A DNA stretch of 64,000 nt from Lepidurus packardi (taxonomy: Eukaryota > Arthropoda > Branchiopoda > Notostraca > Triopsidae), in NCBI GenBank assembly GCA_023053545.1, contig JAKZAN010000005.1:5146001-5210000 (forward strand). Direction: 5' to 3'. The notes beneath the pieces are model-generated. The model was not told the DNA's origin. It saw only the letters and a program-made list of their open reading frames with translations, and did no database searches. The stretch's first letter is position 1. Each line of letters begins with the position of its first letter. Positions 1 through 64,000 of this stretch are shown here, in pieces. The translations under genes and the position numbers were made by a program.

Positions 1-207
1 TTCCAAATAGGGCTTGTTTGTTAAATCAGTTACGACTTCTTCATCAAATTTCTGGATTATGTCTACATATATTTCTGTTCTATTAAAATTATCGCTGAGC
101 TAGGTCGTAGCTAAACCCATTTGGAATTCTCGATAAAAACGAAGTTTCAGAAGATTGCTAATCTCGTATTCTTCTTCACATTCTCGGATTTCGAACTTTA
201 ACCCCAT
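1..207 (-). other. Possible coding fragment at window edge, with an in-frame stop
   Basis: Reading leftwards from an ATG at 207, the frame is open for 35 codons, rich in Glu (begins MGLKFEIRECEEEYEIS), then meets TAG at 100-102, and after it the same frame stays open to the window edge (DNFNRTEIYVDIIQKF and onward). The 22 nt between a possible donor after the codon for Met and the next AG are too short for an intron. It may be a broken gene, the end of a gene whose last exon is the first part, or chance. I do not recognise the product. The remaining bases up to 455 show nothing else apart from the upstream region of flower. Confidence 0.25.
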
Positions 208-455
208 TTTTACTTTCGCTTATTAAACCTGGAGGCGAAAGTCTTCAAGGCAACCAATGAAGTCATCTTCCCTGCAAATTTCATTTCACACTTCTACTTT
301 CCTATCGCCGTTCACTATTTACTCACTCTGCCAACACGAACACTCATTTGTGAGTGTTAGATTAGAAAATAAACAATTCGAGAAAAAAACACCCTAACTG
401 GCTTACATAGCCATTTTCAATCTATTTTTGCTTATATATCGTGTAAATCAAAGCT

Positions 456-1194
456 ATGGCTGATGTTCCAATCCCGAACAACACAAACAAGCCAGCAGAT
501 GATCTCCCTTGGTGGTTTAAGTATGCGGGGAGAAGTATGGGGATTGCTGGAGGATTTGGTAATTTATCTATTTTAATTACTCATTTAATGTACTTTAAAT
601 TACTGTTATTTTTTTCAGTGGCAATGATCCTGGGTGTGTGGACATGCGTAACAATATATCCGTTATGTATTGTCGCTGGGATCTGGCAAATGTAAATAAT
701 GATTCTGATGACTTCAAGAAAGAAAAATATTGACTTTCTTGATTGTAGTCTTGCAGGATTCACGTTGGTATTAATTGAAGCTCCCTGTTGCTGCGTATTC
801 ATAGACTTTGTGCAAAACGTATCAAATTTTATGGAAAAGCGCCCATTATGGAATAAAGCTGCTTTCTATATCATGTAACATTATAAATACTTTTCTTCAT
901 TATGGAATTTTTAACTGTTAATATTTCTTTCCTATTTCAGACTTTCGCTGCCAGGAATTATTCTGTGTCCAGGACTCAGTACAATATTCGGTAGTGCAAT
1001 GATTTTCGCTACCGGTGTCATTTATGGTCTCATGACATTAGGAAGAAAGTATGCGAAATACCATAATTCTTATGTACAAAATTGTAAACTTTCTTCAAAC
1101 TATTTAAAGGGCCAGTCGTACGGAAATGCTTTCCCGAGCTGCTCAGCCAGATCCAATGGTCAACGTACTTGTCAGCAATATGGAACAACCCTAA
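456..1194 (+). CDS. fwe: Flower, presynaptic calcium channel / cell-fitness membrane protein
   Basis: Five exons: 456-558, 619-691, 749-874, 941-1048, 1110-1194; 164 aa. The protein matches the Flower/CACFD1 family: PWWFKYAGR near the N-terminus, four hydrophobic segments, and LIEAPCC, whose Glu corresponds to the glutamate reported as the selectivity-filter residue in Drosophila Flower. In flies the protein sits on synaptic vesicles, couples exocytosis to endocytosis, and marks cell fitness through splice forms of its C-terminus. Here the last exon gives a short tail (KASRTEMLSRAAQ) ending at TAA 1192-1194. Exons 3 and 4 use acceptors ttgtag and tttcag; a later cag inside exon 3 would break phase. 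A poly(A) signal AATAAA lies at 1315-1320. Confidence 0.93.
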
Positions 1195-1783
1195 ATAACA
1201 TTCCTTAATAGCTTAGCTAAGTGTCTCATTGGTAGTTAACTTATCGGTTTAACTGTTAAAACTCTGTAATGATATTAATGTGCGTACATGGTAAACGTAT
1301 GTGTCAAACTAGGAAATAAATTGTAAATATGTTGCAAAATGCCGAACTTAAAAAGGTTTGCCTGTCGTTGACACACCTTTACTTTAATTCATTCATTAAT
1401 CACCCTTTGGACCACTCGGTCCCGTCGAAGTATACGAGTAAGGAAATAGTAAAGGAAGACACGAGAAAGAAAGAAAGTTAAATATGGCCTAACCTTACGC
1501 ATGAAGTCGGTTGTTTGTATTTTGCTATGGTTATAGTTAATTAATTAGATAAAGGTATTAACCATGAGTGTTCAAACTTTTGATAAACTTACTAACTATA
1601 GTTCTGAAAACGGAAGTATACAGAGTAGTAGACTTTAAATTACTAAATACGTATACCGTACATGAGAATCCATGCGAGTCATCGTTTTTAAGAGTAGGCA
1701 ACGTGGAAGTTCCATTTTAATAATGGCGTCTTATTTTTTCTTTGTTGTGTTTGTGTCAACCCATAGGTCCGTGAAAAAGCGCC
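1195..1783. other. Intergenic stretch
   Basis: 3' flank of flower with AATAAA at 1315-1320, then upstream region of the next gene. No reading frame, repeat or RNA gene was recognised. Confidence 0.6.
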
Positions 1784-2432
1784 ATGTATAAACTTAAGAG
1801 CAGCAATTCTTTAACAATCAAACTTCCAACTGATAAAGAAAGACAGGAAGATCTGTCTCGGGCCTCCAAAGATGACGCAGCCTTTCACTACCTTCCAGAG
1901 TATCGAGGTAAAAACAAAACATAAACACATGCCGATAAATAGCAAAAATGCTCCAAGTGACATTAAAGAATGCTCTTTTCTTCGAATTTTATAATATGCC
2001 TGTTTAACGAACACTTTCCATTCATTTTGAAAGGCATTCCTTAGAATGTTATAGGAGCGTTTTATTTTGCTTTTAAACATTCTACCCGTCCAGGGACAAA
2101 AAGGGCTTACCCCTGCCGGCGAGGAAACCCTTTAGGTTTTTGGGATGACCTTGAATAAATACTTCGAAAATATTAATAAGTGACCTTGCTCTCGACCAGA
2201 TCCAGGTGGTGTCCGTCCGTCAAATGCCAAAAACGAGATAAGTCAGCTACCAACAATGCAGCTAAAAATGAACGACCTTTTAGACGTCGAAGACGCAATG
2301 GCCAAAACGGAATCCTTTCTGCTTTCGTTAGCCCAAATTAAATCCGAAAACGAATCTCTTGGAAGCCTTGTATCCCATCTTCAAACCCTTGGCGAAAGCC
2401 TCGAAAAATTGAAAGGCGATATGAGCAATTAG
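1784..2432 (+). CDS. Unrecognised small coiled-coil protein
   Basis: Two exons, 1784-1907 and 2206-2432, give 116 aa with clean phase-1 splice sites (gtaaaaac donor, tccag acceptor). The N-terminal 40 residues are polar (KLKSSNSLTIKLPTDKERQ). The rest, from about residue 55, is an amphipathic helix rich in Leu, Glu, Lys and Ser (MNDLLDVEDAMAKTESFLLS), predicted to form a coiled coil. Size and composition resemble small subunits of adaptor or BLOC-1-type complexes, but I cannot assign a family. AATAAA at 2464-2469, 32 bases past the stop, supports the 3' end. No signal peptide or membrane segment is visible. Confidence 0.6.
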
Positions 2433-3142
2433 TGTTCATGTAAAAATTATGTAATATAATGGAAATAAATCGCAAATTGGAATGCATAAATTAATTCGGC
2501 AAACACAGTCTTACAGTTTATTTCTCCCTGTACCCACTATTTAATTACAAATGAAGTAACCAATATTCTGTTATCCTGACCTCACGTCAAGCAAAAGATA
2601 ACCTACACGAACCTAAATTGGCTTCCATCTATACGCATGAAATTGTTTGCATTTGCACATGAATGGCTTATCGCGAAAACCTGGAAGGCATGAATATATA
2701 TTTCTTCGGACAATCACAAAAGAAAACGCAGGTTGATTGTAATCTTACAAAAACAATGCCTTCTTTATATAGAATGATATTGCTTCTTCCTCTTCGGTTA
2801 TTTTGGGGAAAAAATGTAGGTATAACAACATTTGAAACACTCAGTCATTTATGAGCTCTCACGCTACCAGTTTTAAAAGGAGTACATAATTCGCATTTCA
2901 GCTCGTGTCTTGTATCTCAATATGTGTAGTGTTGCTCTTAACCTTCCGAGAAACCGGATTGGGAAAGTGCACACCCAGCTTGTTGCTGCAAGCCCTGTAG
3001 GCTTCCAGCTCATAGTCTCATCACGTCTTGCATACGTCACTTTAAAGTGCTCCGGACATCTTAAAAGCGTTTTAAATTCTTCAGACTGAAAAGTAAAATG
3101 TAGATATATCATACATAATTTGTTAGTTTCTAGCCTAATTTA
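2433..3142. other. Intergenic stretch
   Basis: Contains AATAAA at 2464-2469 and two unsupported open frames (2663-2854 plus; 2873-3112 minus, the latter preceded by a tttcag that could be an acceptor). No family recognised; most likely non-coding. Confidence 0.5.
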
Positions 3143-4454
3143 ATGTTTAGGATGAGCAAATATGAAATTGTCGAAGACAAGTACGGCAAGTCGAACGTGA
3201 AAGTCCTTCATGTAAAACGGGAAGGAGCTAAGCATTTAATTGAAGAATACGAGGTGAATACCCATCTTACCTTGGCCACCAAAAACGATTACTTGGAAGG
3301 CGACAACTCGGATATTGTTGCTACGGATTCGCAAAAGAATACGGTTTACCTTTTAGCTAAGAAATACGAAGTAAGCCAATTGCCATTGTGTTAGAAATTT
3401 TGGTTACTATGGTATTTTATAATTATGCTGTCTTTTATTAGTTGAAGGGACCGGAAGAGTTCGCGATATTGTTATGCCAGCATTTTCTGAATACGTATAG
3501 CCATGTTATCCGGGCGCAAGTTTATATTGAAAAACATCCCTGGCAAAGACATTTGGTTAATGAGAAACCTCATAACCACGTATTTGTATCTACTCCCATA
3601 GCCACGCATGTTTGCTTAGTTACACAAGAACGAGGAGGTAACAATCACAAACATTTAATTTTAGTGACCATTTTTTGCAACGGAATTGATAAATGCAACA
3701 TGAAGTAATTAGTTTTCGTTACAGAAAGAGGAAATATGTTGCGTCAATTAGAAAATGTGTGTGTCAATTAGAAAAATTAATTACTCCCCTAATGTAGAAA
3801 TTATTTATCGCAATTTTCTTACATAGGTCAACCGAAAGTTCAGTCTGGTTTGCGGGACTTGCGAGTTTTAAAAACTACGCAGTCGGCGTTTGTGAATTTC
3901 GTAAACGACGAATATCGCAGTTTGCCCGACGCCAAAGACCGAATTTTTTCCACGATTGTTACTGCCCGTTGGGATTACGCTTGTATCCGCGGCGTGAATT
4001 TCCAACATGATTGGTAATCCTTTTACAACTATACCAAACACCCAGTTAGTAACAAATTTGTACACATTTATTTATAAACATTTAGGGAGGAAGTGAGAGA
4101 TATTTTCATGAAAGAATTTTCGGGCCCGGCTGATACTGGTGTTTTCTCTCCCTCCGTACAACATACTTTGTACTTAGCCCAAAAAAGCGTCCTGGATACA
4201 ATTCCCCAAGTATAAATGACACTATAACCTCAATTTGCTATCATACTTTACTTTGTTTACTAATTCGAAGTTTCGACGTTAAGGTGTCAAAAATCCATAT
4301 TGAGCTGCCTAATAAGCATTACTTCAACATTGACTTAGCGAAGTTTCCACGAGTGGGTTCAGCAACAAATAATGACGTTTTCTTACCGGCTGACAAACCT
4401 TCCGGCAACATCCAGTCAGCACTAACGCGTAGCCCAGCTTTAGCGAAGTTGTGA
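3143..4454 (+). CDS. Uox: Uricase (urate oxidase)
   Basis: Five exons: 3143-3370, 3442-3637, 3827-4013, 4086-4209, 4284-4454; 301 aa, the usual uricase length. Oxidises urate to 5-hydroxyisourate in peroxisomes, the first step of urate breakdown. Visible family marks: YGKSNVKVLHVKR at the N-terminus (carrying the catalytic-diad Lys), IVATDSQKNTVY with the diad Thr, GLRDLRVLKTTQSAF, and FLPADKPSGN near the end. The last three residues, AKL, are a peroxisomal targeting signal type 1. A second in-frame ATG at 3152 could serve as start; the first was chosen. It lies upstream of kynureninase on the same strand, but the 721 bp gap argues for separate transcription. No disruptions seen, so the gene looks functional. 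Confidence 0.95.
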
Positions 4455-5175
4455 TGCAGTTTTAGTCCAACGTCTTAGGAAAATACATAGCAATATTTAG
4501 CCTTTTATTAAGCGAATGTCTATATGATGGTCTTGGTTATCTTGAATTAATACATTCTTCAATTTCTTAAGCTTACACATTTCAACATTCATTAAGTTCC
4601 GGGAAGTCTATTTCTAATTTCGCAAAATGTCATTTATCTGTCTTCTTGTCTTTGACCTTAAAGAGGATTAAGCTAAGATGTACAGAAAATATGTAAATGA
4701 CAGGAGAATCATCCTAAAATTTTAACCCATTATGTATCTTTGTCATTGTCTTAGGTTCTACCTGTTCGGTAAGCTTAATTCCCTTTGGAATGTGTTGTTG
4801 GTAGTTGCTACCCAAAACAGGTAGTAACTTATAAGCTGATAATACGTCTACCTCCCAATGTCATTTCAAGTTTTCAACTTTCTCGAGACCTGTTTTCTCG
4901 AGACTGGTTCAGACAAAAAATATCCTGAAGACGGACGCTCGAGAAGGGATATCTATGGAGTGTGTGTTGAAGTTCTTGCGCCACAGAATAAACTGGTTTT
5001 CATGCATAATTACACTGGAAAGAGCGACTAGTACAACCAAATCGACCTTGCGTGGCCTCTCACTTGCAAACTCGTGGTCTCTCACTTGCAATTTGCAAAC
5101 CGTCTGATTCATCCATGTGTTGTAATGGAAACGCTCGGCCAAGTGCACAATAGCAGCGGCAGTAATCCCGTCAAG
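4455..5175. other. Intergenic stretch between uricase and kynureninase
   Basis: No gene recognised. A short direct repeat of ctctcacttgcaa occurs near 5057 and 5080. A minus-strand open frame at 4909-5148 has no recognisable similarity and is probably chance. Confidence 0.5.
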
Positions 5176-7084
5176 ATGGTAATACCAAACTAAACAACGT
5201 CTAAACCTATTGATTGCACTGTCTTATTCGCTTCTCTTGGTAGGAATCACCTCGTGTTTGGTTGTCAAATTTTGCTGATAAGAATGAAGTCGACGTACTC
5301 TCCACTGAATTTGCTAACTTATTAGATTCCTTAGACCCACTTTGTGAATTTCGACAGAAATTCGCGTATCCTCTCATGAGAGATATTCCCACTAGTAAAA
5401 GCTTCATTTTGTGTCTTTCCTTTTTACATCTAATTTTTTTTTCTTTCAGCCAACAAAAACAAAATTGATGCTGCGGAAGAATGTGTTTATTTCTGCGGAA
5501 ATTCTTTGGGTTTAAAACCTCGTATGACGGATAAATACCTGCATGAATTATTGGACGATTGGGCTCACATGTTAGCGAAATATTTATTTAAGCATGTTTA
5601 GAAACTTAATCCTGGTGATCTCAAAGGGGAGTTTTGATGCACTTTAACGGTCGGCTACCGGCAGCATTATGTGATTTGAAAGTAAAAGAGAAATTGGCGC
5701 ACGTGGTCGGCGCGCATTCCGACGAAATTGCTGCAATGAATGGATTAACAGTTAATTTGCATTTATTAATGCTGACGTTCTACAAACCGACCAGCCGACG
5801 CTACAAAATCGTGATAGAAGACCACGCCTTCCCGTCTGATCAAGTAAAATTAAATACCTATAATTTGCTAAGAATACTTGAGTATCCTTTACTTAACCTT
5901 TTTTTAAATGTTTGCGAATATCTTTTCTGCGAATATCTTTTAGTACGCAGTAGTGTCTCAGCTTCGAATGCATAATTACACAGAACAAAATGGATTAATA
6001 GTTCTGAAACCTAAACCAGGTGAAGAAATACTTGCAATTGAAGATATTTTAGATCTTTTGAGAGAAGAGGGAAATTCGATTGCACTAGTTATGCTTCCAG
6101 GAGTTCAGTACTACACAGGTAAAGGCACTTGTAATTTTTCAGAAATTGAACATAGGTCATAATGTGGTATGCTTTAGGGCAGAAAATGGATATGGAACGT
6201 ATCACCAAAGCTGCGCATCAATACGGTTGTGTTGTAGGCTGGGATTTGGCCCATGCAGTAGGAAATGTGGAGTTAAAATTGCACGATTGGAATATTGACT
6301 TTGCGTGCTGGTGTTCATATAAAGTACATTCACATATCCATAGTTTTAAAAATACACATTCCTTAGATGCATAATAAATTTAATGTCCTTAGTACTTAAA
6401 CTCCGGAGCAGGAGGCATTGGTGGAGCTTTCGTCCATCGAAGAAATAACACAATTTCGCCGTGTTTGGAAGGTTGGTGGAGTAACAAGACGGAAACGCGG
6501 TTTCAGATGAAGAAAGAAATAGATCCTGCACCTGGAGCTGACCGATACCGTTTATCAAACCCGCCACCTTGGCTCGTAGCCCCCTTACTTGCCAGTCTTG
6601 AAGTAATATAGCTTTATACCGGCCAAAAGGATAATCATATTTCCGTAACTACCAAATTAATTTTTGTTAGATTTTTGAAGAAGCTGGAACAGAGCGTTTG
6701 CTGGCCAAGCAGCTTTTACTAACGGGTTATCTGGAGCTTTGTCTGGAGTCGTTTCAAGTGTGCTTGGACAACCCGTTGTTGAAAATTATTACTCCATCAT
6801 CACCCAAAAATCGAGGATGTCAGCTCTCCTTGAGATTTTCCATTCCACTTATGCAAGTTCACAAAGAATTAGAAGAACGTGGAGTGATCGTAAGTTTGAT
6901 CTGTCAAATTGGTTGGTTTCCTCAGAGTGACTTAGTTCTTAATTGCATTAATTAGTGTGACGTCAGATTACCGTCTGTGCTGAGATTAGCGCCGGTGCCG
7001 CTATACAACTCGTTCCGAGATGTCCAGAAATTCATTGTGATTCTTGAACAAGCCTTGACCGCCGCTTCAGCCAATTCCGCTTAA
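5176..7084 (+). CDS. Kynu: Kynureninase
   Basis: Nine exons: 5176-5178 (only the ATG), 5244-5394, 5450-5570, 5627-5843, 5944-6118, 6178-6323, 6393-6602, 6671-6889, 6956-7084; 456 aa. A PLP enzyme of tryptophan breakdown that cleaves kynurenine to anthranilate, or 3-hydroxykynurenine to 3-hydroxyanthranilate. Marks: [32 protein letters not shown] with the PLP-contacting Asp, and [14 protein letters not shown], where the Schiff-base Lys is the last residue of exon 6. The one-codon first exon is inferred from ATG|gt at 5176-5180 and the need for a start before ESPRVWLS; exon 3 ends in an unusual gttagc donor. AATAAA at 7210-7215. Drosophila and many insects lack this enzyme, so its presence is informative about the host. 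A relic of a second copy lies about 340 bp downstream. Confidence 0.93.
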
Positions 7085-7873
7085 ATGTCAGAAATAGAAT
7101 ATGTATCATTAACGAGCTTGGGTTAGAGTCGCGTAGCGTCGCGTTTCATTTGTTCAGTAAGGGTAATTAAACTGATATAGATTAAATGGAATTAGATGTG
7201 ATTACATGAAATAAAATGGTTCATATAGTTGGACGAATCCTGAATTGGTTTCAAAGAGCTTCTGTACCTGTAAAGTCACATATACGTTAACAAAGAAATA
7301 TAATATTGAACTCGACCGTACAATATTAGAGCTAACTACAACTGACAGTATATTGTAAGGTTGAGCACTATCAATCTGATGAAATGCGGCAAAATAGTGA
7401 AAAAAATCACTAGGATGTTATCCGTAGAAGAAATATAGAAATACTCTGCGTTCGGAAGGTGGTGGGGTAACACAGGTAGAAAAGCGGTTTCAAATACGAG
7501 AGACGAAATTGACTCCGGTTCTTATAGTGATCAAAGTCTGGCTATATTTTAAGTGGACTTGGAATATGCTTGTTAAAATTATTAATCCACATTCTTTCTA
7601 AGATTGTAACATTCAACTTTTGTTAAAAGTTTTCTCTTCAAGAAGCTTAAAAAAGTAGAATAAGAAAAACTCGTCGGCATGATTGTAAATTTTTATTTTA
7701 AACATCAACAGGTACTGAACGAAAGTTTGTAGTTGTGTATTTTCTATGCTGAAAGTACATTGTACATAGAATAAATTAATACAGCTAATCACAACGATCA
7801 ACAAAGTTGTTTTGGAATCCATTTTGGGTAAAACATGTTCGGTTTACGTCTATTTGTATATCCGATTATATTC
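7085..7873. other. Intergenic stretch with kynureninase relic
   Basis: Besides the relic at 7421-7525, a minus-strand open frame from 7822 to 7613 begins MDSKTTLLIVVISCINLFYV, which looks like a signal peptide followed by a short mature part. With no family match or splice support it stays a candidate small secreted protein at best. Confidence 0.3.
7421..7525 (+). pseudogene. Relic of a kynureninase exon
   Basis: About 100 bp match, with substitutions and small indels, the part of kynureninase exon 7 at about 6432-6540 (both share GAAGAAAT, TTCGGAAGG/TTTGGAAGG, GGTGG, GGTAACA/AGTAACA, GCGGTTTCA). When translated in pieces it recalls WWGN and KRFQIRE, like the WWSN and TRFQMKKE of the intact gene. 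It is frameshifted and has no other exons around it, so it is a dead fragment of a tandem duplicate in the same orientation as the live gene. Confidence 0.7.
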
Positions 7874-8678
7874 CTACATTAACGAACAAAACGCCATTCC
7901 ATCAGCCAACACTTCTTGCATTAGTACGTGGGTTTCCATGGGAAAAACGATGTCGTGTTCCTCTTGGTACGTGTATTGACCCTTAGAATTTAGATTTTAA
8001 ATACCGAAAGTGATTCGAGAAGTCGGGGAAAATACTTGACAAGATGAACAGTCGCACGTTCCGTAGGAATCATCCAATGGGTCATTTACTTCTGCCTCAA
8101 GTTCGCAAGGAACAGTTAACGGATTATCTAAATAAGAAAAGTAACGGACTTTCGAGAAGTTTCTCAATGCTTTTGCAAACTATATTTTTAAGCATTCCGT
8201 TTTTTTTTTACCTCGATCTCTTTCAGGAATTTTATTAGTTGCTTCTTCATAGGTAGGAGGGTTGGTCTTCGACTGAAATATTAAAATCAATTGCTGGATT
8301 AGGATTCAATACATTGCGTTTTGTCGTATAATATTTGCAACCTCTATACCAATAAAACTGCGTCATAAGTTGGTGGAGGAGACCGAGAACTATGGTGATT
8401 GGTCAAACTAGGGTTTTGTAAGTGCGTCACGCTGGATGTGCGTGTGTTTGTATTATTCTCTGACCCAGTAGAATTAACCACTGTTGCAGCACCTTTCGAA
8501 AGCCACTCATCAGAAGGAAAACGATGTATGAAATTAGATTTTAGTAATGCTTACCATTTTGAAAAGAGTTGCTTACAGAAACACTTGTAGTGCTCGGATT
8601 CCGGTCAGTTTCATTGGATGAGGTTGTTGCATGTAATTTTGGAAATTCTCTGCTAATGGCACGATTATTGGATTCCAT
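7874..8678 (-). CDS. Unknown protein with two PPxY motifs
   Basis: Five exons, reading leftwards: 8678-8577, 8505-8350, 8272-8212, 8127-8036, 7981-7874; 172 aa. All junctions keep phase and use gt/ag. The N-terminal half is a Ser/Thr/Asn-rich, probably disordered region; exon 2 ends with SPPPTYDAVLL and exon 3 begins SKTNPPTYEEAT. PPxY motifs bind WW domains, typically of NEDD4-family ubiquitin ligases; inference only. The C-terminal part (TVPCELEAEV, YGTCDCSSC, FPMETHVLMQ) is acidic with a CDCSSC cluster. No membrane segment was seen, so it is not an obvious NEDD4 membrane adaptor. An upstream minus-strand frame near 8800-8890 (STPAYYEKTRRQLPPPA) is also Pro-rich and may be a further 5' exon. 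Function unknown. Confidence 0.6.
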
Positions 8679-9731
8679 TTTGTGTCCTAACAGTTTTATG
8701 TGTGTGTTTTTTCCGATTTTTCGTTTCTTTTTTTTAGGATTGCGGGGTAGTCAGACTATGAGCTTGGTGCGTTAGTCTTGCTCAACCACTACTGAAGTTG
8801 TAGTCTTCAATCCTTTGGTTGCAGGAGGAGGAAGTTGTCTTCTCGTTTTCTCGTAATACGCCGGCGTCGAAGGGATAATCGATAGGATAACTTATTTTCT
8901 AGTTTACTACTTGTTAGCTCAAGGAGCCCAAAAAGGACTTGCTGATTTTTCGTAATCCCTTAATTTCCTTTTGACTACTGTACATCATATTCTTACTCAA
9001 TTTTATTATTTTAAGAATAAATCTTCATTAAACTAGATAATTGCATCTCTTTATTTAACAAAGAAAAATAAAGTTAGAGGAATAAAAATTTTTTGGGCAC
9101 ATTTTCTGTTGCTACCTATTTTTATGCATTAAAACAGGTTAAAACCTTAGCCCTTACGCCAAAGACAAGTTCCGTTCTTTTCTTCCTGTTGAAGTTTCGG
9201 TTTCCGGCGCTCATGGCAATTGTTTAGATCTGGCAATGCTGGACTGTGCCCTCTGACGTCCAAAATAAGCGTTTCAAGGCGTGAAGCTCACCTTGTGAAG
9301 CTCAGCGAAAGAAGCCACAGTTGAAAAGTGAACAAACATTTACAAAATCAGGTAAAAACATTATTATGTTCACATGTTAATATATTAAATAAGCATATCT
9401 GGTATTCCTTACATTCTGCTTCAGTAAATCTGTTATTTGTAATATGCTTCCATAAATTAGGGCAAAGTTTGGGTTTATGACCTTAATAGGTTGACGCAAA
9501 TAATATAGCATTTCACTAACGGGTATAGCGGTACAGATAAAGATACAAGAAAAGAAGAATCACTAAACCTTAAGGAGCTTTGATTAATACCTTTTAGTAC
9601 TATTATTTCAGATTCCTTAGAAACTTCCCAAATCCTCAGTATTGTACTGTAGGCTAACTGTTTCTTTTAAAATTTACATAAGTTGTGTGTCTTATATTGT
9701 AATTAATTTTTATAACTTTTGGTTTTAAGAC
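8679..9731. other. Intergenic stretch upstream of ARS2
   Basis: Shared 5' region of the minus-strand PPxY gene and plus-strand ARS2. The proximal part (about 8800-8890, minus) contains an open Pro-rich frame that could be an extra exon of the PPxY gene. From about 8900 to 9731 I see only AT-rich sequence. Confidence 0.45.
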
Positions 9732-12700
9732 ATGGGAGACAGTGAGGATGAATACGACCGTCGTCGCCGCGACAAATTTCGCGGAGAACGTAACGAATAC
9801 CGCGGAAGCGAAGCCGGGGCTCGAAGAGGAGATGAAGGTAGACCTCGTCGAGAAGAATGGGCGGATCGCCTTCCTGTAGAAAAGTAACTCTTAACTTTGC
9901 TCGCTTACTTCTAAAATTAATTATTTCTTGGTTTGTTCCTCTAGAAGGGAGGGATGGCCAGCCAGATCGCGACCCCAACCCAGACCCGAATATCGAGAAG
10001 CTTATCGTGGTCGAGACAGAGGTTATAGTCCTGCTAGAAGCCATGAACCAGCTGCTAAACGCATGCGTGGTGGCGAGTGGTAATTTGTCAAACTTTATCT
10101 CAGATTTTGTGAAGACAATACTAGCGATGTCACTTATTTTAGGGAAGAACGACGATATCCTTATGAAGGCAGTTATGGGGGTGGGTCTTATGGAAATTGG
10201 CCGGCTGAATCCTATGGCAGTGGAGGCCATGGTTACTATGGTGGTAGTGGCAATGTTGCAGCAGGTGGAAGGTATGAAAAAAACTTGGCTTTTTTTTATC
10301 AAAATTCTAGCGTTTTCCGCAATGCCATCTTTATCACTTCGTTATTAGGGAGGATAGCGGTCCTACTCAGCCACCCATGATGTCATTTAAAGCATTCCTG
10401 GCGGCTCACGATGACTCCATCTCGGATGACGAAGCTGTGAAAAAGTACGCGGAATATAAGTTAGAGTTTCGGCGTCAACAATTGAACGAGTTTTTCACTG
10501 CTCACAAGGACGAGGAATGGTATGTATTTTTCCTTAGTTTGTCTTTCTTTCTGTTAAATTTCAACCCTTTGACAAACACCCAAAAGAATATAACACTTGT
10601 AAACTATATAAATTGAATGAATTAAATGTTGCATAATTTTTTGAATCCTACCACATCAAAGACTTGCAATAATTTGGGAGTTTGTTCTTTGTTTCTATAA
10701 TGTTTGTATAATCCAGAAATTGCCTTCACAGCTGTTCGTCAACAAATTCGCAAGCCCTGAAGAACAATGCAATGCAAGATTTTTTACTTTGTGCCCACCA
10801 AAACAACGTGTCAACAAAATCTGTTGGAAAATTTTTTCCCCAAAGTCGATATATTATGAGAGCTTTTTTGCTCGGTGCTTATTTCCAAATCGCAAAAAGC
10901 TTAGGCTAGATCTATCCCTTAGCGCGCAATGCAAGGGGTAAGTTAGGGTTTAGCTAGGCCAGCGGAAGTGCTCCCTCATGACGTCACTACATGAGGGAGA
11001 GACGCACAGGGTGGGATCAGGTGAGGTATAAACATCAAACAGTAAAAAAATTTTCCGCAAAAAAATAATAAAAAAATCATTCCTAAAATTCTGTAACCTG
11101 GATCCAGTAGGCAATCTTTTAAAAAATTGAGACTATTCAGCAATTCTTGTGTAATTTCAGGTTCAAGCTGAAGTTCCATCCTGAAGAAAGCGCAAAAAGA
11201 AAATCCGAACAGCTCTCAGGCCTCAAAGTAATACATGCTGACAGCTTTTTTAGCTACTTGATAATGTAGCTAATTCACTTATTTTATTTTTATAATTATT
11301 TGTAGCGTCGAATGGATGTTTTTTGCCAATTGCTTTCGGAAGGAAAGTTCGAAGGGTTGTCCTTAGACGCGGAACATGCCGAAAAGCTGGTTAGGTTGCT
11401 AGATACGGTGGTGATTAAGTTAGAGGGCGGGACGGAAGAAGATTTGAAGGTTTTGGACGCGCCCAAAGTAGAAGAGCAGTTTGCATCACCGCCTGTGCTG
11501 GAGAAGCCAGCGAAAACTGAAGAAAGTGTGAAGGAAACCGAAAATACAAAAACGGAAGGGAAAGGGGAGGAAAAAGTTGATACAGAAGACGGAGAAGAGG
11601 TAGAGGAAGGTGGGATTAAATCTCCGCAAGAAGAAGGCGAAAATGATGTCGAGACTGAAGACGGCGAGGACGACTATACCAGGAAAGCGAGGGATTTGCT
11701 CAACAAAGAGACAGAACCTGAAGAAAAATCCCGCAAACGTAAAGCGAGCGATGAGTTTGAATCAGAGGGTGAATCGGACAAAGAAATGCCACCAGGTTTG
11801 CGATTCTATTTTGGTTTATTAATTTATCGTAGTAGTGAGTTTGTGTAGCAATGCATTAACTCAGTAAGCAATTTTTTTAATCTCTTGTTAATATATGTAT
11901 TAATGAATTAGTTAATTAATGTTTTTATCCTTTTACGATACAGGTTTTAACGAGACCGAGAAAGAGAGGAGTCTGACAGAGGATATTTCCCAAGATGCTC
12001 TTGATGTAATTGTTTACAGTGTAGTTAGACGAGAATACTTAATCCTTTTATGTTTGGGCTAGAAGAAAGAAGTATTGGAAAAGGAGGAGAAAAAGGATAA
12101 AGACACAGAAAAAGAAAAGCCAGCCGTACGGGAATTGCATCGTACTTCCTCTATCTTTTTGCGGAATCTGGCGCCTACCATTACAAAGCAGGAAGTGGAA
12201 GCGGTAAGTGTACTTAAACATGTCATAATTAAGGTATGTCATATTTTTAATATTTTATTTTGTTATTTATTTGTTAGATGTGCAAACGTTATCCTGGATT
12301 CCTGCGTGCAGCCATTGCTGATCCTCAACCGGAACGTCGTTGGTTCCGTCGTGGATGGGTTACATTCGAAAGAAGCGTTAATATAAAAGAAATCTGCTGG
12401 AACTTGAACAATATTCGCGTAAGTTTTTTTGGTTTTCTTGGTTACTTCCCGATTTTCCTATACAACTAACTTTCCTTTTGCAGCTACGCGATACGGAATT
12501 GGGGGCAATTGTAAACCGCGATTTGAGTCGGCGAATTCGTACAGTAAATGGAATTACTTGCCATAAAAATGTCGTGAGGAACGATATACGTTTGGCTGCG
12601 CGGATTGTGCAAAATCTCGATAGTAGATGGGGCTTGTGGGATGACACTTCGAAAGAGCAAACAGAAGCTACCAATGGAAAGGACAATTCCGTAAGAAAAT

Positions 12701-14607
12701 CTGTCGATATGAACATGGAAGGAAACTTTATCCATACTTACTGTGTGTTGAATTTCACAGCCATTCGGAGTGTTCAGTCGCAATCCTGTGTTGCGTAACA
12801 TCACAGACTACCTCATTGAGGAAGCCTCCGCAGAGGAAGAAGAACTACTCGGTTCTTCTGGTTTAGAAGAAGGCGAAGAGGGTGAAGGTGGTGCTTTGAT
12901 GCGTGACGACGAATTGGCGCGGGTTTTGGATCGTTTGCTGTTGTATTTACGAGTAGTTCACTCGGTGGATTACTATAATCATTCGGAGTACCCCAATGAG
13001 GACGAAATGCCCAATCGCTGTGGAATTTTGCACGTTCGTGGCATCCCGCCAGCTTCCAAAGTGTCTCTACAAGAAATTTCCGAGTATTGTTCGGTGTTCG
13101 AATCCAAAATCGCCTCTTTTATGCAGTCGATCCCTCGCTTAACGGAGGAAGAAGCTGCCAAACTTGGTTTGAAGGACACGAAGAGGTAAAACACATTTTT
13201 TCTTCCCAATGTTTTTGATTTGTATGCTCATTAAACCTTTTTCTGGCATAGTGAGGTAGAAAAGTTTATTGCGGCCAATACCCAGGAATTGGCGAAAGAT
13301 AAGTGGCTTTGTCCTTTATCAGGAAAGAAGTTCAAAGGCCCGGACTTTATTCGGAAACATATCACGAGCAAGCACGGCGAGAAGCTAGAAGAAGTGAAGC
13401 GCGATGTGGAGTACTTCAACCAATATTTAAAAGATCCCAAGCGACCACAACTTCCAGAACATCCTGGCAATAAAACCGGAGGGGGTGGAGCCGGTCCTGC
13501 TGCTACTCGACCCAGCAATTTATCCGAATATCGACCAGACTACCCACCACAGCCAGCGTAAGTTTTTCTTGTTTTTTTTCTTCAGGTGTCGACCGATATA
13601 ATACCATTTAATGTATCCTGCTATCTGCTATGGAATTGTATGTGCAGCTAAACTGAGCTTAACTGAATCGCTTTATAGGTACAGTGGCGGGTACAACCCG
13701 CGGCCCCATCCTCCGTATGGTGGACCGCCTGCGGGCCATTCATATGGCGGTGGGCGGGAATATGGACGTGCAAGAGGAGGTGGCAAAGGCAGGGGAGCGT
13801 AAGTAACTGTTTTACTTACTTTCTTTCTGATTAGGGCTGAATTTTTAGTTGTAAGTTACGTGTTAAATATTTTTTTTACAATGGGCGTCGATGTCGTCGT
13901 AGCCGAAAGTGATTTCTGTGGATTTGTACAAAGTTTCTGCAACCACTTCTATTTTTCTTCCGTATCTTCAATAGAATTTTCTATACTGCCAGTGAAAAAA
14001 TCAAAATAAATGCTTCATTAAAGAGCAAACTTAAACTTCCTTCTAAAATGTACCAGAGCAACAGTAAATTTTCCTATGTTGAATAATTAGGCAGTATTTT
14101 CGGCAGAAGCTTTGTACTTTTCTCAAAAGATCTCAAGTCCAGAATCGAAGTTGAAGCAAACTACTGGATGTTGTTTGAAGCTAGTTTCTTTTTTGAAGGC
14201 TACATTAGTTAAAATTTAAGCGGTTTAAGGCAGATTTAAGAACTTCGATAACGATTTTATGCTAGTGGAAAAGTCGTTTTCTAAAAAACAGTTATATGTG
14301 GTTGCAGGGCCCAGGCCTCATATGAAGGTCGAGAAATAATCGGCTATGATGACGTCGACACTCCAGCCGATGTTGACCTGTTTTGATCAAATTCCTTCAT
14401 GGTATGACTCCAAATTTCATTTTATTTCTTACATTAATGTTTCGTAAAAAAAATCCATTTGTGTGACGGTTATTCCTTCTCTTTTGAGTTGAAGTGTCCT
14501 TTTCTAGTCGAATCTTAATATTTTAATTTTTGTGTCTTAGTAATCGGGAACGGCCTGTTACACATTATCGAGACTTGGATGCGCCCCGGGACATGGACGA
14601 GTTTTAA
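9732..14607 (+). CDS. Srrt: ARS2/SRRT (Serrate), nuclear RNA effector protein
   Basis: Exons: 9732-9883, 9945-10079, 10143-10271, 10349-10519, 11161-11227, 11306-11795, 11944-12005, 12063-12203, 12278-12418, 12484-12690, 12761-13185, 13252-13557, 13679-13798, then either 14308-14386 or 14541-14607; 874 or 870 aa. ARS2 bridges the cap-binding complex to microRNA processing, 3' end formation and RNA decay in the nucleus. In order: RS/RD-rich N-terminus ([17 protein letters not shown]), [16 protein letters not shown] domain, acidic linker, RRM-like part, zinc finger (LCPLSGKKF with HITSKH), a Gly-rich tail ([12 protein letters not shown]) and the C-terminal tail. The distal last exon ends [14 protein letters not shown], matching the conserved cap-binding-complex contact motif (YRDLDAP in human); the proximal one ends [13 protein letters not shown]. 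Both splice in phase 2 from exon 13. AATAAA at 14609-14614. Confidence 0.95.
10520..11160 (+). other. ARS2 intron 4 with a perfect 10 bp inverted repeat around a CRE-like site
   Basis: This 641 bp intron is ten times the local norm. At 10971-10999 ctccctcatg and catgagggag form inverted arms, with the palindrome TGACGTCA (CREB/ATF consensus) at 10979-10986 reaching into the loop. The region around 10900-11010 is also more GC-rich than the rest. It could be a small insertion or an intronic regulatory site; no transposon ends were recognised. Confidence 0.4.
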
Positions 14608-14754
14608 AAATAAAATAAAATTGGTGGGAGGGACCTGCTCTTCGCTTTATATTCATCCCCCAAACCCAAAAATTTTGGCTTCAACTTTAGACAGATTTGG
14701 ACAATACAGCCATATAAAAAAAAGATTGGATTTAGTTCTCAGAAAATCGTTTTA

Positions 14755-15795
14755 TTACGAGTCACTATCATCGCTTTTCTCATCCATGGCATCGTTGGTT
14801 TCATCTTTCTGGGATTTCAACATATGCCCATCGCCAAAGTCTTCAAATTGTCCATCTTTATTCCACATGGCTTCTACAGTAATGGCAAACTCTGCCATTT
14901 GTTCGCCCAAGAGTTTCTATACAAAAAGCAAATGTAAAACTTCTAGCTGAATTGCTTAATAGAGAAACGAACTAAAATTTGGGCTTGTTCAGGCGTTAAC
15001 GGTGCTCCTTCCTTGCACAAAGTGTGAGCTTTCACCAAATTAATAACTCCTAAATTTAGATTATACATGATTCATAAATATTAAGCTATTTTCTTTTGAA
15101 CAAAACGTTACCTTTCTGGAGGGTCGTGGGCAATCCCAATTGTCGAAGATACGGTTCCATGTTAAAAGGAAACTGTTCCAAAGGCCCTTCCGGCAGAATA
15201 ACTGTTTTGTTGGCAATATTACCTGCCCTGGCAAAGTCAGCTTCTTTGCGCTCTTTAAAGTATCTTTTAAAATGGAAAAAAATGGCATTTTAAAAAGGTT
15301 AACCTTTTTCTGCGTAAAGCTTTTCTTGCTACCTTAAAACATCTTCTTTCGACCTGTTCGTAAACAGCAAGCCACACTGTCCTCGTAATCTCTTTGAGAT
15401 TTCGTGTAAATTGTCTTGATGTTCATCTTCAACTGAACGACCTAAGGCCAAGGCCATGACGCGGTTTTTTCCAAAGAAGAACCTATTAAAAAATAATAAA
15501 ATTCAGTGGGGTTTTGAGGTTTTCTAATAGGACTAAAAGAAATGTAACCTGCTATCTTTCCATTCATTTCGGACTTGCTTTAGTTTGGCATTTCGCATAT
15601 TTTGCACGGAAAAGAGGTAAAGTGAATCAAATTTGTCCACGGAGTCTCGAATTTCTTCAACGAGCTGCTGCTTTAATCCCAAGCCTTTTTTCTTGGTTTG
15701 TGTCAAGGAAACTAAGAATAATAATTCGATTATGGCTTAACTAAACAGTTCAATATTTTAGACATACTTTTTTTAAAGCGCTTGGATCGTGGCAT
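14755..15795 (-). CDS. Mrto4: MRTO4, ribosome assembly factor (mRNA turnover protein 4)
   Basis: Six exons leftwards: 15795-15768, 15711-15549, 15482-15333, 15263-15112, 15049-14973, 14916-14755; 243 aa (human 239). MRTO4 is the paralogue of stalk protein P0 (uL10); it occupies the P0 site on nuclear pre-60S particles until late maturation. Family marks: MPRSKRFKK start, [70 protein letters not shown] and the acidic end DEKSDDSDS. Intron 5 begins with an unusual gttcgtttc donor, as does one SMARCE1 intron in this window. The gene converges on ARS2 (147 bp between stops) and is divergent from SF3B6, with which it shares a 222 bp promoter region. Confidence 0.95.
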
Positions 15796-16017
15796 CTTTG
15801 ATTAAAAATATTTTAACTTAACAAATAATTGACAAACGAATCCCACGTGGTTGTTAGGCGACTCAAGCTCCTCCCTTAAGCTTGCATCCCAGTTTCTAAC
15901 GTCACCTTGCGTTAAGCTTACGAAGCTTAGTTGCCAATAGTTGAACATTGCCGAGGAGACTGAGTTGTGTTTGGCTTACATTCTAGTTATTAGTAGTGAT
16001 ATAGAAAGCCAAAGGAA
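15796..16017. promoter_or_regulatory. Shared promoter region of MRTO4 and SF3B6
   Basis: The 222 bp between the divergent start codons must hold both promoters. It is slightly GC-richer than nearby intergenic DNA and contains the E-box-like cacgtg at about 15845. No TATA box was seen, as is common for housekeeping pairs. Confidence 0.5.
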
Positions 16018-16550
16018 ATGGCGATGGCAATGCAGAAAAAACAGAGCGTAAATAGAAACCTGTCTACAACCAAAGAAGTTATAATGTTTGTCATTTAGGT
16101 AAGACTTCCGCCTGAAGTGAACAGAATCCTCTATGTTCGTAACTTACCCTACAAGATTACCTCTGAGGAAATGTACGATATTTTTGGCAAATATGGAGCC
16201 ATACGGCAAATCAGAGTGTAAGGATCTCCATTATTTACTTATATTGACTGTTAAAGTATTTAATCATTAGAGGTAACACGCCTGAGACGCGAGGAACAGC
16301 TTTTGTAGTCTACGAAGACATCTTTGACGCTAAAAACGCCTGCGATCACTTGTCAGGCTTTAATGTCTGTAACAGATACTTAGTTGTACTCTACTATCAA
16401 GTAATTTATCATAACATTTTTCATCAATATACTTAAAGCTTATGTTTCGTTTTATAGCCCAACAAAGCATTCAAATCGGTGGATGCGGCCAAAAAAGCGG
16501 AAGAGTTGGAGAAAATGAAGGCGAAATTTAACCTGAACACCCCTAAATAA
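16018..16550 (+). CDS. Sf3b6: SF3B6 (p14), branch-site-binding splicing factor
   Basis: Four exons: 16018-16047, 16099-16217, 16271-16400, 16458-16550; 123 aa, nearly identical in layout to the human 125 aa protein. An RRM protein of the U2 snRNP SF3b complex that contacts the pre-mRNA branch adenosine and SF3B1. Diagnostic stretches: [19 protein letters not shown] (RNP2), [32 protein letters not shown] (RNP1) and [20 protein letters not shown]. The start at 16018 gives [10 protein letters not shown]; three ATGs in a row in frame leave some doubt about which is used. It converges on DOLPP1 with 132 bp between stop codons. Confidence 0.96.
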
Positions 16551-16682
16551 GTAATCATATCCATAAACTGTCATGATTCCTGACATCTTCTGATGGTGGA
16601 AAAACGTGTATTACAACTTTTTTATATAAAACGAAGTCCGGGTCATAGCTGCCATCATTCGATAATCGTTTTTTTCTGTTTT

Positions 16683-17652
16683 CTATTGAGATTTCATAGA
16701 AGTTAACTTTCTGCTTCTTGAACGGCATTCTTGTCGGATTGTTATATACTCAAACCAGAGTATGTTGGGTATTAATGTGGTATCGCGGATTAAGCAAAAC
16801 TCGCTAAACCGCCTAGGACATAAGACAATTAAATAAACTTATTAGTTTTCACAATTTAAGGAGATCTTAAAAAGCTTTACCATGATGCGATAACCGGGAA
16901 TAATGGTGTAAGAATGCACTGAGTGAACGCAAACCAAGCTACAGCTAGTGAAGCTCCCAAAATTGCTCCACATAGTACTTGGTTGACAGTATGATATTGC
17001 AGATAAATCCTACAAAGCCATGTTTTTTTATGTATGATTTTTGTGTTAAAGAAATTTAATTCTTGTTAACCTTGATAGAGACACGATGGTAGCTAAAGAA
17101 AGGCAGGCGAGAGTGACTAGGCTTTTCCACAGGAAAACTAAGATCCCATTACTGGGGACATGGTGGATCCTGGTGAAGGTGAAAAGGCAGATGTATGTAG
17201 AGAAAAACCACATAAACTGGGAATGAGCGGAAGGCATTCCGTATTCTGTGTAAAGGACGCTCCTACGCATAGGTCTAGCTTCCCCGATACAATGCTTTAG
17301 CACCCAATTTAAGCCCTCGTCTATTACTATTCCAGCTAGGAAAGAAATCTAACAATTGTAAAAGTCCCGTATTATTTATTAGCTACATAAACGGACCAGT
17401 TTTACTGTATGCAAGTCCCGACGGAAAAGGATTAAAGCAGCAAATCCGCAAAGGATACCCAACGGGAATAGACTGCTTATGGCGAGCACTTTACCAACGA
17501 TATCACCTAAAGAAATATGATAAGCTGATATTTTTACCCTTTTTTTTTACCGAAGAACGCTTACCTGCGGGATACTCGACGTGGGTTAAAGAAAACGACA
17601 TCCATTGTGGATCACTGAAAGAATCGCTGGAAGTTTCAAGAACAGCTGCCAT
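16683..17652 (-). CDS. Dolpp1: Dolichyldiphosphatase 1
   Basis: Five exons leftwards: 17652-17565, 17506-17406, 17348-17071, 17009-16881, 16812-16683; 241 aa (human 238). An ER membrane PAP2-family enzyme that removes a phosphate from dolichyl diphosphate so that dolichol phosphate is recycled for N-glycosylation. Marks: [13 protein letters not shown] near the N-terminus, and the three PAP2 motifs, [22 protein letters not shown] and [12 protein letters not shown] (catalytic His residues in the second and third). Four hydrophobic segments are visible. The tail [15 protein letters not shown] is typical of the family. Convergent with SF3B6; separase follows upstream on the same strand after 448 bp. 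Confidence 0.95.
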
Positions 17653-18100
17653 TATTTTAACTAAAATAACGCTTGGTGATAATATCAGTGCATTCAGGCT
17701 ACATCGACGTAATCAATTTTGCGCATTCGTCGCCATAAGCCCCGCCTTTACGCTGAAGCAGGAATAGAACCTGATTCTAGGTGGCAGTAGCATACGACTA
17801 AACCCAAAACGGCGCGAACGCAGTTGTTTCTTAACTATAAATGCGTTTAACAAAATTACGGCGAAGAATCATAAATGCTTTGTCGGGTGTCTTATGACTT
17901 ATTTTAAGGATTTTTTGCTGTTGAATTGTCCAAAGACATGAGCAGGAAAGAACAAGACCTCGCGTGTATATACAGTACTTCAACTTTTCAATCAATCATA
18001 TCTAACTCTCATTGAACTAAAAATAAGTCTTCCCACATACCAAACTACAACATTTTATACTGTTTATCACAGGCAAAGAATTATGTCAAACAAGTTGAAG

Positions 18101-20273
18101 TCAACTGCTTCCATTATCATTCTGTACGCTAAAAACCGGCAAACCATAGACTACTGGAGCCATAGAATTTAATACACTTCTTGAGACAACACGAGCCTGC
18201 GAAACGGCTACCAGCATATTCGCTTCAGGACTAGTCGGAGGACTCGGCAAATTTTTGTTTAAAACAACCCCTTCTTTCCTCTTAAAGCCCAGCCAAGTCT
18301 CCAAAAACCTAGTTGTGAAATTATCCGTATCCAAATCGGTAACATCCCACAAATTCCCCATAACTGCTGGACTAATAAAAAGAAAAGGTTATCTTTCAAA
18401 CCAAAAACTAAATAAATGACTTGCGAAAAATATTTACCTGCCAGCAATAAAATAGTAAAAAACATGACCAAGCGGATCAGTTCGACGTCCTACAATTTGC
18501 AACGCCCCACTGGAGCATCCCATTAGCAGCGGCATAACGTTCAAATCCTGCTGCGCAATAGCTTCACCACCCAGAAACTGTGCACCGCTCCCATGTCCGC
18601 AATAAACCACAAGTTCATTTTTCTTCAGGAGGCCCAAAAACTGCTCAGCCGTAACCGACCCCACGTATCCATTTGAACCCCACAACGCTGTAAAAAATGG
18701 CTTCATTCGCTCTTCATTCCCTTGTAAGTCTGATCCGGGATTCACAATATAACCACCAGTTTGAATTTTTAAGCTCAGAGAGCAAGACATCGTCAGTTTG
18801 TCTTGGTATCTAGCTAGGAAATGGCATAAGAAATGAAGTGAGGGAACTCGGGAGACTGGCTGCCCTTTAAGACAGTTTAAGCTTTCCCAAGGAAGCAGCT
18901 GCAGCTTCTAAAAAACAACAGACGGTTAACTCTAAGAATTGACTATAAAGACAAAGGACTCACCCTATCCAGAACAAGGACAACTGGATTCCTCTGCGCT
19001 GTGCCTAAATGACCGAATTTCAACTCGTGCATTCTAGACACGACTGTTACAATCCGTGGATCGTCTATAGGGAGATTTATGCAACTCGAAAGGGCTGTTT
19101 GTAGCTCAGATTTGCTGTAATTTTGAGCCGCACTGCAGAGCAAACGTAAGAAAATTTTCTGTTCTTGACTAAGTTTCAGCCGTCCAAGTCGCTTTAAAAC
19201 GAAACTGAGCAGTTCTTCTGCCAGCGAATTATTCGACTCTTCCCGGTACTTGTTCCACAGGAGACACTTACTTTTGCCAAGCCATTTCTCCTCCAAAACT
19301 GTCACTACTTCCTAGTTTTAATACACTGTATTTTCTGTTGTCGTATTTTTCTAAAAAATTACTTTCATGTTGTTGTCGTGATCCTTGCGTAGCTTCCAAT
19401 ACTTGCTCCGATCAATTCGACAGGAACCGGCATGCATAGACTGGTGCTCTTTTATGGTGGTTTCAAACAAAGGGAAAAGACCCAGTTCTCCAGTACCGGA
19501 AGCCGCAATTTCTAGAGAAGTTTCGAATGTTAAAGGTGGTTCCTGGGCTGAGAAACGGGTGATGAGCAAATCTGGGGTTGGTGATACCCGCAAGCGACCG
19601 CCTAGCAGCTCTTGGGTTTGAGGGATGTCATACATTTCCATAATTTGAATCACAACCAGGTCTACAGAAAATACGTCGGTTGGAGAACATAAATAATACT
19701 GAGAGTGGAATTACTATTTGGCAGCTTTTGAAGCATTCCTTTTAGTTTGGCTTGGTCAGGTAGTGAAGGTAGACGGCTCAGAATATTTAGTGACTTTTGT
19801 TTATTCTCCTTGATCTCTTTGCTGTAAGAAACGAAACAACATATATTGAATCTAATTTACCAAAAATTCAAAAAAAATAATGACCTTAAGTCAGCGTGGC
19901 GAACAGCAAATCCATTGACAGTCAATGCTTTAGATCGCATACTTTGTCCTAGAGATTCCATGAGGTAAGCTGAAGCCAGGACGTTATCCCCATCCGCAGA
20001 TTCTTCTTTACGAAGGATATTCGCTTTTACTTTACAAAGTACTGCCGTATGAAAAACCAAAAGATAAGCTACGGCAAAATTAACATTATTACTACGTAGA
20101 AGTAAAAAACGATAGGTAAAAATAATGTACTTTGAAATCGTACAAAGTTAATTTTGTGGTAATTTACGTGAATAAGTAGGAACATGTGGGCAGTGAGCAG
20201 ACAACTCTAACGCCGAATCCAAAAGACGATCAGGTGGGGCTGAAAACAGCTGATTCATAAATTTAAGAGCCAT
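18101..20273 (-). CDS. Sse: Separase, short form
   Basis: Seven exons leftwards: 20273-20168, 20068-19885, 19821-19715, 19661-19363, 19311-18964, 18907-18438, 18371-18101; 594 aa. The caspase-like cysteine protease that cuts cohesin at anaphase. Catalytic motifs are both present: YCGHGSGAQF (His) and LMGCSSGALQ (Cys), after LLPWESLNCLKGQPVSRVPS, all typical of the separase C-terminal domain. The N-terminal part has only about 300 residues, against more than 1,500 in vertebrate separase; this size matches Drosophila SSE (about 630 aa), which works with a separate partner, Three rows. The start MALKFMNQLFSAPPDR is the first ATG of a well-bounded first exon, and the next 80 bp upstream hold no further exon that I can see. 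A securin or Three rows partner is not in the window. Confidence 0.92.
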
Positions 20274-20358
20274 TTTGACCATACACGTTCTCTATGAATT
20301 CAGATTAACGCCAACAAGACATTCTACCGTATTTATTGACACAATTCAAAACTTCTCT

Positions 20359-20985
20359 CAGTGTTGCCAATTTTTTTTAATGCTCGCCAAATTTACATTT
20401 TAAGTCGCCAAAGCCGAAGTAGTTCCACTTAAATACATATCGTGTATGTAAAATTTATAATTTAGAAGATTTACGTTATATACATTTATTCAAGATAGTC
20501 GGAAATACCGTCGTCGTCCCTCCCCCCCCATGGGGTAGTACCTTGATACTACTCCACCCTACCCTCGTGCTCGCACAATTTTAAACAGTAACAGTGTATA
20601 TCACAACCGTATACTTAATAAAGCCCCAGACATTAGGCGCATTTTTCCCCATTGCACAATTCTTTATATACTCTATCCCAAGTGATTTGATCACTGTAAT
20701 AGAATGCAATGCGTCTTAGCCTCGAGCGTTTTAGCTGACCTCAGTGGTGAGATTAACCTCGTAGAACTCGCTTTGACTCTAACTCGGATATTACCTCGAA
20801 TTAGACAAAAGAATTTAAACGAAAGCGGCAAGAAGATGCAGCGAAGCGAATTCTCTTTTCTTTTAAACAAAAAATATTTATTATACGTAAGGGAGGAAAT
20901 AAATCGCCAAGTGCCTTCAAGTGCCCGCGGAACCATGTTCCCAAGTCGCCAAAATTGGCGAGAAATCACCGTTGTTGGCAACACT
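20359..20985. mobile_element. hAT-like non-autonomous element (about 627 bp)
   Basis: The left end reads cagtgttgccaattt and the right end, in reverse complement, agtgttgccaac; both continue with CTCGCCAAAT/CTCGCCAATT and GTCGCCAAA/TGGCGACTT, giving terminal inverted repeats of about 50 bp with gaps. CAGTGTTGCCA is a common hAT-type end. A flanking 8 bp duplication is not clear (acttctct left, ttcctcaa right). Internal open frames on both strands show no transposase. Probably an old deletion derivative. Confidence 0.5.
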
Positions 20986-21191
20986 CTTCCTCAACACGTT
21001 GTCCGGATTTAGTTACAAAACTATGCAGTGTATCCCGGAATAATAATGGCACTTGTGTGTCTAACAATGAATTTGTCTTTTCCCAGGTAGTGGAGTGAAA
21101 GAAAGTGCAAGTTTTAACGATTCTCATCCACATAGCTAATCCTACCTAACCTAAACTATAACCAACGCTAACCTAACTTTATAAGCTAACC

Positions 21192-21507
21192 CAGGGCTGT
21201 CCAACTTCTGACCCACTGAGGGCAACGATACTGCGCAAGCATCAACCGGGGGCCATACCAAGTCCGTTTAACGGGGGGGCATCGTATACTTTTAATAGAA
21301 TAGCATGTAAGCTTTCGACTTATCAAGTTTTCTGCGATGACGTGAAGGTATTTTATTCCTTCGCTACACTGTGGGCACAAGTATAGACTTACTACATGTG
21401 ACGGTGTACATTTCCAAATACTTTTGTCGAAGTGGTCGGGATAAAAGTGGATAAAATGCCTCTCGGGGGCTGAAACCGTCCCGTGGGCAACCAGTTGCAC
21501 AGGCCTG
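21192..21507. mobile_element. hAT MITE, 316 bp
   Basis: Ends are inverted repeats: CAGGGCTGTCCAACTTCTG on the left and, in reverse complement, CAGGCCTGTGCAACTGGTTG on the right. They are flanked by an imperfect 8 bp target-site duplication, agctaacc at 21184-21191 and agctaatt at 21508-21515. GC-rich patches such as ggggggg and ctgagggc, and lack of a transposase frame, fit a non-autonomous hAT element. It lies between separase and SMARCE1. Confidence 0.7.
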
Positions 21508-21515
21508 AGCTAATT

Positions 21516-21605
21516 TAACCTATCCTAATTAATTTCCAATCCAACAACCGATTTTCAACTTAACCTATCCTAATTCATTTCCAATCCAACAACCAATTTT
21601 CAACT
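21516..21605. repeat. Tandem duplication of a 45 bp unit
   Basis: Two copies, 21516-21560 and 21561-21605, differ at only two or three positions (taacctatcctaatt start, ttttcaact end). The first copy overlaps the right flank of the hAT MITE by a base. Probably a replication-slippage duplication. Confidence 0.85.
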
Positions 21606-21988
21606 CGGGTGACACCAATTTTTCATTCTTTTTTCGCAGAACGTTTTGCAACAGTAATACACACCAGTGTCCTTTTTATCCCCGAGTTCTGAAACTGGAG
21701 AACCTGTTGGCTCTTCCTTCCCAAGCTGCTAGCGCCATCTTCCGATTCAGCACGGATTCCGTGCAGCGCTTTGACTTTCAATTCGACTACCAAAGTGATA
21801 AGAATCATATCAAACAGAAAACATTCTTGTCAAAACGCAGACACGTATCATATTAAGCCATAATAAAATTGCCACTAATGAGACTCAAAAGGGATAGTAC
21901 TGTATAACTAGGTCAAAAACGAACTCAGATTTTTTCCGTCAAAAAATTTCTCACTGATTGGTAACATATTTAATCAAAAACACACACT

Positions 21989-24452
21989 TTACGCGCTGTT
22001 CTCTTGAAGTGGCGGTTCAATGATTTCGTTTTCTTCCTGAGTATCTTGTTGGGGCTCAGGATCCTGAACTGGAATTGGAAGCGGAGCTGGGACTTCGGTC
22101 ACGGCCTCCAACACTGCCTCCACAGTCGGGTTTACAACTACAGTCTCCGTTGTTAATTCCTCGCTCATTTCCACATCTCTAGTTTGTTCCACAACTGCCA
22201 CGTCAGTAGGAACCACTCGAACTTCCGCTGCAGATATAGGAGCTTCGGGCAGAGTTTGTGATTCGCTTTCAGCAACGGCAGTTGGCTCATCAGACTGCAA
22301 TTCAGCTACAGCAGGAGTTTCCTCACTCATGGTAGGGATATCGTCTCGAATTTCACTGTTGGCTTGCTGAATTTCCCCATTTTCTTCTGCATCTTTTAAA
22401 GAGTTCTCTGTCGGTTGAGGCTCCCCTACCTCCATAGCATTCGCATCTTTCGCTTCTTCTAATTTCTCTCGCTGAGTTGCCAGCAGTTTTTCGGCCTCTT
22501 TTTCCCGCTCTTGGACCAAGAATAGGAACTGTTGTTCTACCATTTTCTGTAGTGTATCCTCCGCAGGTCTGCGGCACAACTACGTTAACAAAATAAGTAA
22601 TTAAAACTACTCCAAATTAGCGAATAAACGAATGGAGAAACGAACTTTTTTGAGTTCATCTTGGAACGATTCACTGGATTTGAGGAATTTCCGCTTTTTC
22701 GCTTCAAACTTCTCTTCAATTTGCTGTAGTTCCGTCTCCAGCTTTTTCTGCATGACCAAAAGACTTAATTATTAAAAAGAAAGTTCAGTAGGAATCGTAC
22801 CTGATGCATCGTTAAGGACTGTACTTGACGTTTTAGAACTTGCATGCGAGTGGTAGTAACCACTGAGCGAACGTCTGGAACTACCATGTCGGAAAATATC
22901 TCATTAATCAAGCGGTGATTCCGTAAATAACGACTGTGAGCGATATGTTTGACCGACAATCCATCGTCCACGTCTAAACCCATTATTTAAAGACAAATTA
23001 TTAAAAACAGGGTGGGTTAGTTAACTAGATAAATATTACCGTCTTCATCTTCAGCAGGTTGGATGTCGATTCTACGGTCAATACTAGCTTTAACGCTCCT
23101 ATCGTTACCAGATTCCTTTTCGTCGCCACCCATATTTGCTTTGCTTTTGGCAGCAACGTAGGCTTGGTAAGCTGGGGAATTGTGATACACTTTCATAGCT
23201 CTTTCATATTCTACCTATAAAGGAAATACAATGAAATATAATTAGAATCAAGATATTAAAAATTCCTATAAAACAAATCTTAAAATAATGTACTTTCTCC
23301 GTTTCGTACTCTTCCACGAAATCCTGTTTATCAGCGTCGGGAAGGTCTCGCCACATCTGCCCAATTATTTTGCCGATTTCCCATAGCTTCAAATCTTGAT
23401 GAGAGACTTTGACTTCGTCCCAAACTTTGCGACTGTATCTCATATATGGCATTAAGGGCTTTTCGGGAGCTTTTGGGGGCTTCAAACCTTGAGCAGCAAT
23501 CTACTCAGACACAAAATTTAAATTAAAGTATGACATAATTTTAAAAGAACCTAAATTTAATTTACGGCTAAGACTTTCGAGTTGACTTTTTGAGGCTGAA
23601 ACTGTGGGTGGCTGTGTTGAGACGCTACGAATGGATTTTGCATGCCAGCATCTTTCTATTATTTAGAATTTATTAGAAGTCAATCGGGATTGAACACTTA
23701 AAGAAAACAAGGTTTCTTACCGAATTTCCTCCTGATAACGAAGATCCGGGCGCTCGTAAGCGCTCTGAAGAAAAATATCAAATTAGTGTAAGAGGAAAAC
23801 GGAGAAAACTGAAAGGGGCAAAAGAAAAAAGTGTACCTTTCAGGATGTTGAAAGATGATTGCATACCGGGGGAGAAAGAGTCTGTTACAAAATAAGCCAT
23901 TCAAAACAGTCAGCCATGAAAATTCAACTCAAATAAGTGCATTCATTACAAGAAACTCAAAAATCTACCCAAAAAAACTAAGATCTACGAAAGAGCGAAA
24001 ACAAATGCCATACATTAAGTTTACGAAAACTGGAAAACATTATCTCAAAATGAGAAAAAAACACGAACAGGAAAATAAACTTGTTTAAGTGTACGCATCG
24101 CATGGTTTTGGTCGAGTTCAAATAGCTTTCATGCAAAAACATGTAACTGAAAGTGAAATAAGCTATTTTCAAGATTCTATGAATTAACATCTATGCTTAT
24201 ATTTTCCATTCTAGTCACATGATAGGAGCGAAAAATAATTAAAGGGCAGTCTGTTCAACGCATGAAAGATATAAAACTTAAAAGTTAAAAGATAAACTAA
24301 ACAAGTGTGAACACAGTGAAGTGATGGAAGACCCAGGCAACAACGAAATATTTTTCCTATCCCTCATCTTGGTTTTACTTACGAGAGTTTTGCTGCTGTA
24401 CAGGGGTGGGAGATGCCATAGCATTCTGACGGTAATTACTTGGCAGTGACAT
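21989..24452 (-). CDS. Smarce1: SMARCE1/BAF57 (dalao, BAP111), SWI/SNF subunit
   Basis: Eight exons leftwards: 24452-24383, 23764-23721, 23655-23566, 23500-23294, 23214-23040, 22973-22801, 22747-22646, 22579-21989; 483 aa. An HMG-box subunit of the BAF chromatin remodeller. The HMG box ([17 protein letters not shown] ... [16 protein letters not shown]) covers about residues 80-147, followed by AYHNSPAY-type sequence ([16 protein letters not shown]), the conserved [38 protein letters not shown], a coiled coil ([20 protein letters not shown]) and an acidic, Glu/Pro/Val-rich tail encoded by the long last exon. Intron 1 is about 620 bp and intron 7 starts with gttcgtttc, a weak donor also seen in MRTO4. 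Confidence 0.95.
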
Positions 24453-24689
24453 TTTTAAAGTTGTGAAGTTATTTAACTTATTATTGTTCCAGGCAAAACA
24501 CAAGTCAACACACGCCAAGCCATAACGCTATGTCAATGTAACGGGAAAAATGTGTACTAATTGAAGTGGAACTTTCAAATTCAGTGGTAGAGCAGAGTGA
24601 TTATTGGAATAATGCCTTAGTTGATTGTGCCTACAATTATGATGTTTATGTTTGGAAAAATTCTTAAAACCTATTTTTCAAAGGGCGAA

Positions 24690-26199
24690 TTATAAACCAA
24701 GAGGATTGCCTAGCCATGGGTAGTTAATCGGACATGGAGCACAGGATTGCATAAAACGTTCGCCAAAAGACGTGGTATACCCGCACTGTTGACCTCGTCC
24801 GCAAACGTTTGGGGATCTCTGCTGGCAATTCTCTTTCCATGGCTCGAAGTTCTTAATTTCATCCAAGGTGGTAGGTTTCTGAGCCCAGGCTAAAGCCTCT
24901 TGAACTGTGACAAAGTATACGTCTTCTAGCTTGTTCACTTCCTCAACAAACCTATTTTACCCCAAAATAATTGCGACGGTAACGACAACTCTTATTTGAA
25001 TTAACTAACCGCAAATAACCATCCCAAGTTCCAGGCTGTCCAAACCAAGCTGCGTGCATGTAAAGACCGTAAGGGGACCGATTGCTTTCAGGTGTAGCAT
25101 TATAATGAGTCAAGAAATTGGTCATTAACAAATCATAAGCCTCTTGCTCATTTTCAGGCCTATATTTTTGTAGAAAAAAGGATGAGGTTTGAACGATTAT
25201 TTAAAATGTTGCTTTCAAAACTACAAGATTATCCATGAGCGTTGTTTGCTAACTTAACGTTATCGAATACTATTTTTACCTGGAGCAAGCGTCTACCATA
25301 GCGCAAGGATAACCATTTTTATCGATCAAATCATCCATGGGAAACACCCAATAACCCGGGTAAGATTCATCGGGACAGGTCCCAACAGGGCAATCCTTTT
25401 TTCGAACAAAATACTTGTATACGAGTATAATCTTTGAATTAATCGTACTTGACTACTTAAATAATCCAAAGTGTACGGCCACAACCCTGGGTTAGTATAT
25501 AAACTAGTTGCCCATGTACTGTCCCAAGAAAACCCGTTACCGCTTAGTGTTTCAATCATGGTGTTCCCGCCCATTTGTAAGAAGGGTATACGGCTACCCA
25601 AAATTTTTCCTGTTGGAATCAAAGCGAAAGTTTCTGCTATGGTACGCATATCCACTATTTCTTTTTTATAATCTTCTGCTGTGGCTTTGGACCAATACGT
25701 TTGGTTTGACACATGCCTATTATAATAAGCATTAGAAATACTAATACACGCACAAATATTCTAAATTACGTAATAGAATGGCTGGCGATATCATAACCTC
25801 TGGAGAATAGATCATGGGTGTAGGCGTAGTCAGTATATTCATGGGACAAGAAAAAGGTAGCTTTGATAGTACAACCATTAGGATTCGTTCGATTGAAGAG
25901 CAGCGGTTTGTAATAGTTGTTATAATTCAATATATTGACTGCATCGTCAAATGTAAGAACTATCATCTAGTAAAATACAATTATGATTTTAACATTCATT
26001 TGTCATTGTGAATGTAACAGATGTATACCTGGGGAATCGTCTTGGGTTCAAAATTGCTCGGTACATCAGTACTAAAACAACGGCACGAAGGCAGTTGACA
26101 CCGACTCGCATCGCAAGAGGCGGCTTTATGGGGTTCGCTTTGAGGAAAAGCGAAAATGGACCCCAACACTACTATTAGGAATAAAAGGCTAATTTGCAT
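24690..26199 (-). CDS. Chitin deacetylase, catalytic-domain-only type
   Basis: Six exons leftwards: 26199-26029, 25966-25770, 25716-25449, 25395-25280, 25159-25010, 24951-24690; 387 aa. A secreted carbohydrate esterase family 4 enzyme that deacetylates chitin in cuticle or gut peritrophic matrix. The first 17 residues are a signal peptide (ISLLFLIVVLGSIFAFP). Motifs: VLTFDDAVN (metal-binding Asp pair), DIASHSITH (metal His pair), GSRIPFLQMGGN, FSWDSTWAT and LYMHAAWFG. There is no chitin-binding peritrophin or LDLa domain, which places it near the gut-type arthropod CDAs (groups without accessory domains). Exon 4 uses an aaaaaag acceptor and exon 5 a gttagt donor. A GATA-like cttatcaaag lies about 80 bp upstream of the start, consistent with gut expression but not proof. 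Confidence 0.92.
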
Positions 26200-27081
26200 A
26201 GTGAAAGACCAACCAATATGTTACACTGAAATATATCTAGGCGGTTTGAAGGTTTTTAAAGAAGGAGAAACGAGCGTCTCTTATCAAAGGCGCTATTGAT
26301 TTGTACGATATTCTACATAATCCCATACGCTTTCGTTATCTTAATTCCGGGAGCTTTGGCATCAAGTTCAATTATTTATTTTTTCTCTCCTACTAACGGT
26401 ATATATATTTCGAAATTTATTGCGTCCGACTTTTCCCGATTTCGACATATCAGTTTTAAAGATATAGAAGAAATAACAAAGGTCTATTTGATCTTGTGCG
26501 TATTGAACAAGTTGATTTCCCAAAGCACGTACACATGTACGAAGTAACAGAAAATTGATTTGGTATTTCGGTTGCTTTTCGCAAATATGGAATTGAGGGA
26601 GACGAAATAAAATATATTGTGACGCTTAAAAAAATATGCTTTAGTTGTTTCCGCACATCCAGTGCCCTAGCACGTAGGCCGGATGGTGTGCAATTTGATT
26701 CTATCCTGTTTGTTTTGCGTGGGAGTTCGCTTCTAATGGCTGGGGGCAGTTGGCTAAGATCTTAAGATCGATAAAAACCTTCGACTTGACCACCTATTGA
26801 TCCCCTCGACGTTTTAATTGTAATCTAAATACACCCTATGTAAATACAACGTCACAGTATAACAGTTTAATTCTTTTATTTAGGTAACATCCTGAGTTGC
26901 AACTTTGTTTCCCGGATGTACTTAAAAACTGGCATATAAAGATAGATAGTTGAGGAATGAGTTTGGTTGCTATGCACAAGGCAGTTAAGTGGACTGATCT
27001 TCCGATTCGCACGTTCCATTCAGAAGGTTGTAAGCTTGATCGTTAAATTAAGAGCCTAAGATATTTTTGTCTGAATATTAT
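26200..27081. other. Intergenic stretch
   Basis: No gene or repeat recognised. Open frames at 26296-26547 (plus) and 26456-26656 (minus) overlap each other and are AT-rich; probably chance. Confidence 0.5.
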
Positions 27082-30038
27082 TCATAAAGAAGAATCCAAA
27101 GTTCTACTTTTCTTTCTTGGGGTGAATACAAGTTTCTCCAGGTTCAGAAAAGGAGCTTCGACACAGGTGGACGCAATGAAAGCTAATCCCATCGAAAAGA
27201 CTAAATGACCTATAAACGCGAAGGACTGGAAAATACAAGTATTTTCCTTATTACGAACTTTCGAAAGATCTAAGTAAGGTTACGTGGTCTAATGGCGTAT
27301 AATACGGCGCAATTCTTATACGCGCATAGTAAATGCTTAGCCAATTGAGATGGATTAGGTACGTGCAGTACGTCAGTCTGCTTAAAGGAACAAATCCACT
27401 CCATGAAAGAAAAGTGTTAATAAAGCCTAATGTAAAAATAATAAAACTACAAATATAAGGGGAAAAGTAACTTAATTATTTCTGACCTCCATATCCGTGT
27501 GTGCATGCAAATATGACCCACCCAATGCAAGCAACAAAAGCTGCTCTGTGTATACTACCATAAATGACGGATACTGCCAACGGAATTTCAGGTGTTACTG
27601 CAGGATCCAAATAATCATGCATTCCGTAAATAATCGAAACTCCACCTACAGTGGCTATAATCCAACCCCATGTAACGGTAAGCTATAACGAATAAAAGAG
27701 ATATTGAAGACTCCAGAACAGTAACAAATTTATATTTACGTAATTGAGTTGAACCTTCTTCCCTTTCGTTTTGTAGAGTACGTAACCAATGAAAATCCCC
27801 ACAAGATATGGAGGAATTCGGGTATATGGTTTAACATAGTAGTCCGCATTGAAATTCGGACTAACGTCACTAAAAGGAAGAAATGTAGCTTTTATATTTT
27901 TTTAAATGTAATCATTCGAAACTAACCTTCGGCTAATTAAGAGCGTTGGTGGTAAGTTTCCGATTCCGATAACAGCCATGGAAACGGCTAAAAATCCTAC
28001 AGTGGCGCTTCCAAGAATGATTAAGCCAGTGTTGGGCCATTTCCAGAGTGCGTAGACGAAGAAAGGGGCGAGCAAAAACATCTGCATATCGTTAGCCAAG
28101 TACCAGGTCTCACCCATGCACTAAAAGGAAAGATTTTTAATGAACGCGTTGCTGTCAATACTCAGGAAGGATTAAATATATTCTACATAATCATTAAAGT
28201 AGAAATTATTGATGTAGAGCAGGTGGCGCCACCAGAATGCCCGACAATCTCCATCAACACCTAAACGAACGCTCTGCCAAAACGGTCCAGTACCTACGTA
28301 AATGGCTAATGTTGCTAGAAAACCGAGTATAATTGCATAAACCGGAGTCAATCTGCCAAAAACAGTACAATTATTTCAGATGTAAAACCTTTTAAGTCGG
28401 TAAAAGTTGTGGTAACCTTACCGTAAATACCGGTGTAAGTACATCATCAAAGGGTTGAATCTGGCTTTGCTTTTATCCAGTTCTTTGAGCATGACATAAG
28501 CTATGAGCAAACCACTCAGGAAGAAAAATGTATCTACCGAGGGCGTTGCGTTAGAAATAGCTTGCATCGGCCAAGTTAATGTATCCTGAAAAGATCTGAT
28601 AGTTATTTGCTATCCATAATTTGACGTTTAGAACAAAGAAAATCGTACCAGAATGGCAGGGATTGGATTGGCATTCATCTCAATTGATCTCAGCAACCAA
28701 ACGTGGCCAAGGACAACCCAGGTCATGGAAACGAAACGAATTCCATGAAGACATGGCAAACTATCTGCGCCTTGCCTCGTGTCCAGAATCTTCTCTCCAT
28801 TTCTTAGAATGGAGAACGACAGCAATATGTCACAGGTTATTCCACTCAAGTCTGTCAATGTCACACCGGCAAAAATTGGATTTATATATTTTGCGACTTC
28901 AGAAAAGATGCAATATGATCGAAATTCTCTAATTTACCACAGGTGTCGCTATGATATCGTTTCCAGGCATCGTAGACTGTCCCAATGAGCAGAAATAATC
29001 CTAAGATACTTAGCACAACTCTAAAAACGAAATACGTTATATGTTTAGTTTCAGATAATTCGATAGAAAGAGCAATTTAATAATTTGATAAATAGTGTAA
29101 CTCACATGACAGTAATTGCTGCAGCATCAAAATCCTTTTCTTGGGAATCGGCAGTAAAGCAATAGTTTTCATCAAGAGATACGATTATCTGTTTATCGCC
29201 TAAGGGGTGGCGACTGATTTTATCAGCAATTGCTGCCCCAATGTCATCAGCACTGCAAGACGACGGCAAACAAAAGGCAATACTTGACAGTAGAAAAGTA
29301 ACAATCCCCTTCGCATCTGTGTGTATCTGAAATAGATAAAACTACGTCTTACTATTTCCTCTTAAAGCTAACGCTGTGGTTTATCTAGCACTTATATTAC
29401 TGGTTCTAATTCGGGTCCAGATAACGTTAGAAATCGGTACAAACCAAAAATTGACCGAGGTTCGTTGAAGTTTTCGGTCTGATTGAGCAATCCCTCCGAA
29501 ACATTCCGTGATTGCAGAAATACGGTGCAGTACTTCCCATTGATTTGCTCGTGTTGAATCCCAAGACACTGCTCAAAGTGTCCAAATGCATGCATATTGT
29601 AACTGGCCAAACCGTCCGGTGTTTTCCCTGAGGCGTCGTACACTAAAAAAAAGAACTGAACGTTACATCCTGTAACTACTCAAATGGTAAGAAAGAAATG
29701 AAAAAAATTTTACTTTTCAGCGCCCAGCCTTCCCTTTCCGCAAATGAATCCGCATACATATTACTGTCGTGCAAACATTCTTCACTTGCATTTAAGTAAT
29801 TTGCAGTAGGAATAAGCCAGTTTGCAACAAATTCTGGAAAATTTAATGTTGGTCCCAACTTCGAATCCTCTGAGTCTTGTAACCACTTCAACTGCTCCAA
29901 TATAGTCCTCCCAACATTCTTTAATCCGTCAAAGTTCTCTTGAAGCTGAACTTTTCCTTGAATTAATCCCTGCCACTGTCCTGAGCATTGAGAAGTTGAA
30001 GAAATCACTGCAATCAAGCAAATCACTGCGAACTTCAT
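27082..30038 (-). CDS. NRF-6-like acyltransferase, copy a
   Basis: Twelve exons leftwards: 30038-29714, 29642-29401, 29326-29106, 29020-28938, 28851-28649, 28585-28422, 28352-28187, 28120-27927, 27869-27740, 27682-27487, 27426-27284, 27225-27082; 736 aa. Nose-resistant-to-fluoxetine family: signal peptide (KFAVICLIAVISSTSQC), a Cys-rich extracellular NRF domain (NASEECLHDSN, CTVFLQ, AFCLPSSCSADDI), then a multi-pass acyltransferase-3 domain starting LPCLHGIRFVSMTWVVLGH. In worms NRF-6 acts in lipid and drug uptake in the gut; substrate here unknown. At exon 5 the acceptor used by copies b and c (tttgcag) is ttgccg here, so I placed the acceptor 15 nt downstream at attgacag, which keeps frame. 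Start chosen at the second ATG (MKF), as in the other copies. Confidence 0.88.
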
Positions 30039-30829
30039 TATACAAACGGATCCCGACAACAAAGAATAAACCTCTAATTGTCAAATGAGATGTAAGGTGT
30101 CTTATATGCTTGAAAGAATCCAACTTCGTACCCCAGAAATGAACTTTGATCAAAGTCTAAAATTTTCTTGTATTCCTTACGCTATCTCTCGAAAAATCCT
30201 AATCAAAAGCCAATAGTTGTGCAATAAATAAGTATACTGAAAAGCTGAGCCACAGGGTGACTTTTGATTTTTGGTCTCCATTATCTCACGGTTTTAGTGA
30301 TAACAAACATCATTTGTCATATTTAAACCGGAATAATCACTTATCAATTCTAATACTTTGTTAAAAGTCTCCAAAAGAAAAGATATCTTCCGATATTTCG
30401 TCTTCATTAAAAGAGTCATGCCTAAGTCTCCCTTTGTGACTAAACATAATTAAAGAAAGCGGAAAACCTAGTTTTCAATTTCACACTGAAACACAAAGTT
30501 TTTCCCAAGTTAAAGGTAGCTTTAACACGTTAAGCCGTGGTAACTTTAAGCTGTGAGGGTTATGAACGTTACTTATTTAAATTGAAACGACAGCTGTCCT
30601 TTTTCCATTGGATCTGACTTCGAGAAAATTTACGAAAAGCGAATCCACGTGTGTAACCTTACACTTAGCCAATTAGCTTCAAGGTACAAAAAAATGGATT
30701 CAAGTATCGCTAAAGCTAGGGATAAATAAGTGAAGCTCTAAAACCCAGCCAACTAGGTACAATGGACGGATTTTTCGTCAGTTAAAAGCGCTTTGGAATC
30801 TAAGGGTCCGACACGGAAAGAACGATGTA
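30039..30829. other. Upstream region of NRF-6 copy a
   Basis: No gene recognised. Contains the palindrome ctttgatcaaag near 30149 and GATA-like gtgataac near 30297. Ends at the pogo-like transposon. Confidence 0.5.
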
Positions 30830-31604
30830 CAGTGGTACCTCGCATAACGAACGCCTCGCATAAAGAACGTTCCACACGAGCGCTGGCCGGAAAATGTTCC
30901 GCATAACGAACAGGGTCCCGCAGTATGAACCACACGCCCTTTCTGTTGCGTATTTTACATTTGAAATTTTTGTGGAAAGGTCAATGCTTTTTTAATGTTG
31001 TCAAAAGGGCACCTAAAAAGACCGTTAGTAAGAAGAATAGAAAAGCACTTACAATTGAAATTAAGCAAGAAATCATAGGCAAAAAAAGACGCAGGAGCTA
31101 GAGTTTTCGATCTTGCAAGTGAATATGGAGTGATCAAGTCAACCATAGAAACGATTTTCGCGAATAGAGAATCAATCATGAAAGCTAAGCATGTGGCCAA
31201 GGGAGTTTCAAGAGTTCGTTCATGGGCGCACAGAAAATCGATTAGTGATGAAATGGAGATGCTGCTGCTAGTTTGGATTACTGACAGGCAATGAAAGGAG
31301 ATCTGGCCACAAAGCTAGGGTCACGTACGAAGAGCTTACAAGATCCACTCCAGGAACAAGCTCACAAGCTTTAGAACAGGAAGATAGGTTCAAAGCCAGT
31401 TGGGGTGGTTTCACAGGTTTAAGAAAAGTGGCATCCAGTGTCGTAATGTAAAATTATGATTTTTCACGATGTTGGACCGGCAAAAGGAACGGATCAAACT
31501 TCTTCCGATCTTAACTTATGAGAAACGGCGTTCCGGAAAATGATCGATTCGCAAAACGAACGCCGTCCTGGAACAGAATGTGTTCGTTATGCGAGGCACC
31601 CACG
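30830..31604 (+). mobile_element. Decayed pogo/Tigger-type DNA transposon
   Basis: Left end CAGTGGTACCTCGCATAACG, right end in reverse complement GTGGGTGCCTCGCATAACGA; inverted repeats of roughly 40 bp with further matching blocks (GTTCC, GGAAAATG). TA is found at both outer borders (30828-30829 and 31605-31606), the target-site duplication of the Tc1/mariner-pogo group. The plus strand between 31000 and 31440 reads, with a frame change near 31090 and a stop near 31292, as a CENP-B/Tigger DNA-binding part (ALTIEIKQEII, GARVFDLASEYGVIKSTI, SRVRSWAHRK, WFHRFKKSG). The DDE catalytic part is missing, so this is an internally deleted, inactive copy inserted next to the 5S/H2B fragment. Confidence 0.85.
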
Positions 31605-31628
31605 TATTCCAGTCGTAAAAGAGAGAAA

Positions 31629-31704
31629 AAGCCAACAGCACCCGGTGTTCCGAGGCGGTCAACCATCCAAATACTGAACGGGCCCGACTCGGCTTTACTT
31701 CCAG
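31629..31704 (-). rRNA. 5S rRNA fragment (about 76 of 120 nt)
   Basis: The plus strand reads aagccaacagcacccggtgt and continues to gggcccgac, the reverse complement of the 3' two-thirds of eukaryotic 5S rRNA (GGGTGACCGCCTGGGAACACCGGGTGCTGTTGGCTT type end). Similarity fades after ggctttacttc; the 5' third with the start of the A box is absent. A few substitutions (tcaaccatccaaatactga in place of tcacccatccaagtacta) confirm that it is not a working gene. It lies about 300 bp downstream of the H2B copy, same strand. Confidence 0.85.
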
Positions 31705-31965
31705 GAATTTCTTGCTTTGGCATACTTTCTTTCCTACACTCCATACATAGGGCAGCTTCAGGTTGCAGTAGTGCCCGAGCAGGCCGTAGGAACGCTACGA
31801 ACCCTGGCCTGACGCGTCCGGGAAATAGTGCTGCATTGGTTTTCTGGTTAGTAGACATGACGAAAACCCAGGCATAAAGAACAAACAGAAGAGTGAAATA
31901 TTGTTAGGAAATACCACCAAGATAACAAGCAGTTAATTAGAACCAAACTTTCGTCAAGGAATTTG
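31705..31965. other. Spacer between 5S fragment and H2B
   Basis: Slightly GC-rich. A minus-strand frame begins [19 protein letters not shown] at 31858 and runs through the 5S fragment, so it is almost surely not coding. Perhaps original histone/5S spacer DNA. Confidence 0.4.
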
Positions 31966-31984
31966 TTGCCCCTGAAAGGGCCGT
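31966..31984 (-). terminator. Degenerate histone 3' stem-loop
   Basis: On the minus strand ACGGCCCTTTCAGGGGCAAC resembles the histone mRNA processing hairpin (GGCCCTTTTCAGGGCC followed by ACAAA): the stem bases pair but one loop T is missing and the right arm has an extra G. It sits 22 bp after the position of the lost H2B stop, as in normal histone genes. Confidence 0.7.
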
Positions 31985-32006
31985 TGAGTTTTCTTCCAGG
32001 CTTGTA

Positions 32007-32375
32007 CTTGGAGCTAGTGTACTTGGTGACGGCTTTGGTACCTTCACTGACGGCGTGCTTCGTTAACTCACCGGGCAAAAGCAGACGAACGGCCGTCTGG
32101 ATTTCCCGACTGGTGATGGTCGAGCGTTTGTTGTAGTGAGCCAAACGGGAAGCTTCGGTCCCAATGCGCTCAAAAATATCATTAATGAAGCTGTTCATGA
32201 TACTCATGGCCTTGCTGGAAGCGCCAGTGTCGGGGTGCACTTGCTTGAGTACTTTGTAGATGTAAATGGCATTGCTCTCCTTCCAACGGCGCTTCTTCTT
32301 CTTGTCGGTCTTAGAAATGTTCTTGTAGGCCTTGCCCACCTTCTTGTCTGCTTTATCGCTTGTCTTGGGAACCAT
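32007..32375 (-). pseudogene. His2B: Histone H2B copy that has lost its stop codon
   Basis: Intronless; 123 codons from ATG at 32375 to the usual C-terminal [10 protein letters not shown]. The fold region is clearly H2B ([41 protein letters not shown]). At 32004-32006, where TAA is expected, the sequence is TAC and the frame runs on through the 3' processing element to 31848 (about 52 extra residues). Several otherwise near-invariant residues are changed (KRRWKESN where KRKRKESY is typical, GTEASR for AAEASR). The copy keeps a promoter and a 3' stem-loop, so it was a normal replication-type gene and not a retrocopy, and is now probably dead or dying. Confidence 0.85.
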
Positions 32376-32410
32376 GATGGAACAATGATCAGACTAATGG
32401 ATCCCGAGCA

Positions 32411-32475
32411 GTTCATATATGGCAAGCGGGATCCTGCTGAAAACCGGCAAGGGCTTCGAAAGCCCCTGATTGGCC
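32411..32475 (-). promoter_or_regulatory. His2B: H2B promoter remnants: TATA-like and CCAAT boxes
   Basis: Upstream of the H2B ATG on the minus strand are a TATA-like CATATATG (32414-32421) and GGCCAATCAG, with the CCAAT box at 32469-32473. Spacing and order are those of replication-dependent histone genes. Confidence 0.65.
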
Positions 32476-32559
32476 GGCAGCTAGCGATTCCTCGCTAGGA
32501 CGGAGCAGGCTCTACAAGTATATGTTTCATGGGAAGCACCCACCGCGGTGAAGATGAAG

Positions 32560-33641
32560 GGTCTAAAAGTACATTGACATTTTCCGTCTCATTTAGCAAT
32601 CCTTTCAAAGGGTTCTGCGAACGCAGAAATACAGTGATACGCATAAATAATTTCTGCTAATTTGGTCGTGCTGGGTCATCAAGCATTGATCGAAATGACC
32701 CAAACCCGATAACATTGTAACTGTCTAAACCAACGGTTCTCAAACAATGCGCCGCCGCGAAAAATTCCTATAATTGCAATAGAAGATTCCTATAACTGCA
32801 ATTCCTATAGGTGCAGCAATTATATAGGCCTGTGTTCTATAACACAACTATAAATAACTTAATGTTACAATAGACCACACAAAAATCGTTACAGTTCGAA
32901 CTTTTACCTTACATTGCGTTTCTAAAAAAAATCCACAGCATCACCAATATCTGACGATCGGAAAGCAACGATTCTTTTAGTGTCCCCGAGTGTCCCTGTG
33001 AAACTGAAATAGACAAGTTTTCCCTAGAGTCTTATAGTATTATCTAAAAACTTACATAATAAATGTGAATGAAAGATGTTATCTTAAAGCTGTTAGACTA
33101 CTGTAATTGTTGTATTGTTATGTTACAGTTCTAGCTCAGGCCTAAATAAAGTTAAAAATTTGTCGGGACTAAACAGTGATCCGCATGAGTTACAATTTTT
33201 TGTAAGCATTTGTTTTGGCTAGCATTGGATCAAAATTACAAAAACCATGAATATCGTAAAACTAGTTCAGCCTCCTGGTGTTCCCTCAGAGTTGTCGTAC
33301 ACTATAACCAAGGATAATAAAGTGTATATTATATATAATTACAGTTCTACGCTTGTTTGCAAAAAAATATTTTTGAAAGCTCGGCTTGCAATTTCGCCAA
33401 ATAACCCACTTATATGTTATACTCCCTTCTAAATAGTCTTTCGTCGTACTAAAATAAAATTTGCAGTTTTTATAAGATAATTTGCAAAGAATTCTGCAAA
33501 ATTCTTTATTCGATCGAATTCCGTGTCCTTTAATCAAGTTTCCTTGAAGATGCCCCTTTTCTTAACCCATTTCCACGGCCGCTTCAAGTGTTGAGAAATT
33601 ATGTAAATTATTGCTATTAAAGAAACCACTGCGAATTTCAT
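32560..33641 (-). pseudogene. Relic of a fourth NRF-6-like copy
   Basis: Two blocks match the tandem genes in order and strand. At 33641 leftwards, ATG opens a frame MKFAVVSLIAIIYIISQ like the signal peptide of copy a (MKFAVICLIAVISSTSQ), then diverges. At 32732-32560 about 170 bp match exon 2 (shared gcgaacgcagaaatac, cgaaatgacc, aacattgtaactg) with indels that break the frame. Exons 3-12 are absent; the downstream side is occupied by the H2B/5S fragment and the pogo element. A dead tandem duplicate. Confidence 0.75.
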
Positions 33642-34097
33642 GACAAAAACATACACGAGCCCACTGTACAGAATAAAATTCTCCATCTAAATGAACTCAA
33701 ACTTACTCTCTGGATACTAATAATGCATTACAGAAATTCAAACCGTATAGGTATACACTAATGAACTTAGGTCAGAAACTCTTGAGTTCGTCCATGCTAT
33801 GTGTCCGTGGCAATTCGTCAAGGAAAGCCTCGCTATTCGGTAATCACGCGTAAGTAAAGTTGACAAATGACATGTTTTATTCCTTTATCTATACTACCAC
33901 ACTTTTAAAAGTGATAAGATCTAGATTTTGGAAGAACCACTTATCAATTTTGATTATTCATATAATCTAACCTAATTACAATCTTAGGAGTTTTGGGTGA
34001 AAATACCATTTTTTTCATGAATATGTGCTTCCGCACTTAATAACTTCTAATGCAAACGATGTCTCCAATGCTCTGCGTTTAAAAATGACGCAGAAAA
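33642..34097. other. Spacer between the NRF-6 relic and copy b
   Basis: Former upstream region of the dead copy and 3' flank of copy b. AT-rich; nothing recognised. Confidence 0.5.
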
Positions 34098-37000
34098 TTA
34101 TGTTTTCTTTTTAGGTGTAAAAAATAGTTTTTCCAAATTGAGAAAAGGACCTTCAACACACATAGAAATTATGAACGCAATTCCCATTGAAAAGATTAAA
34201 TGACCAAAAAACGCCACCACCTGTTAAGAAAAAATTAAAATGGCAGAATTTTTTTTTTTATGAATTTCGAAACATTACTTGGTCTAACTCTGTATAATAC
34301 GATACGATTCTTATACGAGAGTAATACATGTCGATCCAATTAAGGTGGATTAGGTACGTGCAGTACGTCAGTCTGCTTAACGGAACAAACCCTTTCCAGG
34401 ATAAAAGCGTATTGACGAAACCTAGGAAACCGGTTAGTGTGTTAGAAATTTATAATAAATTGTTCTGATTTAACCTCCATAACCATGTACGCAGGCGAAT
34501 ACGACCCAACCAACACACGCGGCAAAAACAAATCTGCTTACACTACCATAAATGACAGATACAGCCAAGGGGATATCAGCCGTTAAGAATGGATCAAAGT
34601 AATCATGTAGTCCGTAAATGACTGAAACTCCGCAAATAATTGCTAGTATCCAGCAACCCATAACAGTAATCTATAGTATTTTCTTCTAAACAATATGATT
34701 CTCTCGGAAATATGCATTAATTTACGTAATTGAGTGTCACTTTCTTGCCTTTGGTCTTGTAAAGGAAGTAACCGATAAAAATTCCAACCAAATACGGAGG
34801 AATTCGAGTCCAAGGCATGATATAATAATCCATATAGAAATCAGGGTTCACATCACTTAAGAAGAATTAAGTATTTTGTTAGAAGAAATTCGAGTAAACG
34901 ACAAGAAACTTACGTTCTCGTGTACATTAAAGTGGGTGGCAAGTTTTCAATTCCGATAATAGCCATGGAAACGGCTAGAAATGCTGAAGTGGCTAGACCA
35001 AGGATGATCAAACCGGTTTGCGTCCATTTCCATAGTACATAGACGAAAAATGGCGCAACTAGGAACATTTGCATATCGTTGGCCAAATACCAGGTCACTG
35101 GCATGCACTAGAGCAACGGCATTCCACAAAAATGTGTGAAAGGACAATGGCCACCAATAACAACTTCGTCAATAAAATGTAGCAAAATATGTCTACGTTT
35201 CTAGCCGTATTTTTCTTTTCATCTTGCATGATTAGTAATTACGCTATTAAAGAAAGAAAGTGAAGAAATTGGGTAACGTGGCTTTGATACGTCACAGCAT
35301 GTCCATGGTACCCGAGTGCTTTCTGTAGCCTGCTGTTTTAAAAGGGTACCATGTTAACAGGTGCAATTTGCATGTCAATAACTCAATAACAGTTGCTCAC
35401 AAATATTGGAACAAAGTTCTTCTTTCTTAGAATAATGTTGAGAACAAGGATTCGTCAACATCCACATGACCTCATTTTGTCAGTTATCGGTCTTTTAATT
35501 TTTTAAATGACAGAAAAGTTTAAATGCCCTTTACCGTATCGTCAGGATTGAAATTGTTGATGTAGAGCAAGTGGTACCACCAGTACTTGCGACAATTGTC
35601 ATTTATACCTGAACGAACACCCTGCCAAAACGGCCCAGGACCCATATAAATAGCTAATGTTGCAAGAAAACCCAATATAATAGCATATACTGGAGTTAGC
35701 CTAACCAGATCAAGACATATATTCAGGTCAGTAGCTTAACAGCCTTTAAAGACTAAAGGTTAAGTTTATTCTTACCGCAAGTATCGGTGTAAATACTTAA
35801 ACAAAGGGTTGAAAGCTCCATTACGCTTATCTAATTCTTTAAGCATAACATAAGCAACCAGTAAGCCGCTTAGGAAGAAAAACGTGTCAACCGAAGGAGT
35901 CGCGTTTGTGAGAGCTTGCATTGGCCATGATCTCGCATCCTGTGGCAATACGTTTTAGGATTGAATTCATTTTCAAAGCTATTATACCATATTTTATTAG
36001 ATCTAAAATACCTGCAATGAGGCATATGGATTAGCGTTCAAATACGTAATCCTGTCAACCCAAACGTGACCAAGGATTACCCAAGTCATAGAAATGAAAC
36101 GAATACCATGAAGACATGGTAAACTGTCGGAGCCTTGTCGCGTATCCAAAATCTTTTCCCCGTTACCCAAAATGGAAAAGGAGAGCAGCACATTGTAAAC
36201 TAATCCAGATGGCACTGCTACTCCTGCAAAGATCAATGTCTCCGAAGAACTCAAAAGAAGTATTTGGATCACTAATTTACCGGAAGTATTGACTTGATGG
36301 CGTTGCCAAACATCTTTGGCAGTCCCAATGAGAAGAAATAATCCTAAGATACTTAATATCGTGCTATAAAGAGATACCATTAATTTTAGTTCCTTGCCAT
36401 CAAAAGAAAATTTACATGACAGTGACAGCTGCAGCATCAAGATCCTTTTCTCTGGAGTCCGCCGTGTAGCAAAAGTTTTCATCCAAAACTACTACAATCT
36501 GTTTATCACGGAAAGAATGACGACTAATTTTATCAGCAAGAGCTGAAGCTACATCTTCTGCCGTGCAAGACGAAGGTACGCAGAAAGCAATACTTGGAAC
36601 GAGAGGTGGATACTTTAAATTGTTGGCTTCCTTGTGTATCTAAAGAAAAAGGACATGCTTCTTGACCAATGTTGGACCAAGCTGTCCTGATATAATACTG
36701 GTTCTAATTCAGGTCCAAGTAAGGTTAGTAGGCGCAAAAGACCGAAAATTCCTTTAGTATCGTGATAATGTTCCGACTGCTCCACTAAGCCCTCCGAGGC
36801 ATTCCGAGTTTGTAGGAATACGGTACAGTACTGTCCGCTGATGTGCTCGTATTGGATCCCCAGACATTGATCAAAATGGCCAAAAGCATGCATATTGTAA
36901 CTGGCAATACCTTCGGGCATTTTACCTGAGGCGTCGTACACTTGAGAGCAGATATATTTTTTAGTTATTCAAGTTTATTCGAAGTACGAATGAGTTTTTA

Positions 37001-37323
37001 CTTTTTAATGCCCAGCCTTCCAAATTCGCCAGCGAATCGCGGTACAAATTGCTATCCAATAAACACTCTTTACTAGCATTGGCATAATTGGCTGTAGGAA
37101 TAATCCAATCTGCAATGCCTTTTGCCAAGAATCCTCTGAAATTCACTCGTTTTTCCAACCCCGAAGGCTCGGGTTTGCCTGCATTCTTGAGATGGTCTGC
37201 TATTACACTATTTCTCGCATCGTCTAAATTTTCCAAGCGTTCTTGGAATAACGGCCATCTGCAAAAACTAGTTGGAAGAGCTAGCAAAATCACAATGATT
37301 ACGTAATTCACCACCAGCTTCAT
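34098..37323 (-). CDS. NRF-6-like acyltransferase, copy b
   Basis: Twelve exons leftwards: 37323-37002, 36940-36699, 36639-36416, 36363-36281, 36223-36012, 35939-35776, 35700-35535, 35107-34914, 34855-34726, 34670-34475, 34421-34279, 34220-34098; 732 aa. Same exon phases as copy a. Signal peptide (VVNYVIIVILLALPTSFC), NRF domain (NASKECLLDSNLYRD, AFCVPSSCTAEDV) and acyltransferase-3 membrane domain (LPCLHGIRFISMTWVILGH, SVDTFFFLSGLLVAYVMLKE, WYLANDMQMFLVAPFF), ending with EKLFFTPKKKT. Intron 4 (57 nt) ends in tttgcag; it lacks a stop in frame, so unspliced transcripts would add 19 residues. Intron 7 (427 bp) is the only long intron and contains an inverted repeat of catggtaccc. All splice sites canonical; looks functional. 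Confidence 0.9.
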
Positions 37324-37686
37324 ACTTGCAAATACCAAAAATTACAAACACAGAAGATAGAATTGATACTATTAAATTCGTGGGTGACAAATATATGTTC
37401 CTATAGTGACTATCTTTCACTAGAATAAAACTAGCTTTGATTTAATCCATTATTCGAACTGCGACACAATCTATTAAATACTTTAACGTATCCGACGCAA
37501 GAATCTCGATAGCCACCATATAGACTTTGATTTCGCTCGTCCTTATCATTTTACCATAGTAGCAAACAAATTGTATTGCCTTTCAAAACCCATATGAAAA
37601 CGTTTAAAATCAAAATCCAGCCAAAATGGAAAAGCAAAAATATGATTAGGTTACCATGCAACAACTAATTCCAGTTTACTCCGTTG

Positions 37687-37925
37687 GTTTAGGCTCCCGT
37701 ATACCCTTGCAAATAGGCAGTTAGCTAGCTCGGCACAAACGGTAGGACGAGGAAATTTGGAACAAGTTTTTGATTTATCCGGTATATTTTACGAGAAAGC
37801 TGCTTTAACAATAAAGTTATACATAATAACAACTATTGCGCAATGCATAGGTTCCCCTTTCCGCTTAACTATAAATTAACAATATGCAAAATTATTTGCA
37901 ACTACGTGAAATAAGACGATTAAAA
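37687..37925. mobile_element. Truncated relative of the TTAA MITE
   Basis: Starts tttaggctcccgtatacc and keeps further blocks of the intact element at 38334-38872 (ggcagttagct, taaattaacaatatgcaaa, atttgcaactac). The right end is missing; the similarity stops before the GC-rich stretch that follows. Confidence 0.6.
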
Positions 37926-37974
37926 AAGAGACGTAAACTGCACGCAAGGTTTAAGGTTAAGGTTAATAGAAGAG

Positions 37975-38200
37975 AACATCTATCAGCGCGCGATCGCCAT
38001 AGCTTGCCGTCCTACCGGGTCGAGACCCGCGCCTGAGAGCCTTGGGCAAGTTTTGGATCGGCTTCGCACGCACTCGAGAGCCATTTCCTGGGACCGCACA
38101 ATGGGACCTCACAAGGCGGTTCCGACTATGCGGGTAACGCTCGTTGCAAGGCGTTCAGCGGAGCCCGCAAGTCGTGACGCGAAGAAAAAGTCATTTTGTT
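37975..38200. other. Unexplained GC-rich island
   Basis: About 225 bp with clearly higher GC and CpG than its AT-rich surroundings, including the near-palindrome ccgggtcgagacccg (38017-38031), which resembles a pol III B box, and gggtaacgctcgttgcaagg. No tRNA cloverleaf, rRNA or protein family was recognised; it may be a SINE-like or structured-RNA-derived fragment. Confidence 0.3.
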
Positions 38201-38333
38201 GTGATCGAGCATGTAAATTAACCAAAGCACCTAGAGACTTGTCTTAGCACTCAAAAGAAAGGTGAACAGAACATGTAGTTTGACCTCTTCTATAACATAT
38301 ATTTTTTTTCAATTCGAAACCTTACTCCCCCTT

Positions 38334-38872
38334 TTAAGGCTCCCGTATACCTTAGCTCGGTATGGGCGGTTAGCTTGGGGATTTCCGGAACAATTTTTGA
38401 GAAAACCAGTGAATTCAATTAAAATATTACTTGAGAGTAATTTTGAGCTTGCTAACAGGTAGTGCACGACCAACGCATTTTTTTCTAATGAGTAATAAAT
38501 TAGCCATATGCAAATGAAATTTGCAACTATGAGAAATATGTTACCCAAAAATTCGTCTTTTGGTTGTGCACTAACTACTAACAAAATAAAAATCTTTTTG
38601 TTTGCTTTCAAATCTGACCGGCCGTTTTCGAGAAATCTTGTTCCGAAAGTTTGATGACTTGATTTGGGCACTTGACTTGATTATGCTGCTACAGCAAAGT
38701 GTGGTGATAAATGGTACTTTTCAGACTCAAAACAAGTGTAGAAACTTTGCGGGCAATTAGCTATCTATTTATTTCTTACTTTCTTTCGCACGGCTTTCGT
38801 AAAACAATAACTAACATGAATGTCATCTGTGACTCTGTCCCTTTAATAAGCTAAGATATACGGGAGCCTTAA
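38334..38872. mobile_element. MITE with TTAA target duplication (539 bp)
   Basis: TTAA at both borders (38334-38337, 38869-38872) encloses inverted repeats GGCTCCCGTATACCTTAGCT on the left and, reverse-complemented, GGCTCCCGTATATCTTAGCT on the right. TTAA duplication fits piggyBac or Kolobok superfamilies. No transposase frame. Its right border is 4 bp from the stop codon of NRF-6 copy c, so it forms the 3' untranslated region of that gene. Confidence 0.8.
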
Positions 38873-38876
38873 CATA

Positions 38877-41800
38877 CTATGAACTTTTCTTCTTAGGAGT
38901 AAATAAACGCTTTTCCAAGTTTAGAAATGGAGCCTCGACACATATTGACACTATAAAGGCAAGACCCATACAGAAAACCAAGTGGCCAAGAAATGCGTAC
39001 GACTAATTGTGAAAAATAAAGAATAAAACTTAATTAGAATTTTTATCTTTCAATATTTAAACTTGTACTTGATCCAGAAGCGTGTAATAAGGCGCTGTTC
39101 TTATACGACCATAATAAAGATGTAACCAGCTGAGATGGATTAAGTAAGTGCAATAGGTTAATCGGCTTAAAGGCACAAAGGCATTCCAAGAGAGAATGGT
39201 GTTCACGAAACCTAAAAAAACGAATCCAAAAAAATAATTGGTGAAAACTACATTTTATTTCTATATAAAATTTGATTGCCTCCATAGCCGTGTGTGCAGG
39301 CAAAGACCACCCAACCAACACAGGCGACAAAAACTGTTCGGTGTAAACCGCCGTAAATGACAGAAAATGCGAGTGGAATGCTTGACGTTATCTTTTGATT
39401 CCCGTAATCGTGTAATCCATAGATTATATAAACACCACCAGCAATAGCTAACACCCATCCGCATATGACAGTTATCTAGAAAAGAACACTTAGTCTGGAA
39501 TTTAAGGGGGAAAAACGAAGTGCCTTTTTACGTAATTGAGTGATATTTTCTTTCCTTTCGTCTGATGCAAAACATATCCTAGAAATATTCCAACCAGATA
39601 TGTAGGTATTCGGGTCCAGGGTTGGAAGTAATAGTTGAAGTTATAGTCTGGATTAGTGTCACTAAATCAAAACGACGTATTGAATAACTGCAAGACAAAA
39701 GTATTGCCACAGTATAAAGGTTTACACAGTATGGTAACTGGGGGTATCTTCCAATGTAAAGGGATTAAGACGATTTTCTCGGTCTCAAGAGGATGTGGGG
39801 GTAACAAGGAACATAGGAGGGATGGATTCACAGACTTGCCCATCCTACCCCAGAAGTAGGCATTCCAAATCTACTACAAGAAGGGTTCGAAAAGAGAACA
39901 AAACATTCACAAAACGGGGGACTGGTGACCTTTCTCTCGAGGGAGTTTGGGGCTGATGTAAGATTCGACTAGCATTGCGCGATTTTGAAAGTTTTTCTCC
40001 CGGAAATGACTATGCTGGATCTTGGTATTAAAGTCTTACGGTAATATCTTTCACTTCACATTGCTTGCTAATCCGCAAAGAAAGACAAGCACTTGCTATG
40101 TTCTACTGTTTTTAATTTCATATAAATAGCGTCGTACAGTCTTATCAACTCGTCAGCAATTGCTATTGCGCTTCCGTGCAGTTTGTTGCAAATTTCACAG
40201 AGCTCACTCGTAATTTCTTTCAAAGCAGATTTTTACCGTTTTCTTAACACGACTCTCTTAACACGACGAGGTATTTTATAGTATATGGGGTTAAACCTGT
40301 ATACTATAAAACACCTATGTATGGGTTGCAAAATAGACTGCCTCCTCGTGGTGCAACCTGGGTAACGCGAAATTGTCTATAATGTGTATACGTGTTGTGC
40401 TTTGACCTAGTTCATTCATCTTTTATTTTAAGCTTAAAGCTTTTATTTTAAGCTTCATAGTTTAAACAACAGATTTAAATTACGCGCTTTGTAAACCGTC
40501 GTGACCTTATTTGAACTGCACTGGGAGGTTTGCGAATGTACCCTTTCATTTTCTGGCCTTTTACCTGAATATTACTCTGGGGACCGAGAAGGTCGTCAGA
40601 AAACCTTAACATTGGAAGATACCCCTGTTACCATACTGTGTAAACCTTTATACTGTGGTATTGCCTTGTAAACTAACAATCTTAGAAAAATAATCGTTGG
40701 TGGTAAGTTTTCGATCCCGATCATGGCCATTCCAACAGTTAGGAAGAACAAAGTACCAGCACCTAAGATGATTAACCCTGTTTTGGGCCATTTCCATAGG
40801 GCGTAGACAAAGAAAGGGGCAAATAAAAACATTTGCATATCATTTGCCAAGTACCAGGTCTCTCCCATACACTAAAATGAATCAAGCCATCGAAAATGAA
40901 GTATATGAAAGAATTTAGGATATTTTTAAAACTTACGTATAAATCGTTCGGGAAGAAATTATTTATGTAAAGTAAATGATGCCACCAATACCGACGACAT
41001 TCGTCGTTGGTGTCGAGCCGGACCGATTGCCATAACGGCCCAGTACCCATATAAATGGCTAGAGTTGTAAAGAAAGCCAGTAAAACTGCGTAAACTGGAG
41101 TCAATCTGGAGAAATCGTACGAAATTTTTGAAATAAGCCATTTAATTCAGTAAAAATAGTACGATATTCCTTACCGCAGGTAGCGGTGGAGGTACATCAT
41201 CAATGGGTTGAAAGCGCCTTTGCGTTTATCTAGTTCCTTGAGCATGACGTAAGCAACCAGTAAACCACTTAGGAAGAAGAAAGTGTCGACGGACGGTGTG
41301 GCGTTACCAATAACTTGCATCGACCAAGAAGCTGAATCCTGAAACAAAAACCCAGCATTTCGGTATGTCCATTGATATTTTATCTAACTTAAATTGTTTG
41401 GTATCATTTTGGAATTTACTTTTGCTGCTTGAGGAAGGTTCATATTGACGTTGAACGCCATGTTCATCCAAACGTGCCCTAGGACTACCCAAGTCATCGA
41501 AATAAACCGAATTCCATGAAGACAAGGTAAACTATCCGCTCCTTGCCTGGTATCCAGAATCTTTTCTCCGTTTCTCACGACAGAGAACGAGAGCAATATG
41601 TCTTTTACTGTTCCGTGTGAGGCTACCATTCCTGCAAAGATCAACTTCACTCAAGTATTTATAGATCCAAATGAAGCTACCCAAAGCATTTCCTTGATAT
41701 CGCTGCCAAGCGTCGTAAGCTGTTCCAATTAGCAGAAATAATCCCAAGATACTTAGTAAAACGCTATAAAAAGAAATTTCAGTTGTAAGTTTGAGTGAAG

Positions 41801-42760
41801 TGGGCATCGATGAAGTTTACATGACAATAATAGTTGCAGCATCAAAATCCCTTTCTTGGAAATTTGCAATATAACAAAAATCTTCGTCCACAGCTACTAT
41901 CACTTGTTTGTCACCATAAGGGTGGCGACTGACCTTATCCGCAACCGCTGATCCAATATCTTCAGCGCTGCAGGAAGAAGGTAAGCAGAAGGCAATACTT
42001 GGCGTAAGGGGAATGTAAAAACCGTTAGAATCCTTATTTACCTTAAAATATGTTTCCAAATTACTAATAATGACCAGAGCTAATAAATCAAGAAGTTACA
42101 TTACTGGTTCTAGTTCCAAATAACGTTAAAAATCGTAAGAGACCAAAGACTCCTTTCGTATCGTGACGCTCTTCCGAATCAGCTACTAAACCCTCCGAGG
42201 CATTCCGGGTTTGGAAAAATACGGTACAATATTTGCCAAGGATTAGCCCGTGTTGGATCTTCAAACATTGCTCGAAATGACCAAAAGCGTGTAGATTGTA
42301 ACTAAGAATGCCGTCTGGTATTTTCCCAGTGGCATCGTACACTGCATAAAATAAAACATGTTCATGTTTATATATTTGCTGACTTTATAAGCATAAAGGA
42401 AGGTTTACTTTTCAATGCCCAGCCTTCCAACTTCGCTAAAGAGTCCCGGTACATATTACTGTCGCGTAAGCATTCTTCGCTGGCATTTGCGTAATTAGCT
42501 GTGGGGACAATCCAGTCAGCAATGCCCTTCGTTATCAACTCTCCAAAAATATTTGTTTTTCTCAATATCAAAGAGTCGGAAGATATAAAATTCTTCATCT
42601 GCTTCACTACTGTATTGTCAGTATCCTGGAAATCATCAAAGCTTTCTTGATTTAGCACCTCTTGAATGAACATACTTGGTTGTCCTTGCCATTGCCCGAA
42701 GCTTGTAGAAATAGTTAGCATAATTACTATTAAAACTTTATTTTTCACTGAAAACTTCAT
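38877..42760 (-). CDS. NRF-6-like acyltransferase, copy c
   Basis: Twelve exons leftwards: 42760-42409, 42341-42100, 42041-41821, 41763-41681, 41631-41420, 41338-41175, 41105-40937, 40871-40678, 39661-39532, 39475-39280, 39211-39069, 39002-38877; 743 aa. Domains as in copies a and b: signal peptide, Cys-rich NRF domain (NASEECLRDSNMYRD, AFCLPSSCSAEDI), acyltransferase-3 part. Three oddities. Exon 2 lacks 5 bp near its end relative to copies a and b, and a donor 5 bp further on restores the phase (TRTSN|VNKDSN). The donor of intron 10 is GC (g|gcaatc) where a and b have GT. Intron 8 carries a 950 bp inverted-repeat element. If the GC donor fails, the frame ends soon after GNQILYRNKM, losing the last 90 residues. 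Confidence 0.83.
39708..40657. mobile_element. 950 bp inverted-repeat element in intron 8 of NRF-6 copy c
   Basis: Ends CACAGTATAAAGGTTTACAC at the left and its reverse complement at the right; similarity between the ends extends about 90 bp (through TATCTTCCAATGT and TTCTCGGTC). A 7 bp direct repeat GTATTGC flanks it (39701-39707, 40658-40664). No transposase frame was recognised; superfamily uncertain. An internal hairpin is listed separately. Confidence 0.8.
40269..40316. repeat. 17 bp inverted repeat (hairpin)
   Basis: Arms aggtattttatagtata (40269-40285) and tatactataaaacacct (40300-40316) pair with one mismatch around a 14 nt loop, in the middle of the 950 bp element. Confidence 0.75.
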
Positions 42761-45522
42761 ACTATATAAACTTCACAAAAAATTACGGAGCGCTTGTCGA
42801 AACAATAATAACTGCTAGTGAAACACTAAGACGTTGAACATGAGCGGCTATCTTCACGACCTTTTAAATTAAATATATTTTGACATAAATGACGAACGTA
42901 TGAGATATGACCAGACCTTGGTCTTTCACTTTCGTTAACTCGTCATGTGATTTCACATACACTCATCATAAAAAGGGGTTGATAGCGAGTTAGGTAATAT
43001 TAGAAATGATTCGGCAAAAAAGTAATCTCTGGTTGCGCCTTACTCCGATAGCATCTACTTCGTCTGCTGATTTCTCGAGCGCTGGATAGCACCATGCCAT
43101 TGTCTTGTAATTAAATTAGTTTAAATTTTCTATTCAACAAGGTCAATAAAAATAATGTTTACTTTTCTTGTTGCACTGAACAGTATTTCCTCCAAGTTCA
43201 AAAAGGGGATTGAGTACACGTTGAAGCTAAGAAAGCTAATCCCTAGCTAATCTCAAGCGTGAGATGTGCTGACAATAAGGCCTTGCGCCGTGGCTTGGGA
43301 TCAGCAAGCTTTGCATGTAGCAATGTAGCTTAGCATAAGTCACCCGAGAACCTCTGTCCGGTGTCTTCAGTAGCCTGGCTAACTGATATTCCGGCGGGGA
43401 AATGCACTCCCGGGCCCTTGTGTGTAAAAGGTGTGGGCGTTCAGCCCACGCTTTGAGTTGAGATTGATGTTTGTGATAACTTGAGTCGGATTCTGTGTGT
43501 GTTAGAGTCGTGAATTAGAGTTAAAATCTTGGGTTGATAATGGTGTATGAGACGGGACTATTTGGAGTCCTGAGTTTGTTAATTGCAGTGAAAAACGTTT
43601 AACACGAAACCGCTTAGCAAACATCTGTTAACACAAAAGGGTATTCCTGTCCGGATAAAACGCTATGTAATTCCATATTTTTTTTCCTTTTAACACGAAA
43701 CAAAAACCACTTAACATAAAAAGATGTCTCGGATTAACGAGTATAGGTAGTTTTGTTGCGACAAAATAGTTGTCTTCTTACCAACTGTCTCCCTCTGCCA
43801 ATGGGAAGGGTTGTAGAACCTTAGCAACATCCCTGACTTAAGTTCAAATTTTTTGTCTTTCTCGCCCCAATAGTCCGTGGGCAGTCAAGACATTTCATTT
43901 ATATTTATAGTCTGTTAAAATTCTTCAAAACTGGTAGAATGCGATGTTTGTTTGTGAACGTCTTACTAACGTTGTCTGGTTGTTGGGGTGTAAAAACCTA
44001 CGCAACCAGTCGGAAAAAGAGTCGAGCTTGGACCGTAGGAGAAAAAACAAGTATTAAACAGAGCAATCCACTGTCAATTTATGTCAATGTATAGACTGTC
44101 AATGTACGAGTATAACCTTAAATATGAACTCTGTTATCTCGACAGTTTTTTTTCTTAACTAGGTTTTCTGCATATTGTGCATTTTAATACGAAAAAATAT
44201 TTCAGTCCCTTCGATGTAGTGTTAGAGACTTTACTTGTACTTAGAGCTTTAAAATACAACGTTTATGAGTCCATCATTCTTTCGAACACACGCTCACCTT
44301 GCCAAATTTAGACCTTTGACAGCTTACAGTTTGACAATAAACTAACACTCAATTCTCACAAAGAAAATCTATGCGACCCAAGACTTCATGAAATGTGCCC
44401 AGGCTCGTTTGCTAAAAACTTGACACTCATGCCTTAGGCAAAGCCTTGTTAGTTTACTACGTTAATTGAAAAATATAATAAATAGGGTATGTAGGCAAAC
44501 GCTCTTACTTTACATAAGCTGGTGGCTGATACACAGGTTGGTAGCTGGTACTTGAAAGAATATTTCTTGTCTTTTCCGTATCTACATGTACATTTTATTT
44601 CTGCTCCCAACTCGACTAGTATTATTCAGTAAAGATTGCCAGTTTTGTACATATTTTTACCTAACCAAGAAGCGAATAAAGGATTCTCACAAGATAAATT
44701 TATAAAAATTGTCTCTTCAAGCAACACCCGTAGGCCAACCATAACTGAGGAAAATGACGACAGACGATGTACAACTGAAACAGAAAATTTTCAAAAAGAA
44801 AAAAAACAAATAAACTTGCCCTAATCACTTACCCAAGAAATAAGGGGATGCTATTTACGCTATAAATGAAGATCAAGAAAGACAAATTCTGGACAAACTT
44901 CTTCCATTTCACTTCCAACAATACACAGTGCTAAAATTTCGAGCCTATCCATCTTCATAGGGCACACGCAATCATACATACAAACACGAAAAGGAATGCG
45001 ACCTGTATATTAATCTGCAGCACTTTTGCCCTGTCCAGGTATTAACTACATAATATTTGCTGCATTCAACCGTCGATTTTGTCTTACAGCGACTAGCAGA
45101 TAATTAACTAAATGACACGCGACAGGGAATGTGCCAAACTAAAAATGATAAAGAAGTTACCCCCAACAATTCGGAAAATAAAAATAGAAATTGTACAGCG
45201 AGTAGACCTGTCTTGACCTCTCATGCGACACATCGAAACAATAAATTAAATCCCCTTCCATACTTCTTTCAACGCTACTACATCCTGAAAGGAAAACAGT
45301 TCCCTTAAACCCATTCTAAAAGTTATCCCCACATTTATTTTAAAAAACTAAATTTGCAAAAGAATCAAGTTTCCGTATAATTCTTGATACAGTGGCAGGC
45401 CCTGCCTGGTTTAACTTGGGACTAAATTTCTACAATTTCCCACGGAAACAGACAGGCATTCAAGGAAAAGTTAGTCAATATAATTTCTTTAGATGGCTAC
45501 CAAAATTGGGTTTCTTTCCTTA
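42761..45522. other. Largely empty stretch between the NRF-6 array and NPC1
   Basis: Contains the NRF-6 exon relic (43158-43247), a GC-richer patch at 43290-43470 with the small hairpin gtgggcgttcagcccac, and sequence at 43587-43750 whose ends (cagtgaaaaacgtttaacac; ggattaacgagtata) recall pogo-type repeats. TTTATT at about 44595 and 45337 could be poly(A) signals for NPC1 on the minus strand. No gene recognised. Confidence 0.45.
43158..43247 (-). pseudogene. Relic of the last exon of another NRF-6-like copy
   Basis: About 90 bp match the last exon of copies a-c (shared tttacttttctt, tttcctccaagttcaaaaagggg, gaaagctaatccc), the part that encodes the conserved FLNLEKL end. Small indels break it and no other exon is next to it, so a fifth copy once stood upstream of copy c. 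Confidence 0.7.
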
Positions 45523-48238
45523 CTAGGAAAACGAGTCGCGGGAACTGCGGGATGAAACTGACGGTGGGCGAGAAATACGTTGATTGGGGTTTGGAAAAGT
45601 GTCACGTGAGTTATCATCTCTGACTTCCAGTAAATTCTCAAGGCTGGGTGACGGACTGGACGATAACTTGAGAAGCCGAATGGTTTTTCTGTGTAGTAGA
45701 TGTTTATTTAGGCGAGGTCCTGAAAATAGCACAAAAAGAACTATTAATGAATATCCGAATTAACGCGTAATGAACTGAATCAAGCTCAAGATGGTTCCAA
45801 ATCCCGCCCTCAAAAATCAGTTGAAATTGATCTCAAAGTCGTGCATTAACAACACACCCAAAATGCCCAAGCAACAAGCAAAAATAATAATAATAATAAT
45901 GACTCCAAAATTTAGTCGGCTGGTGTTGACTTACTGTATGGCCAGTTTCTCTATAATTCGGTGATTGTCCTTGTTGGTTTTGCATCTCTTCTTGCTTACG
46001 GATGGAAGTCTGCCGAGAGAGCCTTGCTCTATTTTGGGGTGGACCTGTTCCAAATGGGAAATTCATAAACTGTTAAATTGTCCTAATTCGGATGCTTTTT
46101 TAAGGACTCAAATAACAAATGCCCGACGCAAACGAAGTCCCTAACAACTATTTCAAAAGCGACAAACTAAAAAAGAACGTGACAGCTTCAAAACCAGAGA
46201 TTCAATAACTCGTCAATCATGTTACAAACCTTTAACCTAACTAACTAGTTTTGATTCCAATTTCTTTTTTTAAGTAACCTTTGATTTAAATAGTGACAGA
46301 CACAGATTTATAAGTGGCGATGCTTTGATAAAATAGAATCGATATGTATCCTTTTCCCTCTAAAGATGTTGGAACCTTTGTAATACATCTAGCGAAAAAA
46401 AATTAGTACAATACTAGATATTTTTGCCTTAATCGTAAATCTGACACTAACTGGCTTTAAACCAGCACGGTTACTGTGATGTAAGAGATTTTTTTTTTAG
46501 CATAGTTGAAGTGAGCGTGGAAGTAACCAATTCCCCATAGTAACCAATTATAGTAACCAATTCCGCATTACATTGTGATAATGATCTCAGGTGCCCCCTT
46601 TCTGGCCCCGTTTGCATTCACAGATATACCCACAACCGCCAAATACCTATTTTTTTGCCTCTACCAAGCACTTGTGGACATGCGTTGTTTTCGATATACC
46701 CAACATGCCGAAAGGAGAGGAACGAAAGGAAAGGAAAATGAGCTTACCTATATAAGAGAGAAGTACGGGCAAGAATATAAGCCCATGGGCAGCACCGATG
46801 ATTACGATGCCCAGGTACATACGGAAGTAAAACACTTTAAATATCTGCGACTTGGCAAATGCCAGGACGATGATACCTCCAAACTTGGTTAGTGTAATAC
46901 CGGATAGCACCTAATTCAAGACCAATAAAAATCAATTAGTACAACAATAAAATTTAAGAACAATCACTAAATTTGTAAACAATTCCCCCTAAAAAGATAC
47001 GTACCGAAGTGCCCATTTTTATTAAGGATTCCGACGCACGACCTATCCGCGTGTCCTCCACCGAAATCGCAAAGGCTCGCACAATGTGACTACAAAATTC
47101 GACCGAGATACCAATTCCCTAAAAAAGAGAGAATCGAAATTGTAATTTGATTGTTTTTTTAAAGAATGTTTTTTTTTACCATAACCAAATTGACGAGGGA
47201 GACGGCATTTAAAGAAATATTCCACCAGTACATGAGTCCCAACAAATTAGTCAAAATCATGCTAATAGTCAAGAGAATGACTAAAGCCGAGTGAATATCG
47301 AGGCCCATCAGTAAGAAGGTGACGACAAGAATGGCCGCAAGCGAAATACCCAGCGAATGCAAGGTATCGTGCCACATTGTTAGGTATTGCTCGTAGTACA
47401 CGTAGAAGATGGAGTAAGGAAAGACTTCGGCTTGAGTCTCGTTGGGACTGCGTGCGCTGTTGATGGCTTCCGTAATATTGCTCGCGATAACACGAGCTTC
47501 GCGCATAGCGCTGTAGAAATCGACCGAGGTAGTTAATACAGTGTGGTAGGTCATGAAGTAATTGGCGCCCACTTGCAATGTACTGTCTTCTGTCCCATTT
47601 CGGTACTTGACCCCCTAGAAAACAGGATTCTGTTAATAATCAGTTCTGAACACCATAATAATAATAATAATCTAAATTTTTAACATTATAAAAGTAAAAG
47701 ACCCATATCTTCAAAACACCAAAATGTGATTATGCACTGCTGACTAATTGCCCTTTACGACTTGCAACCACTAAAAAACCCTCCATTATTTCTCTATTGG
47801 AAGATACAATTCTCGTTAATGTAGAAAATTTTCTAATTACAGCAGCATAGGCAGCGTGACCTCCTTTTGGACAAGCAGCGCCTGGAATATCGTCCAGAAA
47901 GAACGGGAGGTACGAGTCGAAGGTTTCAGCTACCGGGAAGTCTCGAGTGCTTTCATCATGAAAATGCATTTCGCAACGACTACATGCGCCATAATCCACG
48001 AAGTAATCTATACATAAAATCAGAAGAAAAAACAAAAACGTTAGTGAATCCATCAATGTTTCCCTTGATTACTGAAAGAAATCTCACCTAAGGAGGAGCA
48101 AAATTGCCCCGACTTGTCTCCAGTCGTATATACGTTGCAACAAGACGGCGTGCCTTCTCCGCCATCGAACCTTAGCCAATCAACAAAGTCATCCAACCAA
48201 GAGGCAGCGTTGGCAGCGATATAAGTCCTACATCACCC

Positions 48239-48289
<51 letters not shown>

Positions 48290-51200
48290 TAAAACTTGCT
48301 ACAAATGAAAATCGGAATAGCAAACAATTTCTACCTATTAGAGGTTTTGGAGGCCAGAAAGATTTGAGTGGCCAAAGAATCCGTGTCGCACGCGTATCCT
48401 CCACATAACTTCTTCTCGAAACTCATTTCCGTGTAGTCCAGATCGTTTTCCTTCACCACAAAATAGACAGGCGCTCCCACAGCCAAATACTTACTTAAAT
48501 ACTATGGGAAAATAACACGAATTTTTCTTCTTCAAATCAAGAGGTTTTCACGAAACTTACGCTGAAATAGTCGAGCATGTAAGAATCTTCAGGCATGGAC
48601 AAGTTCTGCTCCAATCCAACGTACACATGCGGGATTACAGCAATGCTGACGCACAACCACGCCAAAAATCCAACCACAACCACCGCTCTTCCAGGCCTGG
48701 ACAAAACCATGGGCGCATAGATGTGCTGGAACAGCTTATAGAGTGCTCCATCGGGACTACTGCCATCCGAGTCATCTTTCTTGGATACTCTCACGCAGCA
48801 GCAGATATCCAAACGATTAGCCTTAGAAAAATCGCGGGATTCGTTAGTTTTTTTTTCTAATACCATATTTTCGTTCTTACTTCTTGTCTGGCAGTATCCA
48901 AAGACATGAGTCCTACAAAGCAGGTAATCTGGAGCAAAAAGTCCAACAAAAGAGCCATTCCAGCGTACAGGGCAAACGCTCGAACTGCAGGCATGGACGA
49001 CAAGGCGCCCAGGAAGAAACAACAAGATTCGGATAACGAAGATAGCAGCATGGAAGGTGCCACTTCACCCACGATACGTCCAATGTGCTCTGCATGCGTT
49101 TCCATAGGTCTCCGGGTGTCTCGTTGGTAGGTTTGCACCAAAATGAAGATGTTGTCCACGCCTACAGCCAGTACCAAGAAGGGGATCACCTGGATTAAAA
49201 AAAAAATCGCTACAACACCTAGACAAATCAAGTTCAAAACCGTTTACTTCGATAATAATCAAGGTAGCAGCCACGCCCAGGTACCCGTAAATGCCAATTG
49301 AGGCGGCTACGGAAAGCAGGACAATCACGACTCCGCCCAAGCCCAGGGTAATCTTGCTATCGACCAGCAACGTGGACCATGAGCGAGTTTGCCCCAGGGC
49401 GATAGCAATATAGACGAACATGATAATGTAAGAGATGGCAATGGTACTAATATCGCCTCTACTCTCGCGTTCCAACTCGTCTTCGACCGAACGTTCCGCC
49501 TGCCGAGCAACGGTCATATAAGGTGGCATTTCTTTGTCAATCCACTCCTTCATGAATTTCAAATACCTAAAAAATGGGACAACAGATCATTACATAGGTT
49601 GAAAAAAATCAATAAAAAAAAAATCAATAAAAATCAAACGTAAGTGCGAAATAGTCAGCGTAGTTAGAGCTTACGCTGATTCCCACGCCAAAGCAGGGCC
49701 TAATTCGGATTTGTCTTTCTTGTTGTTCACCAAAAAGGTTACAATCAAGGCAGTCGCGTTGGTGTAATAGCGCGAATCATAGGTAGGTAAACCAGTTTCG
49801 TTATGGAAACCTCCCAGTACCACGTACGGGAAGGAAGGACCACCCCATTCCGCCAAACACGGCATGGAATCAAAATGGGTATCTTGCGTCATCAACGGAT
49901 TCCTAAAAACAGATAAAAATATCGTTTAAACTTCAATTTCTTCACTTCTTGCGAAGAACACATCTGTTCTTCCCATTCTGCCAGTCGTTTCTGCCGACAA
50001 GAACAAGCAAAAGGACAACATGTTTTTTTTGTTTTTTTTTTACTTGATGCAGTAGTCAGCATGGTCCAAGTAATTGTAAGTCCTGCCACCGCTTTGGGAG
50101 GTTTTATTCAAATTTTCCGGGTTGGATTGCCACCAGCCCATCGCACTCTGCACAGCGCAAGGACTTTCAGGGCCCATTGGCTTAAAGCAGATATCGTTTA
50201 ACATAGTCATATTGTCGTCTCCAACCAGCTAAAAACATTAAAAAAAAAAACACAAAATAATATAAACTAAGAAATCAAAGTATTAATAACAAATAATGAC
50301 GCCTCACGTTTTGGATTCTTAACTGTACATCCAGTACGGTGTCCATAAAAGATTTATTGAAGACAGGTCCAAATGTTTTACCATTATACTCAACCTAAAT
50401 ACAAAGAAAGTTTCCATGCAGTCATCATTTTCACACACTAACAACAATTACGATGGAAATTTTTCTTATAAAAAGAAACTTACGGGATTAAAGTCGTCTT
50501 TGGCAACAAAAATGACCTGCTCAGTGCGATAGAAAGGCGAGAATTGACCGTCAAAATACTCCTTTTCCAATCTCGAACGCGATTCGGGTGACGCCCACAA
50601 TTCTACTGGATCGGTTGTCACTTGCAGGTACACAATCCCCACGGAAAACGAAAAGGCAATTGCCAATCCCACCAAAAGGACAATAAAAGGATGACTAGCG
50701 CAAACTAAAACCAGAAATACTCATTATGTGCTGTTTGAAACATTCAAATTAACCTACCTGTCCCCCAAGCCGTGAAGAAACGTTCCAAAAATCGTTCCAT
50801 AGCTGCTCCAGCTATTTCGATACAAGAAGCATCTTCAATACCCTCATCAGAAGAAAAGGAAGAGCTATTCGACACAGTTGGTCTCAGGGTTTGCTTCCGA
50901 CTCGCGTTCCATGCTATATTAAAATTTCAGTAAAATTGTCCATTAAGAAGAATAGTCACTTCAAATGGAAGGAAACACTAAAGAAACGTTAAAAAACGAT
51001 AAAACAAACAACAAAGGCAAATGGAGTTAAACCAGAGAACCGCAACAAAACCATGCTGACTGGGTGCTAAAACAAGAAAACATCACTACCACCAATCTCG
51101 CATGCTTAATTAGCACAAATAAAAAAAATCAATTAACAATTCAAGCTATTTTTTTTCGTCCGAAGCTTTATCTTTTGGCTCACTTTACCTCAAATTTTGA

Positions 51201-54200
51201 CCAAAATAAAATATTTCTTCTAAGCTCTGCCTCTTCACCATTGCGTAAGCGAAAAGGGGCGGAACTTTAAGTTCAATTAGAGAAAACTAAATTATCGCTT
51301 AAACTTAATGCTCCAAAATAAGAAAATATAATGTCCAAAGTTCCTTTTAAATAAATAATCTGACAAAAAATGTACAGGCATTTTTCATGTCTCGTCGAGG
51401 TGTCACCGTCCTCACTAGAATAAGCTCCGCCCCCAACCATAAGCAGTTGACCCAACATTTCGTGCAATACAAGAACCAACATCTGCGCCAAATGCTCTTG
51501 CCAACCCAACCAATTTTATCGCAAAAAATGAAGCGTAAAAAAAATAAGCAGATTTGTAGTCTCAGACGAGGTGTGAAAATAAGGGACGGGGCAAATAACG
51601 GAATACGTAAGATTCGGAAGATTTTTTTCGGTTTTTGTGTGAGAGACGTACGATGATTCTCTGCTTGCGTTTCCTGGAGGGGTTGGGCTTCGTCGTCGTC
51701 ATCGATATCCAAACCTGCAGTGCGGACTGCCCTGCGTTCGACAGCCGCGTTGGTCGTCACCTCCAAAACCGAGGTGGACCCACCTTGGGCCATGCCCGCC
51801 AGACGTCGACCAACCAAATCTCCAAATCCTAAGCCACGTCGCGGTGGTCGTCCGGTCTCGCGTAACCTGCGCGACGGAGTACTGGACGGCTCGGGAACTA
51901 CAGGTAAACACATACCCCCAACGGAACACACAACACAAGATACACTAGCAGCCCTTTTTTCCTCTTCAATTGTTCCATAACACACAAAATTTAAAAAAAG
52001 CATAGGGTGTTGGACACGATCCAAAACACAGCCAAAGGTAGGGGGAATTTTCATATAAACAATACGAATTTTCCGGGTATGGTATACAAGGGTAATATGG
52101 TAAAAGAAAAAAAAATAACGGACAAGGGTTAAAAATGGTTCATGAGCGTCTCGGTCATCGTGGTTCGACAAAGAGAGGTCAAAGGTTAAGGTAGTGGGTT
52201 GTTCGTGTTTTGTGCGTAACATGCCGTGGTATTCCGGTCTTACCGATTCTACTGCCACTTTTCTCCCCATTTTTTCCCCAAATTTACCCCCCGAAACAAG
52301 AATAGACAACTTATTGGTTGGTTCAAGGCGAAAAACTGGTAACTCCTCAGAAACTGACAGCTACTACTTATTCTCCAAAAGTCTAGAGATTTGATTTCAC
52401 AAAGTGAAAATAATAATAAAAATAATAAAGTGAAAATTTTGTCCGATTAATTATAGCTCAAAAGCTGGAGACATAGAAGTTTCTATAATAAGAATGCACG
52501 AAATGAAACCAGGAGGGTCCTTTCCAAGATTGTTAATTCTTCCAGTTTTAACCTTCAACCAACACAATCAATCCCCACATCAGATTCAAATACATGTGTA
52601 CCCCGCAATACGCAACACCCTACGTGTGCTACCCCAATAAACAATTCCAGCATTCCCCCAGGGTAACCTTACTCCCGTACGTGAACAACCGTGTTTCAAA
52701 CAGAGCACACGCATTTCCCAATTGTTCGCACAAAAAGATATTTTTAAACAACTCCCACGTTCTTCACACAATAAAATAACCCAAACGCTTACCTTTGACT
52801 GCTCGGTAGGATGATAAGGCAGTTAATGAGAGATAAAAGACGCTCAAAACGGTAAAGACGATCGCCAAGCTGAAAGTCAGGCATTCAGTCCCTGCTACCA
52901 TACACTTTTGCGCAGGAGGAGGAGGAGGGGCTGGTACTGGACAACTGGCATCACAATCCACACACGAACAAGCGCTCGTATTTGCCTGGATAATTTGTTT
53001 CACAAATAAGTATAATTCTTTTTATGAAATCTGTATCATATCTTGGAATTTGCAACCGAAATTACCACACTTTGCCTATCCCTGAAATAAAAAAGAAATC
53101 TGCTAATCTTACTTTGATAGCTTCGCTACAGGCAATGATGCCTGGATCTAAGGGCGAGTATTCACCAACGAGAGTTTCATTGCTGTACTGCCAATGGATT
53201 TGGAAGGGCGAAAAGCCGTGATTTGCCTCATCTGCGCCCATATAATCCAAAATTCTAGAAAAATAATGTAACTTAGCTACTGTCAATTTCAAACCAATGT
53301 TTTACGTGTGAGCGTCGCAGTTGGCCACGTCCGAATCACACATGATATCCAAGAAAAGCCCATTCGTTGATGGATTGACGACATCTTTGCATGCATCGAA
53401 AATACCGGTGGCGTATATATCGTTTAGGTAGAAATTGATGCTACTGATAAGCGTGACGTCACTGTCATCTGAAAAGCAAATGAGAAGGGAAAAACATTAT
53501 TACAAAAATTCGCTTTGATTTTCCATAGGAATTAAAACTTTACTGTATTTGACGGTGGAGAAAGGTTCCACGAACGTGGAATGCTGCGGATGGCAAGTCA
53601 TGAAACAAAAGGGGATCCGGAGATTACGACTACATGACGGACACCGCCCTGCCATAGAAAGCAAGACAGCCAACCCAGTTGTTAAATCGGTGACTTGATT
53701 ACTGGCGCAGCACGTGTCGATCGTCTGATTAGAATTGCTGGGATCTGGGAAAATACAAAAAGGTAATTTTTCCCTTTTAACGAATTAGAACTGAACGTAA
53801 CGACCTACCCCAATCTTCCGGAAACAATTCGGGGCAGATACTGAACAAACTGTTCGCTGCGGATGTATCTAGCGGCTTAGCCTTTCCGGTATATTCGATG
53901 TTAAAGGCTGACCCGTTGCAATGGGGGTCATCAATCTTGTCGCAAGTGCCGTACCATACGCAATGACCGTCGTCAGCCCGCGCTGACGGTAATTTTGTGT
54001 GCCAAAAGTCATCACGCAGGGGTTCGGGATCTTCTTCATCCGGCTGGGGGAAAAAAATAAACGATATGCAAATTCATTGACTGTAACAGAAAACACGCTG
54101 ATCTATGAAAGCAGTTGAGCTGGTTTCTACGGTGTTTTTTCCGATTTTTTGTGTCAACTTGTTACGCAGCAACCCGTACTTCAAGTATAGGACCCGCTTA

Positions 54201-57200
54201 CCGCCCCAGGCAGCGGAAACCTTCGATTTTCGTTTTCTTACACCCTTTCGCAGTTACGTAAAGCGTAAAAGCTTTTTAAAACTTATACCTAAGCTGCTTC
54301 GAGTGTCGAAGACTAGTGAAGTTACGAGTAACTTGTAATGAAATACGAGTTGAAAGATTCTGAATGTCTGAAGTCGGCCAAAATTTCCCACTCACGCAAC
54401 CGTTTCTGTTCTGTCTGGGCTTTTTTTTCATGTTTTATAGCTCTGAAAGCTCATTGCCATATTCGTGGTTGGGTAATTGCATTCCAATTCGAATGAAAAA
54501 AACTTTACACGTTTCAATAAAAAGAAAAAAATGCCAAAAACAGTCCCGAGTAAGAACTATTTGCCCCTGGCATGGTACCGTTTTCTTATCCTAGCTATGC
54601 CCGCTAATAATAGTAAATATTACGACACTATGCAAGTTCCAGTTGTGAGAAAGTTGGGTTCTTATATCATCTACAGCACCAAAGTTCCCGCTTTTCTATA
54701 CCATCAGAGCGACACTACACAGAACCACCCACCTGCTTCCCAAAACTCTTAAAAAATCATTTCCTCTGTTCCACAATGAAATGGAAAGTAGGCTATCATC
54801 GCCTTATCATAAAACGTCACTGAAATCCCTATTTCTTCCAAGGATTAGACAGTTCCAGAAAAAAGCTAACACTCGAAGCACAACTCTCATGTGTAAGTCT
54901 TCGAAAAGAAATTCACGCCTTTTCATATCCTAACTACTGCTTTCTCCCAAATCCTGTGTTAACATCCTTAAATTGAAATTTAAAAACCTTGGTGAAGTTA
55001 AAAAAAATCGTTAGCTTTCACCGTGGCTTTTTTTTAAATTTGTCTACTATTATTAGAACAATATAGAGCATTAGAGTACAAAAAGTCCCCTTTTTTCTTA
55101 AAATTGTCTACTCTTTTGCGTGAGTTTGCGGTAAGCCAAATATGCGCCTCAACTGACTAACGCCAACAAAGGTGGGCCAAGGACGTTTTAACTACCTAGA
55201 CAGTTTTTCCCGCGCCAACAACTAGTTTTCAAGCTAAACTTGCTCAGTTCATCCGGCTAAAAAGTTTTCCAATACGAACGAAAGCCACCTTCTGAATACG
55301 GTACTCTCTATATGACCCCTGTCGTTGATAAAAGCCGTTCACTTACCTTTTGTTTACTCCACTCCCTTGCTTACCCTTGTTACCCCACTCTATCTATTGA
55401 TCACGCAAATAAAAAAAACATTTCACTTCACTCTCACTTTTCATTTCCAAATTTCGAAAGTGTCTCGTTCTTGTACCACTAGCTAGTCTCCCCCCTTTTT
55501 TGCCCACATTTTTTTTTCTTACTTACACGTAACACATCTAACTTGTTACGAGCAAAAAAAGGAAGGAAAAGAAATAGATATTTAAAAGGATAAAAAAACT
55601 TTTTAATTGCTAACGAATCAAGAAAAAAAGGGGACAAAACGTTATAAAAATAATTGTGTTATAAAAAAAATATCTGTACATCTTGAAATTCTTATGAAAG
55701 TAGACAACCCAAACTTCGGAATAAAACCGGATTGAGATGCTAAGTTATGGGTTCCCAACTTCCAAAAAAAGAAGATCACGGCCACGGACTTGACTTTCCC
55801 AAAGCGCTACTTTCACTTTCACTTTCGTTCGCTAGACACCGTGGTAAAGCTGGCCATTCTAAAGGCCAGCCTCAATTTAAAAACTTGTGGGCCGAGCCCA
55901 AATTTTCTAAGAATTAATGGAGCCCATCGCTCTCTAAAAATTATAATAGAAAAAACCTACAATAAAATATACAAATTAGAACGTATACCAATAATTACCC
56001 CTGAAGTATAAGCCAACGCATATTGACGCATTTTAAATCAATACTGACGTTACTTTAGTTCTTAACTGATTATCAACTTTTACTTGATTAACTTTTCATT
56101 CAAATGTAGTTATTAATGCGTACTTAAGAGTGTTATTTAGGCCTAACGATCTATAACCCTTTACAACAATGTCCCCAAGCGTGCAATGTTCATGAAGTTT
56201 GACAGGTTTCTTAATTCTACAATTTAAAAAATATATATAATAAATGCTCATTGTTTCGCTTTAATATCGCCTCCTAACCTAACCTCACTTCAAAAATCGT
56301 AAACCGAACCTATCCCAAACTCGTACCATTAAAAAAGTACCTTGCCGGGAGCAATGTCGTAGCCTTGGCCTGATCTTCTCTTTTCGTGCCCCAACACACT
56401 AACCCTTAAACCATCCACCACTAGAAAATTGCGTCCTAATCTCTTTCTCCATGTTTATCTTTCCTAAAGCGCCACAGTCTCTCTCGTTATTTTGCCAAAT
56501 TTTCCTTTCCCTTCTTCAAAAGAACCCCTAACGCCCTCAGCCCCCCTTCCCCCCCAAAAAGAAGCTATTTTTAGAATTATTTTCTAAAGTCAAGCACGAA
56601 CTTACGTCAGACAGATCTAGAGATCCGAAATATTAATGACTAAGTCTTTCCCGTTTATCTACACGCTCATTCATCATTGAGCCCGTTTGAAATAATTAGT
56701 TCAGCCCAAACAGAAACTAGACCATCACTAAAAATATCTAATTTAACCCGTATCTTAAAACCACAGTACTGGACAAACAGCGGAATTTCTTTGCGGTATG
56801 GTAGAAAGGGTAAAACAAAAGAGGTTAAGATAATTAAGTAGGAAAATAACGAGCAATCATTGTTCCTAAAACTTAAGCTATAAAATGTAAACAACTTTGG
56901 GGGAACTAAGCAATTAAAATTTATCGACCCAATAATGTCGCGCATGTGTACAGGTGGTGATAGCTGACGTCACAACAGGTCTCTAAAAGTAGACTAAAAT
57001 GGCTTCTCTTTGCACGCATGTAGAAGCATAGAAAAAACAACCCAGGCATTAAGCTAATTGCTTTAGTCGAAAAATTTAATAGCCGCTTTTCTAGACTACC
57101 TTAAGAAATTAAAATAACGCCATTAAAAATGATTCCCTTCTTTTAAGTCTAGAAGGTTCTCTGCTCATAGTTTAAAGGGTGAAACGTTAGAAACGTTGTG

Positions 57201-57391
57201 GTAAGGGATTTTGCGATATAGAATGAAGTCATTCTTAAGCCACTTCCGGTTGACCTTTTTTTCCTCAAGATAGTATATCCAGACAGGTATTCACATTGAC
57301 TTACCACATCAACTTCAGCCCACGTTGTTGACGCCAACAAGGCGAGAAGGAGCCAAGAAAAGAGGGGGAAGTGATGAGTCAGTCTGCCCAT
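45523..57391 (-). CDS. NPC1: NPC1, lysosomal cholesterol transporter
   Basis: Twenty-three exons leftwards: 57391-57305, 54043-53809, 53744-53544, 53468-53306, 53254-53113, 52985-52793, 51897-51652, 50913-50758, 50704-50484, 50394-50308, 50228-50044, 49902-49675, 49566-49248, 49189-48881, 48821-48561, 48501-48335, 48227-48088, 48007-47841, 47614-47180, 47118-47005, 46910-46748, 46044-46000, 45719-45523; 1,486 aa (human 1,278). Layout: signal peptide ([16 protein letters not shown]), Cys-rich sterol-binding N-domain ([23 protein letters not shown]), Pro-rich linker, first membrane helix, then [20 protein letters not shown] and [12 protein letters not shown], sterol-sensing domain (exons 13-14), second lumenal loop, last helices ([16 protein letters not shown]). 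Exon 7 (246 nt, phase 1-1) adds 82 residues to the loop after helix 1. The tail is unusually long and Ser/Arg-rich. Confidence 0.93.
45935..46044 (-). other. NPC1: NPC1 exon 22, alternative donor
   Basis: The exon has two good donors. Using gtaagc (exon 46044-46000) joins in frame to the last exon and gives the long tail [20 protein letters not shown]. Using the stronger gtaagt (exon 46044-45935) adds QNRARLSRQ...RETGHT but shifts the last exon's frame, ending almost at once as DLA. Both products keep the membrane part. Confidence 0.55.
48243..48285 (-). repeat. Poly-T tract before an NPC1 acceptor
   Basis: 43 consecutive As on the plus strand (Ts on the minus strand) lie 15 bp upstream of the acceptor of NPC1 exon 17. 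It is the longest homopolymer in the window; length is likely variable between individuals and hard to assemble. Confidence 0.9.
54044..57304 (-). other. NPC1: NPC1 intron 1 (3.3 kb)
   Basis: By far the longest intron of the window, separating the signal-peptide exon from the rest. No coding exon, repeat or RNA gene was recognised inside; long AT-rich runs prevail. Such first introns often carry enhancers, which I cannot see directly. Confidence 0.6.
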
Positions 57392-59949
57392 CTTAAAAAC
57401 GTTCTGCTTCCTGCAATAATTAAATTGAAATGCATTATTAGTAAACACATGTGGGATCTCGAGAACTAATTCATTTAGAGCCATTAACATCCCAAACCTT
57501 GCCCGGCCCATAATGCTATTCATCGCACTCCCAAGCTCATTAAAATGGAAATAAAATACGTAATATTTTTAAGGATGACATTTGTAGATAGGCACTTGAA
57601 AACGCTGCGAGCTGCAACGAAAATGGACGCCATCTTTCAAGGTTAGCTTTGCGGGTTTCACAGCTCTTAGAAAAGAAGCAATCAATTCAGGAAAAAGCTT
57701 ACTTATACTCAGCTTAAAGACGCCTAGTATGTTTTTGAAGAATTGTTTCACTCAAATTACCGATCAAAAGCGGATAGAAGAATGCCTAGGTCCGACAAAC
57801 AAACTGTTGGACAACGTTAACTGTTAAATAAAGTCAAGTGGGCAGGCTGGCAAGTCTACAGCTAAAGCTTGGAGACTACACCAAACGGTAATAACCTGCT
57901 TCTGGCGTAGAGCTCCGATAAACACTCGGACAAACAGTGGTTTAAAAATCCAAGATAACAAGTTTACGCAAAAGACCAAGCGTACCACGCCCTTTCACAC
58001 ACGTAAACAAAAACCGTAGAACACAACAGAAAAAGAGAAGGCCGTCAGTGACGCCGTTGCTTTAGATCACAGACGGCTTCCTGTATCCGGCAAAACCGAG
58101 CCAAGACGTTAGCGAAACCAGTGTGCTCCTTCCCAACTCTGTACCGGTTCTGAGCTTGCGCCAACTGCCACAGTATTTTTAGGTTAGGCCCTGGAGTACA
58201 GTGCTTTGCGTTCTTGAAATGGTACCGCCTAATTCCTTATCTGAGCTGAGCGACACTAGTGCCTCTTCTTTGTGCATTGAAAGTATTAGCGGGATATTTA
58301 AACAAAACAAGAAATAGCCATTCAACAATGTTATTATTTTGTACTTCTGTGTTTTACTATATAGATGCCAGTGCGATCTGATATTTTATAAGTAAGACTA
58401 ATGATTTAATAACAGCATGCACACAGCTCTACAAATGATAAGCTGATTGTGACGCCAGTGACTCTTTAATCACTGGATTTGCTCAATTCCGTTGTACATT
58501 ATGCCATTCTAAACCATTGTTGATTGCGACACGGTAAAATATTAACACAGTGTCAAAACAGTAAAATTGTTTTTTTACTGCGATTACTTGACACTCAAGT
58601 TATTAAACTCTTAATTTTTTTAGTCAGGAGTCACATCAGCTAGTATGCATTTTTGCAGCTAAAGGAATGCACCCATAACCACGCAAATGTGAGCAGTTCA
58701 TTATAGTTATGACCCACGACTTTTTTCTGACATGTGATTCTACTAGCAATTGGGTCCTGAGAAAAACCCCAAGAAGTGACGATGGTCCATCCCTTGCATA
58801 CAAAACGAGAACTCGGCCCATTGTACTCCTTGCATAAATTAGTGTCCGTAACCCAACGCTAAAAGTAACCCAACAGGTTTCCTTTAGCATTTTCTAAACC
58901 ACTTAAAAGCAAGTATTCGACGCTAGCTACTATTATACGTTGCATAATGTTTAACTCGAGACAACAAGCTTACTAAACTTAAGAAACTCAACCCTCGTCC
59001 TCAATTGACTCTAATTGGGTAGACGACGTTATCTTATATAAGCATCAATATCCTTTCGCTTTTCGTTAACCTTGTGCTGGGAGAATAGAACAGATTTCTC
59101 CTCTGCAATTACGCCGTGAGGAAAGAATTATCACGAAAAGAAAAGAAAATACTACTTAAAGTTTTAGTCTTTTACTCTGACAAATAAATATATCAATAAT
59201 AAAATCCGTGGTACCTAAACTCACACTGTAAGGTTTTCGCAATCAACACTCACAAACATACGCAGTTACTTCTAATGACTAAGCATAACGACAAGAAAGG
59301 CTATGATTATATAAAGTATATCGATTCAAATAACTGCTATCACTTCCTAGTTTCATGACCACGTTCGACTGACGTGCTTTCGTCAAACTCCCGGAAGTCT
59401 CACGAAACGTTAGATGATTCGACAGCCAAAAGGCTTATCACAATCCCAGACAGCAAAAAAGAGTTAGATAAAATACACAAGCAGCTAACTCGTAATCGCT
59501 GGGTCCAAAGTCTGTAGACTTAAAAAAGTAGAGCAAAAAGGAAAAACCTTAAGATCTGAAGACCGTTCTCATGATACACAAAACTGACAATACGTTTTAC
59601 GAGATCAGACAACACCCCATGCGATCAGACGAAAGTAAACAGATAAAGCTTAAATCCAGACGGAATTATCGCGAGTTCGAAAGCTCAACTTGAAATATTT
59701 GCCTTATTTACCCTTACACTTTGCTCTCAGGTGAAGAAACGCACGTGCAGAAGTTTGAAGCGTAAAACAACACGCGTAAACTTGCGTTCCACAGGTACGG
59801 TCTTCGCGTTGTGGGAAACTAAATAGAAAGTAAAAGTGGACACGGTAAAGTTTACGTATACCTGATACCCTATAAGAAAAAAGTGCAAAGCAAAGGACAA
59901 GACAAGGACGGGGAAATCTTTCCATCACACTTTATCGCTCGAACGTGGT
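57392..59949. other. Empty stretch upstream of NPC1
   Basis: 2.6 kb with no supported gene. Minus-strand frames at 57569-57751 and 58636-58890 have no recognisable similarity. Contains the NPC1 promoter and the 3' flank of MNS1. Confidence 0.5.
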
Positions 59950-61661
59950 TCACCATAAATCCGGATTGTCCTGTTTCTGAGGTTTAGGTATAAAATTGAC
60001 TTTTAACTCCTCGGGAAGGAGTTCGATATCAGCGACGTCTCGCATGAGTCCACGAGGCATAAACCCAAGTAACAAAGGGGCGTGCTCTTGTAGGATTCGT
60101 TGTCTTTCGTGGAAAACAGCTTCGTCCCAGTTTCGGTGGATTTTGCTTCGCAGTTCCTCGGCTTGTCTTTCAAGTTGGACAGTCTGGGCGTGAGCCAAAC
60201 GTCTATCTTGAAGTTGTTTTTCTGCTTCGCGACGATGCTCGACTTGGCGTCGCCGCCGTCGCTGATCGCTGAGGAGGTCCAGACGTTCTCGGACGGCCCA
60301 TTCATGCAAAAGCTACAAACGAGAGGGTATTTTAGGTCAGGAGGACAAGCAACATCCGAAGAGCAATAAACACACTTGCTGACGGAACTGCTCTTCTTCT
60401 TCGCGTTCCAAATTTCGGGACAACTGGCGGGCTTTGAGGTCGGAATTCAGTTGTTTGCACCATTTACGGTACCGCTCTTCCTCTAAATTCTTTTGATGTA
60501 TCATAATCTCGTCGCTTTTTTGTTTGTTCTCGTACTTTTGCAACTCGAGCAATAATTCTTGACGTTCCTTGCGAGTTTTCTACACAACATTGACCGATTT
60601 AAGCACCAGAAATTTACTAATAATAACTACTTTAAAATTATTGGTAAAAGAAAAGATTTGTGGGGATTTTTAATAAAATTTAAGTTAGAATCAAACTTTG
60701 TCGAACCTCTTCGAGTAGAAGAGCGTGGGCCAGACGTTCGCGAACGTTAGTTAGCTGCTCAATCTGCCTGCGCTTCTGTTCCTTCTGGAATGCGCTTTCA
60801 CACTGCTTCTTCGTTTGGATCTCCGCTATGAGTCTATTATGCAAATGTTTCTAATAAGTTATTTAAGCCAAGCTGATGACGTCACCTGTCTTCTTCTTCT
60901 TCAATTAAGTGTTGGATTTGTTTCCATTGAGATTGCAACCGAACGCTTTTAGCCATTTCGTTGACAAAAAATTTCTTTTTAGCCGTTTGTAGCTCCAGTT
61001 CCCTTGAAGATAAATAAGAGTAAAAGTTTGCGAAGGACAGTTTTAAAGCACTACTTTTCTTCTTTCAAACGAGCTTCAATTTCAACCGATTCGAGTAAGT
61101 GACGTTCTTCAGCTTTTACTTTAGCATCTTCTTGGAGTCGCTGAGAAGAAGTTTGGCTTATTTGTTCCACTAAGCTTTTACGAATTTCTTCCTGACGAGC
61201 TAAGTGTACGCTTTGCTCTTTGGCACGTTGTCTTTTCCAAATCTCGAATTCTTCGTGTTGATATTTCGTATACTCCGCTTCGGCTTGCTACGAAGATACA
61301 AAAATAAATCCGTACAGTAAGCAGGAAACAATAAAAGGTGCAATCATAGTACCACTTCTTTTATGCGCTCTGCTTTGCGTTCTGCAATCTGCGCGGACCG
61401 TTCCTTGCCAACGTAAGCCAACCGTAATTTGGATTCCAACTCCTGGATTTCTACGGAACTCTCTCTTATTCTCTGCCTAATAAAAATGGGTACAAAAGGT
61501 GTCGAATTTCTGTTAAAAAAAATTAGCTAAAACTGAGTGGGAGTGAAGATTGTCGAATTGAATGTCCTTTTATTTTACCTAAGCTTTTCATCTTGCAGTT
61601 GAGTAGAGGAATTAATACGCCCCAGCGATCTTAATAAACTAGATTCTTTTCCCAAACTCAT
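59950..61661 (-). CDS. Mns1: MNS1, axonemal microtubule inner protein
   Basis: Seven exons leftwards: 61661-61579, 61476-61353, 61287-61055, 61002-60886, 60833-60707, 60579-60376, 60312-59950; 416 aa (human 495). Almost all of the protein is charged coiled coil of the trichohyalin/plectin-homology type. Diagnostic pieces are ESSVEIQELESKLRLAYVGK with ERSAQIAER (human IELRELEKKLKAAYMNKERAAQIAE) and the end ILQEHAPLLLGFMPRGL (human LLKEHATNLLGYLPKGV). MNS1 lies inside doublet microtubules of cilia and sperm flagella, so expression in testis and ciliated cells is expected. The N-terminus lacks about 110 residues found in vertebrates; either an upstream exon was missed or the arthropod protein is shorter. 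Divergent from TRAM (458 bp apart). Confidence 0.85.
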
Positions 61662-62077
61662 TGTTCTTAAATTACTTCGTATTCATACCTTATTTCTTGC
61701 AACTATAGCAAGCAAGGAATTTGATTTAAAAAAGAATACTTAGAAACGTAACTATGGTGACGAAAAAACGGGAGAGGGTAGAATTTGTTTAAACAAAAAT
61801 ACCCACAGCCATTCAGCATGCCATTGCCACCTAGCGGTCTGTCTAGTTAAAATAAGGATCATTTCCATCGACGCCCAAGCGACTTGTTCGTAGAACTACA
61901 AAGCTCTAGCGGAATAAGCTGTAGTTCCACGTGGCGCTACAGGTAAGGGTCACTGGTGACGCGTCAGAGGCTAACCAATCGCAGTTGGCATATATACCGC
62001 TGTCGGTAGCCAACACCCCCTTTTCGGGACCTCTTTGACTGTTTTGTGGTGCCGTGCCCGGCAAAAACAGCTGCTGA

Positions 62078-63525
<1,448 letters not shown>

Positions 63526-64000
63526 AGCGCGCAATTTTTTTACAATCTCGTTTTCTTCTTGGTGACGTAAGAGAGAAAGAATGCAAGAAAAGGACATTGA
63601 GTTAACCTTAAATTATCGTCAATTCTTTTGCGGATTTACTGCCTGCGCAACTTCGAATTTGGTAACAAGAAAAAGAAAAAACGAAGATTTGAATGGTGAG
63701 GGTTTACATGACTTTGATGAAGCTGACATCTTTTATTGGTGGTTGATACTGTTGAGAATATACGAATGGAATTTTTTCTACGGAATAAATAAACGGGATT
63801 TGGAAAAAAATATTGTGGATTGTTGTTTGATCTACATACAAGATCGATGTGTGGTCATTTATAGCTTGTACGACGCACGTTTCGGACAAGTAAACGTTTT
63901 GGTTAAGTATACAATGCAGGATACCAGCATTTTAATTAATGTCTACCACGTGCTGAGTTCAGTGAAGGACAGCAGGCAAAAATGGCGTCTGAAGGGTTCT
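63526..64000. other. 3' flank of TRAM and window end
   Basis: TRAM 3' untranslated region to about 63800. At 63985 an ATG in good context (aaaaatggcgtctgaagg) opens six codons to the window edge and may be the start of the next plus-strand gene, but this cannot be judged here. Confidence 0.4.

Follow-up and report, generated by a model that had tools for sequence, protein, structure and literature searches.

The ARS2 gene of Lepidurus packardi appears to carry two tail exons downstream of its thirteenth exon, a proximal one (P) and a distal one (D), and the intron ahead of P contains a segment that is complementary to the middle of P over an uninterrupted run of 20 base pairs. ARS2 sorts new capped RNAs towards export, processing or decay. 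On balance, and with a confidence only slightly above even, we favour the reading that P is a real, old and selected cassette duplicate which is held under an RNA-structure lock, with D as the default.

The ARS2 gene and its two tail exons

ARS2 (SRRT/SERRATE) was rebuilt from the sequence of the window, that is the whole stretch of 64,000 nucleotides that was analysed, as a plus-strand gene with 13 exons spanning 9732 to 13798, followed by the choice of tail exon; the introns between these 13 upstream exons are GT-AG and 57–641 nt long. The predicted products have 874 amino acids with the P tail and 870 with the D tail. The identity of the gene, as proposed in the preliminary description, is supported by the match of exon 11 to human ARS2 (E 2.6e-45) and by two Pfam families, since both isoforms pass the family test with the SERRATE_Ars2_N and ARS2 domains above cut-off (PF04959 179.5–179.7 bits, cut-off 30; PF12066 123 bits, cut-off 27.3). 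The isoforms score alike, and the ARS2 profile match stops at residue 846, upstream of the tail residues that distinguish them, therefore it does not discriminate between P and D. We also considered whether the genome has another copy of ARS2 and rejected this, as searches with the DNA of the stretch, exon P, the P peptide and the intron element each led to a single site. The ARS2 foot peptide matched its own exon and, weakly (35%, E 0.046), a site on contig C109 (L024) of the same assembly. Downstream, a minus-strand gene at 14755-15800, which we take to be MRTO4-like, is arranged tail to tail with ARS2 and ends about 150 bp from the D stop codon, and it is followed by a plus-strand RRM protein from 16020 onward that is presumably SF3B6-like.

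The common upstream exon 13 (13679..13798, plus strand) ends in phase 2 (GGA GC/GTAAGT), and the assertion that it can be joined to both P and D holds up with respect to coordinates, splice dinucleotides, phase and peptides. P has its acceptor at AG/14308 and its reading frame closes with a TGA at 14384-14386, which agrees with the stop of its own that had been attributed to it. The acceptor of D is AG/14541, and its coding part (14541..14607, plus strand), recognised by its frame and its ARS2-type tail match, closes with a TAA ending at 14607. A hexamer scan places two overlapping poly(A) signals (AATAAAATAAA; AATAAA at 14609 and 14614) directly behind it at 14609..14619 on the plus strand, as expected from the poly(A) signal assigned earlier to the distal exon. 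The spacing of 155 bp given for the two exons approximates the gap between the P stop and D (154 bases), but the exon starts are 233 bp apart.

Both exons encode an ARS2-type C-terminal peptide, and this part of the preliminary description is borne out by a permutation test as well as by a ranking within the window. When the last 18 residues were compared without gaps using BLOSUM62, D and human ARS2 scored 60, P and human ARS2 scored 54, and P and D scored 44, and none of 20,000 residue permutations matched the score in any of the three comparisons. When the 2,356 open 18-mers that precede a stop on either strand of the window are ordered by their score against the human tail, D comes first and P second, and the third and fourth score 43 and 21. 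The third is an unrelated open peptide on the minus strand at 32978-32922 (KRIVAFRSSDIGDAVDFF, followed by a stop), whose score is probably due to chance, since its surroundings showed no recognisable gene; a minus-strand open frame at about 32375-31900, presumably a diverged histone H2B-like frame, adjoins what we take to be an acyltransferase-like gene. Searched against PDB, P has a single match at E<=10, namely the ARS2 peptide on the cap-binding complex (5oo6_C), and this match is weak (E 0.48, 13.8 bits) and extends to the last residue; D matches 5oo6_C (E 0.042), again up to the last residue, and 8pmp_D.

The 19 codons aligned between P and D differ in 9, 7 and 13 cases at the first, second and third positions, respectively, and of the 8 residues (out of 18) that the two tails have in common, four are specified by different codons. 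The G+C content of exon P is exon-like at 0.51, the same as that of D, and that of the flanks is 0.29–0.33. Third positions near saturation, combined with conservation where the tail needs it, suggest that P arose by an old duplication of the tail exon and that both copies have been under selection, a view that draws on one pair in one genome with the human tail as the sole external reference for the 'ancestral' residues. Relatives were sought in viral_contigs (137 pattern stretches) and genome_contigs (594), and none was confirmed. If P were instead the dead remnant of an exon duplication and never entered the mRNA, the apparently decayed inverted fragment upstream of it would find a natural place. 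However, a neutral relic of such age should have lost the features that P keeps at near-saturated third positions, which include the open frame, usable splice sites at both ends, the right phase, and shared residues such as the contact residues Arg, Tyr, Asp and Phe, and we consider this explanation quite improbable. Judged by these sequence features, P is very likely to be used as an alternative coding tail.

Splice sites and the 3' end of exon P

Splice sites were scored with a position weight matrix built from the gene's own sites, which comprise only 12 acceptors and 13 donors. On this scale the P acceptor at 14308 scores 6.3 and ranks third of the 43 AGs between 13830 and 14599, and the D acceptor scores 9.0. 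The best of the 17 GTs from 14308 to 14540 is the donor ATG/GTATGA at 14401/14402, whose score of 7.7 lies within the range of the 13 other ARS2 donors (-4.0 to 9.8, median 6.8, leave-one-out). P is thus flanked by a usable acceptor and a usable donor, and can be read as a 94-nt cassette exon (14308..14401, plus strand) that is coding up to its TGA, with the stop codon 15 nt upstream of the donor junction, followed by a putative intron of 139 nt (14402..14540, plus strand) that separates it from D. The highest-scoring acceptor of the scanned stretch (11.0) is located at 13835; it is unsuited to a normal intron because it lies only 36 nt past the exon-13 donor.

A scan for AATAAA and seven variants detected no poly(A) hexamer between 14387 and 14540. 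Within the scanned region 13799-14760, AATAAA occurs at 14005, inside the intron, and at 14609 and 14614, and only the latter two are downstream of the P stop, so a signal of its own was found for D and not for P. The proposal of two terminal, mutually exclusive last exons is therefore not confirmed, and the missing signal before D together with the good donor argues that P is an internal, stop-bearing cassette exon that shares the poly(A) site of D, an assignment in which we have fairly high confidence on the strength of these predicted sites. The tails would still be mutually exclusive, owing to the stop codon of P and not to competing 3' ends.

Two other interpretations of the stop in P have to be weighed here. 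P could be a true alternative last exon, either by means of a non-canonical poly(A) site or through read-through to 14609 as one exon (14308-14607+), and indeed P has its own stop, D has a poly(A) signal, and retention of 14402-14540 would yield exactly such an exon; yet none of the eight hexamers occurs in 14387-14540 and there is a good donor 15 nt past the stop, which makes this improbable. Alternatively, as P introduces a stop that is followed by a spliceable intron, it might be a poison exon that lowers ARS2 via nonsense-mediated decay. Nonsense-mediated decay has a limit of 50–55 nt between the stop and the next junction, and a distance of 15 nt is inside this limit, hence decay of P transcripts is not expected; moreover, a poison exon would not have to encode an ARS2 tail, and we find this idea hardly credible.

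The tail peptides and the cap-binding complex

In humans, the ARS2 tail contacts the cap-binding complex (CBC) and NELF-E competes for the same contact, according to PMC5670239, which agrees with the role that the preliminary description ascribed to the mammalian tail. In the same study, the peptide is ordered at residues 852–861 and 868–871, with 862–867 lacking density, and the named contact residues are Asp852, Arg854, Ile856, Tyr859, Asp869 and Phe871. The combined loss of Arg854 and Tyr859 severely weakens binding, and F871D alone does little. The most conserved motif of the tail, 861-DLDAP, seemingly makes no CBC contact and has no density in the crystal, and its partner is stated to be not known (PMC5670239).

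When the two tails are placed on this structure, P keeps five of the six named contacts (Arg854, Ile856, Tyr859, Asp869 and Phe871), with Glu replacing Asp852, and D keeps four (Arg854, Tyr859, Asp869 and Phe871), a difference that is not significant and refers to a single species. Identity to human at the ordered positions amounts to 7/14 for P and 6/14 for D, and at positions 862–867 to 3/6 and 5/6, respectively. Like the human peptide in 5oo6, both tails align to the last residue and have Arg854, Tyr859 and the terminal Phe871 at the right spacing, and because each of them retains the contacting arginine, tyrosine and aspartate as well as the phenylalanine at the end, both should dock on the CBC. 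The human structure has a single tail with DLDAP; D has DLDAP as well, whereas P has DVDTP and also carries Asp at the position of Arg860. Given that DLDAP shows no density on the CBC, P departs from the human tail in conservation and not in contact. The suggestion that P provides a changed tail with perhaps weaker binding is therefore upheld for the change, but not for the weakening, and judging by its residues P need not bind the CBC more weakly than D. Whether DLDAP is the functional target of the tail choice is, from the peptides at hand, an evenly balanced matter.

Human ARS2 isoforms of 871–884 residues are listed in PMC5670239, and no alternative tail is described in the accessible parts of this paper or of PMC5923425. 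A literature search, with most subscription papers beyond its reach, retrieved no report of such tails, and a search for ARS2 and DLDAP yielded no paper besides PMC5670239.

An intronic complement of exon P

The segment at 13887..13906 (plus strand) of the intron before P is complementary to 14340..14359 (plus strand) in the middle of P, mostly codons for G-Y-D-D-V-D, by 17 Watson-Crick and 3 G-U pairs. This uninterrupted 20-bp run was absent from the preliminary description, and the three differences between its arms are all G-U-compatible. The stacking energy of the helix is -39.35 kcal/mol, a value reached by none of 2,000 shuffles and by 3 of 2,536 tiles of the window, two of which are the helix site itself and the third an inverted repeat at 38.3–38.9 kb. 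The latter consists of 24-nt arms (38334-38357 / 38849-38872) that are 96% complementary and 491 nt apart. In twenty 10-kb stretches (200 kb in total) sampled from other parts of the same assembly, 21 of 6,520 tiles (about 0.3%) are as strong, and they come from three loci (L004, L012 and L013), so that a stem of such strength is uncommon, not unique in the genome. Strong inverted-repeat stems were seen in 3 of these 20 stretches, and L012 resembles a simple-repeat array. Total duplex energy with loops allowed was as low in 1/500 and 0/500 shuffles and in 28 of 1,308 real tiles of the window, among which it does not stand out, and this test was replaced by the uninterrupted-stem measure.

In ensemble folds the helix is predicted with a pair probability of 0.99 at 37 C, rising to 1.0 at 20 C (0.99–1.0 across three stretches), and it disappears when the pair span is limited to 300 nt. 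The predicted fold of the intron plus P is 3.33 standard deviations below that of 20 shuffles. A nested 15-bp intronic helix is predicted between 13926..13940 and 14103..14117 (plus strand), which are 93% complementary, with a pair probability of 0.98–0.99. In addition, an 8-bp hairpin at 13799..13819 (plus strand; pair probability 0.97–0.98) would bury the exon-13 donor (GTAAGTAACTGTTTTACTTAC); the fold around this donor (10 nt of exon and 30 nt of intron, -10.7 kcal/mol) is the lowest among the 13 upstream-exon donors, and 8 of 1,000 shuffles are as low. No Rfam family matched at gathering score across the whole window. A sub-threshold mir-1006 match was recorded at 14134-14203 in the intron before P (21.6 bits against a threshold of 64, E 0.38, within 13600-14760).

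Two further modes of control through the intron were tried and rejected. Although the segment 13937..13951 (plus strand) is 87% complementary to the P acceptor (14293-14307), and may be a relic of an inverted copy, this pairing does not form in the ensemble, where its probability is 0.0; direct masking is also not predicted in view of the acceptor itself, which is about half unpaired (0.46–0.48). A docking/selector competition between P and D is disfavoured by the pairing energy of the intron element, which is -64.9 kcal/mol for P and -34.6 kcal/mol for D, and one docking site with competing selectors was not found. Aligned to the acceptor plus exon, 13870-13960 gives a local score of 37; as high a score is seen in 2 of 2,000 shuffles and 17 of 2,536 real tiles (4 of 2,000 and 59 of 2,536 under a second scoring scheme), and the flank similarity outside the stem is reached by 65 of 5,000 shuffles. 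The view that this region arose as an inverted copy of acceptor and exon in their entirety is accordingly only moderately supported.

The splice sites of P are as good as the others of the gene and come first, which implies that the use of D needs active repression of P. Without it P would constantly be used and D never be translated, a problem that a stem favouring skipping would solve, and the intronic complement is the only concrete lead on the mechanism of choice. In the scheme we propose, the helix would cover the middle of P and leave the P acceptor in a loop, and it would bring the exon-13 donor and the D acceptor, which are 742 nt apart, to an effective distance of about 270 nt, which is why D is taken as the default, and the hairpin on the exon-13 donor may slow commitment. 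Skipping of P (13798 to 14541) would give the D tail, and inclusion (13798-14308...14401-14541) the P tail, in which case D would serve as 3' UTR. P would be turned on by opening of the helix through a helicase or an RNA-binding protein, or by splicing that takes place before the P arm folds. As P swaps the non-contact motif DLDAP for DVDTP and Arg860 for Asp, the choice could then alter whatever partner reads DLDAP, with ARS2 staying on the cap. Based on the predicted folds, the chance that the helix is a functional lock falls just short of even. The most specific version, in which an antisense partial copy of P in the preceding intron is a cis lock and released P uncouples cap binding from the function of DLDAP, is speculative and doubtful.

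It is also conceivable that P does serve as an alternative tail exon but is chosen by ordinary splicing factors, with the helix as an incidental by-product of an inverted duplication. Such an inverted copy would account for both the stem and the acceptor-like segment 13937-13951, and stems of equal strength exist elsewhere, at three loci in the 200 kb and once more within the window tiles. The helix, however, sits exactly on the alternative exon, all its arm differences are G-U-compatible over the 20-bp run, and the other three loci resemble long inverted repeats or simple-repeat arrays, unlike the P helix; this explanation appears unlikely, if still worth taking seriously.

The proposed lock can be set beside several known systems. 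RNA structures choose between mutually exclusive 3' variable regions in the Drosophila genes PGRP-LC, CG42235 and pip (PMC9013439). ARS2 resembles them in its duplicated C-terminal, 3' exons, but their structures compete for each 3' unit, whereas in ARS2 a single arm pairs with P and far more weakly with D; furthermore, the ARS2 arm is within coding sequence and P is apparently a cassette and not a terminal exon. With docking/selector systems of the Dscam type (reviewed in PMC6071210), ARS2 shares a tandem exon duplication combined with intronic complementarity in an arthropod-like gene, but a second selector, one that would act on D, was not detected, and only one exon of the pair is covered. 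The single arm for P and the lack of a comparable D partner suggest that the ARS2 element would lock a single exon and is not a docking/selector pair. In humans, conserved pairings that loop out exons are accompanied by reduced inclusion, and splice sites that lie within a pairing tend towards inactivity (PMC8052449). The ARS2 helix likewise brackets an acceptor, which in the human cases goes with skipping; its 3' arm lies inside the exon, unlike in the human pairings, and it is known from one genome, whereas the human pairings are defined by conservation.

If the proposed lock is real, the intronic complement of P would represent a simple and testable case of a duplicated exon becoming alternatively used. 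Moreover, an ARS2 isoform that keeps the CBC contacts but has an altered DLDAP would, if true, be a natural separation-of-function variant.
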